DNA of 64,000 nucleotides, taken from NCBI RefSeq assembly GCF_000424305.1, contig NZ_KE384162.1:186001-250000 (forward strand), read 5' to 3'. The translations under genes and the position numbers were made by a program. The first letter of the stretch is position 1, and the number at the start of each line of letters is the position of its first letter. Positions 1-64,000 of this stretch are shown piece by piece. The DNA is from Pseudobutyrivibrio ruminis AD2017 (GTDB taxonomy: Bacteria; Bacillota; Clostridia; Lachnospirales; Lachnospiraceae). Under the pieces are notes generated by a model that saw only the letters and a program-made list of their open reading frames with translations, did not search any database and was not told the DNA's origin.

Positions 1-9
1 TACAAATTA

Positions 10-38
10 TTGACATCACTATTAGCTATTGCTATAAT
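10..38 (+). promoter_or_regulatory. Consensus vegetative promoter of the NlpC/P60 gene
   Basis: TTGACA at 10-15 and TATAAT at 33-38 are separated by 17 bases, an exact match to the vegetative sigma factor consensus. It lies 35 bases before the start codon at 74, so the leader is short. The ribosome binding site is TTTTGGAGG at about 61-69. Confidence 0.85.
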
Positions 39-73
39 GCATATGTTGTTTAAATGAATATTTTGGAGGTTTT

Positions 74-1135
74 ATGAAAAAGCGTATCATTTCGGCTTTC
101 TCATTAGTTTGTGCGTTTGCACTTATTTTTGATTATTGCTTGGATTCAAAGAAAAATATATCTTCTACTGAAGAAGCATCACTTACAGCTGGTGCTATTT
201 CAGCAGGAGCAGTAAATATAGCATCATTAGATTCTATCTCAGTTACAGATTCTGATGCTATCGCAACAGCTAAATCACTTGGCGATATTTATGGTTATAA
301 GAACCTTGGTATATGTAATGTCTCAGAAGGAAACCTTAACATTCGTGAAAGCGCATCTACAGATGGAAAGCTTACTGGTAAGTTCCCAGCTAATGCCGGA
401 TGCGAGATTATTAGTGAAGAAGGCGAATGGAGTTATATTAAATCAGGAGATGTTGAAGGTTATGTTCTTACAGAATATCTTCTGACAGGACAGGCAGCAT
501 GGGACAAGGCTGTAGAGCTTGCAGAATATGTTGCAACAGCTAAAACAGGTGGCCTTAGAGTTCGTGCTGAGGGAAACACTGAATGTGAAATCATCTATCA
601 GCTTGCCGAAGGCGAAGAAATCGCCATATTAGACGGCACACAGGATGACGACTGGATTAAGGTAGATGTTGATGGTGATGAGGGATATGTATCTGCAGAA
701 TATGTAGATGTTGACCTTTCTCTTAAGACTGCTATGACACTTACTGAAGCAAGATATGGTGAAGGGGTATCTGATGTTCGTTCAGCTCTTTGCGATTATG
801 CACTTCAGTTTGTTGGTAACAGATATGTTTGGGGTGGTACATCCCTTACCAATGGTGTTGATTGCTCTGGATTTACTATGCAGATTATGGCTAAGTATGG
901 TGTATACCTTTCACATTCATCACGTGCACAGGCTAATGAAGGTACTAAGGTTTCTACATCAGAGCTTAAGCCTGGTGACCTTATTTTCTACGGTAAGGGC
1001 GGACGCATTAACCACGTTGCCATTTACATCGGTGGTGGCCAGATTGTTCATGCATCAAACAAGCGTGACGGTATCAAGATTTCTAATTACATGTACCGAT
1101 CACCTATTAAATGTGTTAGAGTTTTGTATGATTAA
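74..1135 (+). CDS. Secreted SH3-NlpC/P60 cell wall peptidase
   Basis: This is a 353-residue exported peptidoglycan hydrolase, likely cutting stem-peptide bonds. A signal peptide or membrane anchor occupies residues 1-20 (basic KKR, then a hydrophobic run). Two bacterial SH3-like domains follow at about 78-137 and 155-212 (motifs LNIRESAS and LRVRAEGN). The NlpC/P60 domain fills about 235-353, with the catalytic cysteine C264 in GVDCSGFT and the catalytic histidine H314 in INHVAIYIGG. The double SH3 plus C-terminal NlpC/P60 layout is typical of Firmicutes cell-separation or remodelling enzymes. The start is set by the GGAGG about five bases upstream. It is transcribed alone, between a consensus promoter and a terminator. 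The exact bond cut and the physiological role are not visible. Confidence 0.92.
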   Translation: MKKRIISAFSLVCAFALIFDYCLDSKKNISSTEEASLTAGAISAGAVNIASLDSISVTDSDAIATAKSLGDIYGYKNLGICNVSEGNLNIRESASTDGKLTGKFPANAGCEIISEEGEWSYIKSGDVEGYVLTEYLLTGQAAWDKAVELAEYVATAKTGGLRVRAEGNTECEIIYQLAEGEEIAILDGTQDDDWIKVDVDGDEGYVSAEYVDVDLSLKTAMTLTEARYGEGVSDVRSALCDYALQFVGNRYVWGGTSLTNGVDCSGFTMQIMAKYGVYLSHSSRAQANEGTKVSTSELKPGDLIFYGKGGRINHVAIYIGGGQIVHASNKRDGIKISNYMYRSPIKCVRVLYD

Positions 1136-1149
1136 TAATTGATTTTGAG

Positions 1150-1171
1150 GGCTAGCTTCGGCTAGCCTTTT
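1150..1171 (+). terminator. Intrinsic terminator of the NlpC/P60 gene
   Basis: GGCTAGC at 1150-1156 pairs with GCTAGCC at 1161-1167 across a TTCG tetraloop and is followed by TTTTAT. This is a compact, stable Rho-independent terminator 15 bases after the stop codon. Confidence 0.9.
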
Positions 1172-1182
1172 ATATTGCATTG

Positions 1183-1191
1183 TGTTATAAT
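1183..1191 (+). promoter_or_regulatory. Extended -10 promoter of the SEC-C gene
   Basis: TGT directly precedes TATAAT (1186-1191), forming an extended -10. No good -35 is visible: the expected position (1163-1168) falls in the 3' arm of the preceding terminator. The predicted transcription start falls inside the palindrome at 1196-1213. Confidence 0.6.
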
Positions 1192-1195
1192 TTCA

Positions 1196-1213
1196 TACGT
1201 GGCATGCCACGTA
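1196..1213. promoter_or_regulatory. Perfect 18-bp palindrome at the SEC-C gene start site
   Basis: TACGTGGCATGCCACGTA reads identically on both strands. It lies 5-22 bases downstream of a TATAAT, where a repressor operator would block initiation. If transcribed it could also form a 5' hairpin (ACGTGG/CCACGT around CATG). No second copy was noticed in the window, so the binding factor is unknown. Confidence 0.6.
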
Positions 1214-1242
1214 ATTTGAGTAAAAGTTGGAGAGGAATTATT

Positions 1243-1752
1243 ATGAGTTTGTTAGAAAACTGGCAAAAAATTGCCTACAACCAGAACCAGTCTCAGGCTG
1301 ATTTACAGAGATTCTGGCAGAATTATTTTCTTTTAGAGAAAGGAATCTACGAGCAGTTACTTGCTGACCCTGATACAGAAGTAAAGGGTACAGTTAAGGA
1401 ACTTGCTGAGAAATATAAAATCGAAGTTATGCCAATGGTTGGTTTCCTTGATGGTATTAACGAATCACTTGTTACACCAAACCCAATCGAAACAATGGAA
1501 GAGGATACAGTAGTATCTCTTAAGTTCGACAAGGAAAAGCTTTTCAAGAACATGATTGATGCAAAGGCTGATTGGCTTTACGGTCTTCCACAGTGGGAGA
1601 ACATCTTCGATGAGGATAAGAGAAAGGCTCTTACAAAGGAAGCTAAGAACATGCACACTATCGTTCGTACAGAGAAAAAGGTTGGACGTAACGATCCATG
1701 TCCATGTGGTTCAGGAAAGAAGTATAAGCATTGCTGCATGAACAAGAAATAA
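1243..1752 (+). CDS. SEC-C motif protein
   Basis: This 169-residue protein has no recognisable enzyme domain in its first 145 residues and a SEC-C zinc motif at the end: [18 protein letters not shown], with the CxC...CC cysteine pattern. SEC-C modules, first seen at the end of SecA, bind zinc and often contact ribosomes or SecB-like partners. The frame is open back to 1180, but I chose ATG 1243 because AGAGGAATTATT precedes it with normal spacing and the earlier codons span the promoter palindrome. It is monocistronic, with its own extended -10 promoter and a strong terminator. The N-terminal region resembles Lachnospiraceae proteins annotated only as SEC-C domain-containing, so the function is not known. 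Confidence 0.85.
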
Positions 1753-1766
1753 TTCTTTAAATGATT

Positions 1767-1797
1767 AGCACATCTCATTTGAGATGTGCTTTTTTAT
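1767..1797 (+). terminator. Intrinsic terminator of the SEC-C gene
   Basis: AGCACATCTCA (1767-1777) pairs with TGAGATGTGCT (1780-1790) and is followed by a T-rich tail. Confidence 0.9.
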
Positions 1798-1906
1798 TAA
1801 TTTATTAAGATAACCAAAATTAACAGATTCTACACAGAATATACTCATATTTTAATTATAATCCAATTAGTCGGTTTGCTTGCATATGAAAAGTAATACT
1901 GTTCAA

Positions 1907-1935
1907 TCGACCAGGGGAGAAAACACGGAGGTCGA
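1907..1935 (+). promoter_or_regulatory. Hairpin masking the ribosome binding site of the chemotaxis receptor gene
   Basis: TCGACC (1907-1912) is complementary to GGTCGA (1930-1935). The GGAGG ribosome binding site at 1927-1931 lies partly in the 3' arm, so folding would reduce access. The stem is only 6 bp, so this may be chance. A TATAAT at 1857-1862 is a candidate -10 without a convincing -35. Confidence 0.35.
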
Positions 1936-1937
1936 AT

Positions 1938-3596
1938 ATGGATACTAAGAGAAAAAGGTCATCTTTGAGAGTAATGCTTATCGGTTTGGTTGTTGTTTCT
2001 TTGGCATGCGTCGGAACTGCGGTCACCATTATAGGCTGTATCAACTTACGTAGAGGTATGGAATATGAGGTAGAGACAGGTGTAATGGCTACCTGTACAT
2101 CATACGCTCAGGTTCTTGAATATACCTATGATGGAGAGCAAGTAGATGAAGCTTCCACATTGGAGGCAGAAATGTCTAGTGAGACAGGTTATGATTATAC
2201 ATTTTTCCTTGGGGATACCAGAGTTCGTTCTAGTATTGCAGGCGTTATTGGAACAAAAGCCTCAGATGCTGTTATTGAACAGGTTATAAAAGGGAAAAAT
2301 AGCTATCAGTCATCTAATGTAATAATTAATGAAGAGCCATATTATGTAGCGTATCAGCCACTTATTGATGATTCAGGTGAAGTTTATGGTATGGCCTTTG
2401 TAGGATTGAAAAAGATAGAGATTACTCATTATATTAGTAAGAGAGTTGCATCGACTGTAACCTTGGCTCTTGCAATAGTAATCGTATTTACGATACTTTC
2501 CGTTATTTATACAGTTAAGATTATTCAGGCTATAGACGAAAATGTTAGAGCGGTTAGACAAATGGCTACCGGTGACTTGAATATTGTACTATCTGATAAA
2601 GTAAAGGCTAGAAATGACGAGCTGGGAGAAATGTCCAATGCATTATTTGACATGTGCGCTAAAATTAGGTCTGTTATTGGAAATGCAAGAATATCATCTG
2701 ATGAGGTGGATTCGTCTGCCAGCTATCTTTCAAATACAGTACAGACTATTACTGAAACAACAGAAAACGTTAGTGTAGCTGTTGGTCAGGTAGCAACAGG
2801 TGCGGAAAACCAGGCCCAATCATTGCAGGATGCAGTTGAATCTGTAAAACATATTAATGATGCAGTTGAGATGATTATTGCTAATGCAGAAGAAATGCAG
2901 AACCTTGCGGATTCAATGCAGACAAATTCTAAAGCTAGTCAGGATAAGCTTACAGAATTACGTATGTCGACAAGAGAGAGTATTAATGCTATCGATGGTA
3001 TTGTTGAGCTCATTGGAAATACTAATTCAGCTGTTACAACTATTAGTGAGGCGGTATCGATAATTGATGCCATTGCAGCTCAGACAAATCTATTATCATT
3101 AAATGCTAGTATCGAGGCGGCTCGAGCTGGAGAAGCAGGTAAAGGCTTCGCAGTTGTTGCAGATGAAATTAGACAGCTTGCAGATCAATCTGCAGATGCT
3201 GCACAAAATATTCAGGAGGCCATGAAGGGGCTTTCATCTGATTCTAATAAGACTATGGAGGAAGCGGGTCAGGTACAGGAAACTATAACTAAGCAAAGAC
3301 ATATCATTCATAGAACTATTGAACAGGTAGATAGTTTAATTGAAGATATTAATAAATCCATTGCTCTTACAAAGGATATAGTTACTAACGTGGATAGAAC
3401 AGAGGTAGCTAGCAATTTGATTTCAGATACAATTTCATCACTTTCATCTATATCTGAAGAAAATGCAGCCAGCTCAGAGGAGACAAGAGCATCAATGACA
3501 GAATTAGCCGATACTATGGAAGCATTAACAAATCGAGCTAACAAGTTAAATGATGTTGCTCATACACTTGAAAAGGAAATGGAATTCTTCCAATAG
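1938..3596 (+). CDS. Methyl-accepting chemotaxis protein with single-Cache sensor
   Basis: This 552-residue transmembrane receptor feeds the CheA/CheW signalling array. A short basic N-terminus leads into TM1 (about 14-36). An extracellular region at about 37-165 has the size and pattern of a single Cache domain ([21 protein letters not shown]). TM2 (about 172-198) and a HAMP linker follow. The signalling coiled coil has the conserved hairpin tip around [20 protein letters not shown] and [16 protein letters not shown]. There is no NWETF-like CheR-binding pentapeptide at the C-terminus. No chemotaxis genes adjoin it, although cheR lies at 25516. The ligand cannot be told from sequence; Cache domains of this type usually bind small metabolites. 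Confidence 0.93.
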
Positions 3597-3601
3597 AAAA
3601 T

Positions 3602-3630
3602 TTATCATTAACATTTTCTTAACATAAAAT
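3602..3630 (+). promoter_or_regulatory. Candidate promoter of the ZIP transporter gene
   Basis: TTATCA at 3602-3607 (4 of 6 matches) and TAAAAT at 3625-3630 (5 of 6) are 17 bases apart, just upstream of a leader hairpin. The start site would fall at about 3637. Confidence 0.5.
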
Positions 3631-3674
3631 AGCCCTCAATTGTGTTACATTATTAATGTAGGCAAGGGAGGGCT
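3631..3674 (+). promoter_or_regulatory. Leader hairpin covering the ZIP gene ribosome binding site
   Basis: AGCCCTC (3631-3637) pairs with GAGGGCT (3668-3674). An inner stem TACAT (3646-3650)/ATGTA (3656-3660) lies between them. The ribosome binding site GGGAGG overlaps the outer 3' arm. Predicted initiation near 3637 would remove much of the 5' arm, so an RNA role needs a start further upstream. The inner inverted repeat could instead be a protein operator. Confidence 0.4.
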
Positions 3675-3680
3675 TCATTT

Positions 3681-4466
3681 ATGCATTTAAATATTAATAT
3701 TATATTAGGTATTTTAATTCCATTTATTGGTACCAGTCTTGGTGCTGCGATGGTTTTTATTTTAAAGGACAATATATCTGAAAAACTACAAAAAATATTA
3801 ACTGGCTTTGCCGCAGGAGTTATGGTGGCAGCTTCCTTTTGGAGCTTACTTTCACCAGCTTTAGAAAGCAGTGAATATCTAGGCAAGTTATCATTTCTTC
3901 CTGCTGCTATGGGATTTTTAATCGGAACTGGTTTTTTGCTATTCTTGGATATGGTAACTCCTCATATGCATATGGATAAACAATCAGAGGGACCAGAAAG
4001 TAAACTAAAAAGAACCACCAAACTAATACTTGCAGTTACACTTCATAATATTCCAGAGGGCATGGCTGTTGGTGTTGTATTTGCAGGAGTCGCCTCAGGA
4101 CATTCAGGCGTTTCTGCTGCTGGAGCTTTGGCGTTAGCTATTGGTATTGCCATCCAAAACTTCCCTGAGGGAGCAATTGTATCCATGCCTCTTTTATCAG
4201 AAGGCATGCCAAAGGCAAAGACTTTTTGGTGGGGAGTATTATCAGGAATAGTGGAACCAATCGCTGCGTTTATTACTATACTGGCGGCAGGTTTTGTAGT
4301 TCCTTTAATGCCATATTTTCTTTCTTTCGCAGCTGGCGCCATGATGTATGTAGTTGTAGAAGAATTGATCCCAGAAATGTCCGAAGGAAAGCATTCCAAT
4401 CTAGGTACAATTGCATTTTCCTTAGGATTTGTTCTGATGATGGTATTAGATGTGGCTTTGGGCTAA
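3681..4466 (+). CDS. ZIP family divalent metal transporter
   Basis: This 261-residue integral membrane protein with about eight hydrophobic segments belongs to the ZupT/GufA-like ZIP family, which imports zinc, iron or manganese. The diagnostic metal-path motifs are present: HNIPEGMAVG in the middle of the chain and NFPEGAIVSMPL one helix later. A histidine-containing loop (PHMHMDKQ) lies before them. The start codon follows GGGAGG by about nine bases, inside a leader hairpin. The gene stands alone and converges on aroA, with which it shares a terminator. The substrate metal is not predictable from the visible residues. Confidence 0.92.
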   Translation: MHLNINIILGILIPFIGTSLGAAMVFILKDNISEKLQKILTGFAAGVMVAASFWSLLSPALESSEYLGKLSFLPAAMGFLIGTGFLLFLDMVTPHMHMDKQSEGPESKLKRTTKLILAVTLHNIPEGMAVGVVFAGVASGHSGVSAAGALALAIGIAIQNFPEGAIVSMPLLSEGMPKAKTFWWGVLSGIVEPIAAFITILAAGFVVPLMPYFLSFAAGAMMYVVVEELIPEMSEGKHSNLGTIAFSLGFVLMMVLDVALG

Positions 4467-4467
4467 A

Positions 4468-4505
4468 AAAATAGCCTTCCCCCTTTATGAGAGAAGCCTA
4501 TTTAA
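4468..4505. terminator. Bidirectional terminator between the ZIP gene and aroA
   Basis: AAATAG-c-CTTC pairs with GAAG-c-CTATTT, with A-runs on the left and T-rich sequence on the right, so it can act in both directions. The last codons of aroA lie inside the right arm. Confidence 0.65.
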
Positions 4506-5762
4506 TGTTTCAAAGAAATTAGGATATGAGATAACTGGGCACTTCTCATCATCAAAATCAGTCTTACCATTCGCAATCAACCCAGCCACCGCAAATGCCA
4601 TTGCAATACGGTGGTCTTTATATGTCTTTATTGTAGTTCCCTGTAATTCTTTGCCGCCTACAATAATCATTCCATCATCAGTAGCCGTTACATCAGCTCC
4701 CATAGCCTTAAGGTTCTCAGTAACCGTAGCGATTCTGTCACTTTCTTTTACCTTAAGCTCAGCGGCATCCTTAATAATAGTAGTGCCGGTAGCAGCTGAC
4801 GCCATCACAGCTATAACAGGAAGCTCATCTATAAGTGTAGGAATAATATCACCGGATATTTCACATCCATGCAAGCTGCTAGTACAAACATGAATATCAG
4901 CAACAGGCTCCCCTGATACAATACGTTCATTTAAAAGCTCTAATTTGCCCCCCATATCCTTAGCTACCTTAATAATGCCTGCTCTAGTAGGATTCGTATT
5001 TACGTTTTTAATAAGCAAATCAGCATTGTCACAGATAAGGCCTGCTGCAATAAAATAAGCAGCAGAAGATATATCACCAGGAACAGCTATCTTTTGACCT
5101 AAAAGCTTAGGATTACCAACAATAGATGCAGTAAGCCCTTCTGATTTAATATCAGCGCCAAACCCGGAAAGCATAAGCTCAGTGTGGTTACGGGATACAA
5201 CAGGCTCAGTTACAGATGTAATGCCATCAGCATATAATCCTGCAAGAAGCACACATGATTTAACTTGGGCACTGGCAACAGGCGAATCATAGTGGATAGA
5301 ATGTAGCTGCTTTCCACCCATTTCAAGTGGTGCACAACCATTATCCTTAAGTGAACGAATATAAGCGCCCATTTCAGAAAGAGGTGTTATTATTCGACCC
5401 ATTGGTCTTTTTTGGATGGACGCATCACCATTAAGTGAACTTACAAAAGGCTGACCAGCCAAAATGCCTGATATTAGTCTTGTGGTAGTCCCGCTATTTC
5501 CTACATCTAGCATATTAGCAGGTGCATTAAGGCCATGAAGACCTTTACCATGTATTATTACATGGTCTTTTTCTTGGGATATATCAATGCCCATGGCACG
5601 AAAACATGAAATAGTGCTTCTGCAATCAGCGCCATCTAAAAATCCATTAAGCTCTGTGATTCCATCAGATATTGCACCAAACATAACCCCTCGGTGGCTG
5701 ATAGATTTATCTCCAGGAACTGTAATTTCACCTTTTAAACTTTTTACTTTGGTAATAGCCAT
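4485..5762 (-). CDS. aroA: 3-phosphoshikimate 1-carboxyvinyltransferase (EPSP synthase)
   Basis: This 425-residue enzyme transfers enolpyruvate from PEP to shikimate 3-phosphate, the sixth step to chorismate. Family motifs are clear: GDKSISHRGVMFGAI near the N-terminus (catalytic Lys, phosphate-binding Ser), LDVGNSGTTTRLISG at about 86-100, and KESDRIATV plus YKDHRIAMAF in the C-terminal half. Length is normal for the family. The ATG overlaps the TAA of tyrA by one base (TAATG), so the two are translationally coupled in a minus-strand tyrA-aroA pair that joins the common pathway to its tyrosine branch. Confidence 0.97.
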   Translation of the reverse strand: MAITKVKSLKGEITVPGDKSISHRGVMFGAISDGITELNGFLDGADCRSTISCFRAMGIDISQEKDHVIIHGKGLHGLNAPANMLDVGNSGTTTRLISGILAGQPFVSSLNGDASIQKRPMGRIITPLSEMGAYIRSLKDNGCAPLEMGGKQLHSIHYDSPVASAQVKSCVLLAGLYADGITSVTEPVVSRNHTELMLSGFGADIKSEGLTASIVGNPKLLGQKIAVPGDISSAAYFIAAGLICDNADLLIKNVNTNPTRAGIIKVAKDMGGKLELLNERIVSGEPVADIHVCTSSLHGCEISGDIIPTLIDELPVIAVMASAATGTTIIKDAAELKVKESDRIATVTENLKAMGADVTATDDGMIIVGGKELQGTTIKTYKDHRIAMAFAVAGLIANGKTDFDDEKCPVISYPNFFETLNRLLS

Positions 5763-6862
5763 TAATTTGTCCTCTGTCTTGTGTAGTAATTGTTGTGAGT
5801 AAGTACTGTTCGAGCTTTATCAAGGGAATCCTGAGTATAAAATTCAATTCTCAGAACACCAGGCTCAAACTCACGATTGTGAATAATATCAATATTTTTG
5901 ACACTAATGTCTGCATCTGCTAATAGCTGTAGAACGCCTACAAGTGTACCAGGTCTATCATCAATATCACAGTATAATTCATAAAAACGTGAATGAACAC
6001 TGTCAGGTATGGTGATAGAATCCCTGTAATCTTTGGCCTTAGTCCAAAGATTCAAAATCTCGACCTCATCAGAATTAGCTATCGCATTTTCGAAGTAGCT
6101 AAGCTCGTTCTTAAAATCTGATATAAGTTTAAGTACCGCGTCTTTATTGCTTAGAAAAATGTGTTGCCACATTGTAGGTGAGCCTGATGCAATACGAGTA
6201 ATATCTTTAAATCCACCTGCTGCAATTGTTTTACAGGTTTTTCTGTCATCATCATTATCATTAACTAGGTTTACTAAAGAAGCTGCAATCACGTGTGGTA
6301 AGTGAGACACAGTGGCAGTGGCTTCATCGTGTTCCTCAGCAGAAAGCTGAATAGGAATAGCACCCAGGCTTTTAATGTAATCCGAAAACTGATTATATGT
6401 ATCAGGATTCATTTCAGGGTCTGCTGTAAGAATGTAGTAAGCATTTTCAAGCAATGATTCTGAAGAATATTCAAGTCCTGCTAATTCAGAGCCTGTCATT
6501 GGATGACCACCTATGAATTGATTAGTCATTCCAAGACTTCTGGCTACTGCTGTAATATCACCCTTTACGCTGCCTACATCAGTTATTATACAGTCCGGCT
6601 TTACTACGTCCTTTAGCTTTTCAAGATATTCGCAATTAACTTTTACTGGAGAGCAAAGAAAGATTATATCGCACTGACCGAATTGGTGGATTTTTAGAAG
6701 TCCATTGTTATCGATTAGTCGTTCCTCAAATGCTGTCTCAATGGTAGATTCTCTAGATGCTGTGGCAAGGATTCTGGTATTAGGATAGATTTTCAGTATT
6801 GCCTTTGCGATACTTCCCCCAATTAATCCAAGTCCTACAAAGCCTATTGTTTTTGTTTTCAT
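5762..6862 (-). CDS. tyrA: Prephenate dehydrogenase with C-terminal ACT domain
   Basis: This 366-residue protein oxidatively decarboxylates prephenate to 4-hydroxyphenylpyruvate with NAD(P)+ for tyrosine synthesis. A Rossmann GFVGLGLIGGSIAKAI motif opens the protein. GGHPMTGSE (about 130) is the substrate-site signature, and HLPHVIAASL lies in the helical dimer region. The last ~75 residues (from about FYELYCDIDDRPGTL) form an ACT domain, the usual site of tyrosine feedback. The frame is open to 6895, but I chose ATG 6862 because AAGGGG lies seven bases upstream of it and only one base before the next in-frame ATG. It is first gene of the tyrA-aroA pair. Confidence 0.95.
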   Translation of the reverse strand: MKTKTIGFVGLGLIGGSIAKAILKIYPNTRILATASRESTIETAFEERLIDNNGLLKIHQFGQCDIIFLCSPVKVNCEYLEKLKDVVKPDCIITDVGSVKGDITAVARSLGMTNQFIGGHPMTGSELAGLEYSSESLLENAYYILTADPEMNPDTYNQFSDYIKSLGAIPIQLSAEEHDEATATVSHLPHVIAASLVNLVNDNDDDRKTCKTIAAGGFKDITRIASGSPTMWQHIFLSNKDAVLKLISDFKNELSYFENAIANSDEVEILNLWTKAKDYRDSITIPDSVHSRFYELYCDIDDRPGTLVGVLQLLADADISVKNIDIIHNREFEPGVLRIEFYTQDSLDKARTVLTHNNYYTRQRTN

Positions 6863-6936
6863 AAGCATGCCCCTTTTGGTAATATGCTTTAACACTTTAA
6901 AGCAATTATTTTATTTAATGATATCATATTTATCCA

Positions 6937-6965
6937 TTGTAAATAGTCTGAATATTAGATAAAAT
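6937..6965 (+). promoter_or_regulatory. Promoter of the EF-G-like gene
   Basis: TTGTAA at 6937-6942 and TAAAAT at 6960-6965 have a 17-base spacer. The predicted start site (about 6971) is where the leader hairpin begins. Confidence 0.65.
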
Positions 6966-6970
6966 ATAAA

Positions 6971-7020
6971 TAAGTTTTAAAACAACACGACGCGGCGGGG
7001 TTAAGGCGTCAAATAACTTA
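6971..7020 (+). promoter_or_regulatory. Structured leader of the EF-G-like gene
   Basis: TAAGTT (6971-6976) pairs with AACTTA (7015-7020), and GACGC (6989-6993) pairs with GCGTC (7006-7010), around a G-rich loop. The helix spans almost the whole predicted leader and ends just before the ribosome binding site GGGAGG (about 7023-7028). The GC-rich core stands out against AT-rich surroundings. No T tract follows, so it does not look like a terminator. Confidence 0.5.
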
Positions 7021-7036
7021 TTGGGAGGTACGGCAC

Positions 7037-9133
7037 ATGAAGGTTTTTACTACGGACAAGATTAGAAATGTTGTGTTACTTGGTCATAGCGGGGCGGGCA
7101 AAACCAGTCTCATAGAATCAATGGCTTACTTGGCAGGTCAAATCTCGAAGCCAGGTACCATCGAGGCTGGTAATACTATCAGCGACTATGACAAACTTGA
7201 ACAGAAAAACAAATTTTCTATCTACACATCTCTAGCACCAATCATTTGGGGCGACACTAAGATTAATTTCCTAGACACACCTGGATTCATTGATTTCGTC
7301 GGAGAAGTTGAGGAGGCTGTTAGTGCGGCTGACGCAGCTATTATTGTTATATCTGGAAAAAGCGGAATTGAGGTTGGTACAAAGAAGGCTTGGGAACTGT
7401 GCGATAAGTTCAATCTTCCAAGAATGGTTTTTGTAACTGACATGGATATAGATGATGCCAGCTATCGTGAAATTGTTGAGGAGCTTCAGAGCTTATATGG
7501 CAAGAAGATTGCTCCTTTCCATCTTCCTATTAGAGAAAATGGAGAGTTTGTTGGCTATGTAAATGTTATTCAGCAAATTGGTAAGCGTTGGAAGGGTGAT
7601 GGGGCACCTGAGCATTGCGAGGTACCTGATTACAATAAAGAATACCTGGATAAATACCGTGAAGCTTTGATGGAAGCTGTTGCAGAAACATCAGAGGAAT
7701 TCATGGACAGATATTTTGGTGGAGAAGAATTCTCAGAGGATGAAATTCGTCAGGCACTTCGTGTAAACGTGGCTTCTGGTGATATTGTTCCTGTGATGAT
7801 GGGTTCAAATCTTACAAACAGAGGTCAGTTCACAATGCTTACTGACGTTGTTAAGTATCTACCAAGTCCTGCTGATTGTAAGATTACAGGAATTAACGCA
7901 AATACGAATGAGGTATATGAAGCAAATTATGACTTCTCTAAGCCAAAATCAGCATACGTATTTAAGACAATCATTGATCCTTTTGTAGGAAAGTATTCGC
8001 TTGTAAAAGTTAATTCTGGTGTACTTAAGACAGATGACTTACTTTATAACAAACATAAAGAGTCAGAAGAAAAAATCGGTAAGCTTTACATTTTGACTGG
8101 TAGCAAAGCAGAAGAAGTACCAGAGGTTCACGCTGGTGATATTTGTGCTCTTTCTAAATTACAGAAGGTTGCTACAACGGATTCACTTTCTACCAAGGCT
8201 AATCCAATTCTTTATATTAGAACACCATTATCTGTTCCTTATACATATAAGAGATATAAGGCTAAGAATAAGGGCGATGAGGATAAGATAGCACAGGCTA
8301 TCGCAAAGCTTTGTGCTGAGGACCTTACACTTAAGGCTGTTAATGATGGTGAAAACGGCCAGTCACTTATTTATGGAATTGGCGACCGCCATATCGATAT
8401 GTTTGTACAGAAGCTTAATGAAAAGTACAAGGTAGATATTGAGCTTAGCCAGCCAAAGATTGCATTTAAAGAGACAATTCGTGGTAAGGCTGATGTTGAA
8501 TATAAGTATAAGAAGCAGACAGGTGGTCATGGACAATATGGTCATGTAAAGATGACTTTCGAGCCATCAGGCAATATGGAAGAGCATTATAACTTTACTG
8601 AATCAGTAGTTGGCGGTGCTGTTCCAAAGAATTACTTCCCAGCTGTAGAAAAGGGCTTACAGGAGGCAGTTACAGCAGGTCCACTTGCAGCTTACCCTGT
8701 TGTTGGTATTCACGCTAACTTATACGATGGCAGCTATCATCCAGTTGATTCTTCTGAAATGGCCTTCAAGGTTGCAGCAAAGGGCGCATTTAAGGATGGC
8801 ATTATGAAAGCAAATCCTATTTTGCTTGAGCCTATTGAAACTCTTAAGGTAGTAGTTCCTGATTCATATACTGGTGATGTAATGGGCGACCTTAACAAGA
8901 GACGTGGCCGTGTACTTGGAATGAATCCTACAGATACTTCTGGTAAGACAGAGGTTATGGCTGAGGTTCCTATGGCAGAATTATATGGATATGATACAAC
9001 ACTTCGTTCTATGACAGGTGGCTATGGAACATTCTCTTATGAATTAGCTCGTTATGAGCAGGTTCCTTCAGATGTACAGGCAAAGGAGGTTGAACGCAGA
9101 GCAAGCAAGATTAAGGATGTTGATGAAGAATAA
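7037..9133 (+). CDS. EF-G-like translation GTPase (paralogue with altered G motifs)
   Basis: This 698-residue protein has full EF-G architecture: a GTPase domain, a beta-barrel domain (about 300-385), and domains III-V including FKETIRGKADVEYKYK and a KRRGRVLGM-type domain V motif. The P-loop is GHSGAGKTSL instead of GHIDAGKTT. The G3 motif is DTPGFIDF, where canonical EF-G has DTPGHVDF with the catalytic histidine. The G4 position reads VTDMD instead of NKMD. These changes mark the EF-G-like group, distinct from the essential fusA product, and suggest altered GTP hydrolysis or nucleotide choice. It is monocistronic between its own promoter and terminator, unlike fusA in the str operon. Its role is unknown; ribosome recycling, stress translation or a TetM-like activity are possibilities. 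Confidence 0.88.
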   Translation: MKVFTTDKIRNVVLLGHSGAGKTSLIESMAYLAGQISKPGTIEAGNTISDYDKLEQKNKFSIYTSLAPIIWGDTKINFLDTPGFIDFVGEVEEAVSAADAAIIVISGKSGIEVGTKKAWELCDKFNLPRMVFVTDMDIDDASYREIVEELQSLYGKKIAPFHLPIRENGEFVGYVNVIQQIGKRWKGDGAPEHCEVPDYNKEYLDKYREALMEAVAETSEEFMDRYFGGEEFSEDEIRQALRVNVASGDIVPVMMGSNLTNRGQFTMLTDVVKYLPSPADCKITGINANTNEVYEANYDFSKPKSAYVFKTIIDPFVGKYSLVKVNSGVLKTDDLLYNKHKESEEKIGKLYILTGSKAEEVPEVHAGDICALSKLQKVATTDSLSTKANPILYIRTPLSVPYTYKRYKAKNKGDEDKIAQAIAKLCAEDLTLKAVNDGENGQSLIYGIGDRHIDMFVQKLNEKYKVDIELSQPKIAFKETIRGKADVEYKYKKQTGGHGQYGHVKMTFEPSGNMEEHYNFTESVVGGAVPKNYFPAVEKGLQEAVTAGPLAAYPVVGIHANLYDGSYHPVDSSEMAFKVAAKGAFKDGIMKANPILLEPIETLKVVVPDSYTGDVMGDLNKRRGRVLGMNPTDTSGKTEVMAEVPMAELYGYDTTLRSMTGGYGTFSYELARYEQVPSDVQAKEVERRASKIKDVDEE

Positions 9134-9159
9134 CATCTAATTATAAAATTTAAATTCTA

Positions 9160-9193
9160 AACTGGCGAAGCATAGGCTTCGTCAGTTTTTTTA
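9160..9193 (+). terminator. Intrinsic terminator of the EF-G-like gene
   Basis: AACTGGCGAAGC (9160-9171) pairs with GCTTCGTCAGTT (9176-9187), with one G-U pair, and is followed by seven T residues. Confidence 0.92.
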
Positions 9194-9311
9194 TACATAA
9201 TATTATTTATCGGTGAAATATGGGACAGAGTAGAAAAATTGCATGTAGAGTCGGTTAATAAGTCGTGCTACTATATCAAAGCAAATTTTTTAGAATAGAG
9301 GTATGATTTAA

Positions 9312-9632
9312 TTGGTTATAGAGTACAAAGTAGAGAATACAGCTGAGGAAGAGTATTTTTTTGAGGCTAATGCCACTAGTCTTGATGATTTAATATCTTT
9401 TTGTAAAACTGTAGATATCAGTGATCCAGACGAAGCAAGTATACGCGTTTATAAGGATAATCAAACAGGTAAATATGTGGTTCCATTTGTTGGTGATGGG
9501 CCTGTATCACCTTTAAAATATGGAGAATATCTTGATGTTAAACGTGTTGAAGAAAAGTACTGGGACATAGATGAGCGAAGAACCTATATCACAAATTTAG
9601 GAATGCTTGCTATGATGTCAGTAATAGCATAA
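9312..9632 (+). CDS. Small acidic protein of unknown function, TTG start
   Basis: This 106-residue protein has no signal peptide, membrane segment or family motif I recognise. It is acidic and begins with beta-strand-like sequence (VIEYKVENTAEEEYFFEANA). The only workable start is TTG 9312, placed about nine bases after AGAGGT; the ATG at 9304 reaches a stop after two codons. It stands between the EF-G-like terminator and the terminator/promoter of leuS, so it is a separate transcription unit. Codon use resembles its neighbours, and a terminator directly follows, both of which support a real gene. Confidence 0.7.
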   Translation: MVIEYKVENTAEEEYFFEANATSLDDLISFCKTVDISDPDEASIRVYKDNQTGKYVVPFVGDGPVSPLKYGEYLDVKRVEEKYWDIDERRTYITNLGMLAMMSVIA

Positions 9633-9650
9633 TGAGACAAGGCTAAATTT

Positions 9651-9690
9651 CTGTAGAGTTTTCATTGCAAAACTCTACAGCTTTTATTAT
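9651..9690 (+). terminator. Intrinsic terminator after the 106-residue protein gene
   Basis: CTGTAGAGTT (9651-9660) pairs perfectly with AACTCTACAG (9671-9680) and is followed by CTTTTATTAT. The loop and tail also contain the leuS promoter. Confidence 0.9.
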
Positions 9691-9693
9691 AAT
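9665..9693 (+). promoter_or_regulatory. leuS promoter embedded in the upstream terminator
   Basis: TTGCAA at 9665-9670 lies in the terminator loop and TATAAT at 9688-9693 lies in its T-rich tail, with a 17-base spacer formed by the 3' arm and tail. The hairpin therefore ends one transcript while its DNA starts the next. No T-box fits in the remaining leader of about 35 bases. Confidence 0.75.
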
Positions 9694-9731
9694 TCTTGTT
9701 TAGTTAGATAAAGTGCGAGAGGTATAAATAA

Positions 9732-12137
9732 ATGAAGCATAATTTTAAAGCAATTGAGAAAAAATGGCAGGCAGCCTGGGCAAAAGATGATATTTTCAAG
9801 GCTGTTGATGGTTCAGATAAGCCAAAGTTCTACGGATTGGTTGAATTCCCATATCCATCAGGAGCTGGTATGCACGTTGGACATATCAAGGCTTATTCTT
9901 CAGTAGAAGTTATTTCTAGAAAGCGTAGAATGCAGGGCTACAATGTATTATTCCCTATCGGATTTGATGCATTTGGTCTTCCTACAGAAAACTACGCGGT
10001 AAAGACAAACACACATCCAAGAAAGATTACAGACGACAATATTAAGAAATTTACAACTCAGCTTAAGAGCGTAGGTTTCTCATTTGATTATAGCCGCACA
10101 ATCGATACTACTCAGGAAGATTACTACAAGTGGACACAGTGGATTTTCCTTAAGATGTTTGAAAAGGGATTAGTTTTCAGAGATAAGACTCTTGTTAACT
10201 ATTGCCCACATTGCAAGGTAGTTCTTTCAAACGAGGATTCCCAGGGCGGTAAGTGTGATATCTGTGATACAGATGTTATCCAGAAGGAAAAGGATGTTTG
10301 GTATCTTCGTATTACAGAGTACGCTGATAAGCTTCTTCAGGGACTTGATGGACTTGATTTCCCAGAGAACATCAAGCAGCAGCAGGTTAACTGGATTGGT
10401 AAGTCAAAGGGTGCTTTCGTAAACTTCACACTTGACGGTATCGAGGACAAGCTTGAAATTTACACAACTCGTCCAGATACACTTTGTGGTGTTACATTTA
10501 TGGTTATTGCTCCTGAGCATCCATATATTGATAAATACGCTGACAAGATTTCCAACATGGACGCAATCTTAGCTTACAGAGCTGAGTGCCAGAAGAAGTC
10601 TGAGTTCGAGCGTACACAGCTTGTTTCTAAGGATAAGACAGGCGTACGTGTTGAGGGCTTTGATGCAATCAACCCAATCACAGGAAAGAAGATTCCTGTA
10701 TTTATTTCAGATTACGTAATGATGGGCTACGGTACAGGTGCGATTATGGCTGTTCCTGCTCATGATCAGCGTGACTGGGACTTCGCTACTAAGTTTGGCA
10801 TCGACATCATCCCTGTAATCGAGGGTGGTGATGTTACAAAGGAAGCTTACACAGGCGAAGGTAACATGATTAACTCTGAGTTCTTAAATGGTCTTAACAA
10901 TAAAAAGGACTCAATCGATAGAATGATTAAGGAATTAGAGAAACTTGGCTGTGGTAAGGCTGGTGTTCAGTACAAGATGAAGGACTGGGCATTCAACAGA
11001 CAGCGTTACTGGGGTGAGCCTATTCCAATCGTACATTGTCCTACATGTGGCGATGTAGCAGTTCCATATGAGGAGCTTCCACTTAAGCTTCCAGTAATGG
11101 AGAAGTTTGAGCCAGGTACAGACGGTGAGTCACCACTTGCCAGAGTAGAAAGCTTTGTAAATTGCAAGTGTCCTAAGTGTGGTGGAGCTGCAAAGCGTGA
11201 GACAGATACTATGCCACAGTGGGCTGGTTCATCTTGGTACTTCCTTCGTTACACCGATCCACACAACGATAATGAATTTGCTTCTATGGACAAGCTTAAA
11301 TACTGGATGCCAGTTGATTGGTATAACGGTGGTATGGAGCACGTTACACGTCACTTAATTTACTCACGTTTCTGGCATCACTTCCTTTATGACCTTGGCG
11401 TAGTTAATACTCCAGAGCCATACTTAAAGAGAAGTGCCCAGGGTATGATTCTTGGTGAGGATGGACAGAAGATGTCTAAGTCTCGTGGAAACGTTATTGA
11501 CCCACTTGATATTGTAGATGCATACGGTGCTGATACACTTCGTACATACGTATTATTCATGGGTGATTACGGCGCAGCAGCTCCTTGGTCAGATGCTTCA
11601 GTTCGTGGATGCAAGAGATTCCTTGAGAGATTCGCAGGTCTTACAGATATTGTTTCTGAGGAGGCTAACAGCGAAAAGATTGAAACAGGAATTCATAAGA
11701 CAATAAAGAAGGTTTCAGAAGATATCGAGGCTATGAAGTACAACACAGCTATCGCAGCTATGATGGGTCTTCTTAACGATATCGTTGCTGAGGGACATAT
11801 TACAAAAGAGAACCTTATTATTTTAGTTAAGCTTCTTTGCCCATTTGCTCCACATCTTGCAGAAGAGATGTACGCAGAGCTTGGTGGCGAAGGCTACTGC
11901 TCACTTGCTGCATGGCCAGAATATGACCCTGCAAAGATTGTAGAATCAACAATCGAAATCGCAGTTCAGGTAAACGGTAAGCTTAAGGCTACAATCACAA
12001 TCCCTAACGGATGTGAAAAGGATGAAGCTCTTGCAACAGCAAAGGCCGACGAATCCGTAGCAAAGGCTCTCGAAGGCAAGAACCTGGTAAAAGAGATTTA
12101 CGTACCAAACAAAATCGTAAACCTTGTTGTAAAGTAG
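9732..12137 (+). CDS. leuS: Leucyl-tRNA synthetase
   Basis: This 801-residue class I synthetase charges tRNA-Leu. The HIGH box reads HVGH at residues 48-51 (YPSGAGMHVGHIKAY). A zinc-binding CPHC...CDIC segment follows at about 158-177. The CP1 editing domain contains TTRPDTLCGVTFMV and GTGAIMAVPAHDQRD. KMSKS lies at 580-584. The C-terminal anticodon-binding and LSD regions are complete. Length is typical of bacterial LeuRS. It is transcribed alone from a promoter nested in the previous terminator. No T-box leader is present, unlike many Firmicutes synthetase genes. The gene is followed after 31 bases by a structured RNA element. Confidence 0.98.
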   Translation: MKHNFKAIEKKWQAAWAKDDIFKAVDGSDKPKFYGLVEFPYPSGAGMHVGHIKAYSSVEVISRKRRMQGYNVLFPIGFDAFGLPTENYAVKTNTHPRKITDDNIKKFTTQLKSVGFSFDYSRTIDTTQEDYYKWTQWIFLKMFEKGLVFRDKTLVNYCPHCKVVLSNEDSQGGKCDICDTDVIQKEKDVWYLRITEYADKLLQGLDGLDFPENIKQQQVNWIGKSKGAFVNFTLDGIEDKLEIYTTRPDTLCGVTFMVIAPEHPYIDKYADKISNMDAILAYRAECQKKSEFERTQLVSKDKTGVRVEGFDAINPITGKKIPVFISDYVMMGYGTGAIMAVPAHDQRDWDFATKFGIDIIPVIEGGDVTKEAYTGEGNMINSEFLNGLNNKKDSIDRMIKELEKLGCGKAGVQYKMKDWAFNRQRYWGEPIPIVHCPTCGDVAVPYEELPLKLPVMEKFEPGTDGESPLARVESFVNCKCPKCGGAAKRETDTMPQWAGSSWYFLRYTDPHNDNEFASMDKLKYWMPVDWYNGGMEHVTRHLIYSRFWHHFLYDLGVVNTPEPYLKRSAQGMILGEDGQKMSKSRGNVIDPLDIVDAYGADTLRTYVLFMGDYGAAAPWSDASVRGCKRFLERFAGLTDIVSEEANSEKIETGIHKTIKKVSEDIEAMKYNTAIAAMMGLLNDIVAEGHITKENLIILVKLLCPFAPHLAEEMYAELGGEGYCSLAAWPEYDPAKIVESTIEIAVQVNGKLKATITIPNGCEKDEALATAKADESVAKALEGKNLVKEIYVPNKIVNLVVK

Positions 12138-12168
12138 ATTAATCATAGTTACTAAATATTTTTCATGA

Positions 12169-12315
12169 GCCAAATGTTTCTCAACCTTGGCAAGCGCGAG
12201 CAGGGAGGCACCATACCGAGCATGGGAAGGACCTACGCCGGCGGGAGGGTTCCCATGCGAAAGTATGGGGGGTGCCCTGCGGGAGCACGGAAACCTAGGC
12301 AACATTTGGCGGACT
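12169..12315 (+). ncRNA. Structured RNA element, copy 1 (icd leader)
   Basis: The closing helix GCCAAATGTT (12169-12178)/AACATTTGGC (12301-12310) is perfect. Inside the 5' arm is a 25-base block (12180-12204, starting CTCAACCTTGG and ending GCGCGAGCAGG) identical to one in copy 2. GCAG (12200-12203) pairs with CTGC (12277-12280). Further stems are GGCACC (12207-12212)/GGTGCC (12271-12276), ATAC (12213-12216)/GTAT (12263-12266) and GCATGGGAA (12220-12228)/TTCCCATGC (12250-12258). CCTGCGGGAGCA (12276-12287) and GGACT after the closing helix are also shared. It ends seven bases before the icd ribosome binding site AAGGAG, so it could act in cis, but its class is unknown to me. Confidence 0.8.
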
Positions 12316-12335
12316 AAAGTGTAAGGAGAATAAGT

Positions 12336-13541
12336 ATGAGCAAGATTCAGATGACAACACCCCTTGTAGAGATGGACGGAGACGAAATGACTCGTATCCT
12401 TTGGCAGATGATAAAGGACGAGCTTTTGCTTCCATTTATTGATTTAAAGACAGAGTACTATGACCTTGGTCTTGAACATCGTAACGAGACAGATGATAAG
12501 GTTACAGTAGATTCTGCCGAGGCTACCAAGAAATACGGTGTTGCCGTCAAGTGTGCCACAATCACTCCTAACGCTGCAAGAATGACAGAGTACAATCTTA
12601 AGGAAATGTGGAAGAGCCCAAACGGTACAATCCGCGCAATCTTAGATGGTACTGTGTTTAGAGCTCCAATCGTTGTAAAGGGAATCGAGCCAAATGTTAA
12701 GTCATGGAAGAAGCCTATTACTATAGCTCGTCATGCTTATGGTGATGTTTACAAGAACACAGAAATGCGAATCCCAGGTGCTGGTAAGGTTGAGCTTGTA
12801 TACACTGCAGAAGATGGCACTGAGGAACGCGCTCTTGTTCATACATTTAATGGTCCTGGTGTTGTTCAGGGTCAGCACAATATAGATGCTTCTATCGAGA
12901 GCTTCGCACATAGTTGCTTCAAATTCGCTCTTGATACAAAGCAGGATTTATGGTTTGCTTCTAAGGATACAATTTCAAAGAAGTACGACCACAGATTCAA
13001 AGATATCTTCCAGGAAATCTTTGATAAGGAATATAAGGATGCTTTTGATAAAGCAGGAATCGAATATTTCTACACACTTATTGATGATGCAGTAGCTCGT
13101 GTTATGAAGTCTGAGGGTGGATTTATCTGGGCATGTAAGAACTACGATGGTGATGTAATGAGCGATATGATTTCATCAGCATTTGGTTCACTTGCTATGA
13201 TGACCTCTGTTCTTGTTAGCCCTGCCGGCTACTATGAATACGAAGCTGCTCACGGTACAGTTCAGCGTCATTATTACAAGCACCTTAAGGGCGAGGAGAC
13301 ATCTACTAACTCAGTAGCTACAATTTTTGCCTGGACAGGAGCACTTAGAAAGCGTGGCGAATTAGATAACATTCCTGAGCTTTCAGCATTTGCAGATAAG
13401 CTTGAGAAAGCCTGCATCAAGACAATCGAGGATGGCAAAATGACAAAGGATTTAGCACTTATCACATCAATCGAAAATCCTACAGTCCTCAATTCCCGCG
13501 ATTTCATCATCGAAATCCGCAAGACTTTCGAGTCACTTTAA
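12336..13541 (+). CDS. icd: NADP-dependent isocitrate dehydrogenase, eukaryote-type
   Basis: This 401-residue enzyme converts isocitrate and NADP+ to 2-oxoglutarate, CO2 and NADPH, feeding glutamate synthesis in an anaerobe. The sequence matches the homodimeric subfamily that includes mitochondrial and cytosolic eukaryotic enzymes rather than the E. coli type: [13 protein letters not shown] at the start, the substrate-binding [10 protein letters not shown] segment, the metal/substrate motif NYDGDVMSD, and [10 protein letters not shown] near the cofactor site. Length is normal. It is preceded by structured RNA copy 1 and followed by a strong terminator, so its messenger may be controlled through that leader. 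No citrate synthase or aconitase gene lies nearby. Confidence 0.96.
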
Positions 13542-13576
13542 AATTGTCTGACAACTACATCTAGTGGTGCAGCTTG

Positions 13577-13605
13577 TTGACATCCACTATATAGTCTTTT
13601 ATAAT
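13577..13605 (+). promoter_or_regulatory. Consensus promoter upstream of scpA
   Basis: TTGACA at 13577-13582 and TATAAT at 13600-13605 have a 17-base spacer, an exact consensus match. The -10 box overlaps the 5' arm of the icd terminator. The start site at about 13612 gives a leader of about 250 bases that includes structured RNA copy 2. Confidence 0.85.
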
Positions 13606-13644
13606 AGTCTCATGCGTAGTCTCTACGTGTGAGACTATTTTATG
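13603..13644 (+). terminator. icd terminator overlapping the scpA promoter
   Basis: AATAGTCTCA (13603-13612) pairs with TGAGACTATT (13630-13639). An inner GCGTAG/CTACGT stem extends the helix, and TTTTAT follows. The expected start of scpA transcription lies at the inner edge of the 5' arm, so a transcript from that promoter would lose this hairpin. Confidence 0.85.
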
Positions 13645-13684
13645 TTCGTAGAAGATTCTAATGAATCTACAATTGATTAGATAA

Positions 13685-13844
13685 GCATGTAGTTTAAATG
13701 TACTCAACCTTGGCAAGCGCGAGCAGGATATGACCATCATTTTCCGAGTGTAATGAAGGAAAATGTTGGTCTAGTAAGCGGAGCTTACATCAGTGGCCTG
13801 CGGGAGCATGATAACTTATAGAGCATTTAAACTATATGCGGACT
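13685..13844 (+). ncRNA. Structured RNA element, copy 2 (scpA leader)
   Basis: The closing helix GCATGTAGTTTAAATG (13685-13700)/CATTTAAACTATATGC (13824-13839) is 16 bp with one G-U pair and has a different sequence from copy 1. The 25-base block (13703-13727) is identical to copy 1. GCAGG (13723-13727 region) pairs with CCTGC (13797-13801), which begins the shared CCTGCGGGAGCA (13797-13808). The interior differs: GACCA/TGGTC, CATTTTCC/GGAAAATG, and a GTAAGC/GCTTAC hairpin at about 13774-13788. GGACT follows the closing helix, as in copy 1, and the ribosome binding site GGGAG comes a few bases later. It sits inside the scpA transcript. Confidence 0.8.
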
Positions 13845-13861
13845 TTAAGGGAGAATTTATT

Positions 13862-14617
13862 TTGGAGATGAATGTAAAGCTTCAGGTGTTTGAGGGTCCT
13901 TTGGACTTGCTCTTACATCTGATAGATAAGAACAAAGTTGATATTTACGACATTCCTATCGTGGAGATTACAGACCAGTACATGGAATATGTTCGCGCCA
14001 TGGACCAGAGTAATCTAGATGTCATGAGTGAATTCTTGCTTATGGCAACTACTCTTTTAGACATTAAGAGCCGAATGCTTCTTCCAAGAGAAGAAAAGGA
14101 AGAGGATGAGGAAGAAGAGGAAGATCCACGTGCAGAGCTTGTTCAGCAGCTCCTTGAATATAAGATGTATAAGACAATATCTTATGAGCTTAGGGACAGA
14201 CAGATGGATGCAAGCCTTGTTTTCTATAAGGAGCCAACCATCCCTGATGAAGTACTTAAGTACGAGCAGCCTGTTGATTTGGAAGAGCTTATGGGAGATT
14301 TAACTTTAAATAAGCTTAACGACATTTTTAACCAGGTTCTCAAAAGACAGGATAACAGACGTGATCCTATCCGTTCTAGCTTTGGTAAAATCAAAAAGGA
14401 AGAGGTTTCCATGGAGCAGAAAATGGAATGGACTATCGCATTTGCGAAGATGCATAATACATTCAGCTTCAGAAATCTTTTGGAAGCAGCTCATTCTAAG
14501 ACAGAGGTTATTGTTACTTTCCTTTGCATTCTTGAAATGATGAAGGCTGGCCAGATAAATATCGCACAGGAAGATACATTTGCAGATATTGTTATAGAAT
14601 CTAAAATTGCAGCGTAG
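13862..14617 (+). CDS. scpA: Segregation and condensation protein A
   Basis: ScpA is the kleisin that bridges SMC heads and binds ScpB in the bacterial condensin. The N-terminal signature VKLQVFEGPLDLLLHLI is followed by KVDIYDIPIVEITDQYMEYV. An acidic linker (EEKEEDEEEEEEDPR) comes next, and a winged-helix C-terminal domain ends the protein. Length is 251 residues. The frame is open to 13793, but those codons lie in structured RNA copy 2. I chose TTG 13862 because AAGGGAG lies about eight bases upstream; ATG 13868 is the alternative but has its GGAG touching the start. scpB follows after 17 bases. Confidence 0.95.
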   Translation: MEMNVKLQVFEGPLDLLLHLIDKNKVDIYDIPIVEITDQYMEYVRAMDQSNLDVMSEFLLMATTLLDIKSRMLLPREEKEEDEEEEEDPRAELVQQLLEYKMYKTISYELRDRQMDASLVFYKEPTIPDEVLKYEQPVDLEELMGDLTLNKLNDIFNQVLKRQDNRRDPIRSSFGKIKKEEVSMEQKMEWTIAFAKMHNTFSFRNLLEAAHSKTEVIVTFLCILEMMKAGQINIAQEDTFADIVIESKIAA

Positions 14618-14634
14618 GGTTATAAGAGGAAATT

Positions 14635-15207
14635 ATGGAATTATCAGAGATTAAAAATATAGTAGAGGGAATTCTTTTTGCAATGGGTGGTTCTGTTGAA
14701 CCATCTAAGATTGCAAAGGCTCTTGAAATAGAAGAAAAGCAGGTTGTAGAAGCAATCGAAGCTCTTAAATCAGAATATGCAAAATATAACAGAGGCGTTT
14801 CTATCACTGAATTAGACGGTGCGTACCAGATGTGCACTAGCCCTGATATTTATGAATACCTTATCAGAATTGCAAAGCAGCCTAAGAAGTATGTGCTTAC
14901 AGACGTTCTTTTAGAGACTCTTTCTATTATTGCGTATAAGCAGCCAATCACTAAATCTGAAATTGAAAAAATCAGGGGCGTATCATGCGATTTTGCAGTA
15001 TCTAAGCTAGTTGAGTTTGGATTATGTACTGAGCTTGGTAGATTAGATGCACCAGGCCGTCCTATGCTTTTTGGAACTACAGAAGAGTTCCTTCGTTCTT
15101 TTGGTGTAAGCTCTATTGAGGAGCTTCCAGAACTATCTCAATCTCAGATTGAAGAATTCAAAATTGAAGCCGAAAATGAGGCTAATAATGTAGAAGTTAC
15201 AGTATAA
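14635..15207 (+). CDS. scpB: Segregation and condensation protein B
   Basis: This 190-residue ScpB partner forms a dimer of tandem winged-helix domains that binds ScpA in the SMC-ScpAB complex for chromosome compaction and segregation. Recognisable features are the N-terminal IKNIVEGILFAMGGSV segment, YVLTDVLLETLSIIAYKQPITKSEIE in the second domain (first 20 residues of this stretch are diagnostic), and GRLDAPGRPMLFGTTEEFL near the end. The acidic C-terminal tail is usual. GAGGAAATT precedes the ATG. It is co-transcribed with scpA and ends at a terminator. Confidence 0.96.
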   Translation: MELSEIKNIVEGILFAMGGSVEPSKIAKALEIEEKQVVEAIEALKSEYAKYNRGVSITELDGAYQMCTSPDIYEYLIRIAKQPKKYVLTDVLLETLSIIAYKQPITKSEIEKIRGVSCDFAVSKLVEFGLCTELGRLDAPGRPMLFGTTEEFLRSFGVSSIEELPELSQSQIEEFKIEAENEANNVEVTV

Positions 15208-15218
15208 AAGTCAACCTT

Positions 15219-15250
15219 AAAACCACCCAAATTTCAGGGTGGTTTTTTGT
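15219..15250 (+). terminator. Intrinsic terminator of scpAB
   Basis: AAAACCACCC (15219-15228) pairs with GGGTGGTTTT (15237-15246) and runs into further T residues. Confidence 0.92.
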
Positions 15251-15283
15251 TTTCTTTTTTGACTTTATTTTATGTCTACTGCA

Positions 15284-15312
15284 TTGAAAATATGTTGCAA
15301 AAACGATATCAT
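15284..15312 (+). promoter_or_regulatory. Promoter of the sodium-pumping decarboxylase operon
   Basis: TTGAAA at 15284-15289 and TATCAT at 15307-15312 are 17 bases apart, each 5 of 6 matches. A small AT-rich inverted repeat (AAATTAT/ATAATTT, about 15325-15341) follows in the leader before the GGAGG ribosome binding site. Confidence 0.7.
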
Positions 15313-15360
15313 TAAAATTGCGAGAAATTATGAAATAATTTATATAAATGGAGGTAAAAG

Positions 15361-16686
15361 ATGGGTAGTGATTCAAATCAAGCTCAGGCTAGAATCAATG
15401 CTTTATTAGACGAAAACAGCTTTGTTGAGTTGCAGTCTTTAGTTACAAGCAGAAATACAGATTTTAACCTGGATGCAAAAAAAGAACCATCAGATGGTGT
15501 AATTATTGGACATGGTCTTGTTGACGGAACCTTAGTTTTCGTATTCAGCCAGAATGCCGATGTATTAGGGGGCACAATTGGTGAAATGCATGCTAAAAAG
15601 ATTCTGTCTTTATATGACATGGCTCTTAAGGTAGGAGCACCAGTAATTGGCTTTATTGATTGTGGCGGTGTTCGTTTACAGGAGTCATTTGACGCCCTTG
15701 AGGCACTTGGTTCAGTTATCGAAAGAGCAGCTGATGTAAAAGGAGTTATTCCACAGCTTATGTGTGTAGCTGGCAACTGTGGTGGTGGACTTTCAGTGTT
15801 ACCTGCACTTGCAGATTTCACATTTATGGTAGATGGTGCATCTTATTATATTAATTCACCTGATACTATTACTGGAAATGATACAGACACATCTTCAGCT
15901 AAATTCCAGTTTAATGAAGCTGGTACAGTAGATGTTTGCGGAACTCTTTCAGAGGTTGTTTCTTCTATGAGACAAATCATCTCAATGATTCCAAATGATA
16001 TAGTTGAAGCTTCTGATGACCTTAATAGAGCATCAGAGGGACTTGATAGTAAGCTTACAGATGCAGCTGCAGTTGCAACAGAGCTTGCTGATAACAGACA
16101 GTTTATCGAGCTTAAGGCTGGTTTTGCCAAGGAAATGGTTACAGGTCTTATGAAGCTTGATGGAGTTACAATTGGTGTAGTTGGTAACCGTGAGGTTGAA
16201 GGAGAAGCATTCCTTTCAGCAGCAGGTTGCGAGAAGGCAGCTGATTTCGTTGATTTATGTGATATGTACGAAATTCCTGTACTTTCTATTACTAATGTTT
16301 CAGCATTTAAGTCTTGCAAGTGTCAGGAGAAGCGCCTTCCTAGAGCACTTTCACAGATGACACAAAGATTTGTAGATGCAAGTGTTCCAAAGCTTAACTT
16401 AATTACAAAGCAGGCTTACGGAACACCATACGTTCTTATGAATTCTAAGGCACTTGGCGCTGATTTAGTTTACGCTTTCGAATCTACATCAGTTGGTGCT
16501 ATGGAGGCTTCTAAGGCAGCAAAGATTCTTGCCGATAATGGAACAGATGCAGCTTCAATTGAAAAGAGCTACGCTGAGCTTCAGGATAGCGCACTTACAG
16601 CAGCTGCACATGGTCATATTGATAGAATTGTATCTTATGCAGATGCTAGAAAATACATTATTGCAGGATTTGAAATGTTCTTTTAA
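15361..16686 (+). CDS. Carboxyltransferase subunit of a biotin-dependent decarboxylase (MmdA-like)
   Basis: This 441-residue protein belongs to the acyl-CoA carboxyltransferase (crotonase-fold) family, with N- and C-terminal halves. Visible segments include GVIIGHGLVDGTLVFVFSQN, GGTIGEMHAKKI, the oxyanion-hole-like CGGVRLQE and GNCGGGLSVL, and KQAYGTPYVLMNSKALGAD. Known relatives move CO2 from methylmalonyl-, malonyl- or glutaconyl-CoA to biotin. It is shorter than usual MmdA (about 510), and RSRGGARLQE-type motifs are degenerate, so the acyl-CoA substrate is uncertain. It heads an operon with OadG-like, biotin-carrier, OadB and a pyruvate-carboxylase-type OadA gene, so it probably donates CO2 to the same biotin carrier. 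Confidence 0.85.
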   Translation: MGSDSNQAQARINALLDENSFVELQSLVTSRNTDFNLDAKKEPSDGVIIGHGLVDGTLVFVFSQNADVLGGTIGEMHAKKILSLYDMALKVGAPVIGFIDCGGVRLQESFDALEALGSVIERAADVKGVIPQLMCVAGNCGGGLSVLPALADFTFMVDGASYYINSPDTITGNDTDTSSAKFQFNEAGTVDVCGTLSEVVSSMRQIISMIPNDIVEASDDLNRASEGLDSKLTDAAAVATELADNRQFIELKAGFAKEMVTGLMKLDGVTIGVVGNREVEGEAFLSAAGCEKAADFVDLCDMYEIPVLSITNVSAFKSCKCQEKRLPRALSQMTQRFVDASVPKLNLITKQAYGTPYVLMNSKALGADLVYAFESTSVGAMEASKAAKILADNGTDAASIEKSYAELQDSALTAAAHGHIDRIVSYADARKYIIAGFEMFF

Positions 16687-16703
16687 AGCAGAAAGGTGAC
16701 AAT

Positions 16704-17483
16704 ATGAAGAAAAATTTATTATTGGTTTTGTGCACCTTAGTTTTGATGTTCAGCCTTACTGCTTGTGGAAGTCATGCCGATGAAAAAATTGGTGGTCTTC
16801 CAAAATCTAACTACGAAGAAATGCTTAAGAATACAATGACACAGCTTGAGTCAATTGATGGAGCTACAGCTGAATCTTACATTACACAGGCTGAAAGCTC
16901 AGACGATACAGTATCAGCTGGTTTGTTCAGAAATTGGGTGGAGTGTTATAAAGTTAGAGGCGAATTCGTAGATTACTATGATAACAATGCAGTAGTTGGT
17001 GGCGTCAATATTGGTCCTTTTAATATTGGTGGAACAAAGGCATTTGATGTATCAAAATCAGGTAAAACAATTACAGCAACACTTGTTGGACATTATTCAA
17101 AAAGAGATTTAAAGCTCACTGTTGTATTTAACGCTAATGATATGAAAAGCGGTGCAACAGCAATCAATATCGAGCCAGTTTATTCTCTTGGGGAGACAAT
17201 GCAAAAGGCTGGTCTTAATACAGTAATGGGTATCCTTATTGTATTTGCAATGCTTATTGTAATGTCTGGTATTATTAAGAGCTTCGAGCTCATTGCAAAG
17301 GTACAGAACAAGGCTAAGGCTAAAGAGGAAGTAGTAGTTTCTGCTCCAGCTGCAGTTTCTGCACCAGTTAAAAATGAAACAGATGATTTGCAGTTAGTAG
17401 CAGTTATCGCTGCCGCAATTGCTGCAAGCACAGGAGCTTCTACAGATTCGTTTGTAGTTCGTTCAATTAAGAAAAGACGTTAA
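16704..17483 (+). CDS. Enlarged OadG-family subunit with lipoprotein-type signal
   Basis: This 259-residue protein begins with a lipoprotein signal (MFSLTACGSH, lipobox cysteine at about 22). It carries an extracytoplasmic domain of about 140 residues. A single membrane helix follows (about 174-193, VMGILIVFAMLIVMSGIIKS), then an Ala/Pro-rich cytoplasmic linker and a C-terminal tail ending VVRSIKKRR. Helix plus tail resemble OadG/MmdD gamma or delta subunits, normally only 80-120 residues, which hold the decarboxylase together. The extra outer domain is unusual and its role is unknown. It sits second in the operon, directly before the biotin carrier. Confidence 0.8.
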   Translation: MKKNLLLVLCTLVLMFSLTACGSHADEKIGGLPKSNYEEMLKNTMTQLESIDGATAESYITQAESSDDTVSAGLFRNWVECYKVRGEFVDYYDNNAVVGGVNIGPFNIGGTKAFDVSKSGKTITATLVGHYSKRDLKLTVVFNANDMKSGATAINIEPVYSLGETMQKAGLNTVMGILIVFAMLIVMSGIIKSFELIAKVQNKAKAKEEVVVSAPAAVSAPVKNETDDLQLVAVIAAAIAASTGASTDSFVVRSIKKRR

Positions 17484-17500
17484 TGTTTAGGAGGAATACC

Positions 17501-17857
17501 ATGAAAAATTATACAATTACTGTTAATGGAACAGTTTATGATGTAACTGTAGAAGATAAGGGAGGCTCTGGAGTATCTCCTGTAACACCTGCTGCAGCAC
17601 CTAAGGCAGTTGCACCTACACCTGTAGCAACAGGAGCTGCTGGAGCTGTTAAGATTGAAGCGGGAGCTGCTGGAAAGGTTGTTAAAATCGCAGCAGCAGC
17701 TGGTACAGCTGTAAAGAAGGGTGATCCAGTTGTTGTTCTTGAGGTTATGAAGATGGAAACACCTGTTGTTGCGCCACAGGATGGTACTGTTGCATCAATC
17801 AACTGCAACGAAGGTCAGCAGGTTGATGCTGGCGCATTACTTGCAACTATGAACTAA
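17501..17857 (+). CDS. Biotin carboxyl carrier protein of the decarboxylase
   Basis: This 118-residue protein starts at ATG 17501 after AGGAGGAAT; the earlier in-frame ATG at 17483 lies upstream of that site. A short N-terminal beta region (NYTITVNGTVYDVTVED) leads to a flexible Ala/Pro/Val linker. The biotinyl domain holds the biotinylation motif VLEVMKMETPVVAP, with lysine in MKM. It carries CO2 from the soluble carboxyltransferases to the membrane OadB pump. Its gene lies between OadG-like and OadB genes. Confidence 0.94.
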   Translation: MKNYTITVNGTVYDVTVEDKGGSGVSPVTPAAAPKAVAPTPVATGAAGAVKIEAGAAGKVVKIAAAAGTAVKKGDPVVVLEVMKMETPVVAPQDGTVASINCNEGQQVDAGALLATMN

Positions 17858-17871
17858 TAGGAGGATTACAC

Positions 17872-19020
17872 ATGAGTTACGTTGGAGAGACATTGTTAAA
17901 CCTCGCACATCAGACTGCATTTTTCAATCTGACTTGGGGTAACTATGTCATGATAGCGGTTGCCTGTGTTTTCCTGTATCTAGCAATCAAGAAGGGATAT
18001 GAACCATTACTTTTGCTTCCAATCGCATTTGGTATGCTTCTTGTAAATATCTATCCTGATATTATTGCTTCGCCAGAGGAAACCTCTAATGGTGTAGGCG
18101 GCTTGCTTTATTATTTCTATACTCTTGATGAGTATTCAATTCTTCCATCACTTATTTTCATGGGTGTTGGAGCTATGACAGATTTCGGTCCACTTATTGC
18201 CAACCCAATCAGCTTCTGGCTTGGTGCGGCTGCACAGATTGGTATTTTTACAGCTTATTTGCTTGCCATCCTTTTAGGATTCTCAGATCAGGCAGCAGCT
18301 GCAGTATCAATCATCGGTGGTGCAGATGGACCTACATCAATTTTCTTGGCTGGTAAGTTAGGACAGTCAGCACTTATGGGACCAATTGCCGTTGCGGCAT
18401 ACTCATATATGTCACTTGTTCCTATTATTCAGCCACCTATCATGAAGGCTCTTACTACAAAGAAGGAGCGTTCAATCAAGATGGCACAGCTTAGACCTGT
18501 ATCTAAGCTTGAAAAGATTTTATTCCCAATTGTAGTTACTATCATCGTATGTTTGATACTACCTACAACAGCACCACTTGTTGGTATGCTTATGCTTGGT
18601 AACTTGTTCAAGGAGTCAGGTGTAGTAAACCAGCTTACAGAAACAGCATCAAATGCTCTTATGTACATTGTAGTTATTTTACTTGGTACATCTGTAGGTG
18701 CTTCTACATCAGCTGAAGCATTTTTAAATGCAGCTACAATCAAAATTGTAGTTCTTGGTCTTGTAGCATTCGTATTTGGTACAGCTGCTGGTGTATTATT
18801 CGGTAAGATTTTATGTCATCTTACACATGGTAAGATTAATCCACTTATTGGTTCGGCTGGTGTATCTGCCGTTCCTATGGCTGCTCGTGTTTCTCAGAAG
18901 GTTGGTGCAGAAGAGGACCCAACAAACTTCCTCCTTATGCATGCTATGGGACCAAACGTTGCCGGTGTTATCGGTACAGCTGTTGCAGCCGGCGTATTTA
19001 TGGCGATTTTCGGTGTTTAG
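17872..19020 (+). CDS. Sodium-translocating decarboxylase beta subunit (OadB-like)
   Basis: This 382-residue protein has about nine to eleven membrane helices. It decarboxylates carboxybiotin and couples this to sodium export. The invariant motif SIIGGADGPTSIF (about 143-155) holds the aspartate that binds sodium. GSAGVSAVPMAARVSQ and the glycine-rich terminal helix (GPNVAGVIGTAVAAGVF) are also conserved. GGAGG precedes the ATG, 14 bases after the biotin carrier stop. It is the membrane motor of the cluster. Confidence 0.95.
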   Translation: MSYVGETLLNLAHQTAFFNLTWGNYVMIAVACVFLYLAIKKGYEPLLLLPIAFGMLLVNIYPDIIASPEETSNGVGGLLYYFYTLDEYSILPSLIFMGVGAMTDFGPLIANPISFWLGAAAQIGIFTAYLLAILLGFSDQAAAAVSIIGGADGPTSIFLAGKLGQSALMGPIAVAAYSYMSLVPIIQPPIMKALTTKKERSIKMAQLRPVSKLEKILFPIVVTIIVCLILPTTAPLVGMLMLGNLFKESGVVNQLTETASNALMYIVVILLGTSVGASTSAEAFLNAATIKIVVLGLVAFVFGTAAGVLFGKILCHLTHGKINPLIGSAGVSAVPMAARVSQKVGAEEDPTNFLLMHAMGPNVAGVIGTAVAAGVFMAIFGV

Positions 19021-19058
19021 AATACGCTTTGATTATTAAATATTAGGAGGAAAATATA

Positions 19059-20477
19059 ATGGCAGATATTAGTCCAAAGCCAGTTAAAATTACAGAGACA
19101 GTGCTCCGTGACGCACATCAGTCTCTTATAGCAACTCGTATGCCTACCTCTATGATGCTTCCTATCATTGATAAGATGGATAAGGTTGGCTACAACGCAG
19201 TAGAATGCTGGGGCGGTGCTACATTTGATGCATGCCTTCGCTTTTTGAAAGAAGATCCATGGGATAGACTTCGTAAGCTTCGTGATGGCTTCAAGAATAC
19301 AAAGCTTCAGATGCTTTTCAGAGGCCAAAACATCTTAGGTTACAGCCAGTATCCAGATGATGTTGTAGAATATTTCGTTCAGAAGTCAATTGCTAATGGT
19401 ATTGATATCATTCGTATTTTTGACTGCTTAAATGATATTAGAAACCTTCAGACAGCAGTAAATGCTACAAAGAAGGAAAATGGTCACGCTCAGGTTGCTC
19501 TTTCTTATACACTTGGCGAGGCTTATACACTTGATTACTGGAAGGATATTGCAAAGCGTATCGAGGATATGGGAGCAGATTCTATCTGTATCAAGGATAT
19601 GGCAGGTTTGCTTGTACCTGCAAAGGCTTATGAGCTTGTTACAGCTTTAAAGGAATCTACATCGCTTCCAATCGAAATGCATACACACTACACATCAGGT
19701 GTTGCAAGTATGACTTACCTTAAGTCTGTTGAGGCTGGTGCAGATATCATTGACTGTGCAATGTCACCATTCGCACTTGGTACATCTCAGCCAGCTACAG
19801 AGGTTATGGCTGCTGCATTTGAAGGCACACCATACGACACAGGATTTGATCAGGAGCTTCTTTCTGAAATCGCTGATTACTTCCGTCCATACAGAGAAGA
19901 GTGCATTGAGAGCGGACTTATGTCTACAAAGGTTCTTGGTGTTAACATCAATACACTTCGTTACCAGGTTCCAGGCGGTATGCTTTCAAACCTTATCAGC
20001 CAGTTAAAGGAGCAGGGTAAGGAAGACAAGCTACGCGAGGTTCTTGAGGAAGTACCACGTGTACGTAAGGACCTTGGTGAGCCACCACTTGTTACTCCTT
20101 CATCACAGATCGTTGGTACTCAGGCTGTATTTAACGTACTTATGGGTGAAAGATACAAGGTAGTAACAGAGCAGACTAAGGATATCCTTCTTGGTAAGTA
20201 TGGCCAGACAGTTAAGCCGTTCAACCCAGAGGTTGTTGAGAAGGCACTTGGTGCTGACAAGGATAAGGCTATCACATGCCGTCCAGCAGATTTGCTTGAG
20301 CCAGGTCTTAAGAAGTTTGAAGAGGAGTGTGCTAGATGGAAGCAGCAGGATGAAGATGTTTTATCTTACGCTTTGTTCCCAAAGGTAGCAACAGAATTCT
20401 TCGAGTATCGTGAAGCTCAGCAGACTAAGGTTGATCCTAAGAAGGCTGACAAGGAAAACAAGGCTTATCCAGTTTAA
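19059..20477 (+). CDS. Oxaloacetate decarboxylase alpha subunit, carboxyltransferase part only
   Basis: This 472-residue protein transfers CO2 from oxaloacetate to biotin, giving pyruvate. The TIM-barrel opens with ETVLRDAHQSLIATRM (metal-binding aspartate). The catalytic lysine segment reads CIKDMAGLL, the second metal site is IEMHTHYTSG, and the PycA-like domain ends at about 460. Classical OadA has a C-terminal biotin domain; here it is absent, consistent with the separate biotin carrier at 17501. It is the last gene of the operon, followed by a terminator. The pairing of two carboxyltransferases with one pump is notable. Confidence 0.93.
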   Translation: MADISPKPVKITETVLRDAHQSLIATRMPTSMMLPIIDKMDKVGYNAVECWGGATFDACLRFLKEDPWDRLRKLRDGFKNTKLQMLFRGQNILGYSQYPDDVVEYFVQKSIANGIDIIRIFDCLNDIRNLQTAVNATKKENGHAQVALSYTLGEAYTLDYWKDIAKRIEDMGADSICIKDMAGLLVPAKAYELVTALKESTSLPIEMHTHYTSGVASMTYLKSVEAGADIIDCAMSPFALGTSQPATEVMAAAFEGTPYDTGFDQELLSEIADYFRPYREECIESGLMSTKVLGVNINTLRYQVPGGMLSNLISQLKEQGKEDKLREVLEEVPRVRKDLGEPPLVTPSSQIVGTQAVFNVLMGERYKVVTEQTKDILLGKYGQTVKPFNPEVVEKALGADKDKAITCRPADLLEPGLKKFEEECARWKQQDEDVLSYALFPKVATEFFEYREAQQTKVDPKKADKENKAYPV

Positions 20478-20490
20478 TATTAAATATTTT

Positions 20491-20528
20491 AGGTAATGCA
20501 AGATTTCTTGCATTGCCTATTTTTTTTT
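20491..20528 (+). terminator. Terminator of the decarboxylase operon
   Basis: AGGTAATGCAAG (20491-20502) pairs with CTTGCATTGCCT (20507-20518), with one G-U pair, and is followed by a long T tract. The 3' arm also contains the -35 box of the next gene. Confidence 0.92.
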
Positions 20529-20536
20529 ACTATAAT
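20508..20536 (+). promoter_or_regulatory. Promoter of the RpiR gene, -35 inside the upstream terminator
   Basis: TTGCAT at 20508-20513 lies in the terminator 3' arm. TATAAT at 20531-20536 follows the T tract with a 17-base spacer. Confidence 0.72.
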
Positions 20537-20568
20537 AAATATCTCAATAAAGATAAATGAGGTATGAT

Positions 20569-21483
20569 ATGGCAACTACATCGGATTTAATATCTAAGAT
20601 AAATGAAAAATATGGCAAAATGTCAAAGGGCCAGAAGCTTTTAGCTAACTATATCATTGATAATTATGATAAGGCTGTTTTTCTGACTGCTGCAAAGCTA
20701 GGAGAGATGCTTGGTGTATCTGAATCTACTGTTGTGCGTTTTGCATCCTTCATAGGCTACAAGGGATACCCTGAATTTCAGCAAGCTTTAGAAGCGCTTG
20801 TTCGTGCAAAACTTAACGCATCTGACAGAATAGAAATCACAAGCGGTGGGATTGAACAAAATGGCGTACTTCGTACAGTTCTTTCTTCTGATGCTCTCAA
20901 AATCAAAAACACAATGGAATCCATTGATGAAGCAGCATTTGAAAATGCAGTGGAATCAATAATTAAAGCAAGACGTATTTATGTCGTAGGAATTAGAACC
21001 TGCGCGCCTCTTGCATCATTTCTTTCATTTTATCTTAATATGATTTTTGATAATGTTGTCAACCTTCAGACAAGCTCTACATCAGAGCTGTTTGAGCAAA
21101 TGATTCATATTAATGAAGAGGATTGTATCATAGGAATTTCCTTCCCAAGATATTCCATGAGAACACTTAAGGCGTTGGAGTTTGCCAATAATAGAAGGGC
21201 TGATGTTATTACTATCACTGATTCAATTCATTCCCCAATGAACCTATATAGCTCTTGCAACCTCATTGCGGAAAGCGATATGCATGCAGCTGTAGATTCT
21301 TTGGTTGCGCCACTTTCTGTAATTAACGCTTTACTTGTTGCATTATGTAATAAGAAGCAGGCTCAGGTGGCAAAGAACCTTGAAATGATAGAAGAGGTTT
21401 GGAACAATTATCAGTTCTACGAAAATGATGAAATAGATATGGTGGATGATTCAATCAAAATGTATTATCCAGGAGAAAATTAA
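20569..21483 (+). CDS. RpiR-family (HTH-SIS) transcriptional regulator
   Basis: This roughly 304-residue protein has an N-terminal RpiR helix-turn-helix (about 1-75, with LGEMLGVSESTVVRFASFIGYK as the recognition region) and a sugar isomerase (SIS) domain at about 120-255 that senses phosphosugars (RRIYVVGIRTCAPLASFLS, IGISFPRYSMRTLKAL). ATG 20557 is possible, but GAGGT at 20559-20563 points to ATG 20569. Its stop overlaps the next ATG (TAATG), so it is coupled to the BaiN-like gene. Target genes are not evident; no sugar-use operon adjoins it. Confidence 0.92.
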   Translation: MATTSDLISKINEKYGKMSKGQKLLANYIIDNYDKAVFLTAAKLGEMLGVSESTVVRFASFIGYKGYPEFQQALEALVRAKLNASDRIEITSGGIEQNGVLRTVLSSDALKIKNTMESIDEAAFENAVESIIKARRIYVVGIRTCAPLASFLSFYLNMIFDNVVNLQTSSTSELFEQMIHINEEDCIIGISFPRYSMRTLKALEFANNRRADVITITDSIHSPMNLYSSCNLIAESDMHAAVDSLVAPLSVINALLVALCNKKQAQVAKNLEMIEEVWNNYQFYENDEIDMVDDSIKMYYPGEN

Positions 21484-22715
21484 TGAGTAATGTTATTGTA
21501 ATAGGCGGCGGTGCTGCAGGAATGATGGCGGCCTATGCTGCAGGAATGTGCGGACATTCTGTAACTCTTTTAGAAAAGAATGAAAAGCTTGGTAAGAAAA
21601 TCTATATCACAGGAAAAGGCAGATGTAATTTTACAAATGCCTGCAGCGAAGAGGATTTTCTTAAAAATGTAGTTTCTAACCCTAAGTTTTTATATAGTGC
21701 AATATATACCTTTAATTCAGATGCAATGATAGATTTTGTAGAAATGCACGGCACTGAGACAAAGGTTGAAAGAGGAAATAGAGCCTTCCCAGCATCTGAC
21801 CATGCCTCAGATATTACAAAGGCACTTAAGAATGCCTTACAGGAAGTTAATGTTGACATTCAGCTTAACACATCAGTTTCAAAGCTTATCGCATCAGGCG
21901 ATAGAGTAACTGGCGTGGAGCTTAAGAATAACAAACAGCTTTCAGCAGATGCAGTTATTCTTTGCACAGGCGGTTTATCATATCAGACTACAGGCTCAAC
22001 AGGTGATGGACTGAGATGGGCTAAAAATATAGGTTTAAATGTCACTGACACAAGACCAGCACTGGTTCCACTTAATACAAAGGAACCATACATCAAAGAA
22101 ATGCAGGGACTTGCCCTTAAAAATGTTAAGCTTTCTATATTTAATGGCAAAAAGAAGCTTTACGATGAATTTGGGGAAATGCTTTTCACTCATTTTGGTG
22201 TTTCAGGTCCACTTGTTCTTTCTGCCAGCTCTATAATAGGAAAGAAGCTTCAGGAGACAGGAGAGCTAAAGGCATATATCGACCTAAAGCCGGCCTTATC
22301 CTTTGATGAGCTTGATGCTAGAGTTCTAAGAGATTTCAATGATAATATGAACAAGCACTTAAGCTCAGTCTTAAGAGGCTTACTTCCTGCTTCAATGGTG
22401 CCTGTTGTAATAGACATTTTTGACTTTGATGATATGAGACAAATCAATTCCATTACTAAGGAAGAAAGAACAATTCTTGTTGAATTGCTAAAGGCCTTCC
22501 CATTTACTATTACAGGCCTTAGAGAATACAAGGAAGCTATCATTACACAGGGTGGAATATCCATAAAAGATATTGACCCATCAACTATGAAATGTAAAAA
22601 TATAAATGGATTATCTGTCGCAGGTGAGGTACTTGATTTAGATGCCTTCACTGGTGGCTTTAATCTTCAAATAGCATGGGCTACTGGCTATCTGGCTGGT
22701 ATTTCAATAGATTAA
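21483..22715 (+). CDS. BaiN/HI0933-family FAD-dependent oxidoreductase
   Basis: This 410-residue flavoprotein has an N-terminal dinucleotide motif VIGGGAAGMMAAYAAG, followed by LGKKIYITGKGRCNFTNA, the signature of the HI0933/BaiN family. AVILCTGGLSYQTTGSTGDG and a C-terminal AGEVLDLDAFTGGFNLQIAW FAD-contact segment are intact. Family members include a bile-acid 3-dehydro-4-reductase and enzymes annotated as aminoacetone oxidase, but most remain of unknown substrate. It is coupled to the RpiR gene upstream and precedes cmk by 22 bases. Confidence 0.9.
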   Translation: MSNVIVIGGGAAGMMAAYAAGMCGHSVTLLEKNEKLGKKIYITGKGRCNFTNACSEEDFLKNVVSNPKFLYSAIYTFNSDAMIDFVEMHGTETKVERGNRAFPASDHASDITKALKNALQEVNVDIQLNTSVSKLIASGDRVTGVELKNNKQLSADAVILCTGGLSYQTTGSTGDGLRWAKNIGLNVTDTRPALVPLNTKEPYIKEMQGLALKNVKLSIFNGKKKLYDEFGEMLFTHFGVSGPLVLSASSIIGKKLQETGELKAYIDLKPALSFDELDARVLRDFNDNMNKHLSSVLRGLLPASMVPVVIDIFDFDDMRQINSITKEERTILVELLKAFPFTITGLREYKEAIITQGGISIKDIDPSTMKCKNINGLSVAGEVLDLDAFTGGFNLQIAWATGYLAGISID

Positions 22716-22737
22716 TAATTTGGAGGAATGATATATT

Positions 22738-23394
22738 ATGGCATTTAATGTTGCAATCGATGGTCCTGCAGGAGCAGGAAAATCAACTATAGCAAAAGCG
22801 GTAGCTGCTAAGAAGGGATATGTATACGTAGATACAGGTGCTATGTACAGAGCTATGGCTTTATATTTCCTTCGCGAAAATATTAGCAAGGATGACGAAG
22901 CAAAGATTTCTGCATCTGTAGATAATATTAAAGTATCTATTAAATACGAGGATGGAGCACAGCATGTCATTCTTAATGATGAGGATGTTACTGGTCTTAT
23001 TCGTACAGAAGAAGTAGGAAATATGGCTAGTGCAACTTCTGTATACAGCGCTGTTCGTACAAAGCTTGTTGCTTTACAGCAGGAGCTTGCAAAGACTACA
23101 GACGTAATTATGGATGGAAGAGATATCGGCACTGTAGTATTGCCTAATGCTGATGTTAAGGTTTTCCTTACAGCATCTGTTGCTTGCAGAGCAAAGAGAA
23201 GATTTGACGAGCTTACAGCAAAGGGCGTAGAGGCTGACTTTGATCAGATTGCAAAGGATATTGAAGAAAGAGATTATAGAGATTCACATAGAGAAATCAG
23301 TCCTTTAAAGCAGGCTGATGATGCAATTTTAGTAGATAGTTCAGAAATGACTATCGATGAGGTTGTTAATACTATTATTGATTTATGCAAATAG
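22738..23394 (+). CDS. cmk: Cytidylate kinase
   Basis: This 218-residue NMP kinase phosphorylates CMP and dCMP with ATP. The P-loop IDGPAGAGKSTIAKAV lies at about 7-22, followed by YVDTGAMYRAMALYFL in the CMP-binding region. MDGRDIGTVVLPNADVKVFL and a lid-type ERDYRDSHREISPL segment are conserved. GGAGG precedes the ATG. The order cmk-ispH-rpsA is common in Clostridia. Confidence 0.97.
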   Translation: MAFNVAIDGPAGAGKSTIAKAVAAKKGYVYVDTGAMYRAMALYFLRENISKDDEAKISASVDNIKVSIKYEDGAQHVILNDEDVTGLIRTEEVGNMASATSVYSAVRTKLVALQQELAKTTDVIMDGRDIGTVVLPNADVKVFLTASVACRAKRRFDELTAKGVEADFDQIAKDIEERDYRDSHREISPLKQADDAILVDSSEMTIDEVVNTIIDLCK

Positions 23395-23414
23395 GTGACT
23401 GACGAGGTATTTTG

Positions 23415-24260
23415 ATGAAGGTTACATTAGCTGAATCAGCTGGCTTTTGCTTTGGTGTGCAAAGAGCAGTTGATGTTGTTAAAAAACAGATAGCAGAAGG
23501 CAAGGGTCCTTTATATACCTATGGCCCTATTATTCATAATGAAGAGGTTGTAAAAGACTTTGAGTCTCATGGCGTTTCTGTCATGGATGAAAACAGAACT
23601 TCAGATTATGAGCCTGGCACAGTTATTATCCGTTCACACGGCGTAACAAGAGCTGTTGAAGAGGATTTGAAGTCAAAGGGACACAATGTAATAGATGCTA
23701 CATGTCCTTTTGTTAAGAAAATTCATAGAGCGGTAGATGAACACTCAAAGAATGGCGAATTTATCGTAATTATTGGTAATCCAGACCATCCAGAGGTTAG
23801 AGGTATTGTTGGTTGGATAAACGGTGATGCATATACAGTTATTTCAGATGAAAAAGATGCTGAAAACTTTTCAGTTAATTCTGATATCGACGTGTGTATT
23901 GTTTCTCAAACCACCTTTAACCATAATAAATTTCAAGAATTAGTTGAAATTATAAACCAAAAAGGTTATCATATTATTGTTTTGAATACAATATGCGATG
24001 CGACTAACAAAAGACAGGTTGAAGCGGCAGATATTGCTTCTTCAGTTGATGCTATGTTAGTTATTGGAAGTAAGAATTCTTCTAATACGCAGAAGTTGTA
24101 TGAGATATGCAAAACACGATGCAACAATACTTACTATATACAGACGGCTGATGATTTCCAGCCATCTGACCTTAGTTCCATTGAAAGTGTAGGTATTACC
24201 GCAGGGGCATCCACCCCAAACAATATTATTGAGGAGGTTCAAAAGAAATGTCAGAAATGA
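23415..24260 (+). CDS. ispH: 4-hydroxy-3-methylbut-2-enyl diphosphate reductase
   Basis: This 281-residue iron-sulfur enzyme makes IPP and DMAPP at the end of the MEP isoprenoid pathway. The three cluster cysteines sit in AGFCFGVQRAV, DATCPFVKKIH and NTICDATNKRQ. ATG 23415 is chosen because GAGGT lies six bases upstream; the TTG three bases earlier is less likely. Its end overlaps the start of the S1 gene by 13 bases in another frame. In many Clostridia IspH is fused to S1 domains; here the two are separate but overlapping. Confidence 0.97.
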   Translation: MKVTLAESAGFCFGVQRAVDVVKKQIAEGKGPLYTYGPIIHNEEVVKDFESHGVSVMDENRTSDYEPGTVIIRSHGVTRAVEEDLKSKGHNVIDATCPFVKKIHRAVDEHSKNGEFIVIIGNPDHPEVRGIVGWINGDAYTVISDEKDAENFSVNSDIDVCIVSQTTFNHNKFQELVEIINQKGYHIIVLNTICDATNKRQVEAADIASSVDAMLVIGSKNSSNTQKLYEICKTRCNNTYYIQTADDFQPSDLSSIESVGITAGASTPNNIIEEVQKKCQK

Positions 24261-25363
24261 GTTTTGAACAAATGTTGGAGGAATCATTTAAAACTATACA
24301 CAATGGAGAGGTAGTAGACGGTACTGTTATCAGCGTTAAGCCAGATGAAATCGTTTTAAATATCGGTTACAAGTCAGATGGTATCATTACACGTTCAGAG
24401 TACACAAACGAATCAAATGTTGATCTTACTACTGTAGTTAAAGTTGGTGATCCTTTATCAGCTATCGTAATTAAGGTAAATGATGGTGAAGGACAGGTTC
24501 TTCTTTCTTACAAGAGACTTGCTCAGGAAAAGGGCAATGAAAGACTTGCAGAAGCATTCGAGAACGGTGAAGTTCTTACAGCAACTGTTGATAAGGTACT
24601 TAAGGGTGGCCTTACAGTAGTTGTAGACGAGGCTAGAGTATTTATTCCTGCTTCATTCGTATCAGATGTATACGAGAAAGACCTTACAAAGTATCAGGGT
24701 CAGGAAATCAGTTTTGTTATTACAGAATTCGATCCTAGACGTCGCAGAATCATTGGTAACAGAAAGACACTTCTTGTTGCTGATAGAGCAAAGGCTCAGG
24801 AAGAGCTTATGTCTAAGATTGCTGTTGGTCAGGAATTCGAAGGAACAGTTAAGAATGTTAAAGACTTCGGTGCATTCATCGATTTAGGTGGTGCTGATGG
24901 TCTTCTTCATATTTCAGAAATGAGCTGGGGCCGTGTTGAGAATCCTACAAAGACTCTTAACGTTGGCGATAAAATCAAGGTATTCGTTAAGGAAATCAAG
25001 GACGGCAAGATCGCACTTTCTTGCAAGTTCGATAACGAGAATCCATGGAACGGTGCTGCTGAGAAGTACGCAGTTGGTACAGTTGTAAAGGGTAAAGTAG
25101 TTCGTATGAAGGACTTTGGTGCTTTCGTAGAGCTTGCTCCTGGTATCGATGCACTTCTTCACGTATCACAGATTTCTAAGGATCGTATCGAGAAGCCTTC
25201 AGATGTTCTTACAGTAGGTCAGGATATCGAAGCTAAGGTTGTTGAATTCAACGATGCTGAGAAGAAGATTAGCCTTTCAGTTAAGGCACTTCTTGAGCCA
25301 GAGGCATCTGATGATGCTGAGGTTGCTGATGTTAACATCGAAGAAGTAGCTTCTGAAGAGTAA
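24248..25363 (+). CDS. S1 RNA-binding domain protein (RpsA-like)
   Basis: This 371-residue protein has four S1 OB-fold repeats at about 17-85, 102-167, 188-256 and 273-342. The last two are the most canonical (VGQEFEGTVKNVKDFGAFID and VGTVVKGKVVRMKDFGAFVE). The C-terminus is acidic. Ribosomal S1 in Proteobacteria has six domains; Firmicutes homologues have four and may act in translation or RNA turnover. Start ATG 24248 lies inside ispH, preceded by GAGGAGG, so translation is coupled. A terminator follows. Confidence 0.93.
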   Translation: MSEMSFEQMLEESFKTIHNGEVVDGTVISVKPDEIVLNIGYKSDGIITRSEYTNESNVDLTTVVKVGDPLSAIVIKVNDGEGQVLLSYKRLAQEKGNERLAEAFENGEVLTATVDKVLKGGLTVVVDEARVFIPASFVSDVYEKDLTKYQGQEISFVITEFDPRRRRIIGNRKTLLVADRAKAQEELMSKIAVGQEFEGTVKNVKDFGAFIDLGGADGLLHISEMSWGRVENPTKTLNVGDKIKVFVKEIKDGKIALSCKFDNENPWNGAAEKYAVGTVVKGKVVRMKDFGAFVELAPGIDALLHVSQISKDRIEKPSDVLTVGQDIEAKVVEFNDAEKKISLSVKALLEPEASDDAEVADVNIEEVASEE

Positions 25364-25378
25364 TTTAATTAGTTTTCT

Positions 25379-25414
25379 AGAGCCATTGGTTATGCCAATG
25401 GCTCTTTTTATTTT
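25379..25414 (+). terminator. Terminator of the cmk-ispH-S1 unit
   Basis: AGAGCCATTGG (25379-25389) pairs perfectly with CCAATGGCTCT (25395-25405) and is followed by TTTTTATTTT. Confidence 0.93.
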
Positions 25415-25515
25415 ATTCGTAGATTAGTAACAATAAATACACAATTGATTAGTATAATTACACTTAGTTTAGCAGCAAAGTTAATATATTTATAGTTAAA
25501 GATAGGAGAGACTGT

Positions 25516-26289
25516 ATGGACAATTATGATGCTTTCAAAAAAGAGGTTTATGATCTCACAAAAATTGACTTAAGCTCTTACAAAGAAAAACAGATGAGAA
25601 GACGTATAGACTCTTTAGTTTCTAAACATAAATGTAAAGAATATCATGAATACGTTAGTCTTTTGAAAAGTGATAAGGAGGTTTTTGATGAATTCGTTAA
25701 CTTCCTTACAATCAACGTATCGGAATTTTATAGAAATCCAGAACAGTGGGATTTAATGACAAAGGAATTTATCCCTGAACTTATGAAGCATTCAGGCCAG
25801 AATCTGAAGATTTGGAGTGCTGCTTGTTCTACAGGAGATGAGCCATATTCTCTTGTTATGGCATTATCTCAGCATATTCCTCTTAATAAGATTAAGATTT
25901 TTGCTACAGATATTGATAAGCAGGTTATCGCAACTGCTAAGGTTGGACTTTATAATGCTAAGAGTATTGCGGGAGTTCCAGCTGATTTAAAGAAGAAATT
26001 CTTTACACCTGTAGGAAATTCGTTCCAGATTAGCGAAGAAGTTAAGCGTTGTGTTGAGTTTAAGGAACACAATCTTTTAAGAGACGCATATCCTACAAAC
26101 TATGACATGATAGTTTGTAGAAATGTTCTCATTTATTTTACTGATGAAGCTAAGGATGAAGTATATGCTAAATTTGCAAAATCCTTGAGACAAGGCGGAA
26201 TCCTGTTTATAGGTTCTACCGAACAGGTAATTAACTACAAGGAGCTTGGATATAAGAGACGCTACTCATTCTATTATGAGAAGGTTTAG
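25516..26289 (+). CDS. cheR: Chemotaxis protein methyltransferase CheR
   Basis: This 257-residue S-adenosylmethionine-dependent enzyme methylates glutamates of chemotaxis receptors. An N-terminal helical domain (DLSSYKEKQMRRRIDSLV) precedes the catalytic domain with INVSEFYRNPEQW and WSAACSTGDEPYSLVMAL (SAM site). CRNVLIYFTDEAKDEV is the family signature. It stands alone rather than in a che operon, preceded by a TATAAT at 25453-25458 without a clear -35. Its 3' end overlaps the convergent exonuclease gene by four bases. The receptor at 1938 is a likely but untested substrate. Confidence 0.95.
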   Translation: MDNYDAFKKEVYDLTKIDLSSYKEKQMRRRIDSLVSKHKCKEYHEYVSLLKSDKEVFDEFVNFLTINVSEFYRNPEQWDLMTKEFIPELMKHSGQNLKIWSAACSTGDEPYSLVMALSQHIPLNKIKIFATDIDKQVIATAKVGLYNAKSIAGVPADLKKKFFTPVGNSFQISEEVKRCVEFKEHNLLRDAYPTNYDMIVCRNVLIYFTDEAKDEVYAKFAKSLRQGGILFIGSTEQVINYKELGYKRRYSFYYEKV

Positions 26290-27344
26290 TGCTTAAGCAT
26301 ATATCTGCAAATTTTAACCAATAAGGTTGGTGTAATATCTGCAATATCTACGTAAGCTTCTTTAGCTTCGTAGGATGGCTTGAAAGTTCGTATTGTTCCA
26401 ATATCTAATTTTTCAGGAAGGGCAAGGAACTGTCCTTCCTTTTTTATTTTGCAGTCTGACCTTTTTGCGGGACGTCGGCAGGATTTATCCATGCTTTCGC
26501 CTATAGCTTTAGGAATAATAATATCTTCGTTTATGAGATAGTAATAGTTTTTGAAATCAGGTAGGAAGGTGTAAAGCTCACCATCAAATAGGTTAAGAGT
26601 AACGTATATACGATTGTTTCTTACTATATAAAGACCGTAATCCCTTTGCTTACTAATCTGATTTGGAAGCTCTAAATCTATTTCGATTTCAAATCTAAGC
26701 TTTGAATTTTCAATGGAATGATTTAGATATCGTAAATCCGTAGTGAGCAGTTCAGGGTAAGCTAAAATATCAGTGATAAAAATCATACCCTTAACATCTT
26801 CAAAGTTGTGTAAAAGAATTAGATTTTTGGATTCTTCGTCACCAGTTAAAGAGTAATGCTGATATACAGGAATTAATTCGCCACCATTATATTTATCGTC
26901 TCTGTGAAGCCCTAAGAATTCTTCTATGGTTTTTTGCTTGTAATTTGGAAGATCTAACAGACATCTGGCTTTTGTTGAACGTAAATACATATCAATATGA
27001 TGCTTAGATTTGATTTTTGTAATAAAGTTATATTTTCTACATCGTTCAACTATAAATGATTCGTCAAAGCGGGTAGAATTGAAGCCTAAAAGATTATCAT
27101 AATGCTCGATAACATTTTCAAACTCCGTGATGATTTCTATTTCTTCGGTTTCATTTTTTGCTAGAAGCTGAGTGATAGTTACAGTGGAACCTTTCCTTGT
27201 TGCATATCCGATTAAATATATAAAGGATTTTCTTGGGGAGAGGCCTGTACATTCGATATCAAAGAATAATGTATTTTCATTAAAATACATATCATAAATT
27301 GTGTTTAATTTCTCTAACTCATAATTTTTATTAATAATTTCCAT
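26286..27344 (-). CDS. YprB-like ribonuclease H-fold exonuclease
   Basis: This 352-residue protein has a DEDD-type exonuclease fold in its first 200 residues. Motif I is FFDIECTGLSP, motif II lies near LLGFNSTRFDESF, and motif III is HNFEDVKGM, where the last acidic residues would bind metal. This is the YprB_RNaseH_like family. The C-terminal half has mixed beta-strand character and no domain I can name. It is transcribed divergently from the Rnf operon, across a 160-base intergenic region, and converges on cheR. Its substrate is unknown. Confidence 0.82.
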   Translation of the reverse strand: MEIINKNYELEKLNTIYDMYFNENTLFFDIECTGLSPRKSFIYLIGYATRKGSTVTITQLLAKNETEEIEIITEFENVIEHYDNLLGFNSTRFDESFIVERCRKYNFITKIKSKHHIDMYLRSTKARCLLDLPNYKQKTIEEFLGLHRDDKYNGGELIPVYQHYSLTGDEESKNLILLHNFEDVKGMIFITDILAYPELLTTDLRYLNHSIENSKLRFEIEIDLELPNQISKQRDYGLYIVRNNRIYVTLNLFDGELYTFLPDFKNYYYLINEDIIIPKAIGESMDKSCRRPAKRSDCKIKKEGQFLALPEKLDIGTIRTFKPSYEAKEAYVDIADITPTLLVKICRYMLKH

Positions 27345-27457
27345 AACTAACTACATTCCAATCCTATATCTTGTCTAATATCACACTAAGTGTAACAGTT
27401 TAGTATTAAAAAATGTACAAAACAATTGATAAAAATTATCTATAAGTTATGTATAAA

Positions 27458-27466
27458 TGTTATAAT
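27458..27466 (+). promoter_or_regulatory. Extended -10 promoter of the rnf operon
   Basis: TGT-TATAAT (TATAAT at 27461-27466) forms an extended -10 about 40 bases before rnfC. No close -35 is present at 17 bases. The intergenic stretch 27345-27457 otherwise holds only AT-rich sequence and an 11-base inverted repeat at 27383-27393. Confidence 0.55.
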
Positions 27467-27504
27467 CAAATATATATATGAAAAAAGAAAGAGGAGGTCA
27501 AAAG

Positions 27505-28824
27505 ATGAGCCTTAGAACATTCAAAGGTGGTGTACATCCTTATGATGGCAAAGAGCTTACAAAAGAAAAGCCAGTTAAGGAATACTTACCACAGGGCGAA
27601 TTAGTTTTTCCTCTGTCTCAGCATATCGGAGCACCGGCAGTGGCATGTGTCAATGTGGGCGATACAGTGCTTAGAGGTCAGAAGATAGCTGACGCAGGAG
27701 GATTCGTTTCTGCTCCAATTTTTTCTAGTGTTTCCGGTACCGTAAAGGCAATCGAACCTAGACGAGTCGCTACTGGAGATATGGTTAATTCCATCATTAT
27801 TGAAAGTGATGGTAAATTCATTGAAACTGGTTTTGAACATTGTGACGATTTCACCAAGCTTTCCAATGAAGAAATACTCAAGAAAATTCAGGATGCTGGT
27901 GTTGTCGGCATGGGTGGTGCAGGTTTTCCAACACATGTCAAATTGTCACCTAAGAATCCAGATCAAATTGAATATATCATTGCTAATTGTGCGGAGTGTG
28001 AGCCATATCTTACATCCGACTACAGAAGTATGGTAGAAGAGCCAGATAAGCTTATTCTTGGCTTAAAGATTATTCTCAAGCTTTTCCCAAAAGCAAAGGG
28101 ATTAATAGCTATTGAGGATAATAAGAGTGATGTTATCACATCATTACAGAGACTTACACAAAGTGAGTCTAGAATTGAGGTTGTGCCACTTCTTACAAAA
28201 TATCCACAGGGTGGTGAACGTCAAATCATTAAAGCTTGTACAGATAGGGAAATCAATTCTAAGATGCTTCCAGCTGATGCTGGTTGTATCGTAGATAATG
28301 TTGCTACCATTAATGCAATCTATACAGCTGTTATAGAAGGTAAGCCTGTTATTGATAGAATTTTCACTGTGACAGGTGATGCAGTTATGGAACCACGTAA
28401 CTATCGAATTTGCATTGGTACAAGTTGCAAGGAAATTATAGAAGCAGCAGAAGGATTTGTTAGAGAACCAGCTAAAATTATTTCAGGTGGTCCTATGATG
28501 GGATTTGCTGTTATGGATACAGATTTCCCTACAACAAAAACTACTAGTGCAATCCTTTGTATGTCAGAGGATGAGGTTTCTAAGTATGAGACAACAGCAT
28601 GCATCAATTGTGGTAGATGCGTAGAGGCTTGCCCAGAGAACCTGATTCCTTCAAGACTTTCTAAATTCTCTGACCATGATGACAAAGAACAATTTGAAAA
28701 ATGGTATGGTCTTGAGTGTATTGAATGTGGCAGCTGTAGTTATGCTTGCCCTGCGAGAAAACCACTTGCTCAGTCAATCAAGACAATGAAAAAACATATT
28801 CTTGCTGATAAGAGAAAAAAGTAG
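27505..28824 (+). CDS. rnfC: Electron transport complex subunit RnfC
   Basis: This 439-residue cytoplasmic subunit of the Rnf ferredoxin:NAD+ oxidoreductase binds FMN and NADH. Near the N-terminus are GGVHPYDGKELT and a biotinyl-like fold. GVVGMGGAGFPTHVKL is the nucleotide-binding glycine-rich segment. Two 4Fe-4S motifs close the protein: CINCGRCVEACPENL and CIECGSCSYACP. The frame is open to 27478, but GAGGAGG at about 27489-27495 fixes ATG 27505. It is first of six rnf genes in the order C-D-G-E-A-B. Confidence 0.96.
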   Translation: MSLRTFKGGVHPYDGKELTKEKPVKEYLPQGELVFPLSQHIGAPAVACVNVGDTVLRGQKIADAGGFVSAPIFSSVSGTVKAIEPRRVATGDMVNSIIIESDGKFIETGFEHCDDFTKLSNEEILKKIQDAGVVGMGGAGFPTHVKLSPKNPDQIEYIIANCAECEPYLTSDYRSMVEEPDKLILGLKIILKLFPKAKGLIAIEDNKSDVITSLQRLTQSESRIEVVPLLTKYPQGGERQIIKACTDREINSKMLPADAGCIVDNVATINAIYTAVIEGKPVIDRIFTVTGDAVMEPRNYRICIGTSCKEIIEAAEGFVREPAKIISGGPMMGFAVMDTDFPTTKTTSAILCMSEDEVSKYETTACINCGRCVEACPENLIPSRLSKFSDHDDKEQFEKWYGLECIECGSCSYACPARKPLAQSIKTMKKHILADKRKK

Positions 28825-28840
28825 AAAGGAAGGGTAGAAC

Positions 28841-29779
28841 GTGAGTAATTTATTAAAAGTTTCTTCATCTCCACATATTAGAGCGAAGGACGATAGTAGT
28901 ATTATCATGTTATATGTGATAATTGCACTTATGCCAACTACACTATTTGGTATAATTAACTTTGGAATTCGAGCATTATTACTTGTGGCTGTTTGTATCG
29001 CTACCTGTGTTTTATCTGAATTCTTATTTGAAAAGGCTGTTGGAAAGAAGAATACTATCGGTGATTTAAGCGCTGCTGTCACAGGACTTCTTCTTGCTCT
29101 CAATTTGCCACATACACTTCCTGTTTGGCAGGCAGTATTAGGAAGCGTTTTTGCTATCGTTGTTGTAAAGATGCTTTTTGGTGGTTTAGGTCAGAACTTT
29201 ATGAACCCAGCTCTTGGCGGTCGTGTGTTCTTGCTTATTTCATTTGCTGGAACAATGACTCATTTTGAGTATGATGGTGTCGCTGGACCTACTCCTCTTG
29301 CTTCAATTGGCGGTGGTAATGTTAACACACTTGACATGTTAATTGGACGTACTGCCGGAACAATCGGTGAGACAAGTACAATTTGCATTTTAATCGGTGC
29401 TATTATCCTTATTTTATTAGGAGTTATCGATTTAGTAATACCAGGTGTTTACATTCTTACATTTTCTCTATTTGTTATTTTATTTGGAGGACATGGATTT
29501 GATACAGCATTCCTCGTTGCACATCTTTGTGGTGGTGGATTAATGCTTGGTGCATTCTTCATGGCAACGGATTACGTAACATCTCCAATCACGCCACTTG
29601 GTAAGGTTATTTTTGGTATCTGTCTTGGTATTTTAACAGGAATCTTTAGATTCTTCGGAAACAGTGCAGAGGGTGTCAGCTATGCTATTATTTTCTGCAA
29701 CCTCTTAGTTCCACTTATTGAGAAGATTACCGTACCTAGAGCCTTCGGAATCTCAAGGGAGGTGAAGTCTAATGAATAA
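28841..29779 (+). CDS. rnfD: Electron transport complex subunit RnfD
   Basis: This 312-residue membrane subunit has about eight to ten helices and is homologous to NqrB. It starts with GTG 28841 after AAGGAAGGG. The covalent FMN site of the family (SGAT-like) is here DGVAGPTPLASI, which retains the threonine at about residue 149. LGQNFMNPALGGRVFLL is a further family motif. Its last codons overlap rnfG. Confidence 0.95.
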   Translation: MSNLLKVSSSPHIRAKDDSSIIMLYVIIALMPTTLFGIINFGIRALLLVAVCIATCVLSEFLFEKAVGKKNTIGDLSAAVTGLLLALNLPHTLPVWQAVLGSVFAIVVVKMLFGGLGQNFMNPALGGRVFLLISFAGTMTHFEYDGVAGPTPLASIGGGNVNTLDMLIGRTAGTIGETSTICILIGAIILILLGVIDLVIPGVYILTFSLFVILFGGHGFDTAFLVAHLCGGGLMLGAFFMATDYVTSPITPLGKVIFGICLGILTGIFRFFGNSAEGVSYAIIFCNLLVPLIEKITVPRAFGISREVKSNE

Positions 29780-30395
29780 ATTAGTAAAAGATGCATTAGT
29801 TCTTACATGCATTACTCTTGTTGCAGGCTTCGCTTTGGGACTCGTTTATGAAATCACAAAGGCTCCAATCGAAAGAGCTCATCAGGCAGCAATGAAAGAA
29901 GCTTATTCTTCAGTTTTTGTTGATGCAGCTTCATTTGCTGAAATAGAGGGTTTTGATTCTTCTGCTGCTACAGACTATGTTCATGAAGCAGGCTACGGTA
30001 CGGAGACGATTGATAATTGTGTAGAAGCTCTTGACGGTTCAAACAATGTAATCGGTTATGTGCTTACAGTTACAACATCAGCTGGTTACGGCGGAGATAT
30101 TACATTCTCTGTTGGAATAACAAATGATGGCATTATCAATGGTTATTCAATCACTTCAATATCTGAGACTGCTGGTCTTGGTATGAAGGCTAAAGATACA
30201 GGTGATGGCACATTTTCTGCTCAGTTTATAAATAGACAAGCAGAAATATTTACAGTTACAAAAACTGGCGCTTCTTCTTCTAGCGAAGTAGATGCTATTT
30301 CAGCAGCAACTGTAACTTCTCGTGCTATGACAGGTGGAATCAATGCTTGTGTCACCTACTTTGAATCTATCGTAGGAGGTGCTGCAAATGAATAA
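29772..30395 (+). CDS. rnfG: Electron transport complex subunit RnfG
   Basis: This 207-residue subunit has one N-terminal membrane helix (about 8-27) and an extracytoplasmic FMN-binding domain. The covalent flavin motif reads DAISAATVTS with the acceptor threonine at residue 180; most homologues have SGAT, so the glycine is alanine here. The threonine should be modified by ApbE, whose gene is not in this window. The ATG at 29772 overlaps rnfD by eight bases, and the C-terminus overlaps the start of rnfE. Confidence 0.95.
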   Translation: MNKLVKDALVLTCITLVAGFALGLVYEITKAPIERAHQAAMKEAYSSVFVDAASFAEIEGFDSSAATDYVHEAGYGTETIDNCVEALDGSNNVIGYVLTVTTSAGYGGDITFSVGITNDGIINGYSITSISETAGLGMKAKDTGDGTFSAQFINRQAEIFTVTKTGASSSSEVDAISAATVTSRAMTGGINACVTYFESIVGGAANE

Positions 30396-31119
30396 GAACC
30401 TAGAAAGAGTATTTAATGGACTTTGGAAGGAAAATCCTACCTTTGTATTAATGCTTGGTATGTGTCCAACACTTGCTGTTACCACATCAGCAATTAATGG
30501 TATTGGCATGGGACTTTCTACAACAGTTGTTCTTGTTTTATCAAACATGCTTATTTCTGCTCTTAGAAATCTAATTCCAGATAGAGTTAGAATGCCAGCA
30601 TTTATCGTTGTAGTTGCATCCTTCGTTACAATTGTTCAGTTTTTAATGGAAGGTTTTACTCCTTCATTATATGAGTCACTTGGAATTTATATTCCACTTA
30701 TCGTAGTTAACTGCATCATCTTAGGACGTGCAGAAAGCTACGCAAGCAAGAATCCTGTTATTCCATCTATGTTTGATGGTATCGGTATGGGACTTGGTTT
30801 CACAGTTGGCCTTACACTTATTGGTATGGTTCGTGAAATTCTTGCAAATGGATCAATATTTGGCGCTACAATTGCACCACTTAATGATTATCACATCACA
30901 TTGTTTGGCCTTGCTCCTGGTGCATTTTTCGTACTTGGATGTCTTGTAGCAATTATGAATGTGATTCGTAGAAATATGGAAGCTAAAGGAAAGCCACTTC
31001 CAGCAGTTCAGGGATGTCTTGGTGGAGACTGTTCAGGTTGTACTTTATCATCAGCTTGTACTGGCAAGACTTTAGCTAATAAGGCTAATGATAATAATAC
31101 AGGAAAGGAGGAGGAATAA
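30388..31119 (+). CDS. rnfE: Electron transport complex subunit RnfE
   Basis: This 243-residue integral membrane protein has about six helices and carries one of the membrane-embedded cysteine pairs that share an iron-sulfur centre with RnfA. Family motifs are NPTFVLMLGMCPTLAVT and FDGIGMGLGFTVGLTLIGMV. An uncommon Cys-rich C-terminal tail (CLGGDCSGCTLSSACTG) could bind a metal or cluster. GGAGGT at 30375-30380 fixes ATG 30388, overlapping rnfG. Confidence 0.95.
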   Translation: MNKNLERVFNGLWKENPTFVLMLGMCPTLAVTTSAINGIGMGLSTTVVLVLSNMLISALRNLIPDRVRMPAFIVVVASFVTIVQFLMEGFTPSLYESLGIYIPLIVVNCIILGRAESYASKNPVIPSMFDGIGMGLGFTVGLTLIGMVREILANGSIFGATIAPLNDYHITLFGLAPGAFFVLGCLVAIMNVIRRNMEAKGKPLPAVQGCLGGDCSGCTLSSACTGKTLANKANDNNTGKEEE

Positions 31120-31703
31120 TGAGTTACGTTACAGGTCTAATTCTTTTATTAGTAGCTTCAGCTATTGTAAACAATGTTGTTCTTTCTCAGTTCCTTGGAC
31201 TTTGTCCATTCCTTGGAGTTTCTAAGAGAGTTGAGACAGCAGCAGGTATGGGTGGAGCAGTAATTTTCGTAATTACAATTTCATCTTTTGTAACATCTCT
31301 TATTTATAAGTTTATTTTAAAGCCTACTAAATTCGAATACATGCAGACAATCGTTTTTATTCTTGTTATTGCTGCACTTGTTCAGTTTGTAGAGATGTTC
31401 CTTAAGAAGAGTGTGCCTTCACTTTATAAGTCACTTGGTGTTTACCTTCCTCTTATCACTACAAATTGCGCTGTTCTTGGTACAGCTATTAATAATGTTA
31501 CTAAGGAATATGATATTCTCGAGTCTGTTATTAATGGTTTTGGCGTAGCTGTTGGTTTTACAATTGCTATTGTTATCATGGCTGGTATCAGAGAAAAGAT
31601 TGAATACAACGATTTTCCACAGGCCTTTAAGGGCTCAGCTATCGTTCTTGTTACAGCAGGACTTATGGCTATGGCTTTCATGGGCTTTGCTGGAGTGATT
31701 TAA
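31119..31703 (+). CDS. rnfA: Electron transport complex subunit RnfA
   Basis: This 194-residue membrane protein has six helices, paired in inverted topology with RnfE. Motifs NNVVLSQFLGLCPFLGVS and TTNCAVLGTAINN contain the two cysteines that ligate the intramembrane iron centre. AAGGAGGAGG precedes the ATG, which shares one base with the rnfE stop. Confidence 0.96.
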   Translation: MSYVTGLILLLVASAIVNNVVLSQFLGLCPFLGVSKRVETAAGMGGAVIFVITISSFVTSLIYKFILKPTKFEYMQTIVFILVIAALVQFVEMFLKKSVPSLYKSLGVYLPLITTNCAVLGTAINNVTKEYDILESVINGFGVAVGFTIAIVIMAGIREKIEYNDFPQAFKGSAIVLVTAGLMAMAFMGFAGVI

Positions 31704-31716
31704 GGAGGGCTGACAA

Positions 31717-32508
31717 ATGAGTATAACAGGAATTTTACTGGCAGCTGTTATAGTTGGCGCTACCGGATGTATTATTGGATTTTTCCTTTGCTTCTCATCT
31801 GAGAAGTTTAAGGTAGAAGTTGATCCTAGAGAAGAAGCTATTCTATCAGTTCTTCCTGGAAATAACTGTGGTGGGTGTGGTTATGCTGGATGTTCTGGCT
31901 TAGCTGCAGCTATTGCAAAGGGTGAGGCACCTGTTAATCAGTGCCCAGTTGGTGGAGCACCTGTTGCGGCTCAGGTTTCTGAGATTATGGGTGTTGCTGC
32001 TGAAGAAGGCGTTCGTAAGGTCGCTTTCGTTATGTGTAATGGCACATGTGAAAATGCTACTCAGCTTTATGAGTATACTGGCGTTGAGGATTGTCAGGCA
32101 ATGGCTTATGTTCCTGGCGGTGGTCCTAAAGCTTGTTCTTATGGCTGTATGGGATTTGGTTCATGCGTTAAGGCATGTCCATTTGACGCTATTCATATTG
32201 TTGATGGCGTAGCTCTTGTTGACAGAGACGCATGTAAGGCTTGTGGTAAGTGTGTGGCTGTATGTCCTAATCATCTTATCGAGCTTATTCCTTACGATTT
32301 TGGTCACGCTGTCAGATGCCATAACAATGATAAGGGAAAAGATGTTATGAGTGTTTGTAAAGTCGGCTGTATAGGCTGTCATAAGTGTGAAAAGGTCTGT
32401 GAAAGCGATGCAATCCATGTTGAAGGATTCTTTGCTCACATAGATCAAAATAAATGTACAAGCTGCGGTAAATGTGCCGAAGCGTGTCCAAGAAAAATTA
32501 TTTTGTAA
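31717..32508 (+). CDS. rnfB: Electron transport complex subunit RnfB
   Basis: This 263-residue polyferredoxin is the ferredoxin entry point of Rnf. An N-terminal membrane anchor (about 5-27) is followed by the CNNCGG-like 4Fe-4S fold (PGNNCGGCGYAGCSGLA). C-terminal ferredoxin motifs then follow: MGFGSCVKACPFDAI, CKACGKCVAVCPNHL, CIGCHKCEKVCESDAI and CTSCGKCAEACPRKI. This is four further CxxCxxCxxxC-type clusters and close to typical for clostridial RnfB. It ends nine bases before the flavin reductase gene. Confidence 0.96.
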   Translation: MSITGILLAAVIVGATGCIIGFFLCFSSEKFKVEVDPREEAILSVLPGNNCGGCGYAGCSGLAAAIAKGEAPVNQCPVGGAPVAAQVSEIMGVAAEEGVRKVAFVMCNGTCENATQLYEYTGVEDCQAMAYVPGGGPKACSYGCMGFGSCVKACPFDAIHIVDGVALVDRDACKACGKCVAVCPNHLIELIPYDFGHAVRCHNNDKGKDVMSVCKVGCIGCHKCEKVCESDAIHVEGFFAHIDQNKCTSCGKCAEACPRKIIL

Positions 32509-32517
32509 GGAGGTAAC

Positions 32518-34284
32518 ATGCAAAATAGTACAAAAAAAATTGTTGGAATCACTGTATGTATTTTACTAGCTGTATTTTGCGCCTTTGCGCCACTTCTTAA
32601 GAAAGGGGCTGCAGGTAAGTCTTATGTTGGAAATGCACAGGGATTTGGAGGAAACATTGAAGTAACTGTATATGTTGATGGAAACACTATTACAGATATT
32701 ACTTACAATGCTCCTGATGAGACACCTTCAGTAGGTGGAGTTGCATTGGAAAACTTAAAGGCTCAGGTTATTGCTGAACAGAACAGCAATATCGATGGTG
32801 TGTCTGGAGCTACTTATAGCTCTAATGGATTTTTGCAGGCTGTAAACATGGCTCTTGATGAAGCCGGGATAGTTGCAGATGGTTCTAATGGTTCTAAGGC
32901 AGTTGCTGAAGACTATGAAGGAACAACTGATATTGTTATCGTCGGTGGTGGTGGAGCTGGTATGACAGCTGCAATCAAAGCTGCTGAAGCAGGCAAGAAG
33001 GTTGTGCTTATCGAGAAGAATACAATTCTTGGTGGTAACACAGCACGTGCTAGCTCAGGTATGAATGCTGCTGAAACTCATTATGAGAAAGAGCAGGGTG
33101 TTGAAGATTCAGTTCAGTCTTTCGTTGATGATACAATGAAGAGTGGAAAGAACATCAATGATCCAGAGCTCGTTCAGGTTTTAGCTGAAAACACATCTGA
33201 AGCTATCGATTGGCTTGATTCAGAAGATATCAAATTAGATGGACCTCTTGCTACTATGGGTGGTTTAAGTGCAAATCGTACTCATAGACCTGTAGATGCA
33301 GATGGAAACATTATTCCAGTTGGTTCTTTCCTTGTAGATAAGCTTTCTGCAAGAATGGATGAGCTTGGTGTTGAGGTTCATACAGGTACTGCTGTAAATG
33401 AAATTATCATGGAAGATGGTAAAGCTACTGGTGTTAAGGCTACAGGAAGCTCAGGAAATAACGTAGTAGTTCATGCTGGAGCTGTTATTGTTGCTACAGG
33501 TGGATTTGGTGGAAATATGGATAGAGTTGAAGAGCTTCGTCCTGACTTAAAGGGTTATATTTCTACAAACGTTACAACTGCAAGCGGTGATGCTTTAGAT
33601 TTCTTAGCAGATGTAAATGCTGATTTTGTAGATCTTGATCAGATTCAGCTTCATCCTACAGTAGTTCCAACTGATGGTACATTAGTTGGTGAGGCTCTCC
33701 GTGGTGATGGTGCTATTCTTGTAAACAAAGAAGGTCACAGATTCTTTAATGAAACTGGTACTCGTGATGAAGTATCTGCAGCTGAAGTAGAGCAGCCTAC
33801 TGGTAATGTATGGCTTATCGTTAACCAGGATATGTATGAAGGATCTGCTGTTATTTCTAAGCTTGAAAAGGGTGGTTACCTTGTAAATGGTGATACACTT
33901 GATGATCTTGCAAAGGCAATGGATTTCAACGCTGATGCAACTGAAGCTTTAAAGGAAACAGTTAAGACATGGTCTGGCTATGTAGCTTCGGGCGTAGATG
34001 AGGAATTTGGTCGTGAAATCGGCGCAGTTAAAACTGATCTTTCATCTGGTCCTTACTATGCTGTAAATGTTGGCCCTGGTATCCATCATTGTATGGGTGG
34101 TGTTAAGATTAACACAGACGCTCAGGTTATTGACAAAGATGGAAATCCAATTGACGGATTATATGCTTGCGGAGAAGTAACTGGCGGTATACATGGTGCT
34201 AACCGTTTAGGTGGTAATGCTGTTGCAGACATTGTTGTCTTCGGAAACATAGCCGCTGAAAATGCTATCAATTACATAGAATAA
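32518..34284 (+). CDS. Membrane-anchored FMN-FAD reductase of the fumarate reductase family
   Basis: This 588-residue protein has an N-terminal membrane helix or uncleaved signal (about 8-27). An FMN-binding domain at about 35-115 has the covalent flavin motif DGVSGATYSS with acceptor T99. An FAD_binding_2 domain follows with GGGGAGMTAA (143-152). Active-site residues of flavocytochrome c-type fumarate reductases are conserved: QLHPT, EALRGDGA (acid/base arginine), GIHHCMGG and GANRLGGNAV. Relatives reduce fumarate, urocanate, methacrylate or cinnamates. GGAGG precedes the ATG, and the gene ends the rnf transcript at a terminator, so electrons may reach it from the Rnf flavins. The substrate is not established. 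Confidence 0.88.
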   Translation: MQNSTKKIVGITVCILLAVFCAFAPLLKKGAAGKSYVGNAQGFGGNIEVTVYVDGNTITDITYNAPDETPSVGGVALENLKAQVIAEQNSNIDGVSGATYSSNGFLQAVNMALDEAGIVADGSNGSKAVAEDYEGTTDIVIVGGGGAGMTAAIKAAEAGKKVVLIEKNTILGGNTARASSGMNAAETHYEKEQGVEDSVQSFVDDTMKSGKNINDPELVQVLAENTSEAIDWLDSEDIKLDGPLATMGGLSANRTHRPVDADGNIIPVGSFLVDKLSARMDELGVEVHTGTAVNEIIMEDGKATGVKATGSSGNNVVVHAGAVIVATGGFGGNMDRVEELRPDLKGYISTNVTTASGDALDFLADVNADFVDLDQIQLHPTVVPTDGTLVGEALRGDGAILVNKEGHRFFNETGTRDEVSAAEVEQPTGNVWLIVNQDMYEGSAVISKLEKGGYLVNGDTLDDLAKAMDFNADATEALKETVKTWSGYVASGVDEEFGREIGAVKTDLSSGPYYAVNVGPGIHHCMGGVKINTDAQVIDKDGNPIDGLYACGEVTGGIHGANRLGGNAVADIVVFGNIAAENAINYIE

Positions 34285-34289
34285 TTATA

Positions 34290-34318
34290 AAACTCCCCTT
34301 ATTTAAGGGGAGTTTTTA
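34290..34318 (+). terminator. Terminator of the rnf operon
   Basis: AAACTCCCCTT (34290-34300) pairs perfectly with AAGGGGAGTTT (34305-34315), with a TTTTT run. Confidence 0.93.
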
Positions 34319-34324
34319 AAATGG

Positions 34325-34354
34325 TTGCAGTCGACTCGTGATTAGTGGTATTAT
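34325..34354 (+). promoter_or_regulatory. Promoter of the proB operon
   Basis: TTGCAG at 34325-34330, an 18-base spacer, and an extended -10 TGG-TATTAT (TATTAT at 34349-34354). Confidence 0.6.
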
Positions 34355-34381
34355 GGAGCGGATAACATATGGAGAGAAATT

Positions 34382-35215
34382 ATGTATAACCATGATTTTA
34401 CACAAAAAAAGAGAATAATTGTAAAAGTCGGTTCTTCTACCATTACACATGACGAGACTGGTAACATCGATTACACTAAGCTGGAACGTTTGGTTCGTCA
34501 GCTGTGCGATTTGAGAGCACAGGGGAAGGATGTATGCCTGGTTTCTTCAGGTGCAATCGCAGTAGGCAGATATGCTATAGGGCTTAAGGAAAGACCTACA
34601 GATTTAGCTACAAAGCAGGCTTGTGCTTCCATTGGGCAAGCTTACTTAATGTCTGTTTATCAGAAGTTATTTTCGGAATATAATCAAAAGGCTGGTCAGA
34701 TTCTTATGACTAAGAAGACTATGACTGATCCTGAATCCAGGGAAAACGCAAAGAACACTTTCGAGGAGCTTTTTGCTCTTGGTGTTATCCCTGTTGTTAA
34801 TGAAAATGATACTGTTGCTACTCATGAAATTCAGTTTGGCGATAACGATTCACTTTCAGCTATAGTTACAGCATTGGTAAAGGCTGATGCACTTATCCTG
34901 TTATCAGATATCGATGGCCTTTACACCGATAATCCAAACACCAATCCGAATGCGCAGTTTGTTCCTGTTGTTGAGGACATTGATGCTGTCATAGATATGG
35001 CGAGCTCAGAAAGCACTTCAAATGTTGGTACAGGTGGTATGACTGCAAAGCTTCGTGCCGCTCAGATTGCTACATATTCCGGTGCAGATATGGTTATTAC
35101 TAATGGAAAACATATAGGAAATATTCATCGTATTTTCGAAAATAAAGATAAGGGCACACTTTTTGTTTCAAACAAAAGGGACGATGTCCATGTATTAGAT
35201 TTGTTAGAGGATTAA
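34382..35215 (+). CDS. proB: Glutamate 5-kinase, short form
   Basis: This 277-residue amino acid kinase phosphorylates glutamate, the first step to proline. Motifs are IIVKVGSSTIT at the N-terminus, LVSSGAIAVGR, VVNENDTVATHEIQFGDND and GTGGMTAKLRAAQIA. It consists of the kinase domain only; the C-terminal PUA domain found in E. coli ProB (367 residues) is absent, as in many Clostridia. The gene is first in a run proB-DUF896-cyclo-ligase-proA, with proA separated by two unrelated small genes. Confidence 0.96.
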   Translation: MYNHDFTQKKRIIVKVGSSTITHDETGNIDYTKLERLVRQLCDLRAQGKDVCLVSSGAIAVGRYAIGLKERPTDLATKQACASIGQAYLMSVYQKLFSEYNQKAGQILMTKKTMTDPESRENAKNTFEELFALGVIPVVNENDTVATHEIQFGDNDSLSAIVTALVKADALILLSDIDGLYTDNPNTNPNAQFVPVVEDIDAVIDMASSESTSNVGTGGMTAKLRAAQIATYSGADMVITNGKHIGNIHRIFENKDKGTLFVSNKRDDVHVLDLLED

Positions 35216-35217
35216 TT

Positions 35218-35439
35218 ATGATTACTGAGAAAGATATTGCAAGAATTAATGAGTTATACCACAAAAGTAAGGCAGAAGGCCTTACAGATGCTGAAAAGGA
35301 AGAGCAGGCAGCTCTTAGAAAAGCTTATATTGCTGCAATCAGAGGCAATATTAGAGCACAGCTTAACAATATTGATTTAGTTGATGAAAAAGGTAATGTA
35401 GAAAATCTTGGCGAAAAGTATGGAAAGGTATCAAAGTAG
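35218..35439 (+). CDS. DUF896 (YnzC-like) small protein
   Basis: This 73-residue helical protein of the DUF896 family is recognised by ITEKDIARINELYHKSKAEGL and LTDAEKEEQAALRKAYIAAI. In B. subtilis the homologue YnzC is a small cytoplasmic SOS-associated protein with a two-helix hairpin, and its biochemical role is not settled. It starts two bases after proB and overlaps the following gene, so it is translated with the proline genes. Confidence 0.92.
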   Translation: MITEKDIARINELYHKSKAEGLTDAEKEEQAALRKAYIAAIRGNIRAQLNNIDLVDEKGNVENLGEKYGKVSK

Positions 35440-36016
35440 TAAAGAACTTAGATTAACATATAAAAAGCTTAGAGATGAAGCTCCCAGTGATTTACGAATT
35501 AGTAAATCAAGAGAAATCGTATCAAATGTTTTGGCTCTTTTAGAATCTGATTTTAAAGGGGCTAATATTTTTTTATGTTATTATCCATTTGGTTCAGAAA
35601 TAGATTTGCTTCCGCTTTATGAAAAGCTTTTAGCTAAAGGGAAGATTCTATATTTCCCAATTTCTGAAACTAAAAACCACAATTTACTTTTTTTTCAAAT
35701 ATCAGATTTACAAAAGGATTTTCATATAGGTTCATATAATATAATGGAACCTAATGAATCCTTACCTATGTTTAATTATAGCAAAGAAGACAGAATCATT
35801 TGTATTACGCCAGGCTTATTGTTTGATAGAAATTATAATAGAATAGGCTATGGTGCAGGATTTTATGATAGATTTTTATCAGATAAATGTAACATAATAA
35901 AGCTTGCACCAAGCTTTGATAGTCATTTGCTTGTATCAATTCCATCGCAAGCACATGATATTAAAATGGATGTTATTATTACTGAAAAAGAAGTACTGAA
36001 AGGAGATAGGCTATGA
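35420..36016 (+). CDS. 5-formyltetrahydrofolate cyclo-ligase
   Basis: This protein of about 198 residues uses ATP to convert 5-formyl-THF to 5,10-methenyl-THF and so recycles a folate storage form. Family segments are [31 protein letters not shown] and the C-terminal [11 protein letters not shown] (phosphate-binding). Start choice is uncertain: ATG 35420 overlaps DUF896 by 20 bases, with TTG 35408 as an alternative; neither has a strong ribosome binding site, so coupling is likely. Its TGA overlaps the proA ATG (ATGA). Confidence 0.9.
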
Positions 36017-37257
36017 CACTAATCGAACTTGCTACAAAGGCAAAAGCTGCTAAGTATAAGGTTGCTTTACTCCCCACTGATGTTAAAAATAAAGCTATAC
36101 TAGCTGTTGCGGATGCATTAGTTTCCAATAGTAGCAGTATTATTGCGGCTAATTCAATTGATATGGAAAATGGCACTAAAAAGGGCTTATCTCAAGGCTT
36201 ACTTGATAGATTAAAGCTTGACGAAGACCGAATTAATGGCATGGCCGAGGGGCTTCGTCAGGTAGTTGCATTAGATGACCCAATTGGCAAAATAACTGAA
36301 CAGTGGGAACGCCCTAACGGACTTATAATTTCCAAAAGATTAGTTCCAATCGGTGTCGTAGGAGTTATCTACGAGGCCAGACCAAATGTTACAGCTGATG
36401 TTTTTGGCCTTTGCTTTAAAACAGGCAATTCAGTGATTTTAAAGGGTGGTAGCGATGCTTTAGAATCAAACAAGGCTATCGTTAAAGTTATAAAAGACAC
36501 TCTTACAAAGGAAAATGTTCCTGTAGATGCAATCACCCTTATAGAGGATACTACCAGAGAATCTACTAATCAGCTTATGCGAATGAATGATTATGTAGAT
36601 GTTTTGATTCCTCGCGGTGGTGCTGGTCTTATTAAATCAGTTGTAGAGAATGCTTCCGTTCCTGTTATTGAGACAGGCTCAGGCAATTGTCATATCTATG
36701 TAGATCATGTTGCTGATATTGATATGGCAATTAACATTATCGTAAATGCGAAGACACAGCGTATTGGTGTTTGTAATGCCTGCGAGTCTTTAGTTATTCA
36801 CGAAGATATTGCATCAGAGCTTCTTCCAAAGCTTACAAAGGCATTAAAGGAACACGGTGTTAAGATTTTTGCAGATGAAAAAGCAAAGTCTCTTATGGAA
36901 GGTGCAGAGCCTGCTACAGAACAGGATTTTGCTACTGAATATTTAGATTATATTATTTCAGTAAAAACAGTTTCATCTGTAGAAGAGGCCATTGAACATA
37001 TTAATAAATACAATACAGGCCATTCAGAGTCAATCATCACAAAGGATGATGTTAATGCCGCTAAGTTTTTAGATGGAATAGATGCTGCTTGCGTATATGT
37101 CAATGCATCTACCAGATTTACAGATGGATTTGAATTTGGCTTTGGTGCTGAAATAGGTATTAGCACTCAAAAGCTTCACGCCAGAGGCCCTATGGGCCTT
37201 CTTGCTCTTACAAGCTACAAATACACAATCCATGGAAATGGACAGGTTAGAAAATAA
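36013..37257 (+). CDS. proA: Glutamate-5-semialdehyde dehydrogenase
   Basis: This 414-residue NADPH-dependent enzyme reduces gamma-glutamyl phosphate to glutamate semialdehyde in proline synthesis. Typical segments are [31 protein letters not shown], and the catalytic cysteine in [34 protein letters not shown] closes the aldehyde dehydrogenase fold. The ATG overlaps the preceding stop, and AAAGGAG lies just upstream. Confidence 0.97.
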
Positions 37258-37276
37258 AAGATAGATAGGAATTAAA

Positions 37277-38710
37277 ATGAGTATTACAGATTTATTAAAC
37301 AATGCTCCAACTGAGGAGCCAGAGCGTCAGTATTATTTCATAGCTGAGGCAAAGAAGATTATCGAAAAGAAGGAGCAGGAGCTTGGTAGAAAGCTTACTT
37401 GCTGTGTAACAACCTTTGGCTGCCAGATGAACGCCAGAGATTCTGAAAAGCTTCTTGGTGTTTTAAAGGAAATTGGTTATGTAGAAACTGAAAGTGAAAA
37501 CGCAGATTTTGTTATCTACAACACCTGTACTGTTAGAGAAAATGCTAACAACAAGGTTTATGGTCATCTTGGTATTCTTCATGGCTACAAGAAAAAGAAT
37601 AAGGATATGATGATTGGTCTTTGCGGTTGCATGATGCAGGAGCCTTCTGTTATCGAGCATCTTCAGAACAATTATAAGTTTGTAGATTTGATTTTCGGTA
37701 CTCATAATCTATACAAGTTTGCTGAATTATTTACAACAGCACTTCTTAACAAGAAGGGCATGATTATCGATATTTGGAAGGATACAGATAAAATCGTTGA
37801 GAATCTTCCAATTTCACGTAAGTACCCATTCAAGTCTGGTGTAAATATCAGCTTTGGCTGCAACAACTTCTGTACATATTGCATCGTTCCTTATGTACGT
37901 GGTCGTGAGCGTTCTAGAAAGCCGGAGGATATTGTAAACGAAATTAAGGCTTTGGTAGCAGATGGTGTAGTTGAAATCATGCTACTTGGTCAGAATGTTA
38001 ACTCTTACGGCGTAGGACTTGATGAAAAGGTTACCTTTGCAGATTTACTTCGCATGGTTAACGATATCGAGGGACTTAAGCGAATCCGCTTTATGACTCC
38101 TCATCCAAAGGATTTATCAGATGATTTAATCGAGGCTATGGCTACACTTCCAAAGGTTTGCCATCACATGCATTTGCCACTTCAGTCTGGTAGCACAGAA
38201 ATCCTTAAGAAGATGAACCGTCGTTATACTAAGGAGCACTACCTTGGACTTGTAGAAAAGCTTAGAGCTCGCATCCCTGATGTTGCAATCACAACAGATA
38301 TTATCGTAGGCTTCCCAGGTGAAACAGAAGAGGATTTCCTTGAGACAATGGATGTTGTAGATAAGGTTCATTACGATAGTGCATTTACATTTATCTATTC
38401 TAAGCGTACAGGTACACCTGCTGCTACAATGGATAATCAGGTACCAGAGGATGTGGTTAAGGATAGATTTGACCGTCTTCTTGCTCTCGTTCAAAAGCAT
38501 GGCCATGAAAAGGTTAAGTCATTAGAGGGTACTGTTCAGGAGGTACTTGTAGAAGAGGTTAATGAGCAGGATTCTACACTTGTTTCTGGTAAGCTTGCAA
38601 ACAATGTTACAGTTCATTTCCCAGGTGATGAATCTATGATTGGAAAATTAGTTAATGTTAGGTTAAACTGTTGTAAAGGATTCTATTTTATTGGAGAAAT
38701 CTGCCAGTAA
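37277..38710 (+). CDS. miaB: tRNA-2-methylthio-N6-dimethylallyladenosine synthase
   Basis: This 477-residue radical SAM methylthiotransferase adds a thiomethyl group to i6A37 of tRNAs. The N-terminal UPF0004 domain has CCVTTFGCQMNARDSEKL, whose cysteine and later ones bind the auxiliary cluster. The radical SAM motif is FGCNNFCTYCIVPYVRGRE (CxxxCxxC). A C-terminal TRAM domain follows (from about 400). It belongs to the same family as rimO at 54031 but keeps the MiaB-specific motifs. It sits between proA and ruvAB, apparently in one transcript. Confidence 0.96.
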   Translation: MSITDLLNNAPTEEPERQYYFIAEAKKIIEKKEQELGRKLTCCVTTFGCQMNARDSEKLLGVLKEIGYVETESENADFVIYNTCTVRENANNKVYGHLGILHGYKKKNKDMMIGLCGCMMQEPSVIEHLQNNYKFVDLIFGTHNLYKFAELFTTALLNKKGMIIDIWKDTDKIVENLPISRKYPFKSGVNISFGCNNFCTYCIVPYVRGRERSRKPEDIVNEIKALVADGVVEIMLLGQNVNSYGVGLDEKVTFADLLRMVNDIEGLKRIRFMTPHPKDLSDDLIEAMATLPKVCHHMHLPLQSGSTEILKKMNRRYTKEHYLGLVEKLRARIPDVAITTDIIVGFPGETEEDFLETMDVVDKVHYDSAFTFIYSKRTGTPAATMDNQVPEDVVKDRFDRLLALVQKHGHEKVKSLEGTVQEVLVEEVNEQDSTLVSGKLANNVTVHFPGDESMIGKLVNVRLNCCKGFYFIGEICQ

Positions 38711-38743
38711 AATTATCTAATACATTTAATCGGGAGAATAACT

Positions 38744-39361
38744 ATGTTTAGCTACATTAGAGGAACACTTGCTGACATTGATGATAATGTTGTTACTGTT
38801 GAGAACAATGGAATTGGCTATGGTATGAGCGCATCCTTGAATACAATCAGGCAGCTGCCTGCCATTGGTTCAGAGGTAAAGCTTAATACCAAGCTCATTC
38901 CAAAGGAAGATTCTCTTACTTTATATGGATTTTATGACAAGGAGGAGCTTAAGATGTTTGAGCTTCTTCTTTGTGTTAGTGGAATTGGTCCAAAGGGGGC
39001 CCTTGCTATCCTTGGCAATATGACTGTTTCCGATATTCAGTTTGCAGTTGCAGGAGGAGATGCTAAGGCCTTTGCTGCTGCACCAGGCATTGGTAAAAAG
39101 ACAGCTGAAAGAATAATAATTGACCTTAAGGATAAGGTAGATATAATTGGCGCCTTCGAGGCTAAAATAACATCAGATTTATCAGGAACTAAGAAGGCAG
39201 CTCCTGCTACTTCTGTTAAGGAAGAGGTTCTTGAGGCACTTGTTGCTTTAGGATATTCACCAAGCAATGCTGCAAGAGCCCTTGATAAGATGACTATCAC
39301 AGAGTCCACTACTACAGAACAGCTGCTTAGCGATACATTAAAGCAGATGTCATTCTTATAA
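38744..39361 (+). CDS. ruvA: Holliday junction branch migration protein RuvA
   Basis: This 205-residue DNA-binding subunit forms tetramers on four-way junctions and recruits RuvB. The N-terminal OB fold (MFSYIRGTLADIDDN) is followed by tandem helix-hairpin-helix motifs (LLCVSGIGPKGALAIL and AAAPGIGKKTAERIIIDL). The flexible linker and C-terminal RuvB-contact domain (VLEALVALGYSPSNAARAL) complete it. GGGAG precedes the ATG; ruvB follows after 15 bases. No ruvC is present; recU at 61001 is the visible resolvase. Confidence 0.97.
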   Translation: MFSYIRGTLADIDDNVVTVENNGIGYGMSASLNTIRQLPAIGSEVKLNTKLIPKEDSLTLYGFYDKEELKMFELLLCVSGIGPKGALAILGNMTVSDIQFAVAGGDAKAFAAAPGIGKKTAERIIIDLKDKVDIIGAFEAKITSDLSGTKKAAPATSVKEEVLEALVALGYSPSNAARALDKMTITESTTTEQLLSDTLKQMSFL

Positions 39362-39376
39362 AAATCGGGGGATATA

Positions 39377-40390
39377 ATGCTTACTAACAAACAGATTACA
39401 TCTACAATAGCAAGTCATGAAGATCTTGTTAATGACAATGCTCTTAGACCAAAATCCTTTGAGGGTTACATCGGACAAAGTAAGGTCAAAGAGAACATGA
39501 AAATATATATTCAGGCTGCCAAAAATCGTGGCGATGCATTGGATCACGTGCTTTTATATGGCCCTCCAGGTCTAGGTAAGACTACACTTGCTGGAATCGT
39601 AGCAGGTGAAATGGGCTCAAATATAAAGGTTACATCAGGTCCAGCTATTACAATTCCAGGAGAAATCGTGGCAGTTCTTATGACACTTAAGGATGGTGAC
39701 ATTTTATTTATCGATGAGATACACCGTCTTTCAAAGCCAGTTGAAGAAACCTTGTATTCAGCAATGGAAGATTTTGCTGTAGATATTGTTATGGGAAAGG
39801 ACACAACAGCCCGTTCCATCCACACAAAGCTTCCTAGGTTCACCCTTATTGGTGCAACCACTCGTCCAGGTTTACTTTCAGCACCACTTAGAGATAGATT
39901 TGGAATTATCGGTCACATGGATTATTACACTCCAGAGGAGCTTTCTACAATCGTTACGGCATCTGCTGCAAAGCTTAATGCACCTATCGATTATGAGGGA
40001 GCTTACCAGATTGCCCTTAGATCACGAGGAACACCACGTCTTGCAAACAGATACTTAAAGCGTGTTCGCGATTACGCAGAGGTAAGATACGATGGTAGAA
40101 TCTCAAAGGAAGTAGCAGCGGCCACACTTGATTCACTTGAGGTAGATACACTTGGCCTTGATAATAATGATAGAAATATATTGCTTGCCATTATAGAGCG
40201 ATTTGGTGGCGGCCCAGTTGGCCTTGATAATTTAGCGGCCACTGTAGGCGAGGATTCAGGTACAATAGAGGATGTCTATGAGCCATATTTGCTTCAGCAC
40301 GGACTTATCATTAGAACTCCAAAGGGAAGAGTGGCAACAAAAGAAGCTTACGAGCACTTTAATATGCCTATTCCAGAAAATATCATTTAA
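39377..40390 (+). CDS. ruvB: Holliday junction branch migration helicase RuvB
   Basis: This 337-residue AAA+ motor drives branch migration with RuvA. The N-terminal [19 protein letters not shown] is followed by Walker [18 protein letters not shown] and Walker [11 protein letters not shown]. Sensor 1 [17 protein letters not shown] and a C-terminal winged helix ([20 protein letters not shown]) are intact. Length is normal. It ends the miaB-ruvAB stretch; the next promoter is for zapA. Confidence 0.98.
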
Positions 40391-40404
40391 ACAGCGAAGA
40401 AATC

Positions 40405-40433
40405 TTGTTTTTATGCTTGAATAAAGTTATAAT
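40405..40433 (+). promoter_or_regulatory. zapA promoter
   Basis: TTGTTT at 40405-40410 and TATAAT at 40428-40433 with a 17-base spacer. GGGAGG follows before the ATG. Confidence 0.65.
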
Positions 40434-40463
40434 TAATTTGAATTTCTGACGGGAGGATAGTAT

Positions 40464-40889
40464 ATGGTTTCCGAAAAGAGCGCAAAGGTGCTTATAGGCG
40501 GAAAAGTTTATACATTAAGCGGTTACGAAGAAGAAGAATATCTTCAGAAGGTAGCCAATTACATCAATTCTAAACTCGAGGAGTTTAATTCAATTGATGA
40601 TTATAAACGTATTTCAGCAGATTTAAAGGCAACATTACTTGAACTTAATATTGCTGATGATTATTTTAAGGCTAAAGCAAAGGTTGAATCATTGGAGTCA
40701 GATTTAGATATCAGAGATAAAGAGATTTACAATCTTAAGCATGATTTAATATCAGCACAGTTAAAAACACAAACCTTAGAAGAGACTATCGAAAAGCTTG
40801 AATCAGAAAACAAAGAACTTCTACTTAACAAAACAAAGCTTGAAGCTTCCCTAGAGGATGCTCTTTTAGGTTCTTTATCAGACAACTAA
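40464..40889 (+). CDS. zapA: Cell division protein ZapA
   Basis: This 141-residue protein stabilises FtsZ bundles at the division septum. The N-terminal ZapA fold is clear (VLIGGKVYTLSGYEEEEYLQKVANYIN), and the remaining 80 residues form a long coiled coil (LESDLDIRDKEIYNLKHDL). The short stem region and extended coil match Firmicutes ZapA. It has its own promoter and terminator, so it is probably monocistronic. Confidence 0.93.
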   Translation: MVSEKSAKVLIGGKVYTLSGYEEEEYLQKVANYINSKLEEFNSIDDYKRISADLKATLLELNIADDYFKAKAKVESLESDLDIRDKEIYNLKHDLISAQLKTQTLEETIEKLESENKELLLNKTKLEASLEDALLGSLSDN

Positions 40890-40894
40890 CAATG

Positions 40895-40920
40895 GGGTCC
40901 CGTAAGGGGCCCTTATTTTA
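40895..40920 (+). terminator. Probable terminator of zapA
   Basis: GGGTCCC (40895-40901) pairs with GGGGCCC (40906-40912), with one G-U pair and a GTAA loop, followed by TTATTTTA. The tail is imperfect, so some read-through into the U32 gene is likely. Confidence 0.7.
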
Positions 40921-40935
40921 TGCAAGAGGAATTTT

Positions 40936-43044
40936 ATGAATCAATTAGAACTACTTTCACCAGCAGGGGATTTAAACATATTTAAAGCAGTTGTAAATGC
41001 AGGAGCAGATGCTGTTTATTTTGGTGGAGATTTATTTGGCGCAAGAGCATACGCTAAGAATTTTTCCAAAGAAGAGGCAGCTGAGGCTATCAAATACGGA
41101 CATTTACATGGCGTCAAATCATACCTTACAGTAAATACACTTCTAAAGAATCCTGAAATCGAAGGAAAGCTTTATGATTACCTTAAGGCATACGTGGAAA
41201 ATGGTGTAGATGCCTTTATTGTACAGGATTTTGGTGTATTTAATTTCATCAGAGATTTTTTCCCAGATACTCATATTCACATCAGTACCCAGGGAAGCAT
41301 CTGTACTAAATATGGAGCTAAATTCTTTGAAGATTTAGGCGCATCGAGAATCGTTACAGCTCGTGAAATATCTATGGATGAAATATCAAAGATTCATGAG
41401 GCTTGCCCTAATCTTGAAATCGAAAGCTTCATTCATGGTGCTCTTTGTGTTTGCTATTCAGGACAGTGTCTTATGTCATCTATTCTTGGAGGTCGTTCTG
41501 GAAACAGAGGCAGATGTGCTCAGCCATGTCGTCTTCCTTATGAAGCAATAGATGAAAACGGCAAAAAGCTCAATAAAAAGGGTAACTACATTCTTTCTCC
41601 AAAGGATTTTTGTACTATCGAATACATGCCATCTATGATAGAGGCTGGTGTATCATCCTTTAAAATCGAAGGAAGAATGAAGCAGATAGAATATGCTACT
41701 GGAGTTGTTAGCGTCTACAGACATTATTTAGATGAATACCTATATAAGGGTGCTAAAAACTATTCTGTAAATGAAGCTGACATCCAAAAGCTACTTGATT
41801 TTGGTAATAGAAGTGGTTTCACATCCCTTTATCTCACTAAGCATAATGGACCTGATATGATTACCTTTGAAGCACCTTCACATACCAAATCATCTGATAC
41901 TGCAGCTGTATTTCCTGAAAAGAAAATTAAGCTTACATGTAAGGTAAGCGCTTTGCTTGGTCAGGAATTCAAGGTTACATTTACAGATGAAAATGGAAAT
42001 GTAGGTGAGGCTGTTTCTAATGTTATTGAAGCTGCCCAAAACAGAAGTGCGACAAAAGAAGATATTGAAAAGGCTGTATCTGGTCTTGGAAATACCTGCT
42101 TTACAATAGATAAGCTTAATGTTGATTATGATGATGGGATTTTCCTCCCAGTATCTGTAATCAAAAATGCTAGAAGAGAAGCGATAGAAAGCTTAACTGA
42201 AAAGCTTATTGGATCAAAGGAAAAACGTATTTTACCTTATAAGAAGATAGATGATTTTAATAAGGTTTATAGTAATCCTGCATGCTTTGTTACTGCCACA
42301 ACCCTTAATCAGGTTAATGCTATAGCTAAATATTCATTTGTGGATTCTATAGCCGTACCACCTTCATTATTTAAGGCGACAAAGGATATTTTTAAAGGAA
42401 AGACATATCTGTATTTGCCTGCTGTTTTAAGAGCTGAATATGCCGGAAATATTGAGCATTTAAATGAAGCTGATGGTGTGATAGCAGCATCCTTTGATGA
42501 GATGGGTCTTTTAGAGGAAATGGGTTATCCAAAGGATAAAATCATTTTAGACCATAGACTTTACACCTTTAACAACAGAAGTCTTAAGGGCTTTAATGAC
42601 AATGGCTTCATTAATACATGTATGCCTTACGAGCTTTCATTAAAGGAGCTTAAACATAGAGACAATCATTCATCACAGATGATTATTTACAGCAGAATTC
42701 CTATGATGATTACTGCAAACTGTACAGTTAAAAACACTATTGGCTGTAATAAATCAAACAACAGGATTACTATTATCGATAGAAAAAACGAAAAGCTTCC
42801 TGTGGTTTGCAATTGTGATTATTGCTATAACACTATATATAACAGTAAAAAATATATGGCCTTTGATTTAAAGGATGATATCCTTGGGTTGAATCCAAAG
42901 GAGCTCAGATTAGATTTTACTGTTGAATCTGAAAAGGAAGTTGTTTCAGTATTAGATTTATATGATAGAGTGTTTAATCAAAACCTACCATTTAGATTTG
43001 AAGAAGACTATACAAAGGGACATTTAAAAAGAGGAGTAGAATAG
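40936..43044 (+). CDS. U32 family peptidase / RlhA-like protein
   Basis: This 702-residue protein of the U32 family has the signature around ESFIHGALCVCYSGQCLMSS and GRSGNRGRCAQPCR, whose cysteines probably bind an iron-sulfur cluster. The N-terminus LLSPAGDLNIFKAVVNAGAD is typical. Length and the extra C-terminal region resemble RlhA, which hydroxylates 23S rRNA with prephenate and iron, rather than the smaller TrhP-type proteins. The older annotation is collagenase-like protease. It precedes the FtsW/RodA gene by two bases, so the two are coupled. Confidence 0.86.
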   Translation: MNQLELLSPAGDLNIFKAVVNAGADAVYFGGDLFGARAYAKNFSKEEAAEAIKYGHLHGVKSYLTVNTLLKNPEIEGKLYDYLKAYVENGVDAFIVQDFGVFNFIRDFFPDTHIHISTQGSICTKYGAKFFEDLGASRIVTAREISMDEISKIHEACPNLEIESFIHGALCVCYSGQCLMSSILGGRSGNRGRCAQPCRLPYEAIDENGKKLNKKGNYILSPKDFCTIEYMPSMIEAGVSSFKIEGRMKQIEYATGVVSVYRHYLDEYLYKGAKNYSVNEADIQKLLDFGNRSGFTSLYLTKHNGPDMITFEAPSHTKSSDTAAVFPEKKIKLTCKVSALLGQEFKVTFTDENGNVGEAVSNVIEAAQNRSATKEDIEKAVSGLGNTCFTIDKLNVDYDDGIFLPVSVIKNARREAIESLTEKLIGSKEKRILPYKKIDDFNKVYSNPACFVTATTLNQVNAIAKYSFVDSIAVPPSLFKATKDIFKGKTYLYLPAVLRAEYAGNIEHLNEADGVIAASFDEMGLLEEMGYPKDKIILDHRLYTFNNRSLKGFNDNGFINTCMPYELSLKELKHRDNHSSQMIIYSRIPMMITANCTVKNTIGCNKSNNRITIIDRKNEKLPVVCNCDYCYNTIYNSKKYMAFDLKDDILGLNPKELRLDFTVESEKEVVSVLDLYDRVFNQNLPFRFEEDYTKGHLKRGVE

Positions 43045-43046
43045 TT

Positions 43047-44387
43047 TTGGTTAGTGTACTTATTTCTTTTTCTAGAATAACCATACTTGCATTTGTGCTT
43101 GTATTTACTTTGATTGACATTATTCAGATGTTTGAATTCAAAAACTCTGAAGTGCTGGGAAGCGTACTTTCTACAATCCAATTAGTTATGGTTGTACTGT
43201 TGTTATCAAATACATCTTTATTATTGTTTTTGGCTAAAGAAGATAATATATATCTGTTTCTTTTAGCGGGACAGCTGTTGTTATTCCTTTTAATAGGTAT
43301 AACCCTTAATAAGCTTTCATTTCCAGCTTCAAGAGCACTTATCAATAATATGCTTTTCTTTCTTGCTCTTAGCTTTTCATTTTTGGAAAGATTAAGTGAG
43401 GGAAGAGCAATTAGACAATTCGTATTTGCGATAGTTTCCATGATAGTAGCAACTCTTATAGTTGTTGCTATTAGGCAAATCAAAGGTATTGAAAGTTTAA
43501 TGTTTGTATTTGCGGGTATAGGCATTTTTTTGCTTTTGATTGTCAGCCTTTTAGGAAAGGTTGAGTATGGAGCAAAGCTTTCCTTATCATTTGGAAATAT
43601 AAGCATTCAGCCTAGTGAATTTGTTAAGCTTAGCTTTTTGTTTTTTATCAGTGGTTGCATTGTTACCTATAAAGATTTTAGAGGCTTTTTATACGCTTCG
43701 ATAGGTTCTGCAATGCATGTTCTTGTACTTGTTTTCTCTAGGGATTTAGGTACAGCACTTATATTCCTTGTTACTTATATGTTTCTTATTTTCATTGCGT
43801 ATAAGAACTATTTTGTTTTGGTATTCGAATTAGCTATTGCGGGAATAGGAGGAGTTCTTGCGTATAAGCTCTTTCCTCATATTCAATCCAGATTTATAGC
43901 CTGGACAGATCCACTTTCGGTTGTAGATGATACGGGCTATCAAATATCTCAGTCGTTGTTTGCAATCGGCACAGGAAGCTGGGTAGGTTCTGGTTTTACT
44001 GCCGGTCAACCAACCAAAATTCCTGTTGTTTCTAAGGATTTTATTTTTGCTGCAATGGCTGAAGAGCTTGGAACAATTGTTGCTATATGCATAATAGTTT
44101 GTCTTATGTGCACCTGCATACAGTTATTTAACGTAGCTTATACCTGCGAAGATAGCTTCTATATGCTTGTTGTTAGTGGCATAGCTATTATCTTTTCAAT
44201 ACAGACTATTTTGAATATAGGTGGTGTTATTAAATTCATACCATCAACAGGTGTAACCCTTCCATTTATCAGCTACGGTGGAAGCTCGTTGCTTTCTATG
44301 TTCATTTGCTTTTACATAGCGGAATGTTCAAACGATTTATTTTACATAGATAAAGGCAGAAAAAATGACGCGAGAAAGAAATACTAA
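43047..44387 (+). CDS. FtsW/RodA/SpoVE family glycosyltransferase
   Basis: This 446-residue SEDS protein has about 10-12 membrane helices and polymerises lipid II glycan strands with a partner class B PBP. Typical segments are ISIQPSEFVKLSFLFF, FSRDLGTALIFLVTYM and FIPSTGVTLPFISYGGSSLLSMF. Translation starts at TTG 43047, about ten bases after GAGGAG. It is directly coupled to the PBP gene that follows, by a 23-base overlap. The pair could serve division, elongation or sporulation; the sequence does not decide this. Confidence 0.94.
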   Translation: MVSVLISFSRITILAFVLVFTLIDIIQMFEFKNSEVLGSVLSTIQLVMVVLLLSNTSLLLFLAKEDNIYLFLLAGQLLLFLLIGITLNKLSFPASRALINNMLFFLALSFSFLERLSEGRAIRQFVFAIVSMIVATLIVVAIRQIKGIESLMFVFAGIGIFLLLIVSLLGKVEYGAKLSLSFGNISIQPSEFVKLSFLFFISGCIVTYKDFRGFLYASIGSAMHVLVLVFSRDLGTALIFLVTYMFLIFIAYKNYFVLVFELAIAGIGGVLAYKLFPHIQSRFIAWTDPLSVVDDTGYQISQSLFAIGTGSWVGSGFTAGQPTKIPVVSKDFIFAAMAEELGTIVAICIIVCLMCTCIQLFNVAYTCEDSFYMLVVSGIAIIFSIQTILNIGGVIKFIPSTGVTLPFISYGGSSLLSMFICFYIAECSNDLFYIDKGRKNDARKKY

Positions 44388-45798
44388 GAAATACATTAGA
44401 AAAGAAATATATGTTGTAGCAGCATTGTTTATGCTTGTTTTTATTGCTATGGCAGTATACTTGGGCTTTTTTGTTAAGGATGGCTCCAGAGAATTCATTT
44501 ATAATTCCTACAATTCTAGATTTTCAGTTTTTAATGATGATGTTACAAGAGGCACTATCTACACGGCAGATGGCCATGTTATAGCAGAAACAAAAACTGA
44601 TTCTGATAGAAAAGAATATAGGGACTATCCTGATGAAAGACTGTTTAGCCATGCTGTAGGATATGTTGGAAAGGGTATGGCAGGCTTAGAAGCCAATTAC
44701 AGCTTCGATTTATTGAAAAGCCATATTTCTCTTGATGAGCAGATAACTAACACCTTAAGCGGAATAAAAAGCCCAGGTGATAATTTGTATACCACTTTGA
44801 ATTACGATGCTCAAAAGGCCGCTTATGAAGGTCTTGGCATGTTTGACGGAGCGGTTATTGCAATTGAACCTGATACTGGAAAGGTTGTATCTATGGTTTC
44901 TAAACCAGATTATGACCCAAACACTATCGCTAAATACTGGGATGATATAACTGATAATACCAAAAATAATTCAGCCCTGCTTAATCGAGCTATTGCAGGT
45001 GCTTATCCTCCTGGTTCTACATTTAAAATAGTTACAACTATTGCTTATTTAAGGGATAACGATGGAAATCCTGACTTTGACTATAAATGCAATGGTTCTA
45101 TTACAGTTGATGATTACAAAATCCACTGTAGCTCTAGAAAATCTCATGGAAATGAGGATTTATTAAAGGCTTTTTCTAATTCCTGCAACAGTGCCTATGC
45201 ATATATGGGTATTAATCTTGATAGGGATGTATTTATTGATACAGCAGAAAGCTTATTATTTAACAAGTCATTGCCAGCTGATTTAGGCAGTGCCAAAAAA
45301 TCGGTATTTGATGTTGATGATGATACATCTAATTCTATAGTGGCCCAGACAGCTATAGGGCAGGGGCAGACTACAGTTTCGCCGCTTCACATGTGCATGC
45401 TTGTTTCAGCTATTGCTAATAATGGCGAACTAATGGAACCATATATAGCTGACAAAATAGTAAGTGATGAAGGAGATGTAGTTACTGAGACTTCTCCAAA
45501 AAGCTATGGTAAAATTATATCCGAATCAGAGGCAGCCTTATTAAATGAATACATGGAGGCTGTTGTCATGGATGGAACAGCAGATAGTGTAGATTTTGGA
45601 GATTTAACAGTTTACGGAAAAACAGGAACTGCTGAATATACTTCCAATAAAAATGTAACTCATTCATGGTTTGTTGGGTATGCTAAAGATACAACAGGCA
45701 GAAAGCTTGCCATAGCAGTAATTATGGAAGGTGCAGGATATGGAAGTAAATATGCAGCACCCCTTGCTGCAAAGGTATTTAATGCTTATTTTGAATAA
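44365..45798 (+). CDS. Class B penicillin-binding protein (transpeptidase)
   Basis: This 477-residue protein has one N-terminal membrane helix (about 14-35), a small N-terminal PBP dimer-like region and a transpeptidase domain from about 165. Active-site motifs are SxxK in AYPPGSTFKIVTT, SxN in FSNSCNSAYAY, and KTG in VYGKTGTAEY. It is close in size to PbpA of Actinobacteria and clostridial FtsI-like partners of SEDS proteins, and shorter than full FtsI/PBP2. It overlaps the FtsW/RodA gene and so probably works with it. Confidence 0.95.
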   Translation: MTRERNTKKYIRKEIYVVAALFMLVFIAMAVYLGFFVKDGSREFIYNSYNSRFSVFNDDVTRGTIYTADGHVIAETKTDSDRKEYRDYPDERLFSHAVGYVGKGMAGLEANYSFDLLKSHISLDEQITNTLSGIKSPGDNLYTTLNYDAQKAAYEGLGMFDGAVIAIEPDTGKVVSMVSKPDYDPNTIAKYWDDITDNTKNNSALLNRAIAGAYPPGSTFKIVTTIAYLRDNDGNPDFDYKCNGSITVDDYKIHCSSRKSHGNEDLLKAFSNSCNSAYAYMGINLDRDVFIDTAESLLFNKSLPADLGSAKKSVFDVDDDTSNSIVAQTAIGQGQTTVSPLHMCMLVSAIANNGELMEPYIADKIVSDEGDVVTETSPKSYGKIISESEAALLNEYMEAVVMDGTADSVDFGDLTVYGKTGTAEYTSNKNVTHSWFVGYAKDTTGRKLAIAVIMEGAGYGSKYAAPLAAKVFNAYFE

Positions 45799-45836
45799 GT
45801 TCATAGAAATAAATTTGATATTTACGCAAAAAGTCA

Positions 45837-45865
45837 TTGCAATTTATCGATTGCTTTGCTATAAT
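45837..45865 (+). promoter_or_regulatory. rpmB promoter
   Basis: TTGCAA at 45837-45842 and TATAAT at 45860-45865 with a 17-base spacer. The start would lie at about 45872, the base of the leader hairpin. Confidence 0.8.
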
Positions 45866-45870
45866 TTCAT

Positions 45871-45890
45871 CGTTGCGTAAAGACGCGACG
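45871..45890 (+). promoter_or_regulatory. Hairpin at the 5' end of the rpmB transcript
   Basis: CGTTGCGT (45871-45878) pairs with ACGCGACG (45883-45890) with one G-U pair around an AAAG loop. It is GC-rich in an AT-rich leader and starts at the predicted first base. No T tract follows, so it may be a stabilising 5' hairpin or a binding site for L28; neither is established here. Confidence 0.5.
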
Positions 45891-45923
45891 CTGTTTTGAA
45901 TATTATTACAAGGAGGTGCAATC

Positions 45924-46109
45924 ATGGCAAAATGTGCAGTTTGTGGAAAAGGCGCTCATTTCGGTAACAATGTGAGCCATTCTCATAGAAGATCCAATCA
46001 TATGTGGAAGTCTAATGTGAAGTCCGTTAAGTGTAATGTGAATGGAACACCTAAGAAGTTATATGTATGTACTTCTTGTTTACGTTCTGGCAAGGTTGAG
46101 CGTGCTTAA
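45924..46109 (+). CDS. rpmB: 50S ribosomal protein L28
   Basis: This 61-residue ribosomal protein carries two CxxC pairs (CAVCGKGAHFG and VCTSCLRSGK) that form the zinc-binding version of L28. SHSHRRSNHMWKSN is the conserved RNA-binding segment. AAGGAGGT precedes the ATG. It is monocistronic, between its own promoter and a terminator. Confidence 0.98.
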   Translation: MAKCAVCGKGAHFGNNVSHSHRRSNHMWKSNVKSVKCNVNGTPKKLYVCTSCLRSGKVERA

Positions 46110-46130
46110 TCTTACATGACACGATATTGA

Positions 46131-46160
46131 AAGTCACTCGAAAGGGTGGCTTTTCTTTTT
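46131..46160 (+). terminator. rpmB terminator
   Basis: AAGTCACTC (46131-46139) pairs with GGGTGGCTT (46144-46152), with two G-U pairs and a GAAA loop, followed by T-rich sequence. A TATAAT at 46170-46175, 17 bases after the hairpin, is a candidate -10 for the next gene, without a good -35. Confidence 0.88.
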
Positions 46161-46218
46161 GCTTTAGTATATAATGATTGCATAATATGACTAAATATGC
46201 GAATTTTGGAGGTACGTT

Positions 46219-46578
46219 ATGCAAGGTCAAATGGAAACAGAGCTTGGTAAAATTGTTATAGACACAGATGTAATTGCGACCTATGCAGGTTCAGTTGCAG
46301 TTGAGTGCTTTGGCATAGTAGGTATGGCAGCTGTTAATATGAAGGACGGCTTAGTGAAGCTTCTCAAGAAGGATTATTTAAATCATGGAATTAGTGTTAA
46401 TATTGCAGAAGATAACACGATTTCTTTAGATTTTCATGTTATTGTTTCATACGGAATCAGTATTGCTACTGTAGCAGAGAACCTTATTGAAACAGTAAAA
46501 TACAAGGTATCTTCTTTCACTGGATTAACAGTAGATACAGTAAACATCTACGTTGAAGGTGTAAGAGTTATTGACTAA
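46219..46578 (+). CDS. Asp23/Gls24 family protein
   Basis: This 119-residue cytoplasmic protein belongs to the Asp23/DUF322 family, recognised by LGKIVIDTDVIATYAGSVAVE, GIVGMA and ISLDFHVIVSYGISI. Family members associate with the envelope or accompany fatty acid kinase. GGAGG precedes the ATG, and the fakA-like gene starts 13 bases later. This yloU-yloV pairing is widespread in Firmicutes. Confidence 0.93.
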   Translation: MQGQMETELGKIVIDTDVIATYAGSVAVECFGIVGMAAVNMKDGLVKLLKKDYLNHGISVNIAEDNTISLDFHVIVSYGISIATVAENLIETVKYKVSSFTGLTVDTVNIYVEGVRVID

Positions 46579-46591
46579 GGAGGAATTATAG

Positions 46592-48127
46592 GTGGAAATC
46601 CAAACAATCGATGCATCTTTGTTATCTAAGATGTTCCTTTCAGGAGCAATGAATCTTGAATCTAAAAAAGAGTGGATAAATGAGTTAAACGTATTCCCTG
46701 TACCAGATGGTGATACAGGTACTAACATGACAATGACTATCATGTCTGCAGCAAATGCTGTTAGAGAACTTGATAATCCAGATATGAAGACATTATCAAA
46801 GGCTATTTCTTCAGGTTCACTCAGGGGAGCTAGAGGAAATTCTGGTGTTATTTTATCTCAGTTATTTAGAGGCTTTACAAAGGTTGTATCTAGCCACGAA
46901 GAGATTGATGTTGCACTTCTTAACGAGGCATTTGAAAAGGCTGTTCAGACAGCATATAAGGCAGTTATGCAGCCTAAGGAAGGTACAATTCTTACAGTTG
47001 CTCGTGCTGCTGCAGATAAGGCAGCTGAAATGGCTACAAAGACAGATGATATCGTAGAGTTTGCTGAGGCAGTTATTGCAGAAGCAGAGGATACACTTGC
47101 TAAGACACCTGATATGCTTCCTGTATTAAAACAGGCAGGCGTTGTAGATTCTGGCGGACAGGGTCTTGTACAGGTACTTAAGGGTGGTTATGATGCCCTT
47201 ATCGGTAAAGAGGTTGATTATACAGCTGAAGCTGCTGAAGCTCCAAAGGCTAAGCCAGCTATTTCTAAATATTCTGTTGAGTTTGTTATCGAATCAGAGA
47301 AGCCACTTGCTTCTTACCAGATTAAAGAGCTTAAGGCTAAGCTTGAAAAGCTTGCATCAGGTAAGGTATCTGATTTAACAATTACAGAGTCAAACTCTGG
47401 TAACGAAGTATTTTCTAGTGAAAAGGAAGATACTAAGGAAGAGCCTAAGGCATTTACAGAGCCTGCTAAGGAAATGGGATTTGTTTCTATCGCTACAGGT
47501 GATGGACTTACATCTATCTTTACAGAGCTTGGTTGTGACTACATGATTCCAGGTGGTCAGACAATGAATCCTAGCACAGATGATATCTTAAGTGCTGTAG
47601 AAAAGGTTAATGCAAAGAATATTTTTGTATTACCAAACAACAAGAATATTATCCTTGCTGCTAACCAGGCAGCTGCTATCTGTGAGGATAAGAAGATTAT
47701 TGTTATCCCTACAAAGACTATTCCACAGGGTATTACTGCTCTTATTACATTTGATGCTGCTGCTAGCGTTGAAGACAACGAAGCTGCAATGACAGAAGAA
47801 ATTTCAAATGTTAAGACAGGACAGGTTACATACGCTGTACGTGATACAATCATCGATGATAAGGAAATCAAGAAGAATGATTGGATGGGAATGGGCGATT
47901 CAGGACTCCTTTCTGTTAATGCTGACATTAATGTAGCATTTAAGGAAATGATAGATGAAATGGTTTCAGATGATTCTGCAGTTGTTTCTATCTACTGGGG
48001 TGAAGGAAGCGACCAGGCTAAGGCTGAGGCACTTGGTGCTGAGATTCAGGAAAAATATCCAGATCTTGAGGTAGAGATTTCTGAAGGTGGCCAGGCAGTA
48101 TACGCATATATTGTTTCAGTGGAGTAA
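46592..48127 (+). CDS. FakA/YloV-like DhaL-domain fatty acid kinase
   Basis: This 511-residue protein has an N-terminal DhaL nucleotide-binding domain (VFPVPDGDTGTNMTMTIMSA, SLRGARGNSGVILSQLF) and a C-terminal domain related to DegV-type fatty acid binding partners (from about 330). FakA phosphorylates exogenous fatty acids held by FakB. It starts with GTG 46592 after AAGGAGG. No fakB/degV gene lies in the window. It precedes recG by eight bases, suggesting a single transcript. Confidence 0.92.
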   Translation: MEIQTIDASLLSKMFLSGAMNLESKKEWINELNVFPVPDGDTGTNMTMTIMSAANAVRELDNPDMKTLSKAISSGSLRGARGNSGVILSQLFRGFTKVVSSHEEIDVALLNEAFEKAVQTAYKAVMQPKEGTILTVARAAADKAAEMATKTDDIVEFAEAVIAEAEDTLAKTPDMLPVLKQAGVVDSGGQGLVQVLKGGYDALIGKEVDYTAEAAEAPKAKPAISKYSVEFVIESEKPLASYQIKELKAKLEKLASGKVSDLTITESNSGNEVFSSEKEDTKEEPKAFTEPAKEMGFVSIATGDGLTSIFTELGCDYMIPGGQTMNPSTDDILSAVEKVNAKNIFVLPNNKNIILAANQAAAICEDKKIIVIPTKTIPQGITALITFDAAASVEDNEAAMTEEISNVKTGQVTYAVRDTIIDDKEIKKNDWMGMGDSGLLSVNADINVAFKEMIDEMVSDDSAVVSIYWGEGSDQAKAEALGAEIQEKYPDLEVEISEGGQAVYAYIVSVE

Positions 48128-48135
48128 TTATTGTT

Positions 48136-50184
48136 ATGGAGTTGTTATCACCAATAGACACTATTAAAGGTGTAGGAGAGAAGACAACTAAATTGTTAAA
48201 TAAGTTAGGAGTATATACCATATCGGATATACTCCTTTTTTTTCCGCGCACCTATTTAATTTATCCAGAACCTATAGCGCCAAATAGAGATGCGATTGAT
48301 TCTCTTATTAGTGTTGCTGGTAGAATTAAGACCAGTCCTAAATATTTTAAATCTAAAAATCACATGGATGTATTATCTGCAACTGTGTATGTAGCAGACA
48401 TCCCGGTGGATTTAGTTTGGTTCAATTCTAATTATCTTAAAAACAGCTTTGAGCCTGGAAAGGTTTATATTTTTTATGGCAGATTAAGTTTTGATAAGGG
48501 ACGCTTTAAAATGTCTCAACCACAAATCTTTACACCTGAAAAATATGAAGAGATAAAAAAGCAGCTGTTGCCGATTTATCATTTAACAAAAGGCTTAAGC
48601 AATAATCTTGTTACTAAGGCTGTTAGAGAAGCATTGGATAAATGTAAGATTTCGGATGATAGATTGCCAGAAGAAATAGAAAGCAAAAATGATTTTATTT
48701 CTTATAGTCAGGCTATAAAAGCATATCATTTTCCTGAAAGTTATGATGAGCTTTTGAAGGCAAGAAAACGATTAGCTTATGAGGAAATGTTTTTCTTTAT
48801 TTTAAATTCCAGATTACAGGAAAACAATATTGCAGCGTTACCAAACGAATTTGATATTACTCATCATCAATTTACAGATGATTTTATGGATTCCTTGGAG
48901 TTTGCTCTTACAGATGACCAGCTTAAGGTTTTATCTGATATACGAGCCGATTTATCAGGGGAATATGTTACTCAAAGATTAATACAGGGTGATGTTGGTA
49001 GCGGTAAAACCATTGTAGCATTTTTGGCAATGCTGGATGTTGCTTTATCAGGTTACCAGGCGGCTATTATGGCTCCTACAGAGGTTCTTGCAAAGCAGCA
49101 TTACATTTCATTTACAAAATGGTGCAATGACTATGGTATTGATATACCAGTGGCTCTTTTTACAGGCTCAATGAAGGTTTCTGAGAAGAAGCAAATGCAA
49201 AAGCTTGTAGATGAAAATGAAAGCTGTTTTATTATTGGAACACATGCACTTATTTCTGAGGGAAGAGATTATAAAAAGCTTGCTTTAGTAATTACAGATG
49301 AGCAGCATAGGTTTGGCGTAAGCCAACGTGATAAGCTATCCTTAAAGGGTGAAAATCCACATATTATAGTTATGTCTGCTACACCTATTCCAAGAACACT
49401 CGCAATGATTCTTTATGGAAATATGCATGCATCAGTTATCAAACAGCTTCCTGGTGGAAGACTTCCAATAAAGACATGTGTTATTAAAGAGAGCATGCGA
49501 AATACCGCATACAAATTTGTTTCCGATGAAATAGAAAAGGGGCACCAGGTTTATATTATCTGTCCTCTTGTAGAAGCATCAGAGACAACTGAGGCACAGA
49601 ATGTTATTGACTACAGTAAAAAGCTGAAGGAGCATTTTAAAGATAAATATCGTATAGGCGTATTACATGGCAAGATGAAACCAGCAGATAAGAATCAGGT
49701 AATGGAAGATTTTGCAAATCATAGTACTGATATATTGGTTTCTACCACAGTAGTAGAGGTTGGTGTTAATGTGCCTAATGCGACTGTAATGATGATAGAA
49801 AATGCTAACAGATTTGGTCTTGCAGCACTGCATCAGCTTAGAGGTCGTGTAGGACGAGGAGATGCTCAAAGCTATTGCATTCTTATGAATGAAAGTCGAG
49901 ATGATAAACAATCTGAACGTCTTAATATCATGCTTAAATCTAATGATGGATTTTACATTGCTAAGGAAGATCTTAAGCTTAGAGGTCCTGGAGATATGTT
50001 TGGAGTTAGACAAAGCGGAGAATTCAGCTTCAGAGTTGCGGATATATACCAGGATGCTGATGAGCTGGAACTTGCCTCTAAGGATGTTGATTCCATAATA
50101 AAAGTGGACCCTAAGTTAGAAAATTACCCTAAGCTAAGGTCCACACTTAATTTATTCCTGGCTGATCAGTTTTACGTGTTGTAA
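48136..50184 (+). CDS. recG: ATP-dependent DNA helicase RecG
   Basis: This 682-residue superfamily 2 helicase reverses stalled forks and processes branched DNA. It has an N-terminal OB wedge domain, Walker A GDVGSGKT at about 285-292 and a DEQH box at 388-391 (ITDEQHRFGV). Motif III is VMSATPIPRT, and motif VI (HQLRGRVGRGDAQSYC) plus the TRG motif region follow. Its last 33 bases overlap the convergent rqcH gene. Confidence 0.97.
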   Translation: MELLSPIDTIKGVGEKTTKLLNKLGVYTISDILLFFPRTYLIYPEPIAPNRDAIDSLISVAGRIKTSPKYFKSKNHMDVLSATVYVADIPVDLVWFNSNYLKNSFEPGKVYIFYGRLSFDKGRFKMSQPQIFTPEKYEEIKKQLLPIYHLTKGLSNNLVTKAVREALDKCKISDDRLPEEIESKNDFISYSQAIKAYHFPESYDELLKARKRLAYEEMFFFILNSRLQENNIAALPNEFDITHHQFTDDFMDSLEFALTDDQLKVLSDIRADLSGEYVTQRLIQGDVGSGKTIVAFLAMLDVALSGYQAAIMAPTEVLAKQHYISFTKWCNDYGIDIPVALFTGSMKVSEKKQMQKLVDENESCFIIGTHALISEGRDYKKLALVITDEQHRFGVSQRDKLSLKGENPHIIVMSATPIPRTLAMILYGNMHASVIKQLPGGRLPIKTCVIKESMRNTAYKFVSDEIEKGHQVYIICPLVEASETTEAQNVIDYSKKLKEHFKDKYRIGVLHGKMKPADKNQVMEDFANHSTDILVSTTVVEVGVNVPNATVMMIENANRFGLAALHQLRGRVGRGDAQSYCILMNESRDDKQSERLNIMLKSNDGFYIAKEDLKLRGPGDMFGVRQSGEFSFRVADIYQDADELELASKDVDSIIKVDPKLENYPKLRSTLNLFLADQFYVL

Positions 50185-51903
50185 GGTAGGAGAAACTACC
50201 ATTGAATAATTAGTATAATATACTACAAAGCCTGCTACTGAGCTAGCGGGCTTTTTTACATTCTTCTTTTGGAGATAGTCTATCTCAACCTTGTCGGTAT
50301 CTCTACCTGAAGAATAGTATGCAGCTAATTCGGCGGCGTATTCATAGGTGCTGTCTGGAAGCTCTTTACCATTTGTCTTAACGATAACGTGGCTGCCGTG
50401 GATTTTCTTGGTGTGGAACCACCAATCATTTCCTGTAGCAAACTTAAAAGTGAGCTCGTCGTTTTGGTAATTATTCTTACCTACATAAATATCAAAGCCG
50501 TTATCATCTACAAAGTGAAGAGGCTTACTCTTTTTAGATTTTTCTTTCTTTCCACCTGTATGCTTTTTGATGAAGCCGTGGTCTACAAGTTCTCTTCGAA
50601 TATCAGCTAAATCAGTTTCGTTTTCAGCAATATTTAATGCTGCTTCGATTGATTTTAAAAGCTCCAACTCCTGCTTTGACTGTTCAATATATGTATCTAA
50701 GGCTTCGGCAGTTCTTTTTAGCTTTGCATATTTGTCAAAATACTTTTTTGCATTTTCTGATGCTGATAAATCAGGATCAAGAGGAATGGTAAGCTCTTCG
50801 TTGTTATAGTAATTAATTACGGTTATAGATTTATCATTTGGCTTTGCGTCGTAACCATAGGTATGAAGTAGTTCTCCATAAATCTTATATTTTTCTCTTT
50901 TTTGAGTATCCTTTTGTTGCTTTAATTGTAGGTCAAGCTTTTTGGAAGCACGCTCTATATGATTTACAATTATCTTTCTCAAATCAGAAGATTTCTGTCT
51001 GATATTTGTGTAGGCGTTTCTCTTTGCATAAAATTCAACTAAAACAGAAGAGAAATCAGGATATTCTTTTATCTCCATGTCTTCATACATTGTAAGTCTA
51101 AGAGGAGCATATTCTACAGGCTTGCCAGTTGAAGCATCTGCAACAATGTTGTAGTAATAATTGTTTTCTTTTACGTCTGAAATAAGATTTTCAAATTCCT
51201 TATAAAGTCTATCCTTATGCTCATCAAATAATGATGCATTGCTTGCATCAGAATCGATGGCTGCTCTGTAGCAGATTTCGTTTGCTATAGTAGGGCTGAT
51301 GCCAATGAAGGATGACAGGATAGCTTTAAATACAGATTCACTTTTCTTTAATACTTTTGTTTTAAAATAATCTTCAGTAGCTTCAAGAGGATTTATTTTG
51401 CCTTCCTGTGCTGGAATGAAATAATCTCTACCAGGAAGTACCTCTCTAACAGAGCTGACAGAAGATGGGATGTGCTTGATTGAATCTAATATCATGTTGT
51501 CTTCGTTACAGAAAATGATATTAGAATGCTTACCCATTATTTCAACATATAGATATTTGAAAGTGATATCGCCCATTTCGTTAAGATGCTGGATTTTAAA
51601 ACGAACTGCGCGCTCTAAGCCCATCTGAGATATTTCTATGATGCGGCCTGCTCCAATATGTTTTCTTAAAAGCATGCAAAAACCAGGAGCCTGTGCGGGA
51701 GCTGGCTTGTTATCAGAAGTTAAGTACATAAATGGAAGAGAAGCGTTTGCCGAAATCAAAAGCCTTTTATTTCCATCTGGTGTATTTATTGTTATAAGTA
51801 ATTCCTCGCGCTCAGGCTGAGAAATTTTATTGATTTTTCCGTTTAAAAGATTTTGGTTAAATTCATACACAAGTGCATGAATAGAAATTCCATCTAATGC
51901 CAT
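50152..51903 (-). CDS. rqcH: NFACT-family ribosome quality control factor RqcH
   Basis: This 583-residue homologue of Rqc2/FbpA binds obstructed 50S subunits and adds alanine tails. The NFACT-N domain begins MALDGISIHALVYEFNQ, a long coiled coil spans about 290-430, and NFACT-R (RKFVDDNGFDIYVGKN-like, WWFHTKKIHGSHVIVK) completes it. The open frame reaches 51945, but AGAGG ten bases upstream supports ATG 51903. Its promoter overlaps that of the divergent yicC operon, and its 3' end overlaps recG by 33 bases. Confidence 0.94.
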   Translation of the reverse strand: MALDGISIHALVYEFNQNLLNGKINKISQPEREELLITINTPDGNKRLLISANASLPFMYLTSDNKPAPAQAPGFCMLLRKHIGAGRIIEISQMGLERAVRFKIQHLNEMGDITFKYLYVEIMGKHSNIIFCNEDNMILDSIKHIPSSVSSVREVLPGRDYFIPAQEGKINPLEATEDYFKTKVLKKSESVFKAILSSFIGISPTIANEICYRAAIDSDASNASLFDEHKDRLYKEFENLISDVKENNYYYNIVADASTGKPVEYAPLRLTMYEDMEIKEYPDFSSVLVEFYAKRNAYTNIRQKSSDLRKIIVNHIERASKKLDLQLKQQKDTQKREKYKIYGELLHTYGYDAKPNDKSITVINYYNNEELTIPLDPDLSASENAKKYFDKYAKLKRTAEALDTYIEQSKQELELLKSIEAALNIAENETDLADIRRELVDHGFIKKHTGGKKEKSKKSKPLHFVDDNGFDIYVGKNNYQNDELTFKFATGNDWWFHTKKIHGSHVIVKTNGKELPDSTYEYAAELAAYYSSGRDTDKVEIDYLQKKNVKKPASSVAGFVVYYTNYSMVVSPTLQHVKLISQE

Positions 51904-51931
51904 TTTTATCGAGCCTCTTTCTTCATTGTTA

Positions 51932-51960
51932 TTGACTATAATCATACATTTAATTATAAT
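51932..51960 (+). promoter_or_regulatory. Promoter of the yicC-remA-gmk operon
   Basis: TTGACT at 51932-51937 and TATAAT at 51955-51960 with a 17-base spacer. The start site at about 51967 leaves a 45-base leader. Confidence 0.75.
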
Positions 51961-51969
51961 TATTTACAA
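51941..51969 (-). promoter_or_regulatory. rqcH promoter, minus strand
   Basis: On the minus strand TTGTAA (51969-51964) and TATGAT (51946-51941) are 17 bases apart. It lies face to face with the yicC promoter on the same bases. Confidence 0.6.
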
Positions 51970-52011
51970 CTGTGTATATCTAAAAATGGGTATACGATAA
52001 AGGAGAATCAT

Positions 52012-52890
52012 ATGGTTCGTAGTATGACAGGATACGGCAAGGGCTTTGCTGAAAACGAAAGCGCTCGTGTCACAATCGAAATGAAATCTGTAAATCACAG
52101 ATATTTAGATTTAAATATCAAACTTCCCAAGAAGCTTAATTTCTTAGAAAGTCTTATTCGAAATAAAATCAGCGAAAGTATTTTCAGAGGAAAGGTAGAT
52201 GTTTACATCACCCTTAACGAGCATTCCGATGCATGTTATAAGGTGTCAATTAATGACATCATTGCTAAGGAATACTTTGATTCTATTGCTGAAATGTCTG
52301 AAAAGCTTGGTATTGATAATGATATGAAGGCTAGCAACATCGTTCGTCTTCCAGATGTTATCGAGCTTGAGGAGACTGATTCAGATGAGGATTCACTTAA
52401 GGAACTTGTTTTATCAGCTCTTTCAGATTGTATTAATCAGTTCGTTGATTCAAGAATAGCTGAGGGCGCACGTCTTCAGAAGGATTTGGTTTCTAAAATG
52501 GATGAGATGCTTGTTCTTGTTGATAAGCTTGAAAAGCGTAGTCCAGTTATTATAGAAGAATACAAGGAACGTTTAACAACTAAGATTCACGAACTATTAG
52601 AGGATAATAATATCGACGATAACCGCATCGCCCAGGAGGTTATTATCTATGCTGATAAGGTATGCATCGATGAAGAAATGGTTCGTTTAAAGAGCCATGT
52701 TGCTGAAACTCGTTCAGTATTTGAGCTTGATAAGGAAGTAGGCCGTAAGCTTGATTTCCTTGCACAGGAGCTAAATCGTGAAGCTAATACCATTTTATCA
52801 AAATCTACTGATGTAGAAATCGCAGATATCGGTATCACTCTTAAGACACTTATCGAAAAGGTTAGAGAACAGATTCAGAATATAGAATAA
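52012..52890 (+). CDS. YicC family endoribonuclease
   Basis: This 292-residue protein has the YicC N-terminal domain (MVRSMTGYGKG, EMKSVNHRYLDLNIKLPK) and the DUF1732 C-terminal domain (GRKLDFLAQELNREANTI, ending TLIEKVREQIQNIE). YicC proteins are hexameric RNases implicated in sRNA turnover. AAAGGAG precedes the ATG. It heads the operon yicC-remA-gmk-rpoZ-rimO-pgsA-cinA-rsmD-coaD. Confidence 0.94.
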   Translation: MVRSMTGYGKGFAENESARVTIEMKSVNHRYLDLNIKLPKKLNFLESLIRNKISESIFRGKVDVYITLNEHSDACYKVSINDIIAKEYFDSIAEMSEKLGIDNDMKASNIVRLPDVIELEETDSDEDSLKELVLSALSDCINQFVDSRIAEGARLQKDLVSKMDEMLVLVDKLEKRSPVIIEEYKERLTTKIHELLEDNNIDDNRIAQEVIIYADKVCIDEEMVRLKSHVAETRSVFELDKEVGRKLDFLAQELNREANTILSKSTDVEIADIGITLKTLIEKVREQIQNIE

Positions 52891-52891
52891 T

Positions 52892-53143
52892 ATGTCATTT
52901 GTTAATATTGGATTTGGAAATATTGTAAATAGTAATAAGATTGTATCAATGATCACATCTGATTCAGCACCTGCTAAAAGAATTGTTGCTGGTGCTAAGG
53001 AATCAGGCAAAATAATCGATGCCACTCAGGGGCGTCGTACAAGGTGCGTAATTATTTGCGATGATAACGTTGTTCTTTCCGCACTTATGCCTGATACAAT
53101 TGCAAGTAGAATAAATGGAAACCCATCAAAGGAGGACGTATAA
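52892..53143 (+). CDS. remA: RemA/DUF370 family regulator
   Basis: This 83-residue protein is close to B. subtilis RemA, a DNA-binding activator of matrix genes that forms ring-like oligomers. Characteristic segments are INIGFGNIV-like VNIGFGNIVNSNKIVSMI, AKRIVAGAKESGKIIDATQG and TRCVIICDDNVVLSAL. The ATG follows the yicC stop by one base without a strong ribosome binding site, so it depends on coupling. RemA next to gmk is conserved across Firmicutes. Confidence 0.94.
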   Translation: MSFVNIGFGNIVNSNKIVSMITSDSAPAKRIVAGAKESGKIIDATQGRRTRCVIICDDNVVLSALMPDTIASRINGNPSKEDV

Positions 53144-53782
53144 ATGGTTAGCGACAAAGGGCTTGTTATTGTTCTTTCTGGCTTTTCTGGAGCTGGAAAA
53201 GGCACAATAATGAAACATTTATTAGAGGCTCATCCAAATGATTACAATTTGTCTATATCAGCTACGACACGCGGCATGCGTGCAGGTGAAAAGGACGGAA
53301 GAGAATACTTCTTCAAAACGCAGGAAGAATTCGATAATATGATTGCCAATAATGAGCTTTTAGAGTATGCTTCGTTCAATGGTAATTCTTATGGAACACC
53401 AAGAGCATATGTTGAGCAGCTCATCGAACGCAGAAAGGATGTTATCCTTGAGATAGAAATTCAGGGAGCACTTCAGGTTAAGAAGATGTATCCTGATGCG
53501 TTACTATTATTTACTATGCCACCTTCTGCTAAGGAACTTGAAAACAGATTAGTTGGAAGAGGTACAGAAACTGAGGATGTCATTGCACAGCGTCTTGCTA
53601 TTTCATGCAAGGAATCTCAGTATATGGAAGAGTATGATTACCTGATTGTAAATGATTCACTAGAAAAGGCTGTAGATCAGGTTCATAATATAATTCAGGC
53701 AGAGCATTATAAGGTTGAAAGAAACCGCTCGTCTATAAAAGAAATGCAAGAAGAATTAAAGATGTTTGAAAGGAGTAATTAA
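53144..53782 (+). CDS. gmk: Guanylate kinase
   Basis: This 212-residue enzyme phosphorylates GMP to GDP. The P-loop LSGFSGAGKGTIMKHL is followed by the GMP-binding segment SATTRGMRAGEKDGREYFF and EIEIQGALQVKK. The mobile lid is about 120-150. AAAGGAGG lies upstream inside remA, whose stop abuts the ATG. Confidence 0.98.
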   Translation: MVSDKGLVIVLSGFSGAGKGTIMKHLLEAHPNDYNLSISATTRGMRAGEKDGREYFFKTQEEFDNMIANNELLEYASFNGNSYGTPRAYVEQLIERRKDVILEIEIQGALQVKKMYPDALLLFTMPPSAKELENRLVGRGTETEDVIAQRLAISCKESQYMEEYDYLIVNDSLEKAVDQVHNIIQAEHYKVERNRSSIKEMQEELKMFERSN

Positions 53783-53784
53783 TT

Positions 53785-54027
53785 ATGATACATCCATCTT
53801 ATGTAGAACTTATGGAAAAGGTAAATGAGAACGTTGAGGTTGGCGAGGAGCCAGTTGTAAATAGCCGTTACACAATCGTTGCTGCAACAGCTAAGCGTGC
53901 TCGTCAGATTATTGATGGTGCAGAGCCACTTATCGATTACAATAAGGGTGACAAGCCACTTTCAATTGCTGTTAACGAGCTTAACGATGGCGCTATCAAA
54001 ATCATTAATGAGGATGCAGATAACTAA
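53785..54027 (+). CDS. rpoZ: DNA-directed RNA polymerase omega subunit
   Basis: This 80-residue omega subunit has the conserved RYTIVAATAKRARQI segment followed by KPLSIAVNELNDGAIKI. It helps assemble RNA polymerase. It starts two bases after gmk, the usual arrangement. Confidence 0.95.
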   Translation: MIHPSYVELMEKVNENVEVGEEPVVNSRYTIVAATAKRARQIIDGAEPLIDYNKGDKPLSIAVNELNDGAIKIINEDADN

Positions 54028-54030
54028 TAT

Positions 54031-55359
54031 ATGAAAGTTTTATTTGTTTCATTAGGCTGCGATAAAAACCTTGTTGATTCAGAACATATGCTAGGCGATT
54101 TAATAGATAATGGTTTTAGCATCTGCGATAGCGAGGAAGAAGCAGACATTATAGTTGTTAATACATGTTCTTTCATTGCTGATGCTATGGAAGAAAGTAT
54201 TCAAACCATTATTGACCTTGGCGCTTATAAAGAACAAGGTCATTTAAAGGGACTTATTGTTACAGGATGTTTAGCTGAGCGTTTCACTGATGAAATACTT
54301 TCTGATTTACCAGAGGTAGATGCAATCATTGGAACTAATTCCTATGACGAATTAGTTAAAGCTATAAACATCATCCTTGAAAAGAATGGTGAAAAGCCTG
54401 TTTTTAAAAAGGATTTAGTTGGTCTTCCAAGAGATGGACGAAGAGTCCTTACGACAGGTGGCCACTATGCATATCTTAAGATTGCAGAGGGCTGTAACAA
54501 ACGATGCACTTATTGTGCAATCCCTTATATTCGCGGTAATTATCGTTCTGTTCCAATGGAGCAGCTTTTGGCTGAAGCCAAAACACTTGCAGAGGGTGGT
54601 GTTAAGGAGCTTATCCTAGTAGCTCAGGAAACTACCGTATACGGAATCGATATTTACGGAGGCAAATCTTTAACAAAGCTTTTACATGAGCTTTGTAAGA
54701 TTGAAGGCATTGAGTGGATTAGAATCCTTTATGCTTATCCTGAAGAAATTACCGACGAATTAATTGAATGCATGGCATCAGAGCCTAAGATATGTCATTA
54801 TATTGATATGCCTATACAGCATTGCAATGATGATATTCTTAAGAAGATGGGGCGAAAGACTAACAAGGCAGATATCATGGATATCGCTAAACGTCTCAGA
54901 AAGGCTATGCCAGATATTTCACTTAGAACAACACTTATTTGTGGGTTCCCAGGTGAGACTCAAGAAATGCATGAAGAGCTTTTACAGTTCATTAAGGATA
55001 TGTCATTTGACAGACTTGGCGCTTTCGCTTATTCAAGAGAAGACGGCACTGTAGCTGCTAAAATGGATAACCAGGTAGATGATGAGCTTAAGCTTAAATG
55101 GCAGGATGAAGTAATGCTTTGTCAGAAAGACATTGCTTTATCTAATAACAAAAATTACATCGGAAGAACATTAAAGGTTTTCATAGAAGGAAAGCTTCCT
55201 GAAGATGGAGTTTTTATTGGCCGTACATACAGAGATACACCATCTGTTGATGGATTTATTTTTGTTAATAGTGACATTGAGCTTGTAAGTGGACAGTTTG
55301 TTGATGTTGAAGTTACAGGCTTTGATGAATACGATTTAATAGGAGATGTAAAGCTATGA
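54031..55359 (+). CDS. rimO: Ribosomal protein S12 methylthiotransferase RimO
   Basis: This 442-residue radical SAM enzyme thiomethylates an aspartate of S12. UPF0004 domain cysteines begin with FVSLGCDKNLVDSEHMLG, the RimO-type signature. The radical SAM motif is EGCNKRCTYCAIPYIRGNY, and the TRAM domain ends the protein. It differs from miaB at 37277 in the first motif. Its TGA overlaps the pgsA ATG by four bases. Confidence 0.96.
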   Translation: MKVLFVSLGCDKNLVDSEHMLGDLIDNGFSICDSEEEADIIVVNTCSFIADAMEESIQTIIDLGAYKEQGHLKGLIVTGCLAERFTDEILSDLPEVDAIIGTNSYDELVKAINIILEKNGEKPVFKKDLVGLPRDGRRVLTTGGHYAYLKIAEGCNKRCTYCAIPYIRGNYRSVPMEQLLAEAKTLAEGGVKELILVAQETTVYGIDIYGGKSLTKLLHELCKIEGIEWIRILYAYPEEITDELIECMASEPKICHYIDMPIQHCNDDILKKMGRKTNKADIMDIAKRLRKAMPDISLRTTLICGFPGETQEMHEELLQFIKDMSFDRLGAFAYSREDGTVAAKMDNQVDDELKLKWQDEVMLCQKDIALSNNKNYIGRTLKVFIEGKLPEDGVFIGRTYRDTPSVDGFIFVNSDIELVSGQFVDVEVTGFDEYDLIGDVKL

Positions 55360-55913
55360 ATTTAAAGGAAATGAATTTACCTAACAAACTAACATTATTT
55401 AGAGTAGTACTTATTCCTTTTTTTGTTTTATTCTTACTTATTAACCCTGCAAGTCAGGCCCTTAGAATTATTGCAGACCTTATATTTATCGTGGCTTCTC
55501 TAACAGATATGTTAGATGGTAAGATTGCTCGTAAGTATAATCTTGTTACTAATTTTGGTAAGTTTATGGACCCACTTGCTGACAAGCTTCTTGTTTGTTC
55601 TGCGATGATTTGCTTAATAGCTACAGGTCAGCTTTATGCATGGGTAGTTATTATTATCGTAGCAAGAGAATTTATCATTTCTGGCTTCCGTCTTATTGCT
55701 GCAGAAAATGGTATTGTTATTGCTGCAAACATTTTTGGAAAGCTTAAGACAGTTTCTCAGATGATTATGATTATCATCCTTGTTGCAAACCTTCCATTTG
55801 GATGGCTTCAGTTCCTAGGACAGTTATTCATTTGGGTTTCATTAATTCTTACAGTACTTTCACTTGTAATTTACATTTATCAGAATAGTGAAGTTCTTAA
55901 GGAGCAGAAATAG
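55356..55913 (+). CDS. pgsA: CDP-diacylglycerol-glycerol-3-phosphate 3-phosphatidyltransferase
   Basis: This 185-residue membrane enzyme makes phosphatidylglycerol phosphate. The CDP-alcohol phosphatidyltransferase signature reads DMLDGKIARKYNLVTNFGKF then MDPLADK, with all four metal-binding aspartates. The N-terminal NLPNKLTLFRVVLIPFFV is typical. ATGA overlap couples it to rimO. Confidence 0.96.
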   Translation: MNLKEMNLPNKLTLFRVVLIPFFVLFLLINPASQALRIIADLIFIVASLTDMLDGKIARKYNLVTNFGKFMDPLADKLLVCSAMICLIATGQLYAWVVIIIVAREFIISGFRLIAAENGIVIAANIFGKLKTVSQMIMIIILVANLPFGWLQFLGQLFIWVSLILTVLSLVIYIYQNSEVLKEQK

Positions 55914-55915
55914 TA

Positions 55916-56401
55916 ATGGACGTAGCGGCACTTATTAATAAGCTTGTGGATATGCATGTCAGTGTTGCCACTGCAGAATCTTGTACAGGTGGTCTAATTG
56001 CTAGTTCAATTGTTGATATACCAGGTGCTTCAGATTGTTTCAACGAAGGATATGTTACATATTCAAACGAAGCTAAAATGAAAAACCTAGGTGTATCTGC
56101 TGATACTTTAAGGGAATTTGGTGCAGTAAGCTCACAGACAGCTGCTGAAATGGCATCTGGCGTTAGAAAAGCTGCTAATGCAGATTTTGGTATTTCATCT
56201 ACTGGTATAGCAGGCCCTGGTGGTGGCACTAAAGAAAAGCCAGTTGGTTTAGTATATATTGGCTGTGCTTATGGAGATAATAAGTGTGTTACTAAAAAGC
56301 TTCAGCTTGATGGAGATAGAACCCAGGTTAGAAATGCTGCAGCAAAGGAAGCACTTAAGTTATTAGATGAGTGTTTAAACAAGGTAGAGGTGATGGCATG
56401 A
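55916..56401 (+). CDS. CinA C-terminal domain protein (nicotinamide-nucleotide amidase)
   Basis: This 161-residue stand-alone CinA-C/PncC domain probably deamidates NMN to nicotinate mononucleotide. Motifs are VATAESCTGGLIASSIVDIPGA (catalytic serine region), GYVTYSNEAKMKNLGV and GIAGPGGGTKEKPVGLVYIG. The N-terminal MoeA-like domain of full CinA is absent. It sits between pgsA and rsmD and overlaps the latter by ATGA. Confidence 0.94.
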   Translation: MDVAALINKLVDMHVSVATAESCTGGLIASSIVDIPGASDCFNEGYVTYSNEAKMKNLGVSADTLREFGAVSSQTAAEMASGVRKAANADFGISSTGIAGPGGGTKEKPVGLVYIGCAYGDNKCVTKKLQLDGDRTQVRNAAAKEALKLLDECLNKVEVMA

Positions 56402-56949
56402 GAGTTATAGCAGGAAATAATCGTGGACTTAACCTAGTTGCCCCAGAAGGAATGGACACCAGACCTACCACAGATAGAATAAAAGAAACCTTGTTTAACA
56501 TGATTTCTTTTGACATACCTGATTGTAATTTTTTGGATTTATTTTCAGGTAGTGGTCAAATGGGTATTGAGGCTTTAAGCCGTGGTGCAAATTTTGCTGT
56601 TTTTGTCGAGAAGGATAAAAAGGCATACGAATGCATCGAAAAAAATATTTCGAAAGCCAGATTAGAAGATAGAGCAAAGCTCATTAAAAGTGATGTTAGT
56701 GCAGCTCTTAATAGCCTTAATAATCAACAGACTTTCGATGTCGTTTTTATGGATCCACCATATAATAAGCTTATTGAAAAACAGGTTTTAGAACAGATTA
56801 AAGACAAGCCATATGTTACAAATGATACGTTAATTATTGTTGAGGCTAGTCTTGAGACAAGCTTTGATTATGTGGCAGATTTAGGCTATGTAATTACAAA
56901 AGAAAAATTATACAAAACAAATAAACATATATTTTTAAAGAAGGCGTAG
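56398..56949 (+). CDS. rsmD: 16S rRNA (guanine966-N2)-methyltransferase RsmD
   Basis: This 183-residue methyltransferase modifies G966 of 16S rRNA. It begins [13 protein letters not shown], followed by [15 protein letters not shown], the SAM-binding [19 protein letters not shown] and catalytic VFMDPPY. I chose ATG 56398, overlapping the CinA stop, over the frame extension to 56371 because of the GAGGTG just upstream and the canonical start. Confidence 0.96.
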
Positions 56950-56950
56950 A

Positions 56951-57439
56951 ATGAAACGAGCAATTTATCCCGGAAGCTTTGATCCAATTACTTTTGGGCA
57001 CCTTGATATTATTACTAGAGCCAGCAAGCTTTGTGATGAGTTGATTGTTGGAGTTTTAAACAATAAACAAAAAAATCCGTTGTTTTCCATTGATGAACGT
57101 GTTAGTATGATAAAGGAATTGACTGAAAATTTAGACAACGTTCGTGTGGAAAGTTTTGAAGGTCTATTAGTTGATTTTGCAAAAGAAAAAGATGCACAGG
57201 TTATAATCAGAGGCTTACGAGCTGTCACTGATTACGAAAACGAAATTCAATTAGCACATGCTAATAGAGTTCAGTATCCTGCATTAGAGACTTTATTTAT
57301 GACAACTTCCTTAAAGTATTCATACTTAAGCTCTACAGTTGCCAAGGAATTTGCATCTTATGGAGGAGATATCAGCCTATTTGTTCCAGCACAGGTTATA
57401 CCTCTCATAGAAGCCAAAATTAAAAATAAGGAGAAGTAA
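56951..57439 (+). CDS. coaD: Phosphopantetheine adenylyltransferase
   Basis: This 162-residue enzyme joins ATP and 4'-phosphopantetheine in coenzyme A synthesis. Signatures are [19 protein letters not shown] (with the TxGH motif) and [17 protein letters not shown] near the end. It starts one base after rsmD, as in many bacteria. Confidence 0.97.
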
Positions 57440-57443
57440 TAAC

Positions 57444-58145
57444 ATGGCAAGCACAAGTAAAATTGAAGATATCATTGATGAAATTGAAGCTTATATTGAT
57501 GATTGTAAGCCATCTGCTTTTTCAACAAACAAAATCGTTGTTAATAGAGATGAGTTAGAATCGCTTATCCAGGAACTTAGAACAAAGACTCCTGATGAAA
57601 TTAAAAAATATCAAAGAATGATTGCTAACCGCGAGCAGATTCTTGCTGATGCAAAGGCAAAGGCTGATGAGATTATTAGCCAGGCTCAGATTCAGACTAA
57701 TGAACTTGTTTCAGAACATCAGATTATGCAACAGGCATATGCTCAGGCTAATGAAGTTATTTTGATTGCACAGAAGAACGCTCAGGAAAAGATTGATAGA
57801 GCAACAGAGGATGCTAATAATATTCGTATGGGAGCTATCGCTTATACAGATGAGCTTCTTGCAAACATTCAGACAATCCTTGCCAATTCAATCGAGACAA
57901 CAAGAGCTCGTGATGAGGCATTCCTTAACACTATGCAGGTATACCTTGATACAGTTAACGGAAATAGAGCAGCACTTGTTCCAGATTCTCTTAATGACGG
58001 TGATACAGATCCTGCTGCAAGCCTTGATTCTACAGGAGAAGCAGCTGCTGATACAAGCTTCGAGCAAGCTGAGGTTCCATCGTCAAACGATGATGACGAT
58101 ATTCCAGCTCTTGATATACCAGAGCAATTTTTTAATAAAGAGTAG
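57444..58145 (+). CDS. Coiled-coil protein of unknown function after coaD
   Basis: This 233-residue cytoplasmic protein has an N-terminal 45-residue helical segment (IEDIIDEIEAYIDDCKPS). A long predicted coiled coil spans about 50-165 (ADAKAKADEIISQAQIQT, NAQEKIDRATEDANNIRMG), and an acidic, low-complexity tail completes it (DDDDIPALDIPEQFFNKE). The register resembles DivIVA or ATP synthase-b/V-ATPase subunit H-like proteins, but no family-defining motif is visible. It follows coaD by four bases, and the same neighbour position is common in Lachnospiraceae. A structural or membrane-proximal role is possible. Confidence 0.82.
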   Translation: MASTSKIEDIIDEIEAYIDDCKPSAFSTNKIVVNRDELESLIQELRTKTPDEIKKYQRMIANREQILADAKAKADEIISQAQIQTNELVSEHQIMQQAYAQANEVILIAQKNAQEKIDRATEDANNIRMGAIAYTDELLANIQTILANSIETTRARDEAFLNTMQVYLDTVNGNRAALVPDSLNDGDTDPAASLDSTGEAAADTSFEQAEVPSSNDDDDIPALDIPEQFFNKE

Positions 58146-58151
58146 ATTTAT

Positions 58152-60110
58152 ATGCAAAAGTTTTTACCAGTTTGTAGAAAAGATATGGATGAACGTGGCA
58201 TAAAGCAACTAGACTTTGTTTATGTCTGTGGCGATGCTTACGTGGATCATCCTTCATTTGGGGCGGCAATTATTTGCCGCCTTCTTGAATTGCATGGATA
58301 TTCCGTGGGAATTATCGCTCAGCCAGATTGGAAAGATGATAATTCAATTAACATTTTAGGAGAGCCGCGTCTAGGCTTTTTTGTTAGTGCCGGAAATATG
58401 GATTCCATGGTTAATCACTACAGTGTTTCAAAGCATAGAAGAGATTATGATAATTATTCTCCAGGCGGTAAAATTGGTCTTAGACCAGATTATGCTACTG
58501 TGGTGTATTGCAATTTAATAAGACATACCTATAAGAAAAAGCCTATTATCATAGGTGGAATTGAGGCGTCACTTAGACGTCTTGCACATTATGACTATTG
58601 GTCAAACAAGGTGCGTCGTTCCATATTGCTTGATTCTGGTGCAGACTTAATATCTTATGGTATGGGCGAACGTTCAGTTATCGAAATAGCAGATTGCCTT
58701 GCATCGGGTATGGATGTAAAGGACATTACATATATTGATGGTACTGTTTTTAAGACTAGAGATAAGTCATTTATTGAGGATGGACTTATTCTGCCTAGTT
58801 TCGAGGAAATAAAGGCAGATAAAGCAACATATGCTAAAAGCTTTTACACTCAATACGTAAATACGGATGCATTTACAGCTAAAAAGCTTGTTGAAACATA
58901 TGATGGTGCAATGTATGTTGTACAAAATCCTCCACAGAAGCCATTAACCAGACAGGAAATGGATGATGTGTATGCTATCGAATATATGAGAACATATCAT
59001 CCTATGTATGAAAAGGACGGTGGTATTCCTGCTATCAAAGAAGTTAAATTCTCTTTGATTAGTAATAGAGGCTGCTTTGGTGGCTGTAATTTCTGTGCCC
59101 TTACTTTCCATCAGGGAAGAATTATACAGTCTAGAAGTCATGAATCTATTATTAATGAGGCAAAGCTTATCACTCAGGATCCTGAATTTAAGGGTTATAT
59201 TCATGATGTTGGTGGGCCTACTGCTAATTTTAGAAATCCATCTTGTAAGAAGCAGCTTACAAAGGGTGTATGTACAAATAGACAGTGTCTATTCCCAACT
59301 AAATGTCCTAACCTAGAGGTAGATCACAAGGATTACGTAGCTCTTCTTACTAAGCTTAGAAAGCTCCCAAAGGTGAAGAAGGTATTTGTTCGTTCAGGCG
59401 TAAGATTTGATTATGTTATGTATGACAAGGACGATACATTCCTTCGCGACCTATGTAAATATCATGTCAGTGGGCAGCTAAAGGTTGCTCCAGAGCATAT
59501 TTCAAACAATGTTCTTAGCTACCTTGGAAAGCCAGATATTTCTGTTTATAACAGTTTTTGTGATAAATACGCTAAGATTAACAAGGAGCTTGGTTTAAAA
59601 CAGTACCTTGTTCCATATCTTATGAGTTCGCATCCAGGTAGTACACTTGATGATGCTATAGCCTTGGCAGAATATTTACGTGATCATCATTTGTCGCCAG
59701 AGCAGGTACAGGATTTTTATCCAACACCTAGCACAATCTCAACTACTATGTATTATACTGAGATTGATCCTAGAGATATGAAGCCTGTATATATCTGCAA
59801 GAATCCTCATGAAAAGGCTATGCAGCGTGCCCTTATTCAGTACAAGAGACCAGAAAACTATGATCTTGTTAAGGAAGCATTAATAAAAGCTGGTCGTGAA
59901 GATTTAATAGGATTTGGAGAGGAATGTTTGATTCCACCTAGAAAAATAAAGGGTAAGGAATTCAAAAAGGCTGACTCAAAGAAAAATGATTCTAAGAAGA
60001 ATACAGCTAAGAAATCTGATTCTGTAAAGAATAATAAAAATACCAGAAATAAGAATTCTGGAAAGCAAAGTAGGCCAAATGAAAGAACTAAGAATAGAAG
60101 AAAACGATAG
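58152..60110 (+). CDS. YgiQ family radical SAM protein
   Basis: This 652-residue protein matches the YgiQ family: N-terminal QLDFVYVCGDAYVDHPSFG, IGGIEASLRRLAHYDYW, then the radical SAM motif SNRGCFGGCNFCALTFHQGR (CxxxCxxC) and FYPTPSTISTTMYYTEIDP. The cluster-binding core is intact. The last 50 residues are a Lys/Asn/Ser-rich low-complexity tail ending NERTKNRRKR, suited to nucleic acid or ribosome contact. Its last 32 bases overlap the next gene. The reaction is unknown. No strong ribosome binding site precedes the ATG. Confidence 0.9.
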   Translation: MQKFLPVCRKDMDERGIKQLDFVYVCGDAYVDHPSFGAAIICRLLELHGYSVGIIAQPDWKDDNSINILGEPRLGFFVSAGNMDSMVNHYSVSKHRRDYDNYSPGGKIGLRPDYATVVYCNLIRHTYKKKPIIIGGIEASLRRLAHYDYWSNKVRRSILLDSGADLISYGMGERSVIEIADCLASGMDVKDITYIDGTVFKTRDKSFIEDGLILPSFEEIKADKATYAKSFYTQYVNTDAFTAKKLVETYDGAMYVVQNPPQKPLTRQEMDDVYAIEYMRTYHPMYEKDGGIPAIKEVKFSLISNRGCFGGCNFCALTFHQGRIIQSRSHESIINEAKLITQDPEFKGYIHDVGGPTANFRNPSCKKQLTKGVCTNRQCLFPTKCPNLEVDHKDYVALLTKLRKLPKVKKVFVRSGVRFDYVMYDKDDTFLRDLCKYHVSGQLKVAPEHISNNVLSYLGKPDISVYNSFCDKYAKINKELGLKQYLVPYLMSSHPGSTLDDAIALAEYLRDHHLSPEQVQDFYPTPSTISTTMYYTEIDPRDMKPVYICKNPHEKAMQRALIQYKRPENYDLVKEALIKAGREDLIGFGEECLIPPRKIKGKEFKKADSKKNDSKKNTAKKSDSVKNNKNTRNKNSGKQSRPNERTKNRRKR

Positions 60111-61014
60111 TAATCAGCGTTTTGATAAGTTTTTAAAGCGTGTACTTACTGAAGCTAGTACAAGCTTTATTTATAAGATGCTTAGAAAGAAGAACATTAC
60201 ACTTAATGACAAAAAGGCTGATGGTACAGAAAAACTTAATACAGGTGATATAGTTAAGATTTGGTTTTCTGATGAAACCTATGCCAAGATGACAGGAGCT
60301 GGTGAGCGAGACGAACTTTATTATTCCTTAAAGGAAGTTTTACATGATATTGATGTGGTTTTCGAAGATACTGATATGATTATCATCAATAAGCCTGCCG
60401 GCATCAAATCTCAAAAGGATTCGCCATCAGATATTTCTATCAATGAAATGGCCATTTCATACATGATTGCTAAGGGGGAACTTAGTGAAGAAAGCTTTAA
60501 GCATTTTCACCCTAGCGTATGTAACAGACTAGATAGAAACACATCAGGTATTGTTTTATTTGCAAAGACTCTTAAGGCTGCCCAAACCCTTGGAGAAGCT
60601 TTAAAGGAACGTAGCTGCAAAAAACTTTATAGGGCTGTTGTTCTTGGAAGGATAGATGATGAACAGCAGATAGATGGTTTTTTATCGAAGGATGAAGCTA
60701 CTAATAAGGTTTCTATTACAAAGAATGAAACAAAGGATTCTAAGCCCATTAAAACAGCCTACAGACCTATATCTCACATAGGTGATGATTTTACATTACT
60801 AGAGATTCACCTAATTACAGGACGCACCCATCAAATCAGAGCGCATCTTGCCTCCATAGGGCATCCTATTTTAGGGGATAATAAATACGGAAATACGATA
60901 ATTAATAATAAGAAAAAGGTAAGAGGACAGCTACTACATGCATATTCAATAGAATTTGCTGATGGTAGAAAATTTGTATGCGACTTACCAGGGGAGTTTA
61001 ATGGCTACATATAA
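60079..61014 (+). CDS. RluA family RNA pseudouridine synthase
   Basis: This 311-residue enzyme isomerises uridines in rRNA or tRNA. An N-terminal S4 domain (RFDKFLKRVLTEASTSFIYK) precedes the catalytic domain, with the aspartate in CNRLDRNTSGIVLFAKT and ITGRTHQIRAHLASIGHPI. It begins 32 bases inside the YgiQ gene and overlaps recU by 14 bases. Which position it modifies is not visible; RluC/RluD-like enzymes are nearest. Confidence 0.92.
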   Translation: MKELRIEENDSNQRFDKFLKRVLTEASTSFIYKMLRKKNITLNDKKADGTEKLNTGDIVKIWFSDETYAKMTGAGERDELYYSLKEVLHDIDVVFEDTDMIIINKPAGIKSQKDSPSDISINEMAISYMIAKGELSEESFKHFHPSVCNRLDRNTSGIVLFAKTLKAAQTLGEALKERSCKKLYRAVVLGRIDDEQQIDGFLSKDEATNKVSITKNETKDSKPIKTAYRPISHIGDDFTLLEIHLITGRTHQIRAHLASIGHPILGDNKYGNTIINNKKKVRGQLLHAYSIEFADGRKFVCDLPGEFNGYI

Positions 61015-61534
61015 ATCTCGTGGACTTCGTGGTTCCACTTTTGAAGAATTCATCAATAAAACTAATGAGGTCTATGCCGAAAACGGCTTAGCCCTCATTC
61101 AAAAAATTCCAACACCAATCACACCAATAGATATGGATAATAAGGGGCATATTACACTTGCATATTTTGATCAAAAATCAACAGTAGATTACGTTGGTGC
61201 TATTCAGGGAATCCCTGTTTGCTTCGATGCAAAAGAGTGTAATAAAGATACCTTCCCTCTTCAAAACATTCATGCCCATCAGATTGATTTTATGGGCAAA
61301 TGGGAGGCTCAGGATGGTCTGGCGTTTATCTTGATTTTCTTTAGTGAAAGAGATGTATATTATTATCTTACATTTGAAAAGCTTAAAGGCTTTTGGGATA
61401 GAATGCAGGAGGGTGGAAGAAAAAGTTTTCGTATCGAAGAATTAGATGAAGAATACTTTTTTACTACTAAACCTAATCTTTTAGTTCCTTATTTAGATAT
61501 GATAAATGTAGATTTAGGTTCAAGAAATCTTTAA
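61001..61534 (+). CDS. recU: Holliday junction resolvase RecU
   Basis: This 177-residue nuclease cuts four-way junctions in Firmicutes, in place of RuvC. The N-terminal SRGLRGSTFEEFINKTNEVY, active-site TVDYVGAIQGIPVCFDAKEC (acidic residues and the lysine) and a C-terminal LVPYLDMINVDL are typical. The open frame extends to 60956, but GGGGAG close upstream supports ATG 61001. RuvAB at 38744-40390 is its likely partner. Confidence 0.93.
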   Translation: MATYKSRGLRGSTFEEFINKTNEVYAENGLALIQKIPTPITPIDMDNKGHITLAYFDQKSTVDYVGAIQGIPVCFDAKECNKDTFPLQNIHAHQIDFMGKWEAQDGLAFILIFFSERDVYYYLTFEKLKGFWDRMQEGGRKSFRIEELDEEYFFTTKPNLLVPYLDMINVDLGSRNL

Positions 61535-61553
61535 GAAAATAGGGGAAATAATA

Positions 61554-62423
61554 ATGAAAAATAAAATACTTGGGATTCTTTTATTAGGGACAATTATAAT
61601 TAGCTGTTTTACAGGATGCAGTTCTGATAATAGTGATGCGGGTAATGCTGAAACCGTTAAGGGTGGTGTACAAATTACTAACGGGGACTATTTGTTTGAA
61701 GAGCCTGATGGAGATATGGAGCCACCTGCTATAGAAAATCCAACATGGAAAAAATATAAGAGCCCTGCTTGCAAGCCTACTTCAGATAAACACATTTCAT
61801 TAACTGAAACTAAAAAGGATTCATCTGACTATCTCGATACTGAGGTTTGGGCAACAAAGAATGGATTTGAGTATGCTAGAATGCCATATTCAGACGATAA
61901 ATATCGATATGACCCAGTAGGTGGTGGTGAATACGGCTATGAGTATCAGGGAATCAACATATGGGATAAGGATTCAGATGAATATGTTGCAAGCTTTGAT
62001 TTATCGTTAGTATGTAACGGACCAGATGAAGAATCTGACGATACTTCATCAGCAACTCAATTTATAAATTGGGCACAGGTTTTAGATAACACATTGTATG
62101 TTTCCATTGGTCACAACGGTTATTCTTCAGAAGAGCCATGGTCAAATTATATGGTTGCAATTGATATGAAGACAAATAAGCTGTTATGGCGAAGTGAACC
62201 TAATGTAAGTAACTTTAATAACTTTAAAATAGTAGATGACACTATTATCTGTGGTTACGGCTTTACTGCCGAACCAGATTATTTGTATCTACTTGATAGA
62301 TATACAGGGGACAAGGTAGATGAAATTAAGCTTGATTCTGCACCGTCTCAATTTGAGGTTAAGGATGATGTCCTTTACGTTGCAACCTATAATACGGCAT
62401 ATGAATTTAGAATTAATCATTAA
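61554..62423 (+). CDS. Secreted lipoprotein with beta-propeller-like C-terminus
   Basis: This 289-residue protein has a lipoprotein signal with lipobox SCFTGC (cysteine about 22), followed by an acidic Ser/Asp/Asn linker. The C-terminal half has repeating beta segments (VLDNTLYVSIGHNGY, YMVAIDMKTNKLLWRSEP, YLYLLDRYTGDKVDEIKL) that resemble PQQ-type propeller blades, though only two or three blades fit. No catalytic motif is seen. It probably sits on the outer membrane face. A GGGGAAATAATA precedes the ATG, 19 bases after recU. Confidence 0.78.
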   Translation: MKNKILGILLLGTIIISCFTGCSSDNSDAGNAETVKGGVQITNGDYLFEEPDGDMEPPAIENPTWKKYKSPACKPTSDKHISLTETKKDSSDYLDTEVWATKNGFEYARMPYSDDKYRYDPVGGGEYGYEYQGINIWDKDSDEYVASFDLSLVCNGPDEESDDTSSATQFINWAQVLDNTLYVSIGHNGYSSEEPWSNYMVAIDMKTNKLLWRSEPNVSNFNNFKIVDDTIICGYGFTAEPDYLYLLDRYTGDKVDEIKLDSAPSQFEVKDDVLYVATYNTAYEFRINH

Positions 62424-62430
62424 TAGGTTA

Positions 62431-62460
62431 TAGACAACGAAAATAAAAAACAATTATAAT
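62431..62460 (+). promoter_or_regulatory. Promoter of the FIST-GGDEF gene
   Basis: TAGACA at 62431-62436 and TATAAT at 62455-62460 are separated by 18 bases. TTTGGAG (62481-62487) is the ribosome binding site. Confidence 0.65.
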
Positions 62461-62495
62461 ACAAATATATAAATAATTTATTTGGAGTACTAATA

Positions 62496-64000
62496 ATGAA
62501 ACTTTTGCAAACAACATATAATAAAACCTTTGTGCAGACGGTGGCTAATTGGAATCTTAAAGATAAAAATGCTTTATTTCATGTGTTTGTTCCATTTGAC
62601 CTTAATGATAATAAGGGTGAAACTGACAAAGTACGAGAAGCATTGAAATTCCTTTACCCAGATATTCCAGTTGTTGGCTGTAGTGCGACGGGGGAAATCT
62701 ATGATGGTACAATGTGCGATCATGATATTGTTGTATCTGCTATGGTTTTTGATAATCCTGATACTAGAGTAGAGGTTTGTCCTTACTATGTAGAAAAAGA
62801 TTTTGTAAAAAAAGAAGAGCTTCTTGATATGGCTCTTAACACACCAAATCTTAAGGGAATAGAGCTTATTACAGCCGCACCGTATCAGAAATTGGAAGCT
62901 GCTGTTGAAATTATGGATAGGCTACCAGATGATGTTGAGATATTTGGAGCAGTAGCTGTAGGAGACCAGTTTCAGAAATCCTTTGTTTTTGCTAATGACT
63001 GTGATTACAGTATGGATGGTTCGGTTTGCGTTATGTATATCGGTTCAGAATTACATATTCATACTGATCGTATGCTTGGATGGAAAGCTATTGGCTACCC
63101 TCTTAAAGTCACTAAATCTGAAGGCGCTGTTGTATACGAGTTAGATGGCAAGCCAGCATACGATGTTTACAATCATTATCTACATATTCATAAGGATAAT
63201 AATTTCTTTTATGATGCTCTTCAGTTCCCATGGGAAGTTCAGGTAGATGATGATACTACATACATTAGACATGCTAAATCAGTTAATCCTGACGGGTCTA
63301 TTGTGATGTCTACAAATATTCCTCAGGGATCAGATATACGTATTACATTTGGTGATCCTAGACGAATAATGAATCACACAAGACAAACTAGTGATGATAT
63401 AAAAAGCTTTTCACCTGATGCTATATTTGTAATTAACTGTATGGGTCGTAAGCTTTTCTGGGACTATAACGAGGATGTTGAGGTTTCCGAAATCTCTAAA
63501 AATATCGAAACTACAGGTTTTAGTGCATTAGGAGAATTACTTCGTTATAACGGAACAACCTTCCTTAACAACCTATCTATAGTTTGTGTTGCTATGAGAG
63601 AGGGTGCGCCAGCTAAAAAGTATAATCAGGATTCTACTGCTTATGGATACCATAACTCTAATTTACCTGTAACACATCGTCTTGCAATATTTATTAATAC
63701 CATTACAGATGAGTTGATGGAAAAGAATAAACAGCTGAACGATATGTTGTATAAAGCAAATCATGATGCTTTAACAGGCTTGTTAAACCGTGGTGCAATA
63801 GAAAGAGTTATCTATGATGCTACAGATAATACCAGCCCATCTTACCGCAATGATTGGCATCTGATTATGTTAGATATCGATGATTTTAAAGCATTAAATG
63901 ATAGATATGGCCATAGCGAAGGAGATAAAGCGCTAAGATTGCTTTCAGATTATTTAAAAAAAGAAGTTGGTAGCATGAAAAATGCATCTGTTGGCCGCTG
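62496..64000 (+). CDS. FIST sensor-GGDEF diguanylate cyclase, truncated by the window end
   Basis: I translated this frame by eye: it begins MKLLQTTYNKTFVQTV and stays open to base 64000 (501 codons). The N-terminal FIST domain is recognised by VVGCSATGEIYDG. Such domains sense small ligands, often amino acids, upstream of signalling outputs. The C-terminal output domain is a GGDEF: HDALTGLLNRGAIERV and MLDIDDFKALNDRYGHSEGD are canonical. The GG(D/E)EF catalytic motif lies beyond the window, so cyclase activity cannot be judged. A separate promoter precedes it. Confidence 0.88.
   Translation, partial: MKLLQTTYNKTFVQTVANWNLKDKNALFHVFVPFDLNDNKGETDKVREALKFLYPDIPVVGCSATGEIYDGTMCDHDIVVSAMVFDNPDTRVEVCPYYVEKDFVKKEELLDMALNTPNLKGIELITAAPYQKLEAAVEIMDRLPDDVEIFGAVAVGDQFQKSFVFANDCDYSMDGSVCVMYIGSELHIHTDRMLGWKAIGYPLKVTKSEGAVVYELDGKPAYDVYNHYLHIHKDNNFFYDALQFPWEVQVDDDTTYIRHAKSVNPDGSIVMSTNIPQGSDIRITFGDPRRIMNHTRQTSDDIKSFSPDAIFVINCMGRKLFWDYNEDVEVSEISKNIETTGFSALGELLRYNGTTFLNNLSIVCVAMREGAPAKKYNQDSTAYGYHNSNLPVTHRLAIFINTITDELMEKNKQLNDMLYKANHDALTGLLNRGAIERVIYDATDNTSPSYRNDWHLIMLDIDDFKALNDRYGHSEGDKALRLLSDYLKKEVGSMKNASVGR

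Follow-up and report, generated by a model that had tools for sequence, protein, structure and literature searches.

Two structured RNA elements, which lie upstream of icd and scpA in a 64,000-nucleotide stretch of the Pseudobutyrivibrio ruminis AD2017 genome (hereafter the window), are best read, with modest confidence, as belonging to a superfamily of modular stem-loop repeats that is specific to the genus, is positioned at gene junctions and comprises two types, designated A and B. These repeats probably act as mRNA stem-loops at such junctions. The family has apparently not been described before; a search of open-licence PMC papers, by title or abstract start, found no description of it.

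Both copies in the window are of type A, and there is no B copy. They share a 25-base block, the sequence CCTGCGGGAGCA and, directly 3′ of the closing helix, GGACT; each sequence piece that an earlier note on this DNA had named in claiming shared blocks, GGACT and complementary closing helices is present as described. The closing helix has 10 perfect pairs in copy 1 and, in copy 2, either 16 pairs plus one G-U or 17 pairs plus two G-U. The helices had been placed correctly, but the bounds of the element had been drawn too tightly, as it reaches shared ends that extend copy 1 to 12160-12316 and copy 2 to 13677-13845 (Table 1). The predicted fold of copy 2 is more stable than all of 200 shuffled sequences (z = -4.78), whereas 10 of 200 shuffles fold as well as copy 1 (z = -1.81), so that energy alone is no proof of structure for copy 1. 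Within positions 12000-14000, five promoter-like sites were found against 4.3 expected, only one of which is perfect, and TTGAC and TATAAT are seen by eye in all 11 orthologous scpA regions, with or without a copy. Upstream of scpA (13577-13639) this perfect promoter is followed directly by a terminator-like hairpin of 17 pairs, an arrangement that is a possible attenuator. The scan of the same 2 kb for intrinsic terminators (a T-run after a stem) picked up the hairpin upstream of copy 2 and nothing at the copies, and a reading of the copies themselves as terminators is not supported.

Table 1. Features of the two type A copies and of the region upstream of scpA, in window positions
Feature	Position	Strand	Basis or remark
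Copy 1 left end TTTTCATGA (consensus TTTARATGA)	12160..12168	+	consensus over 76 flank pairs and 72 framed candidates
Copy 1 closing stem, 5′ arm	12169..12178	+	pairing; compensated changes at orthologous icd sites
Copy 1 conserved 25-base block with P2 5′ strand (CAGG, 12201-12204)	12180..12204	+	block recurrence, alignment
Copy 1 inner hairpin module (P3)	12205..12275	+	folding, P3 comparison
Copy 1 conserved block CCTGCGGGAGCA with P2 3′ strand	12276..12287	+	alignment
Copy 1 closing stem, 3′ arm	12301..12310	+	pairing
Copy 1 right end GGACTA (consensus GGAYTA)	12311..12316	+	flank consensus; icd start 19 bases on
Consensus promoter TTGACA-17-TATAAT, upstream of copy 2	13577..13605	+	12/12 matches
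Terminator-like hairpin between promoter and copy 2	13603..13639	+	2 overlapping sites found against 1.4 expected
Copy 2 left end TTAGATAA	13677..13684	+	flank consensus
Copy 2 closing stem, 5′ arm	13685..13701	+	pairing
Copy 2 conserved 25-base block with P2 5′ strand	13703..13727	+	block recurrence, alignment
Copy 2 inner hairpin module	13728..13796	+	unlike most: best match 61% among 26 own-genome copies
Copy 2 conserved block CCTGCGGGAGCA	13797..13808	+	alignment
Copy 2 closing stem, 3′ arm	13823..13839	+	pairing
Copy 2 right end GGACTT	13840..13845	+	22 bases to likely scpA start (ATG 13868, our choice in frame)

With up to three mismatches allowed, the 25-base block occurs 15 times in the genome and its reversed control not once, a recurrence that excludes a chance origin of the two copies. 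A covariance model was built from 13 copies in this genome, including both in the window; the minus-strand copy at locus L003 and the L008 copy, which has a large insert, were omitted from the seed. With 150 of 168 candidates scored, the model identifies 28 A copies in the genome at E up to 1, and the weakest of them has an E value of 0.0025. Of 29 genus genomes, 27 contain type A, as against none of 32 outside genomes, and the A copy number per genus genome, counted with stricter filters and at most 54 candidates scored per genome, ranges from 0 to at least 52, with two copies the fewest in a positive genome. At orthologous sites we noticed a sister type, B, that has the same ends as A and a different interior. 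A model of 14 B copies identifies at least 64 in the own genome (150 of 1165 candidates scored), giving at least 92 copies of A and B together. Type B is found in 28 of the 29 genus genomes and, outside the genus, in one of 32 with a borderline score (E 0.0097); across the bacterial family, with 299 genomes searched and 14 candidates scored in each, one of 298 genera has B at E 1e-5, and it is this genus. Copies are scarce in two of the genus genomes, G020 having none and G007 three of A and one of B. Of 80 icd loci collected from other genera, the 50 that were searched gave no copy at E up to 1, and with copy 1 as the query there was no match indicating phage or plasmid carriage. A pattern scan of viral contigs picked out 44 loci, the best of which scored 18.1 bits (E 0.07) with the model in stretches selected by that pattern, which we treat as chance. 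The proposal of a structured RNA element with many dispersed, covarying copies is therefore upheld by the 28 A copies in this genome: the copies are not confined to two, their helices covary and they match no known Rfam family.

The A and B repeats are built on a common frame that opens with TTTARATGA and a copy-specific stem; conserved internal loops and an inner hairpin follow, after which the stem returns and GGAYTA closes the element. The end consensus comes from 76 flank pairs and from 72 framed candidates, among which some that appear by eye to be chance matches were kept. The sequence of the closing stem differs in nearly every copy, yet its arms are complementary. Inside this stem, type A has the strand CTCAACCTWGGCAAGCGCGAG opposite CGGGAGCACGGAAnnCTAGG, then the covarying helix P2 (CAGG with CCTG) and, within P2, the inner hairpin P3. 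The order inward in type B is stem 1, a TAG/CGTAA loop, stem 2, stem 3, the loop AAGCGA/GAGCGG and a short apical stem. Conserved unpaired bases recur among the aligned copies (13 A, 14 B), and to our eye the internal loops may resemble sheared G-A pairs or a bulged-G motif. There are also variants of the frame. A third interior type of ~164 bases, within a TGAG ... CGGAYT frame and containing CTTAAAGTGCCGTCCCTACTTAG, lies upstream of a gene at locus L035 (minus strand, near 1655) and is also present at L219, L221 and L222. Nested elements, with a B-like hairpin inside the arms of a second one, are seen at L047 (1649-1795) and at L180 near 2581.

In alignments fitted to the models, 94.2% of the cells are paired in A (90 distinct copies; covariation score 0.532 versus 0.151 when shuffled) and 95.6% in B (85 distinct copies; 0.514 versus 0.147). 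In MAFFT alignments fitted to no model, not one of 500 shuffles attains the covariation score or the paired share of either type, and in A the counts of pairs and of pair types are reached by 1 and 3 of the 500. For fitted B, none of 500 shuffles reaches any measure; for fitted A the score and paired share lie above the shuffles but the pair-type count does not, being reached by 368 of 500. All of these shuffle controls ignore relatedness among copies. Compensatory change, which the earlier note took from its two copies, could not be demonstrated from those alone but is established with 13, 90 and 85 distinct copies. The strand that is selected was assessed from the ratio of G-U to A-C over distinct helix states. 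This is 42 to 2 in B and 16 to 1 in P2 and the base of P3 of A, and earlier counts for P3 were 50 to 19 and 20 to 0. The excess of G-U in the inner helices argues that the family strand is selected as folded, single-stranded RNA. The strand cannot be told clearly from the A closing stem, where the ratio is 9 to 5 over the whole stem and the innermost five pairs have no G-U in 228 cells (49 distinct stem states, all four Watson-Crick types occurring); earlier counts for P1, 20 to 25 and 3 to 2, were neutral. The idea that the closing stem never holds G-U in either type was dropped because stem 1 of B has six G-U, and one A-C, in 160 cells.

The history of the closing stem can be followed at orthologous sites. 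The search for orthologues took in 15 of the 28 A sites and 12 of the 28 relatives, with 14 sites compared; L225 (206 bases) was omitted from the ortholog groups. The 70 site comparisons, made over 59 regions of which 11 count for two sites, show an A copy on the same strand in 33 cases; this count was scored on the own-genome strand only, outside which fall inverted A copies at L187, L219 and L220. The other sites have a B copy, a remnant, a different arrangement or nothing and, with A so often absent, no copy looks essential. Where copies are retained, the stems at icd, GCCAAATGTT, GCTGAATGCA, GCTAAATGCC and GTAAAATGC, are each paired with their own complement, and the four stem versions at purM are likewise complementary. 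At icd, purM and the L036 locus all 12 variable stem columns are paired in every allele compared. Over all allele pairs, 49 positions have changed on both sides with pairing kept, and one-sided changes number 36, including 8 that pass through G-U, in arms that were trimmed by hand and with columns past the shortest allele uncounted. Exceptions are the outer stem at the L026 locus, broken in G014, and an A-C pair at typA in G023. Such homologous, compensated stems at icd and purM weaken the idea that the closing stem is made anew at each insertion. Inspection by eye of the copy-less sites L201, L202, L213, L218 and L228 revealed no clear target-site duplication. At three icd sites that have no copy (L183, L185, L190), AGCGGACTA is kept just before the ribosome-binding site; it may be a right-end remnant or a pre-existing target.

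Complementarity of the closing stem could also be maintained at the DNA level, by template switching that copies one arm from the other, with no selection on RNA. Such copying would fit the A closing stem, with its G-U-free inner pairs and low overall ratio unlike those of the other helices, and it would fit icd, purM and the L036 locus, where changes come in pairs and the stems of every allele compared are Watson-Crick. We nevertheless consider it very improbable, as the inner helices and the B stems, including stem 1, keep G-U pairs and mismatched conserved loops that copying would erase, and 8 of the one-sided changes pass through G-U.

The inner hairpins have a history of their own. When 26 of the 28 own-genome A copies are paired with their nearest neighbour by P3 (L042 and the short L043 copy were omitted), the median identity is 0.88 in P3 and 0.27 in the 5′ arm, and the mean identity of the 5′ arm region over all pairs is 0.33. 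The copies at L017 and L028 have identical P3 and none of 11 bases in common in the compared 5′ arm region; P3 is also identical in L021 and L027. Conversely, the purM copies of G023 and G025 have common arms and different P3. At DHFR, the own-genome copy carries an additional nested hairpin, absent from G023, and interior modules vary between orthologous copies at the purM, DHFR and typA sites. Copying of a whole element together with its stem would not give the same P3 within unrelated arms, whereas exchange or separate movement of the inner parts would. There is an outside chance that the repeats constitute an undescribed system of nested RNA hairpin cassettes, in which a shared frame is kept, the basal stem is rewritten on both arms at each site and inner modules travel separately. 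If true, this would imply a factor that recognizes the frame or the internal loops in ~100 mRNAs of the genus.

Genomic context was called from ORFs alone for 58 of the 92 copies (28 A and 30 B); one B copy, L339, is cut by a contig end and was left uncalled. Both neighbouring genes are on the strand of the copy in 20 of 28 A and 20 of 30 B cases. The neighbours are both on the opposite strand for 7 A copies and divergent for one; 8 of the 30 B copies lie between convergent genes and one is antisense. Between co-directional genes, 40 copies are therefore sense and 8 antisense (binomial p = 3e-6, both members of a pair counted separately). As 50 of 57 pairs of adjacent genes in the window are plus-plus, a location between co-directional genes is common in any case, and the informative part is the bias of 40 to 8. 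Among the 92 copies, those with a neighbour within 400 bases form 10 head-to-head pairs, no tail-to-tail pairs and three tandem pairs, and 7 of the 8 antisense copies belong to head-to-head pairs. The antisense copies are not clearly degraded, with six scoring 98 to 125 bits, L041 68.7 and L042 36.0.

A gene on the strand of the copy is next on the right-end side of 21 of the 28 A copies and, in 14 of these 21, the called start is within 60 bases. This, together with copy 2 being flanked by a perfect promoter and scpA and with the recurrence of unpaired bases in 13 A and 14 B copies, is what would be expected if the repeats were a class of cis-regulatory leaders controlling the gene downstream, either as riboswitch-like elements or by binding a protein. 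From their translated starts we take the downstream genes to include purM, valS, typA, hypA and DHFR, in addition to icd and scpA as first named. They have no evident common pathway, which argues against a metabolite-specific leader; B copies occur between convergent genes, some members are antisense, many orthologous genes have no copy and A was found in none of the 32 outside genomes. A leader class is therefore an unlikely explanation. The earlier suggestion of a cis-regulatory or mobile RNA class holds to the extent that the element is a structured, dispersed RNA, which may be either of the two. At L024, an A copy is located between a leader that looks T-box-like by eye (with no match at the Rfam gathering score) and a valS-like gene; G023 has no copy there.

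On the elements searched, every Rfam 15 family stays below its gathering score, and no hit overlaps either copy at E up to 10. Three hits below the gathering score (E 0.18 to 0.81), two to microRNA precursors and one to a snoRNA, are treated as chance, and one search matched only tmRNA, away from the element. The earlier note named an ORF-free relative of the HEARO/OMEGA RNAs as a candidate to exclude. HEARO/OMEGA RNAs are structured RNAs beside ATGA or GTGA with many copies that have no ORF, and the A and B repeats are similar in being structured, in having many ORF-less copies and in the ATGA or GTGA before many copies. The ATGA in front of copy 1, which the note gave as its reason for naming this candidate, and the ATAA in front of copy 2 in fact belong to the family's own left end, TTTARATGA. 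The HEARO model, RF02033, has no match in the 29 genus genomes at E 0.01, but as it is equally silent in 14 control genomes this falls short of strict proof of absence. The IscB RRXRR domain gives one weak match in the 29 genomes (25.4 bits, cut-off 25) and none in the own genome, and TnpB, matched in 6 of 29, is also unmatched there. As, in addition, the ends can pair with one another and so differ from a guide, kinship with HEARO/OMEGA or any other RNA of an RNA-guided nuclease is disfavoured to the point of being highly implausible. Models for other potential drivers were similarly silent: the Y1 transposase (PF01797), with matches in 10 of 29 genus genomes, has none in the own genome (G000) or in G018 with its 52 or more A copies, and a reverse transcriptase, matched in 15 of 29, has none in the own genome. 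A driver, if active, is something other than Y1, TnpB, IscB or reverse transcriptase, or it is gone.

Among known repeats, BOX, REP and ERIC are similar in kind, and the A and B repeats are without their defining sequence features as far as tested. BOX repeats, as presented in the sections consulted of PMC3049150, number 125 copies in Streptococcus pneumoniae, have terminal inverted repeats, cause target duplications and vary in the number of boxB modules. The likeness to that account lies in near-restriction to a narrow taxon, ~100 copies, intergenic location, modular construction with variable inner modules and predicted RNA stem-loops. The difference is that the stem inside the A and B ends differs in nearly every copy, yet is complementary, and that the inner hairpins are exchanged. 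Conserved terminal inverted repeats, a BOX and MITE feature, are not found, the terminal stems being complementary but copy-specific. With REP, REPIN and BIME elements, as covered in PMC3733652, the repeats share hairpins, short conserved unpaired ends, frequent inverted pairs (here the 10 head-to-head pairs) and placement between co-directional or convergent genes, where they are plausibly read as RNA. Unlike REP elements as described there, they are ~150 bases long and nested, with conserved internal loops and a stem that is not a conserved sequence; they end in TTTARATGA and GGAYTA without a GTAG or CGTC tag, and their own genome has no match to a Y1 (RAYT-type) transposase. Another paper on such elements is PMC3116915, and the REP-element passage of PMC12306157 names no Lachnospiraceae. 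ERIC is characterized, in the relevant part of PMC2267715, as one family with a common stem-loop, whereas A and B have a copy-specific closing stem and two interior types in one frame.

A serious rival is that the family is a purely selfish, non-autonomous, MITE-like repeat whose fold serves its own movement, whose locations are tolerated insertions and which has no use to the host. Copy numbers of A that range so widely among genus genomes, the many orthologous sites without a copy, head-to-head pairs like REP doublets and short ends common to the copies are all consistent with such an element. Against it, at least 92 copies are present in a genome with no match to Y1, the IscB domain, TnpB or reverse transcriptase, the strand bias and G-U excess suit RNA, no target duplication was recognized by eye and the stem inside the ends is not common to the copies, as carriage would have made it. 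We regard a wholly selfish repeat as a plausible but less probable reading.

Under the favoured reading of genus-specific stem-loop repeats at gene junctions, the copies would be transcribed within mRNA leaders and intercistronic spacers, and their stem-loops would then shape processing, stability or translation in cis, as proposed for REP elements. That they act in cis through mRNA stability or processing alone is a tentative suggestion, to which we give rather less than even weight. The family may have originated by non-autonomous mobility, with inner modules exchanged between copies afterwards. Whether repeats such as REP, ERIC and BOX amount to selfish DNA or to working RNA is a long-standing question. 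In this family, the two signals are separated within one element, with a conserved frame and loops, a stem that changes in pairs at several sites and an inner module that is near-identical at distant sites. As positive genomes contain from 2 to at least 52 A copies, and some orthologous sites are occupied and others empty, the question becomes testable in this genus.
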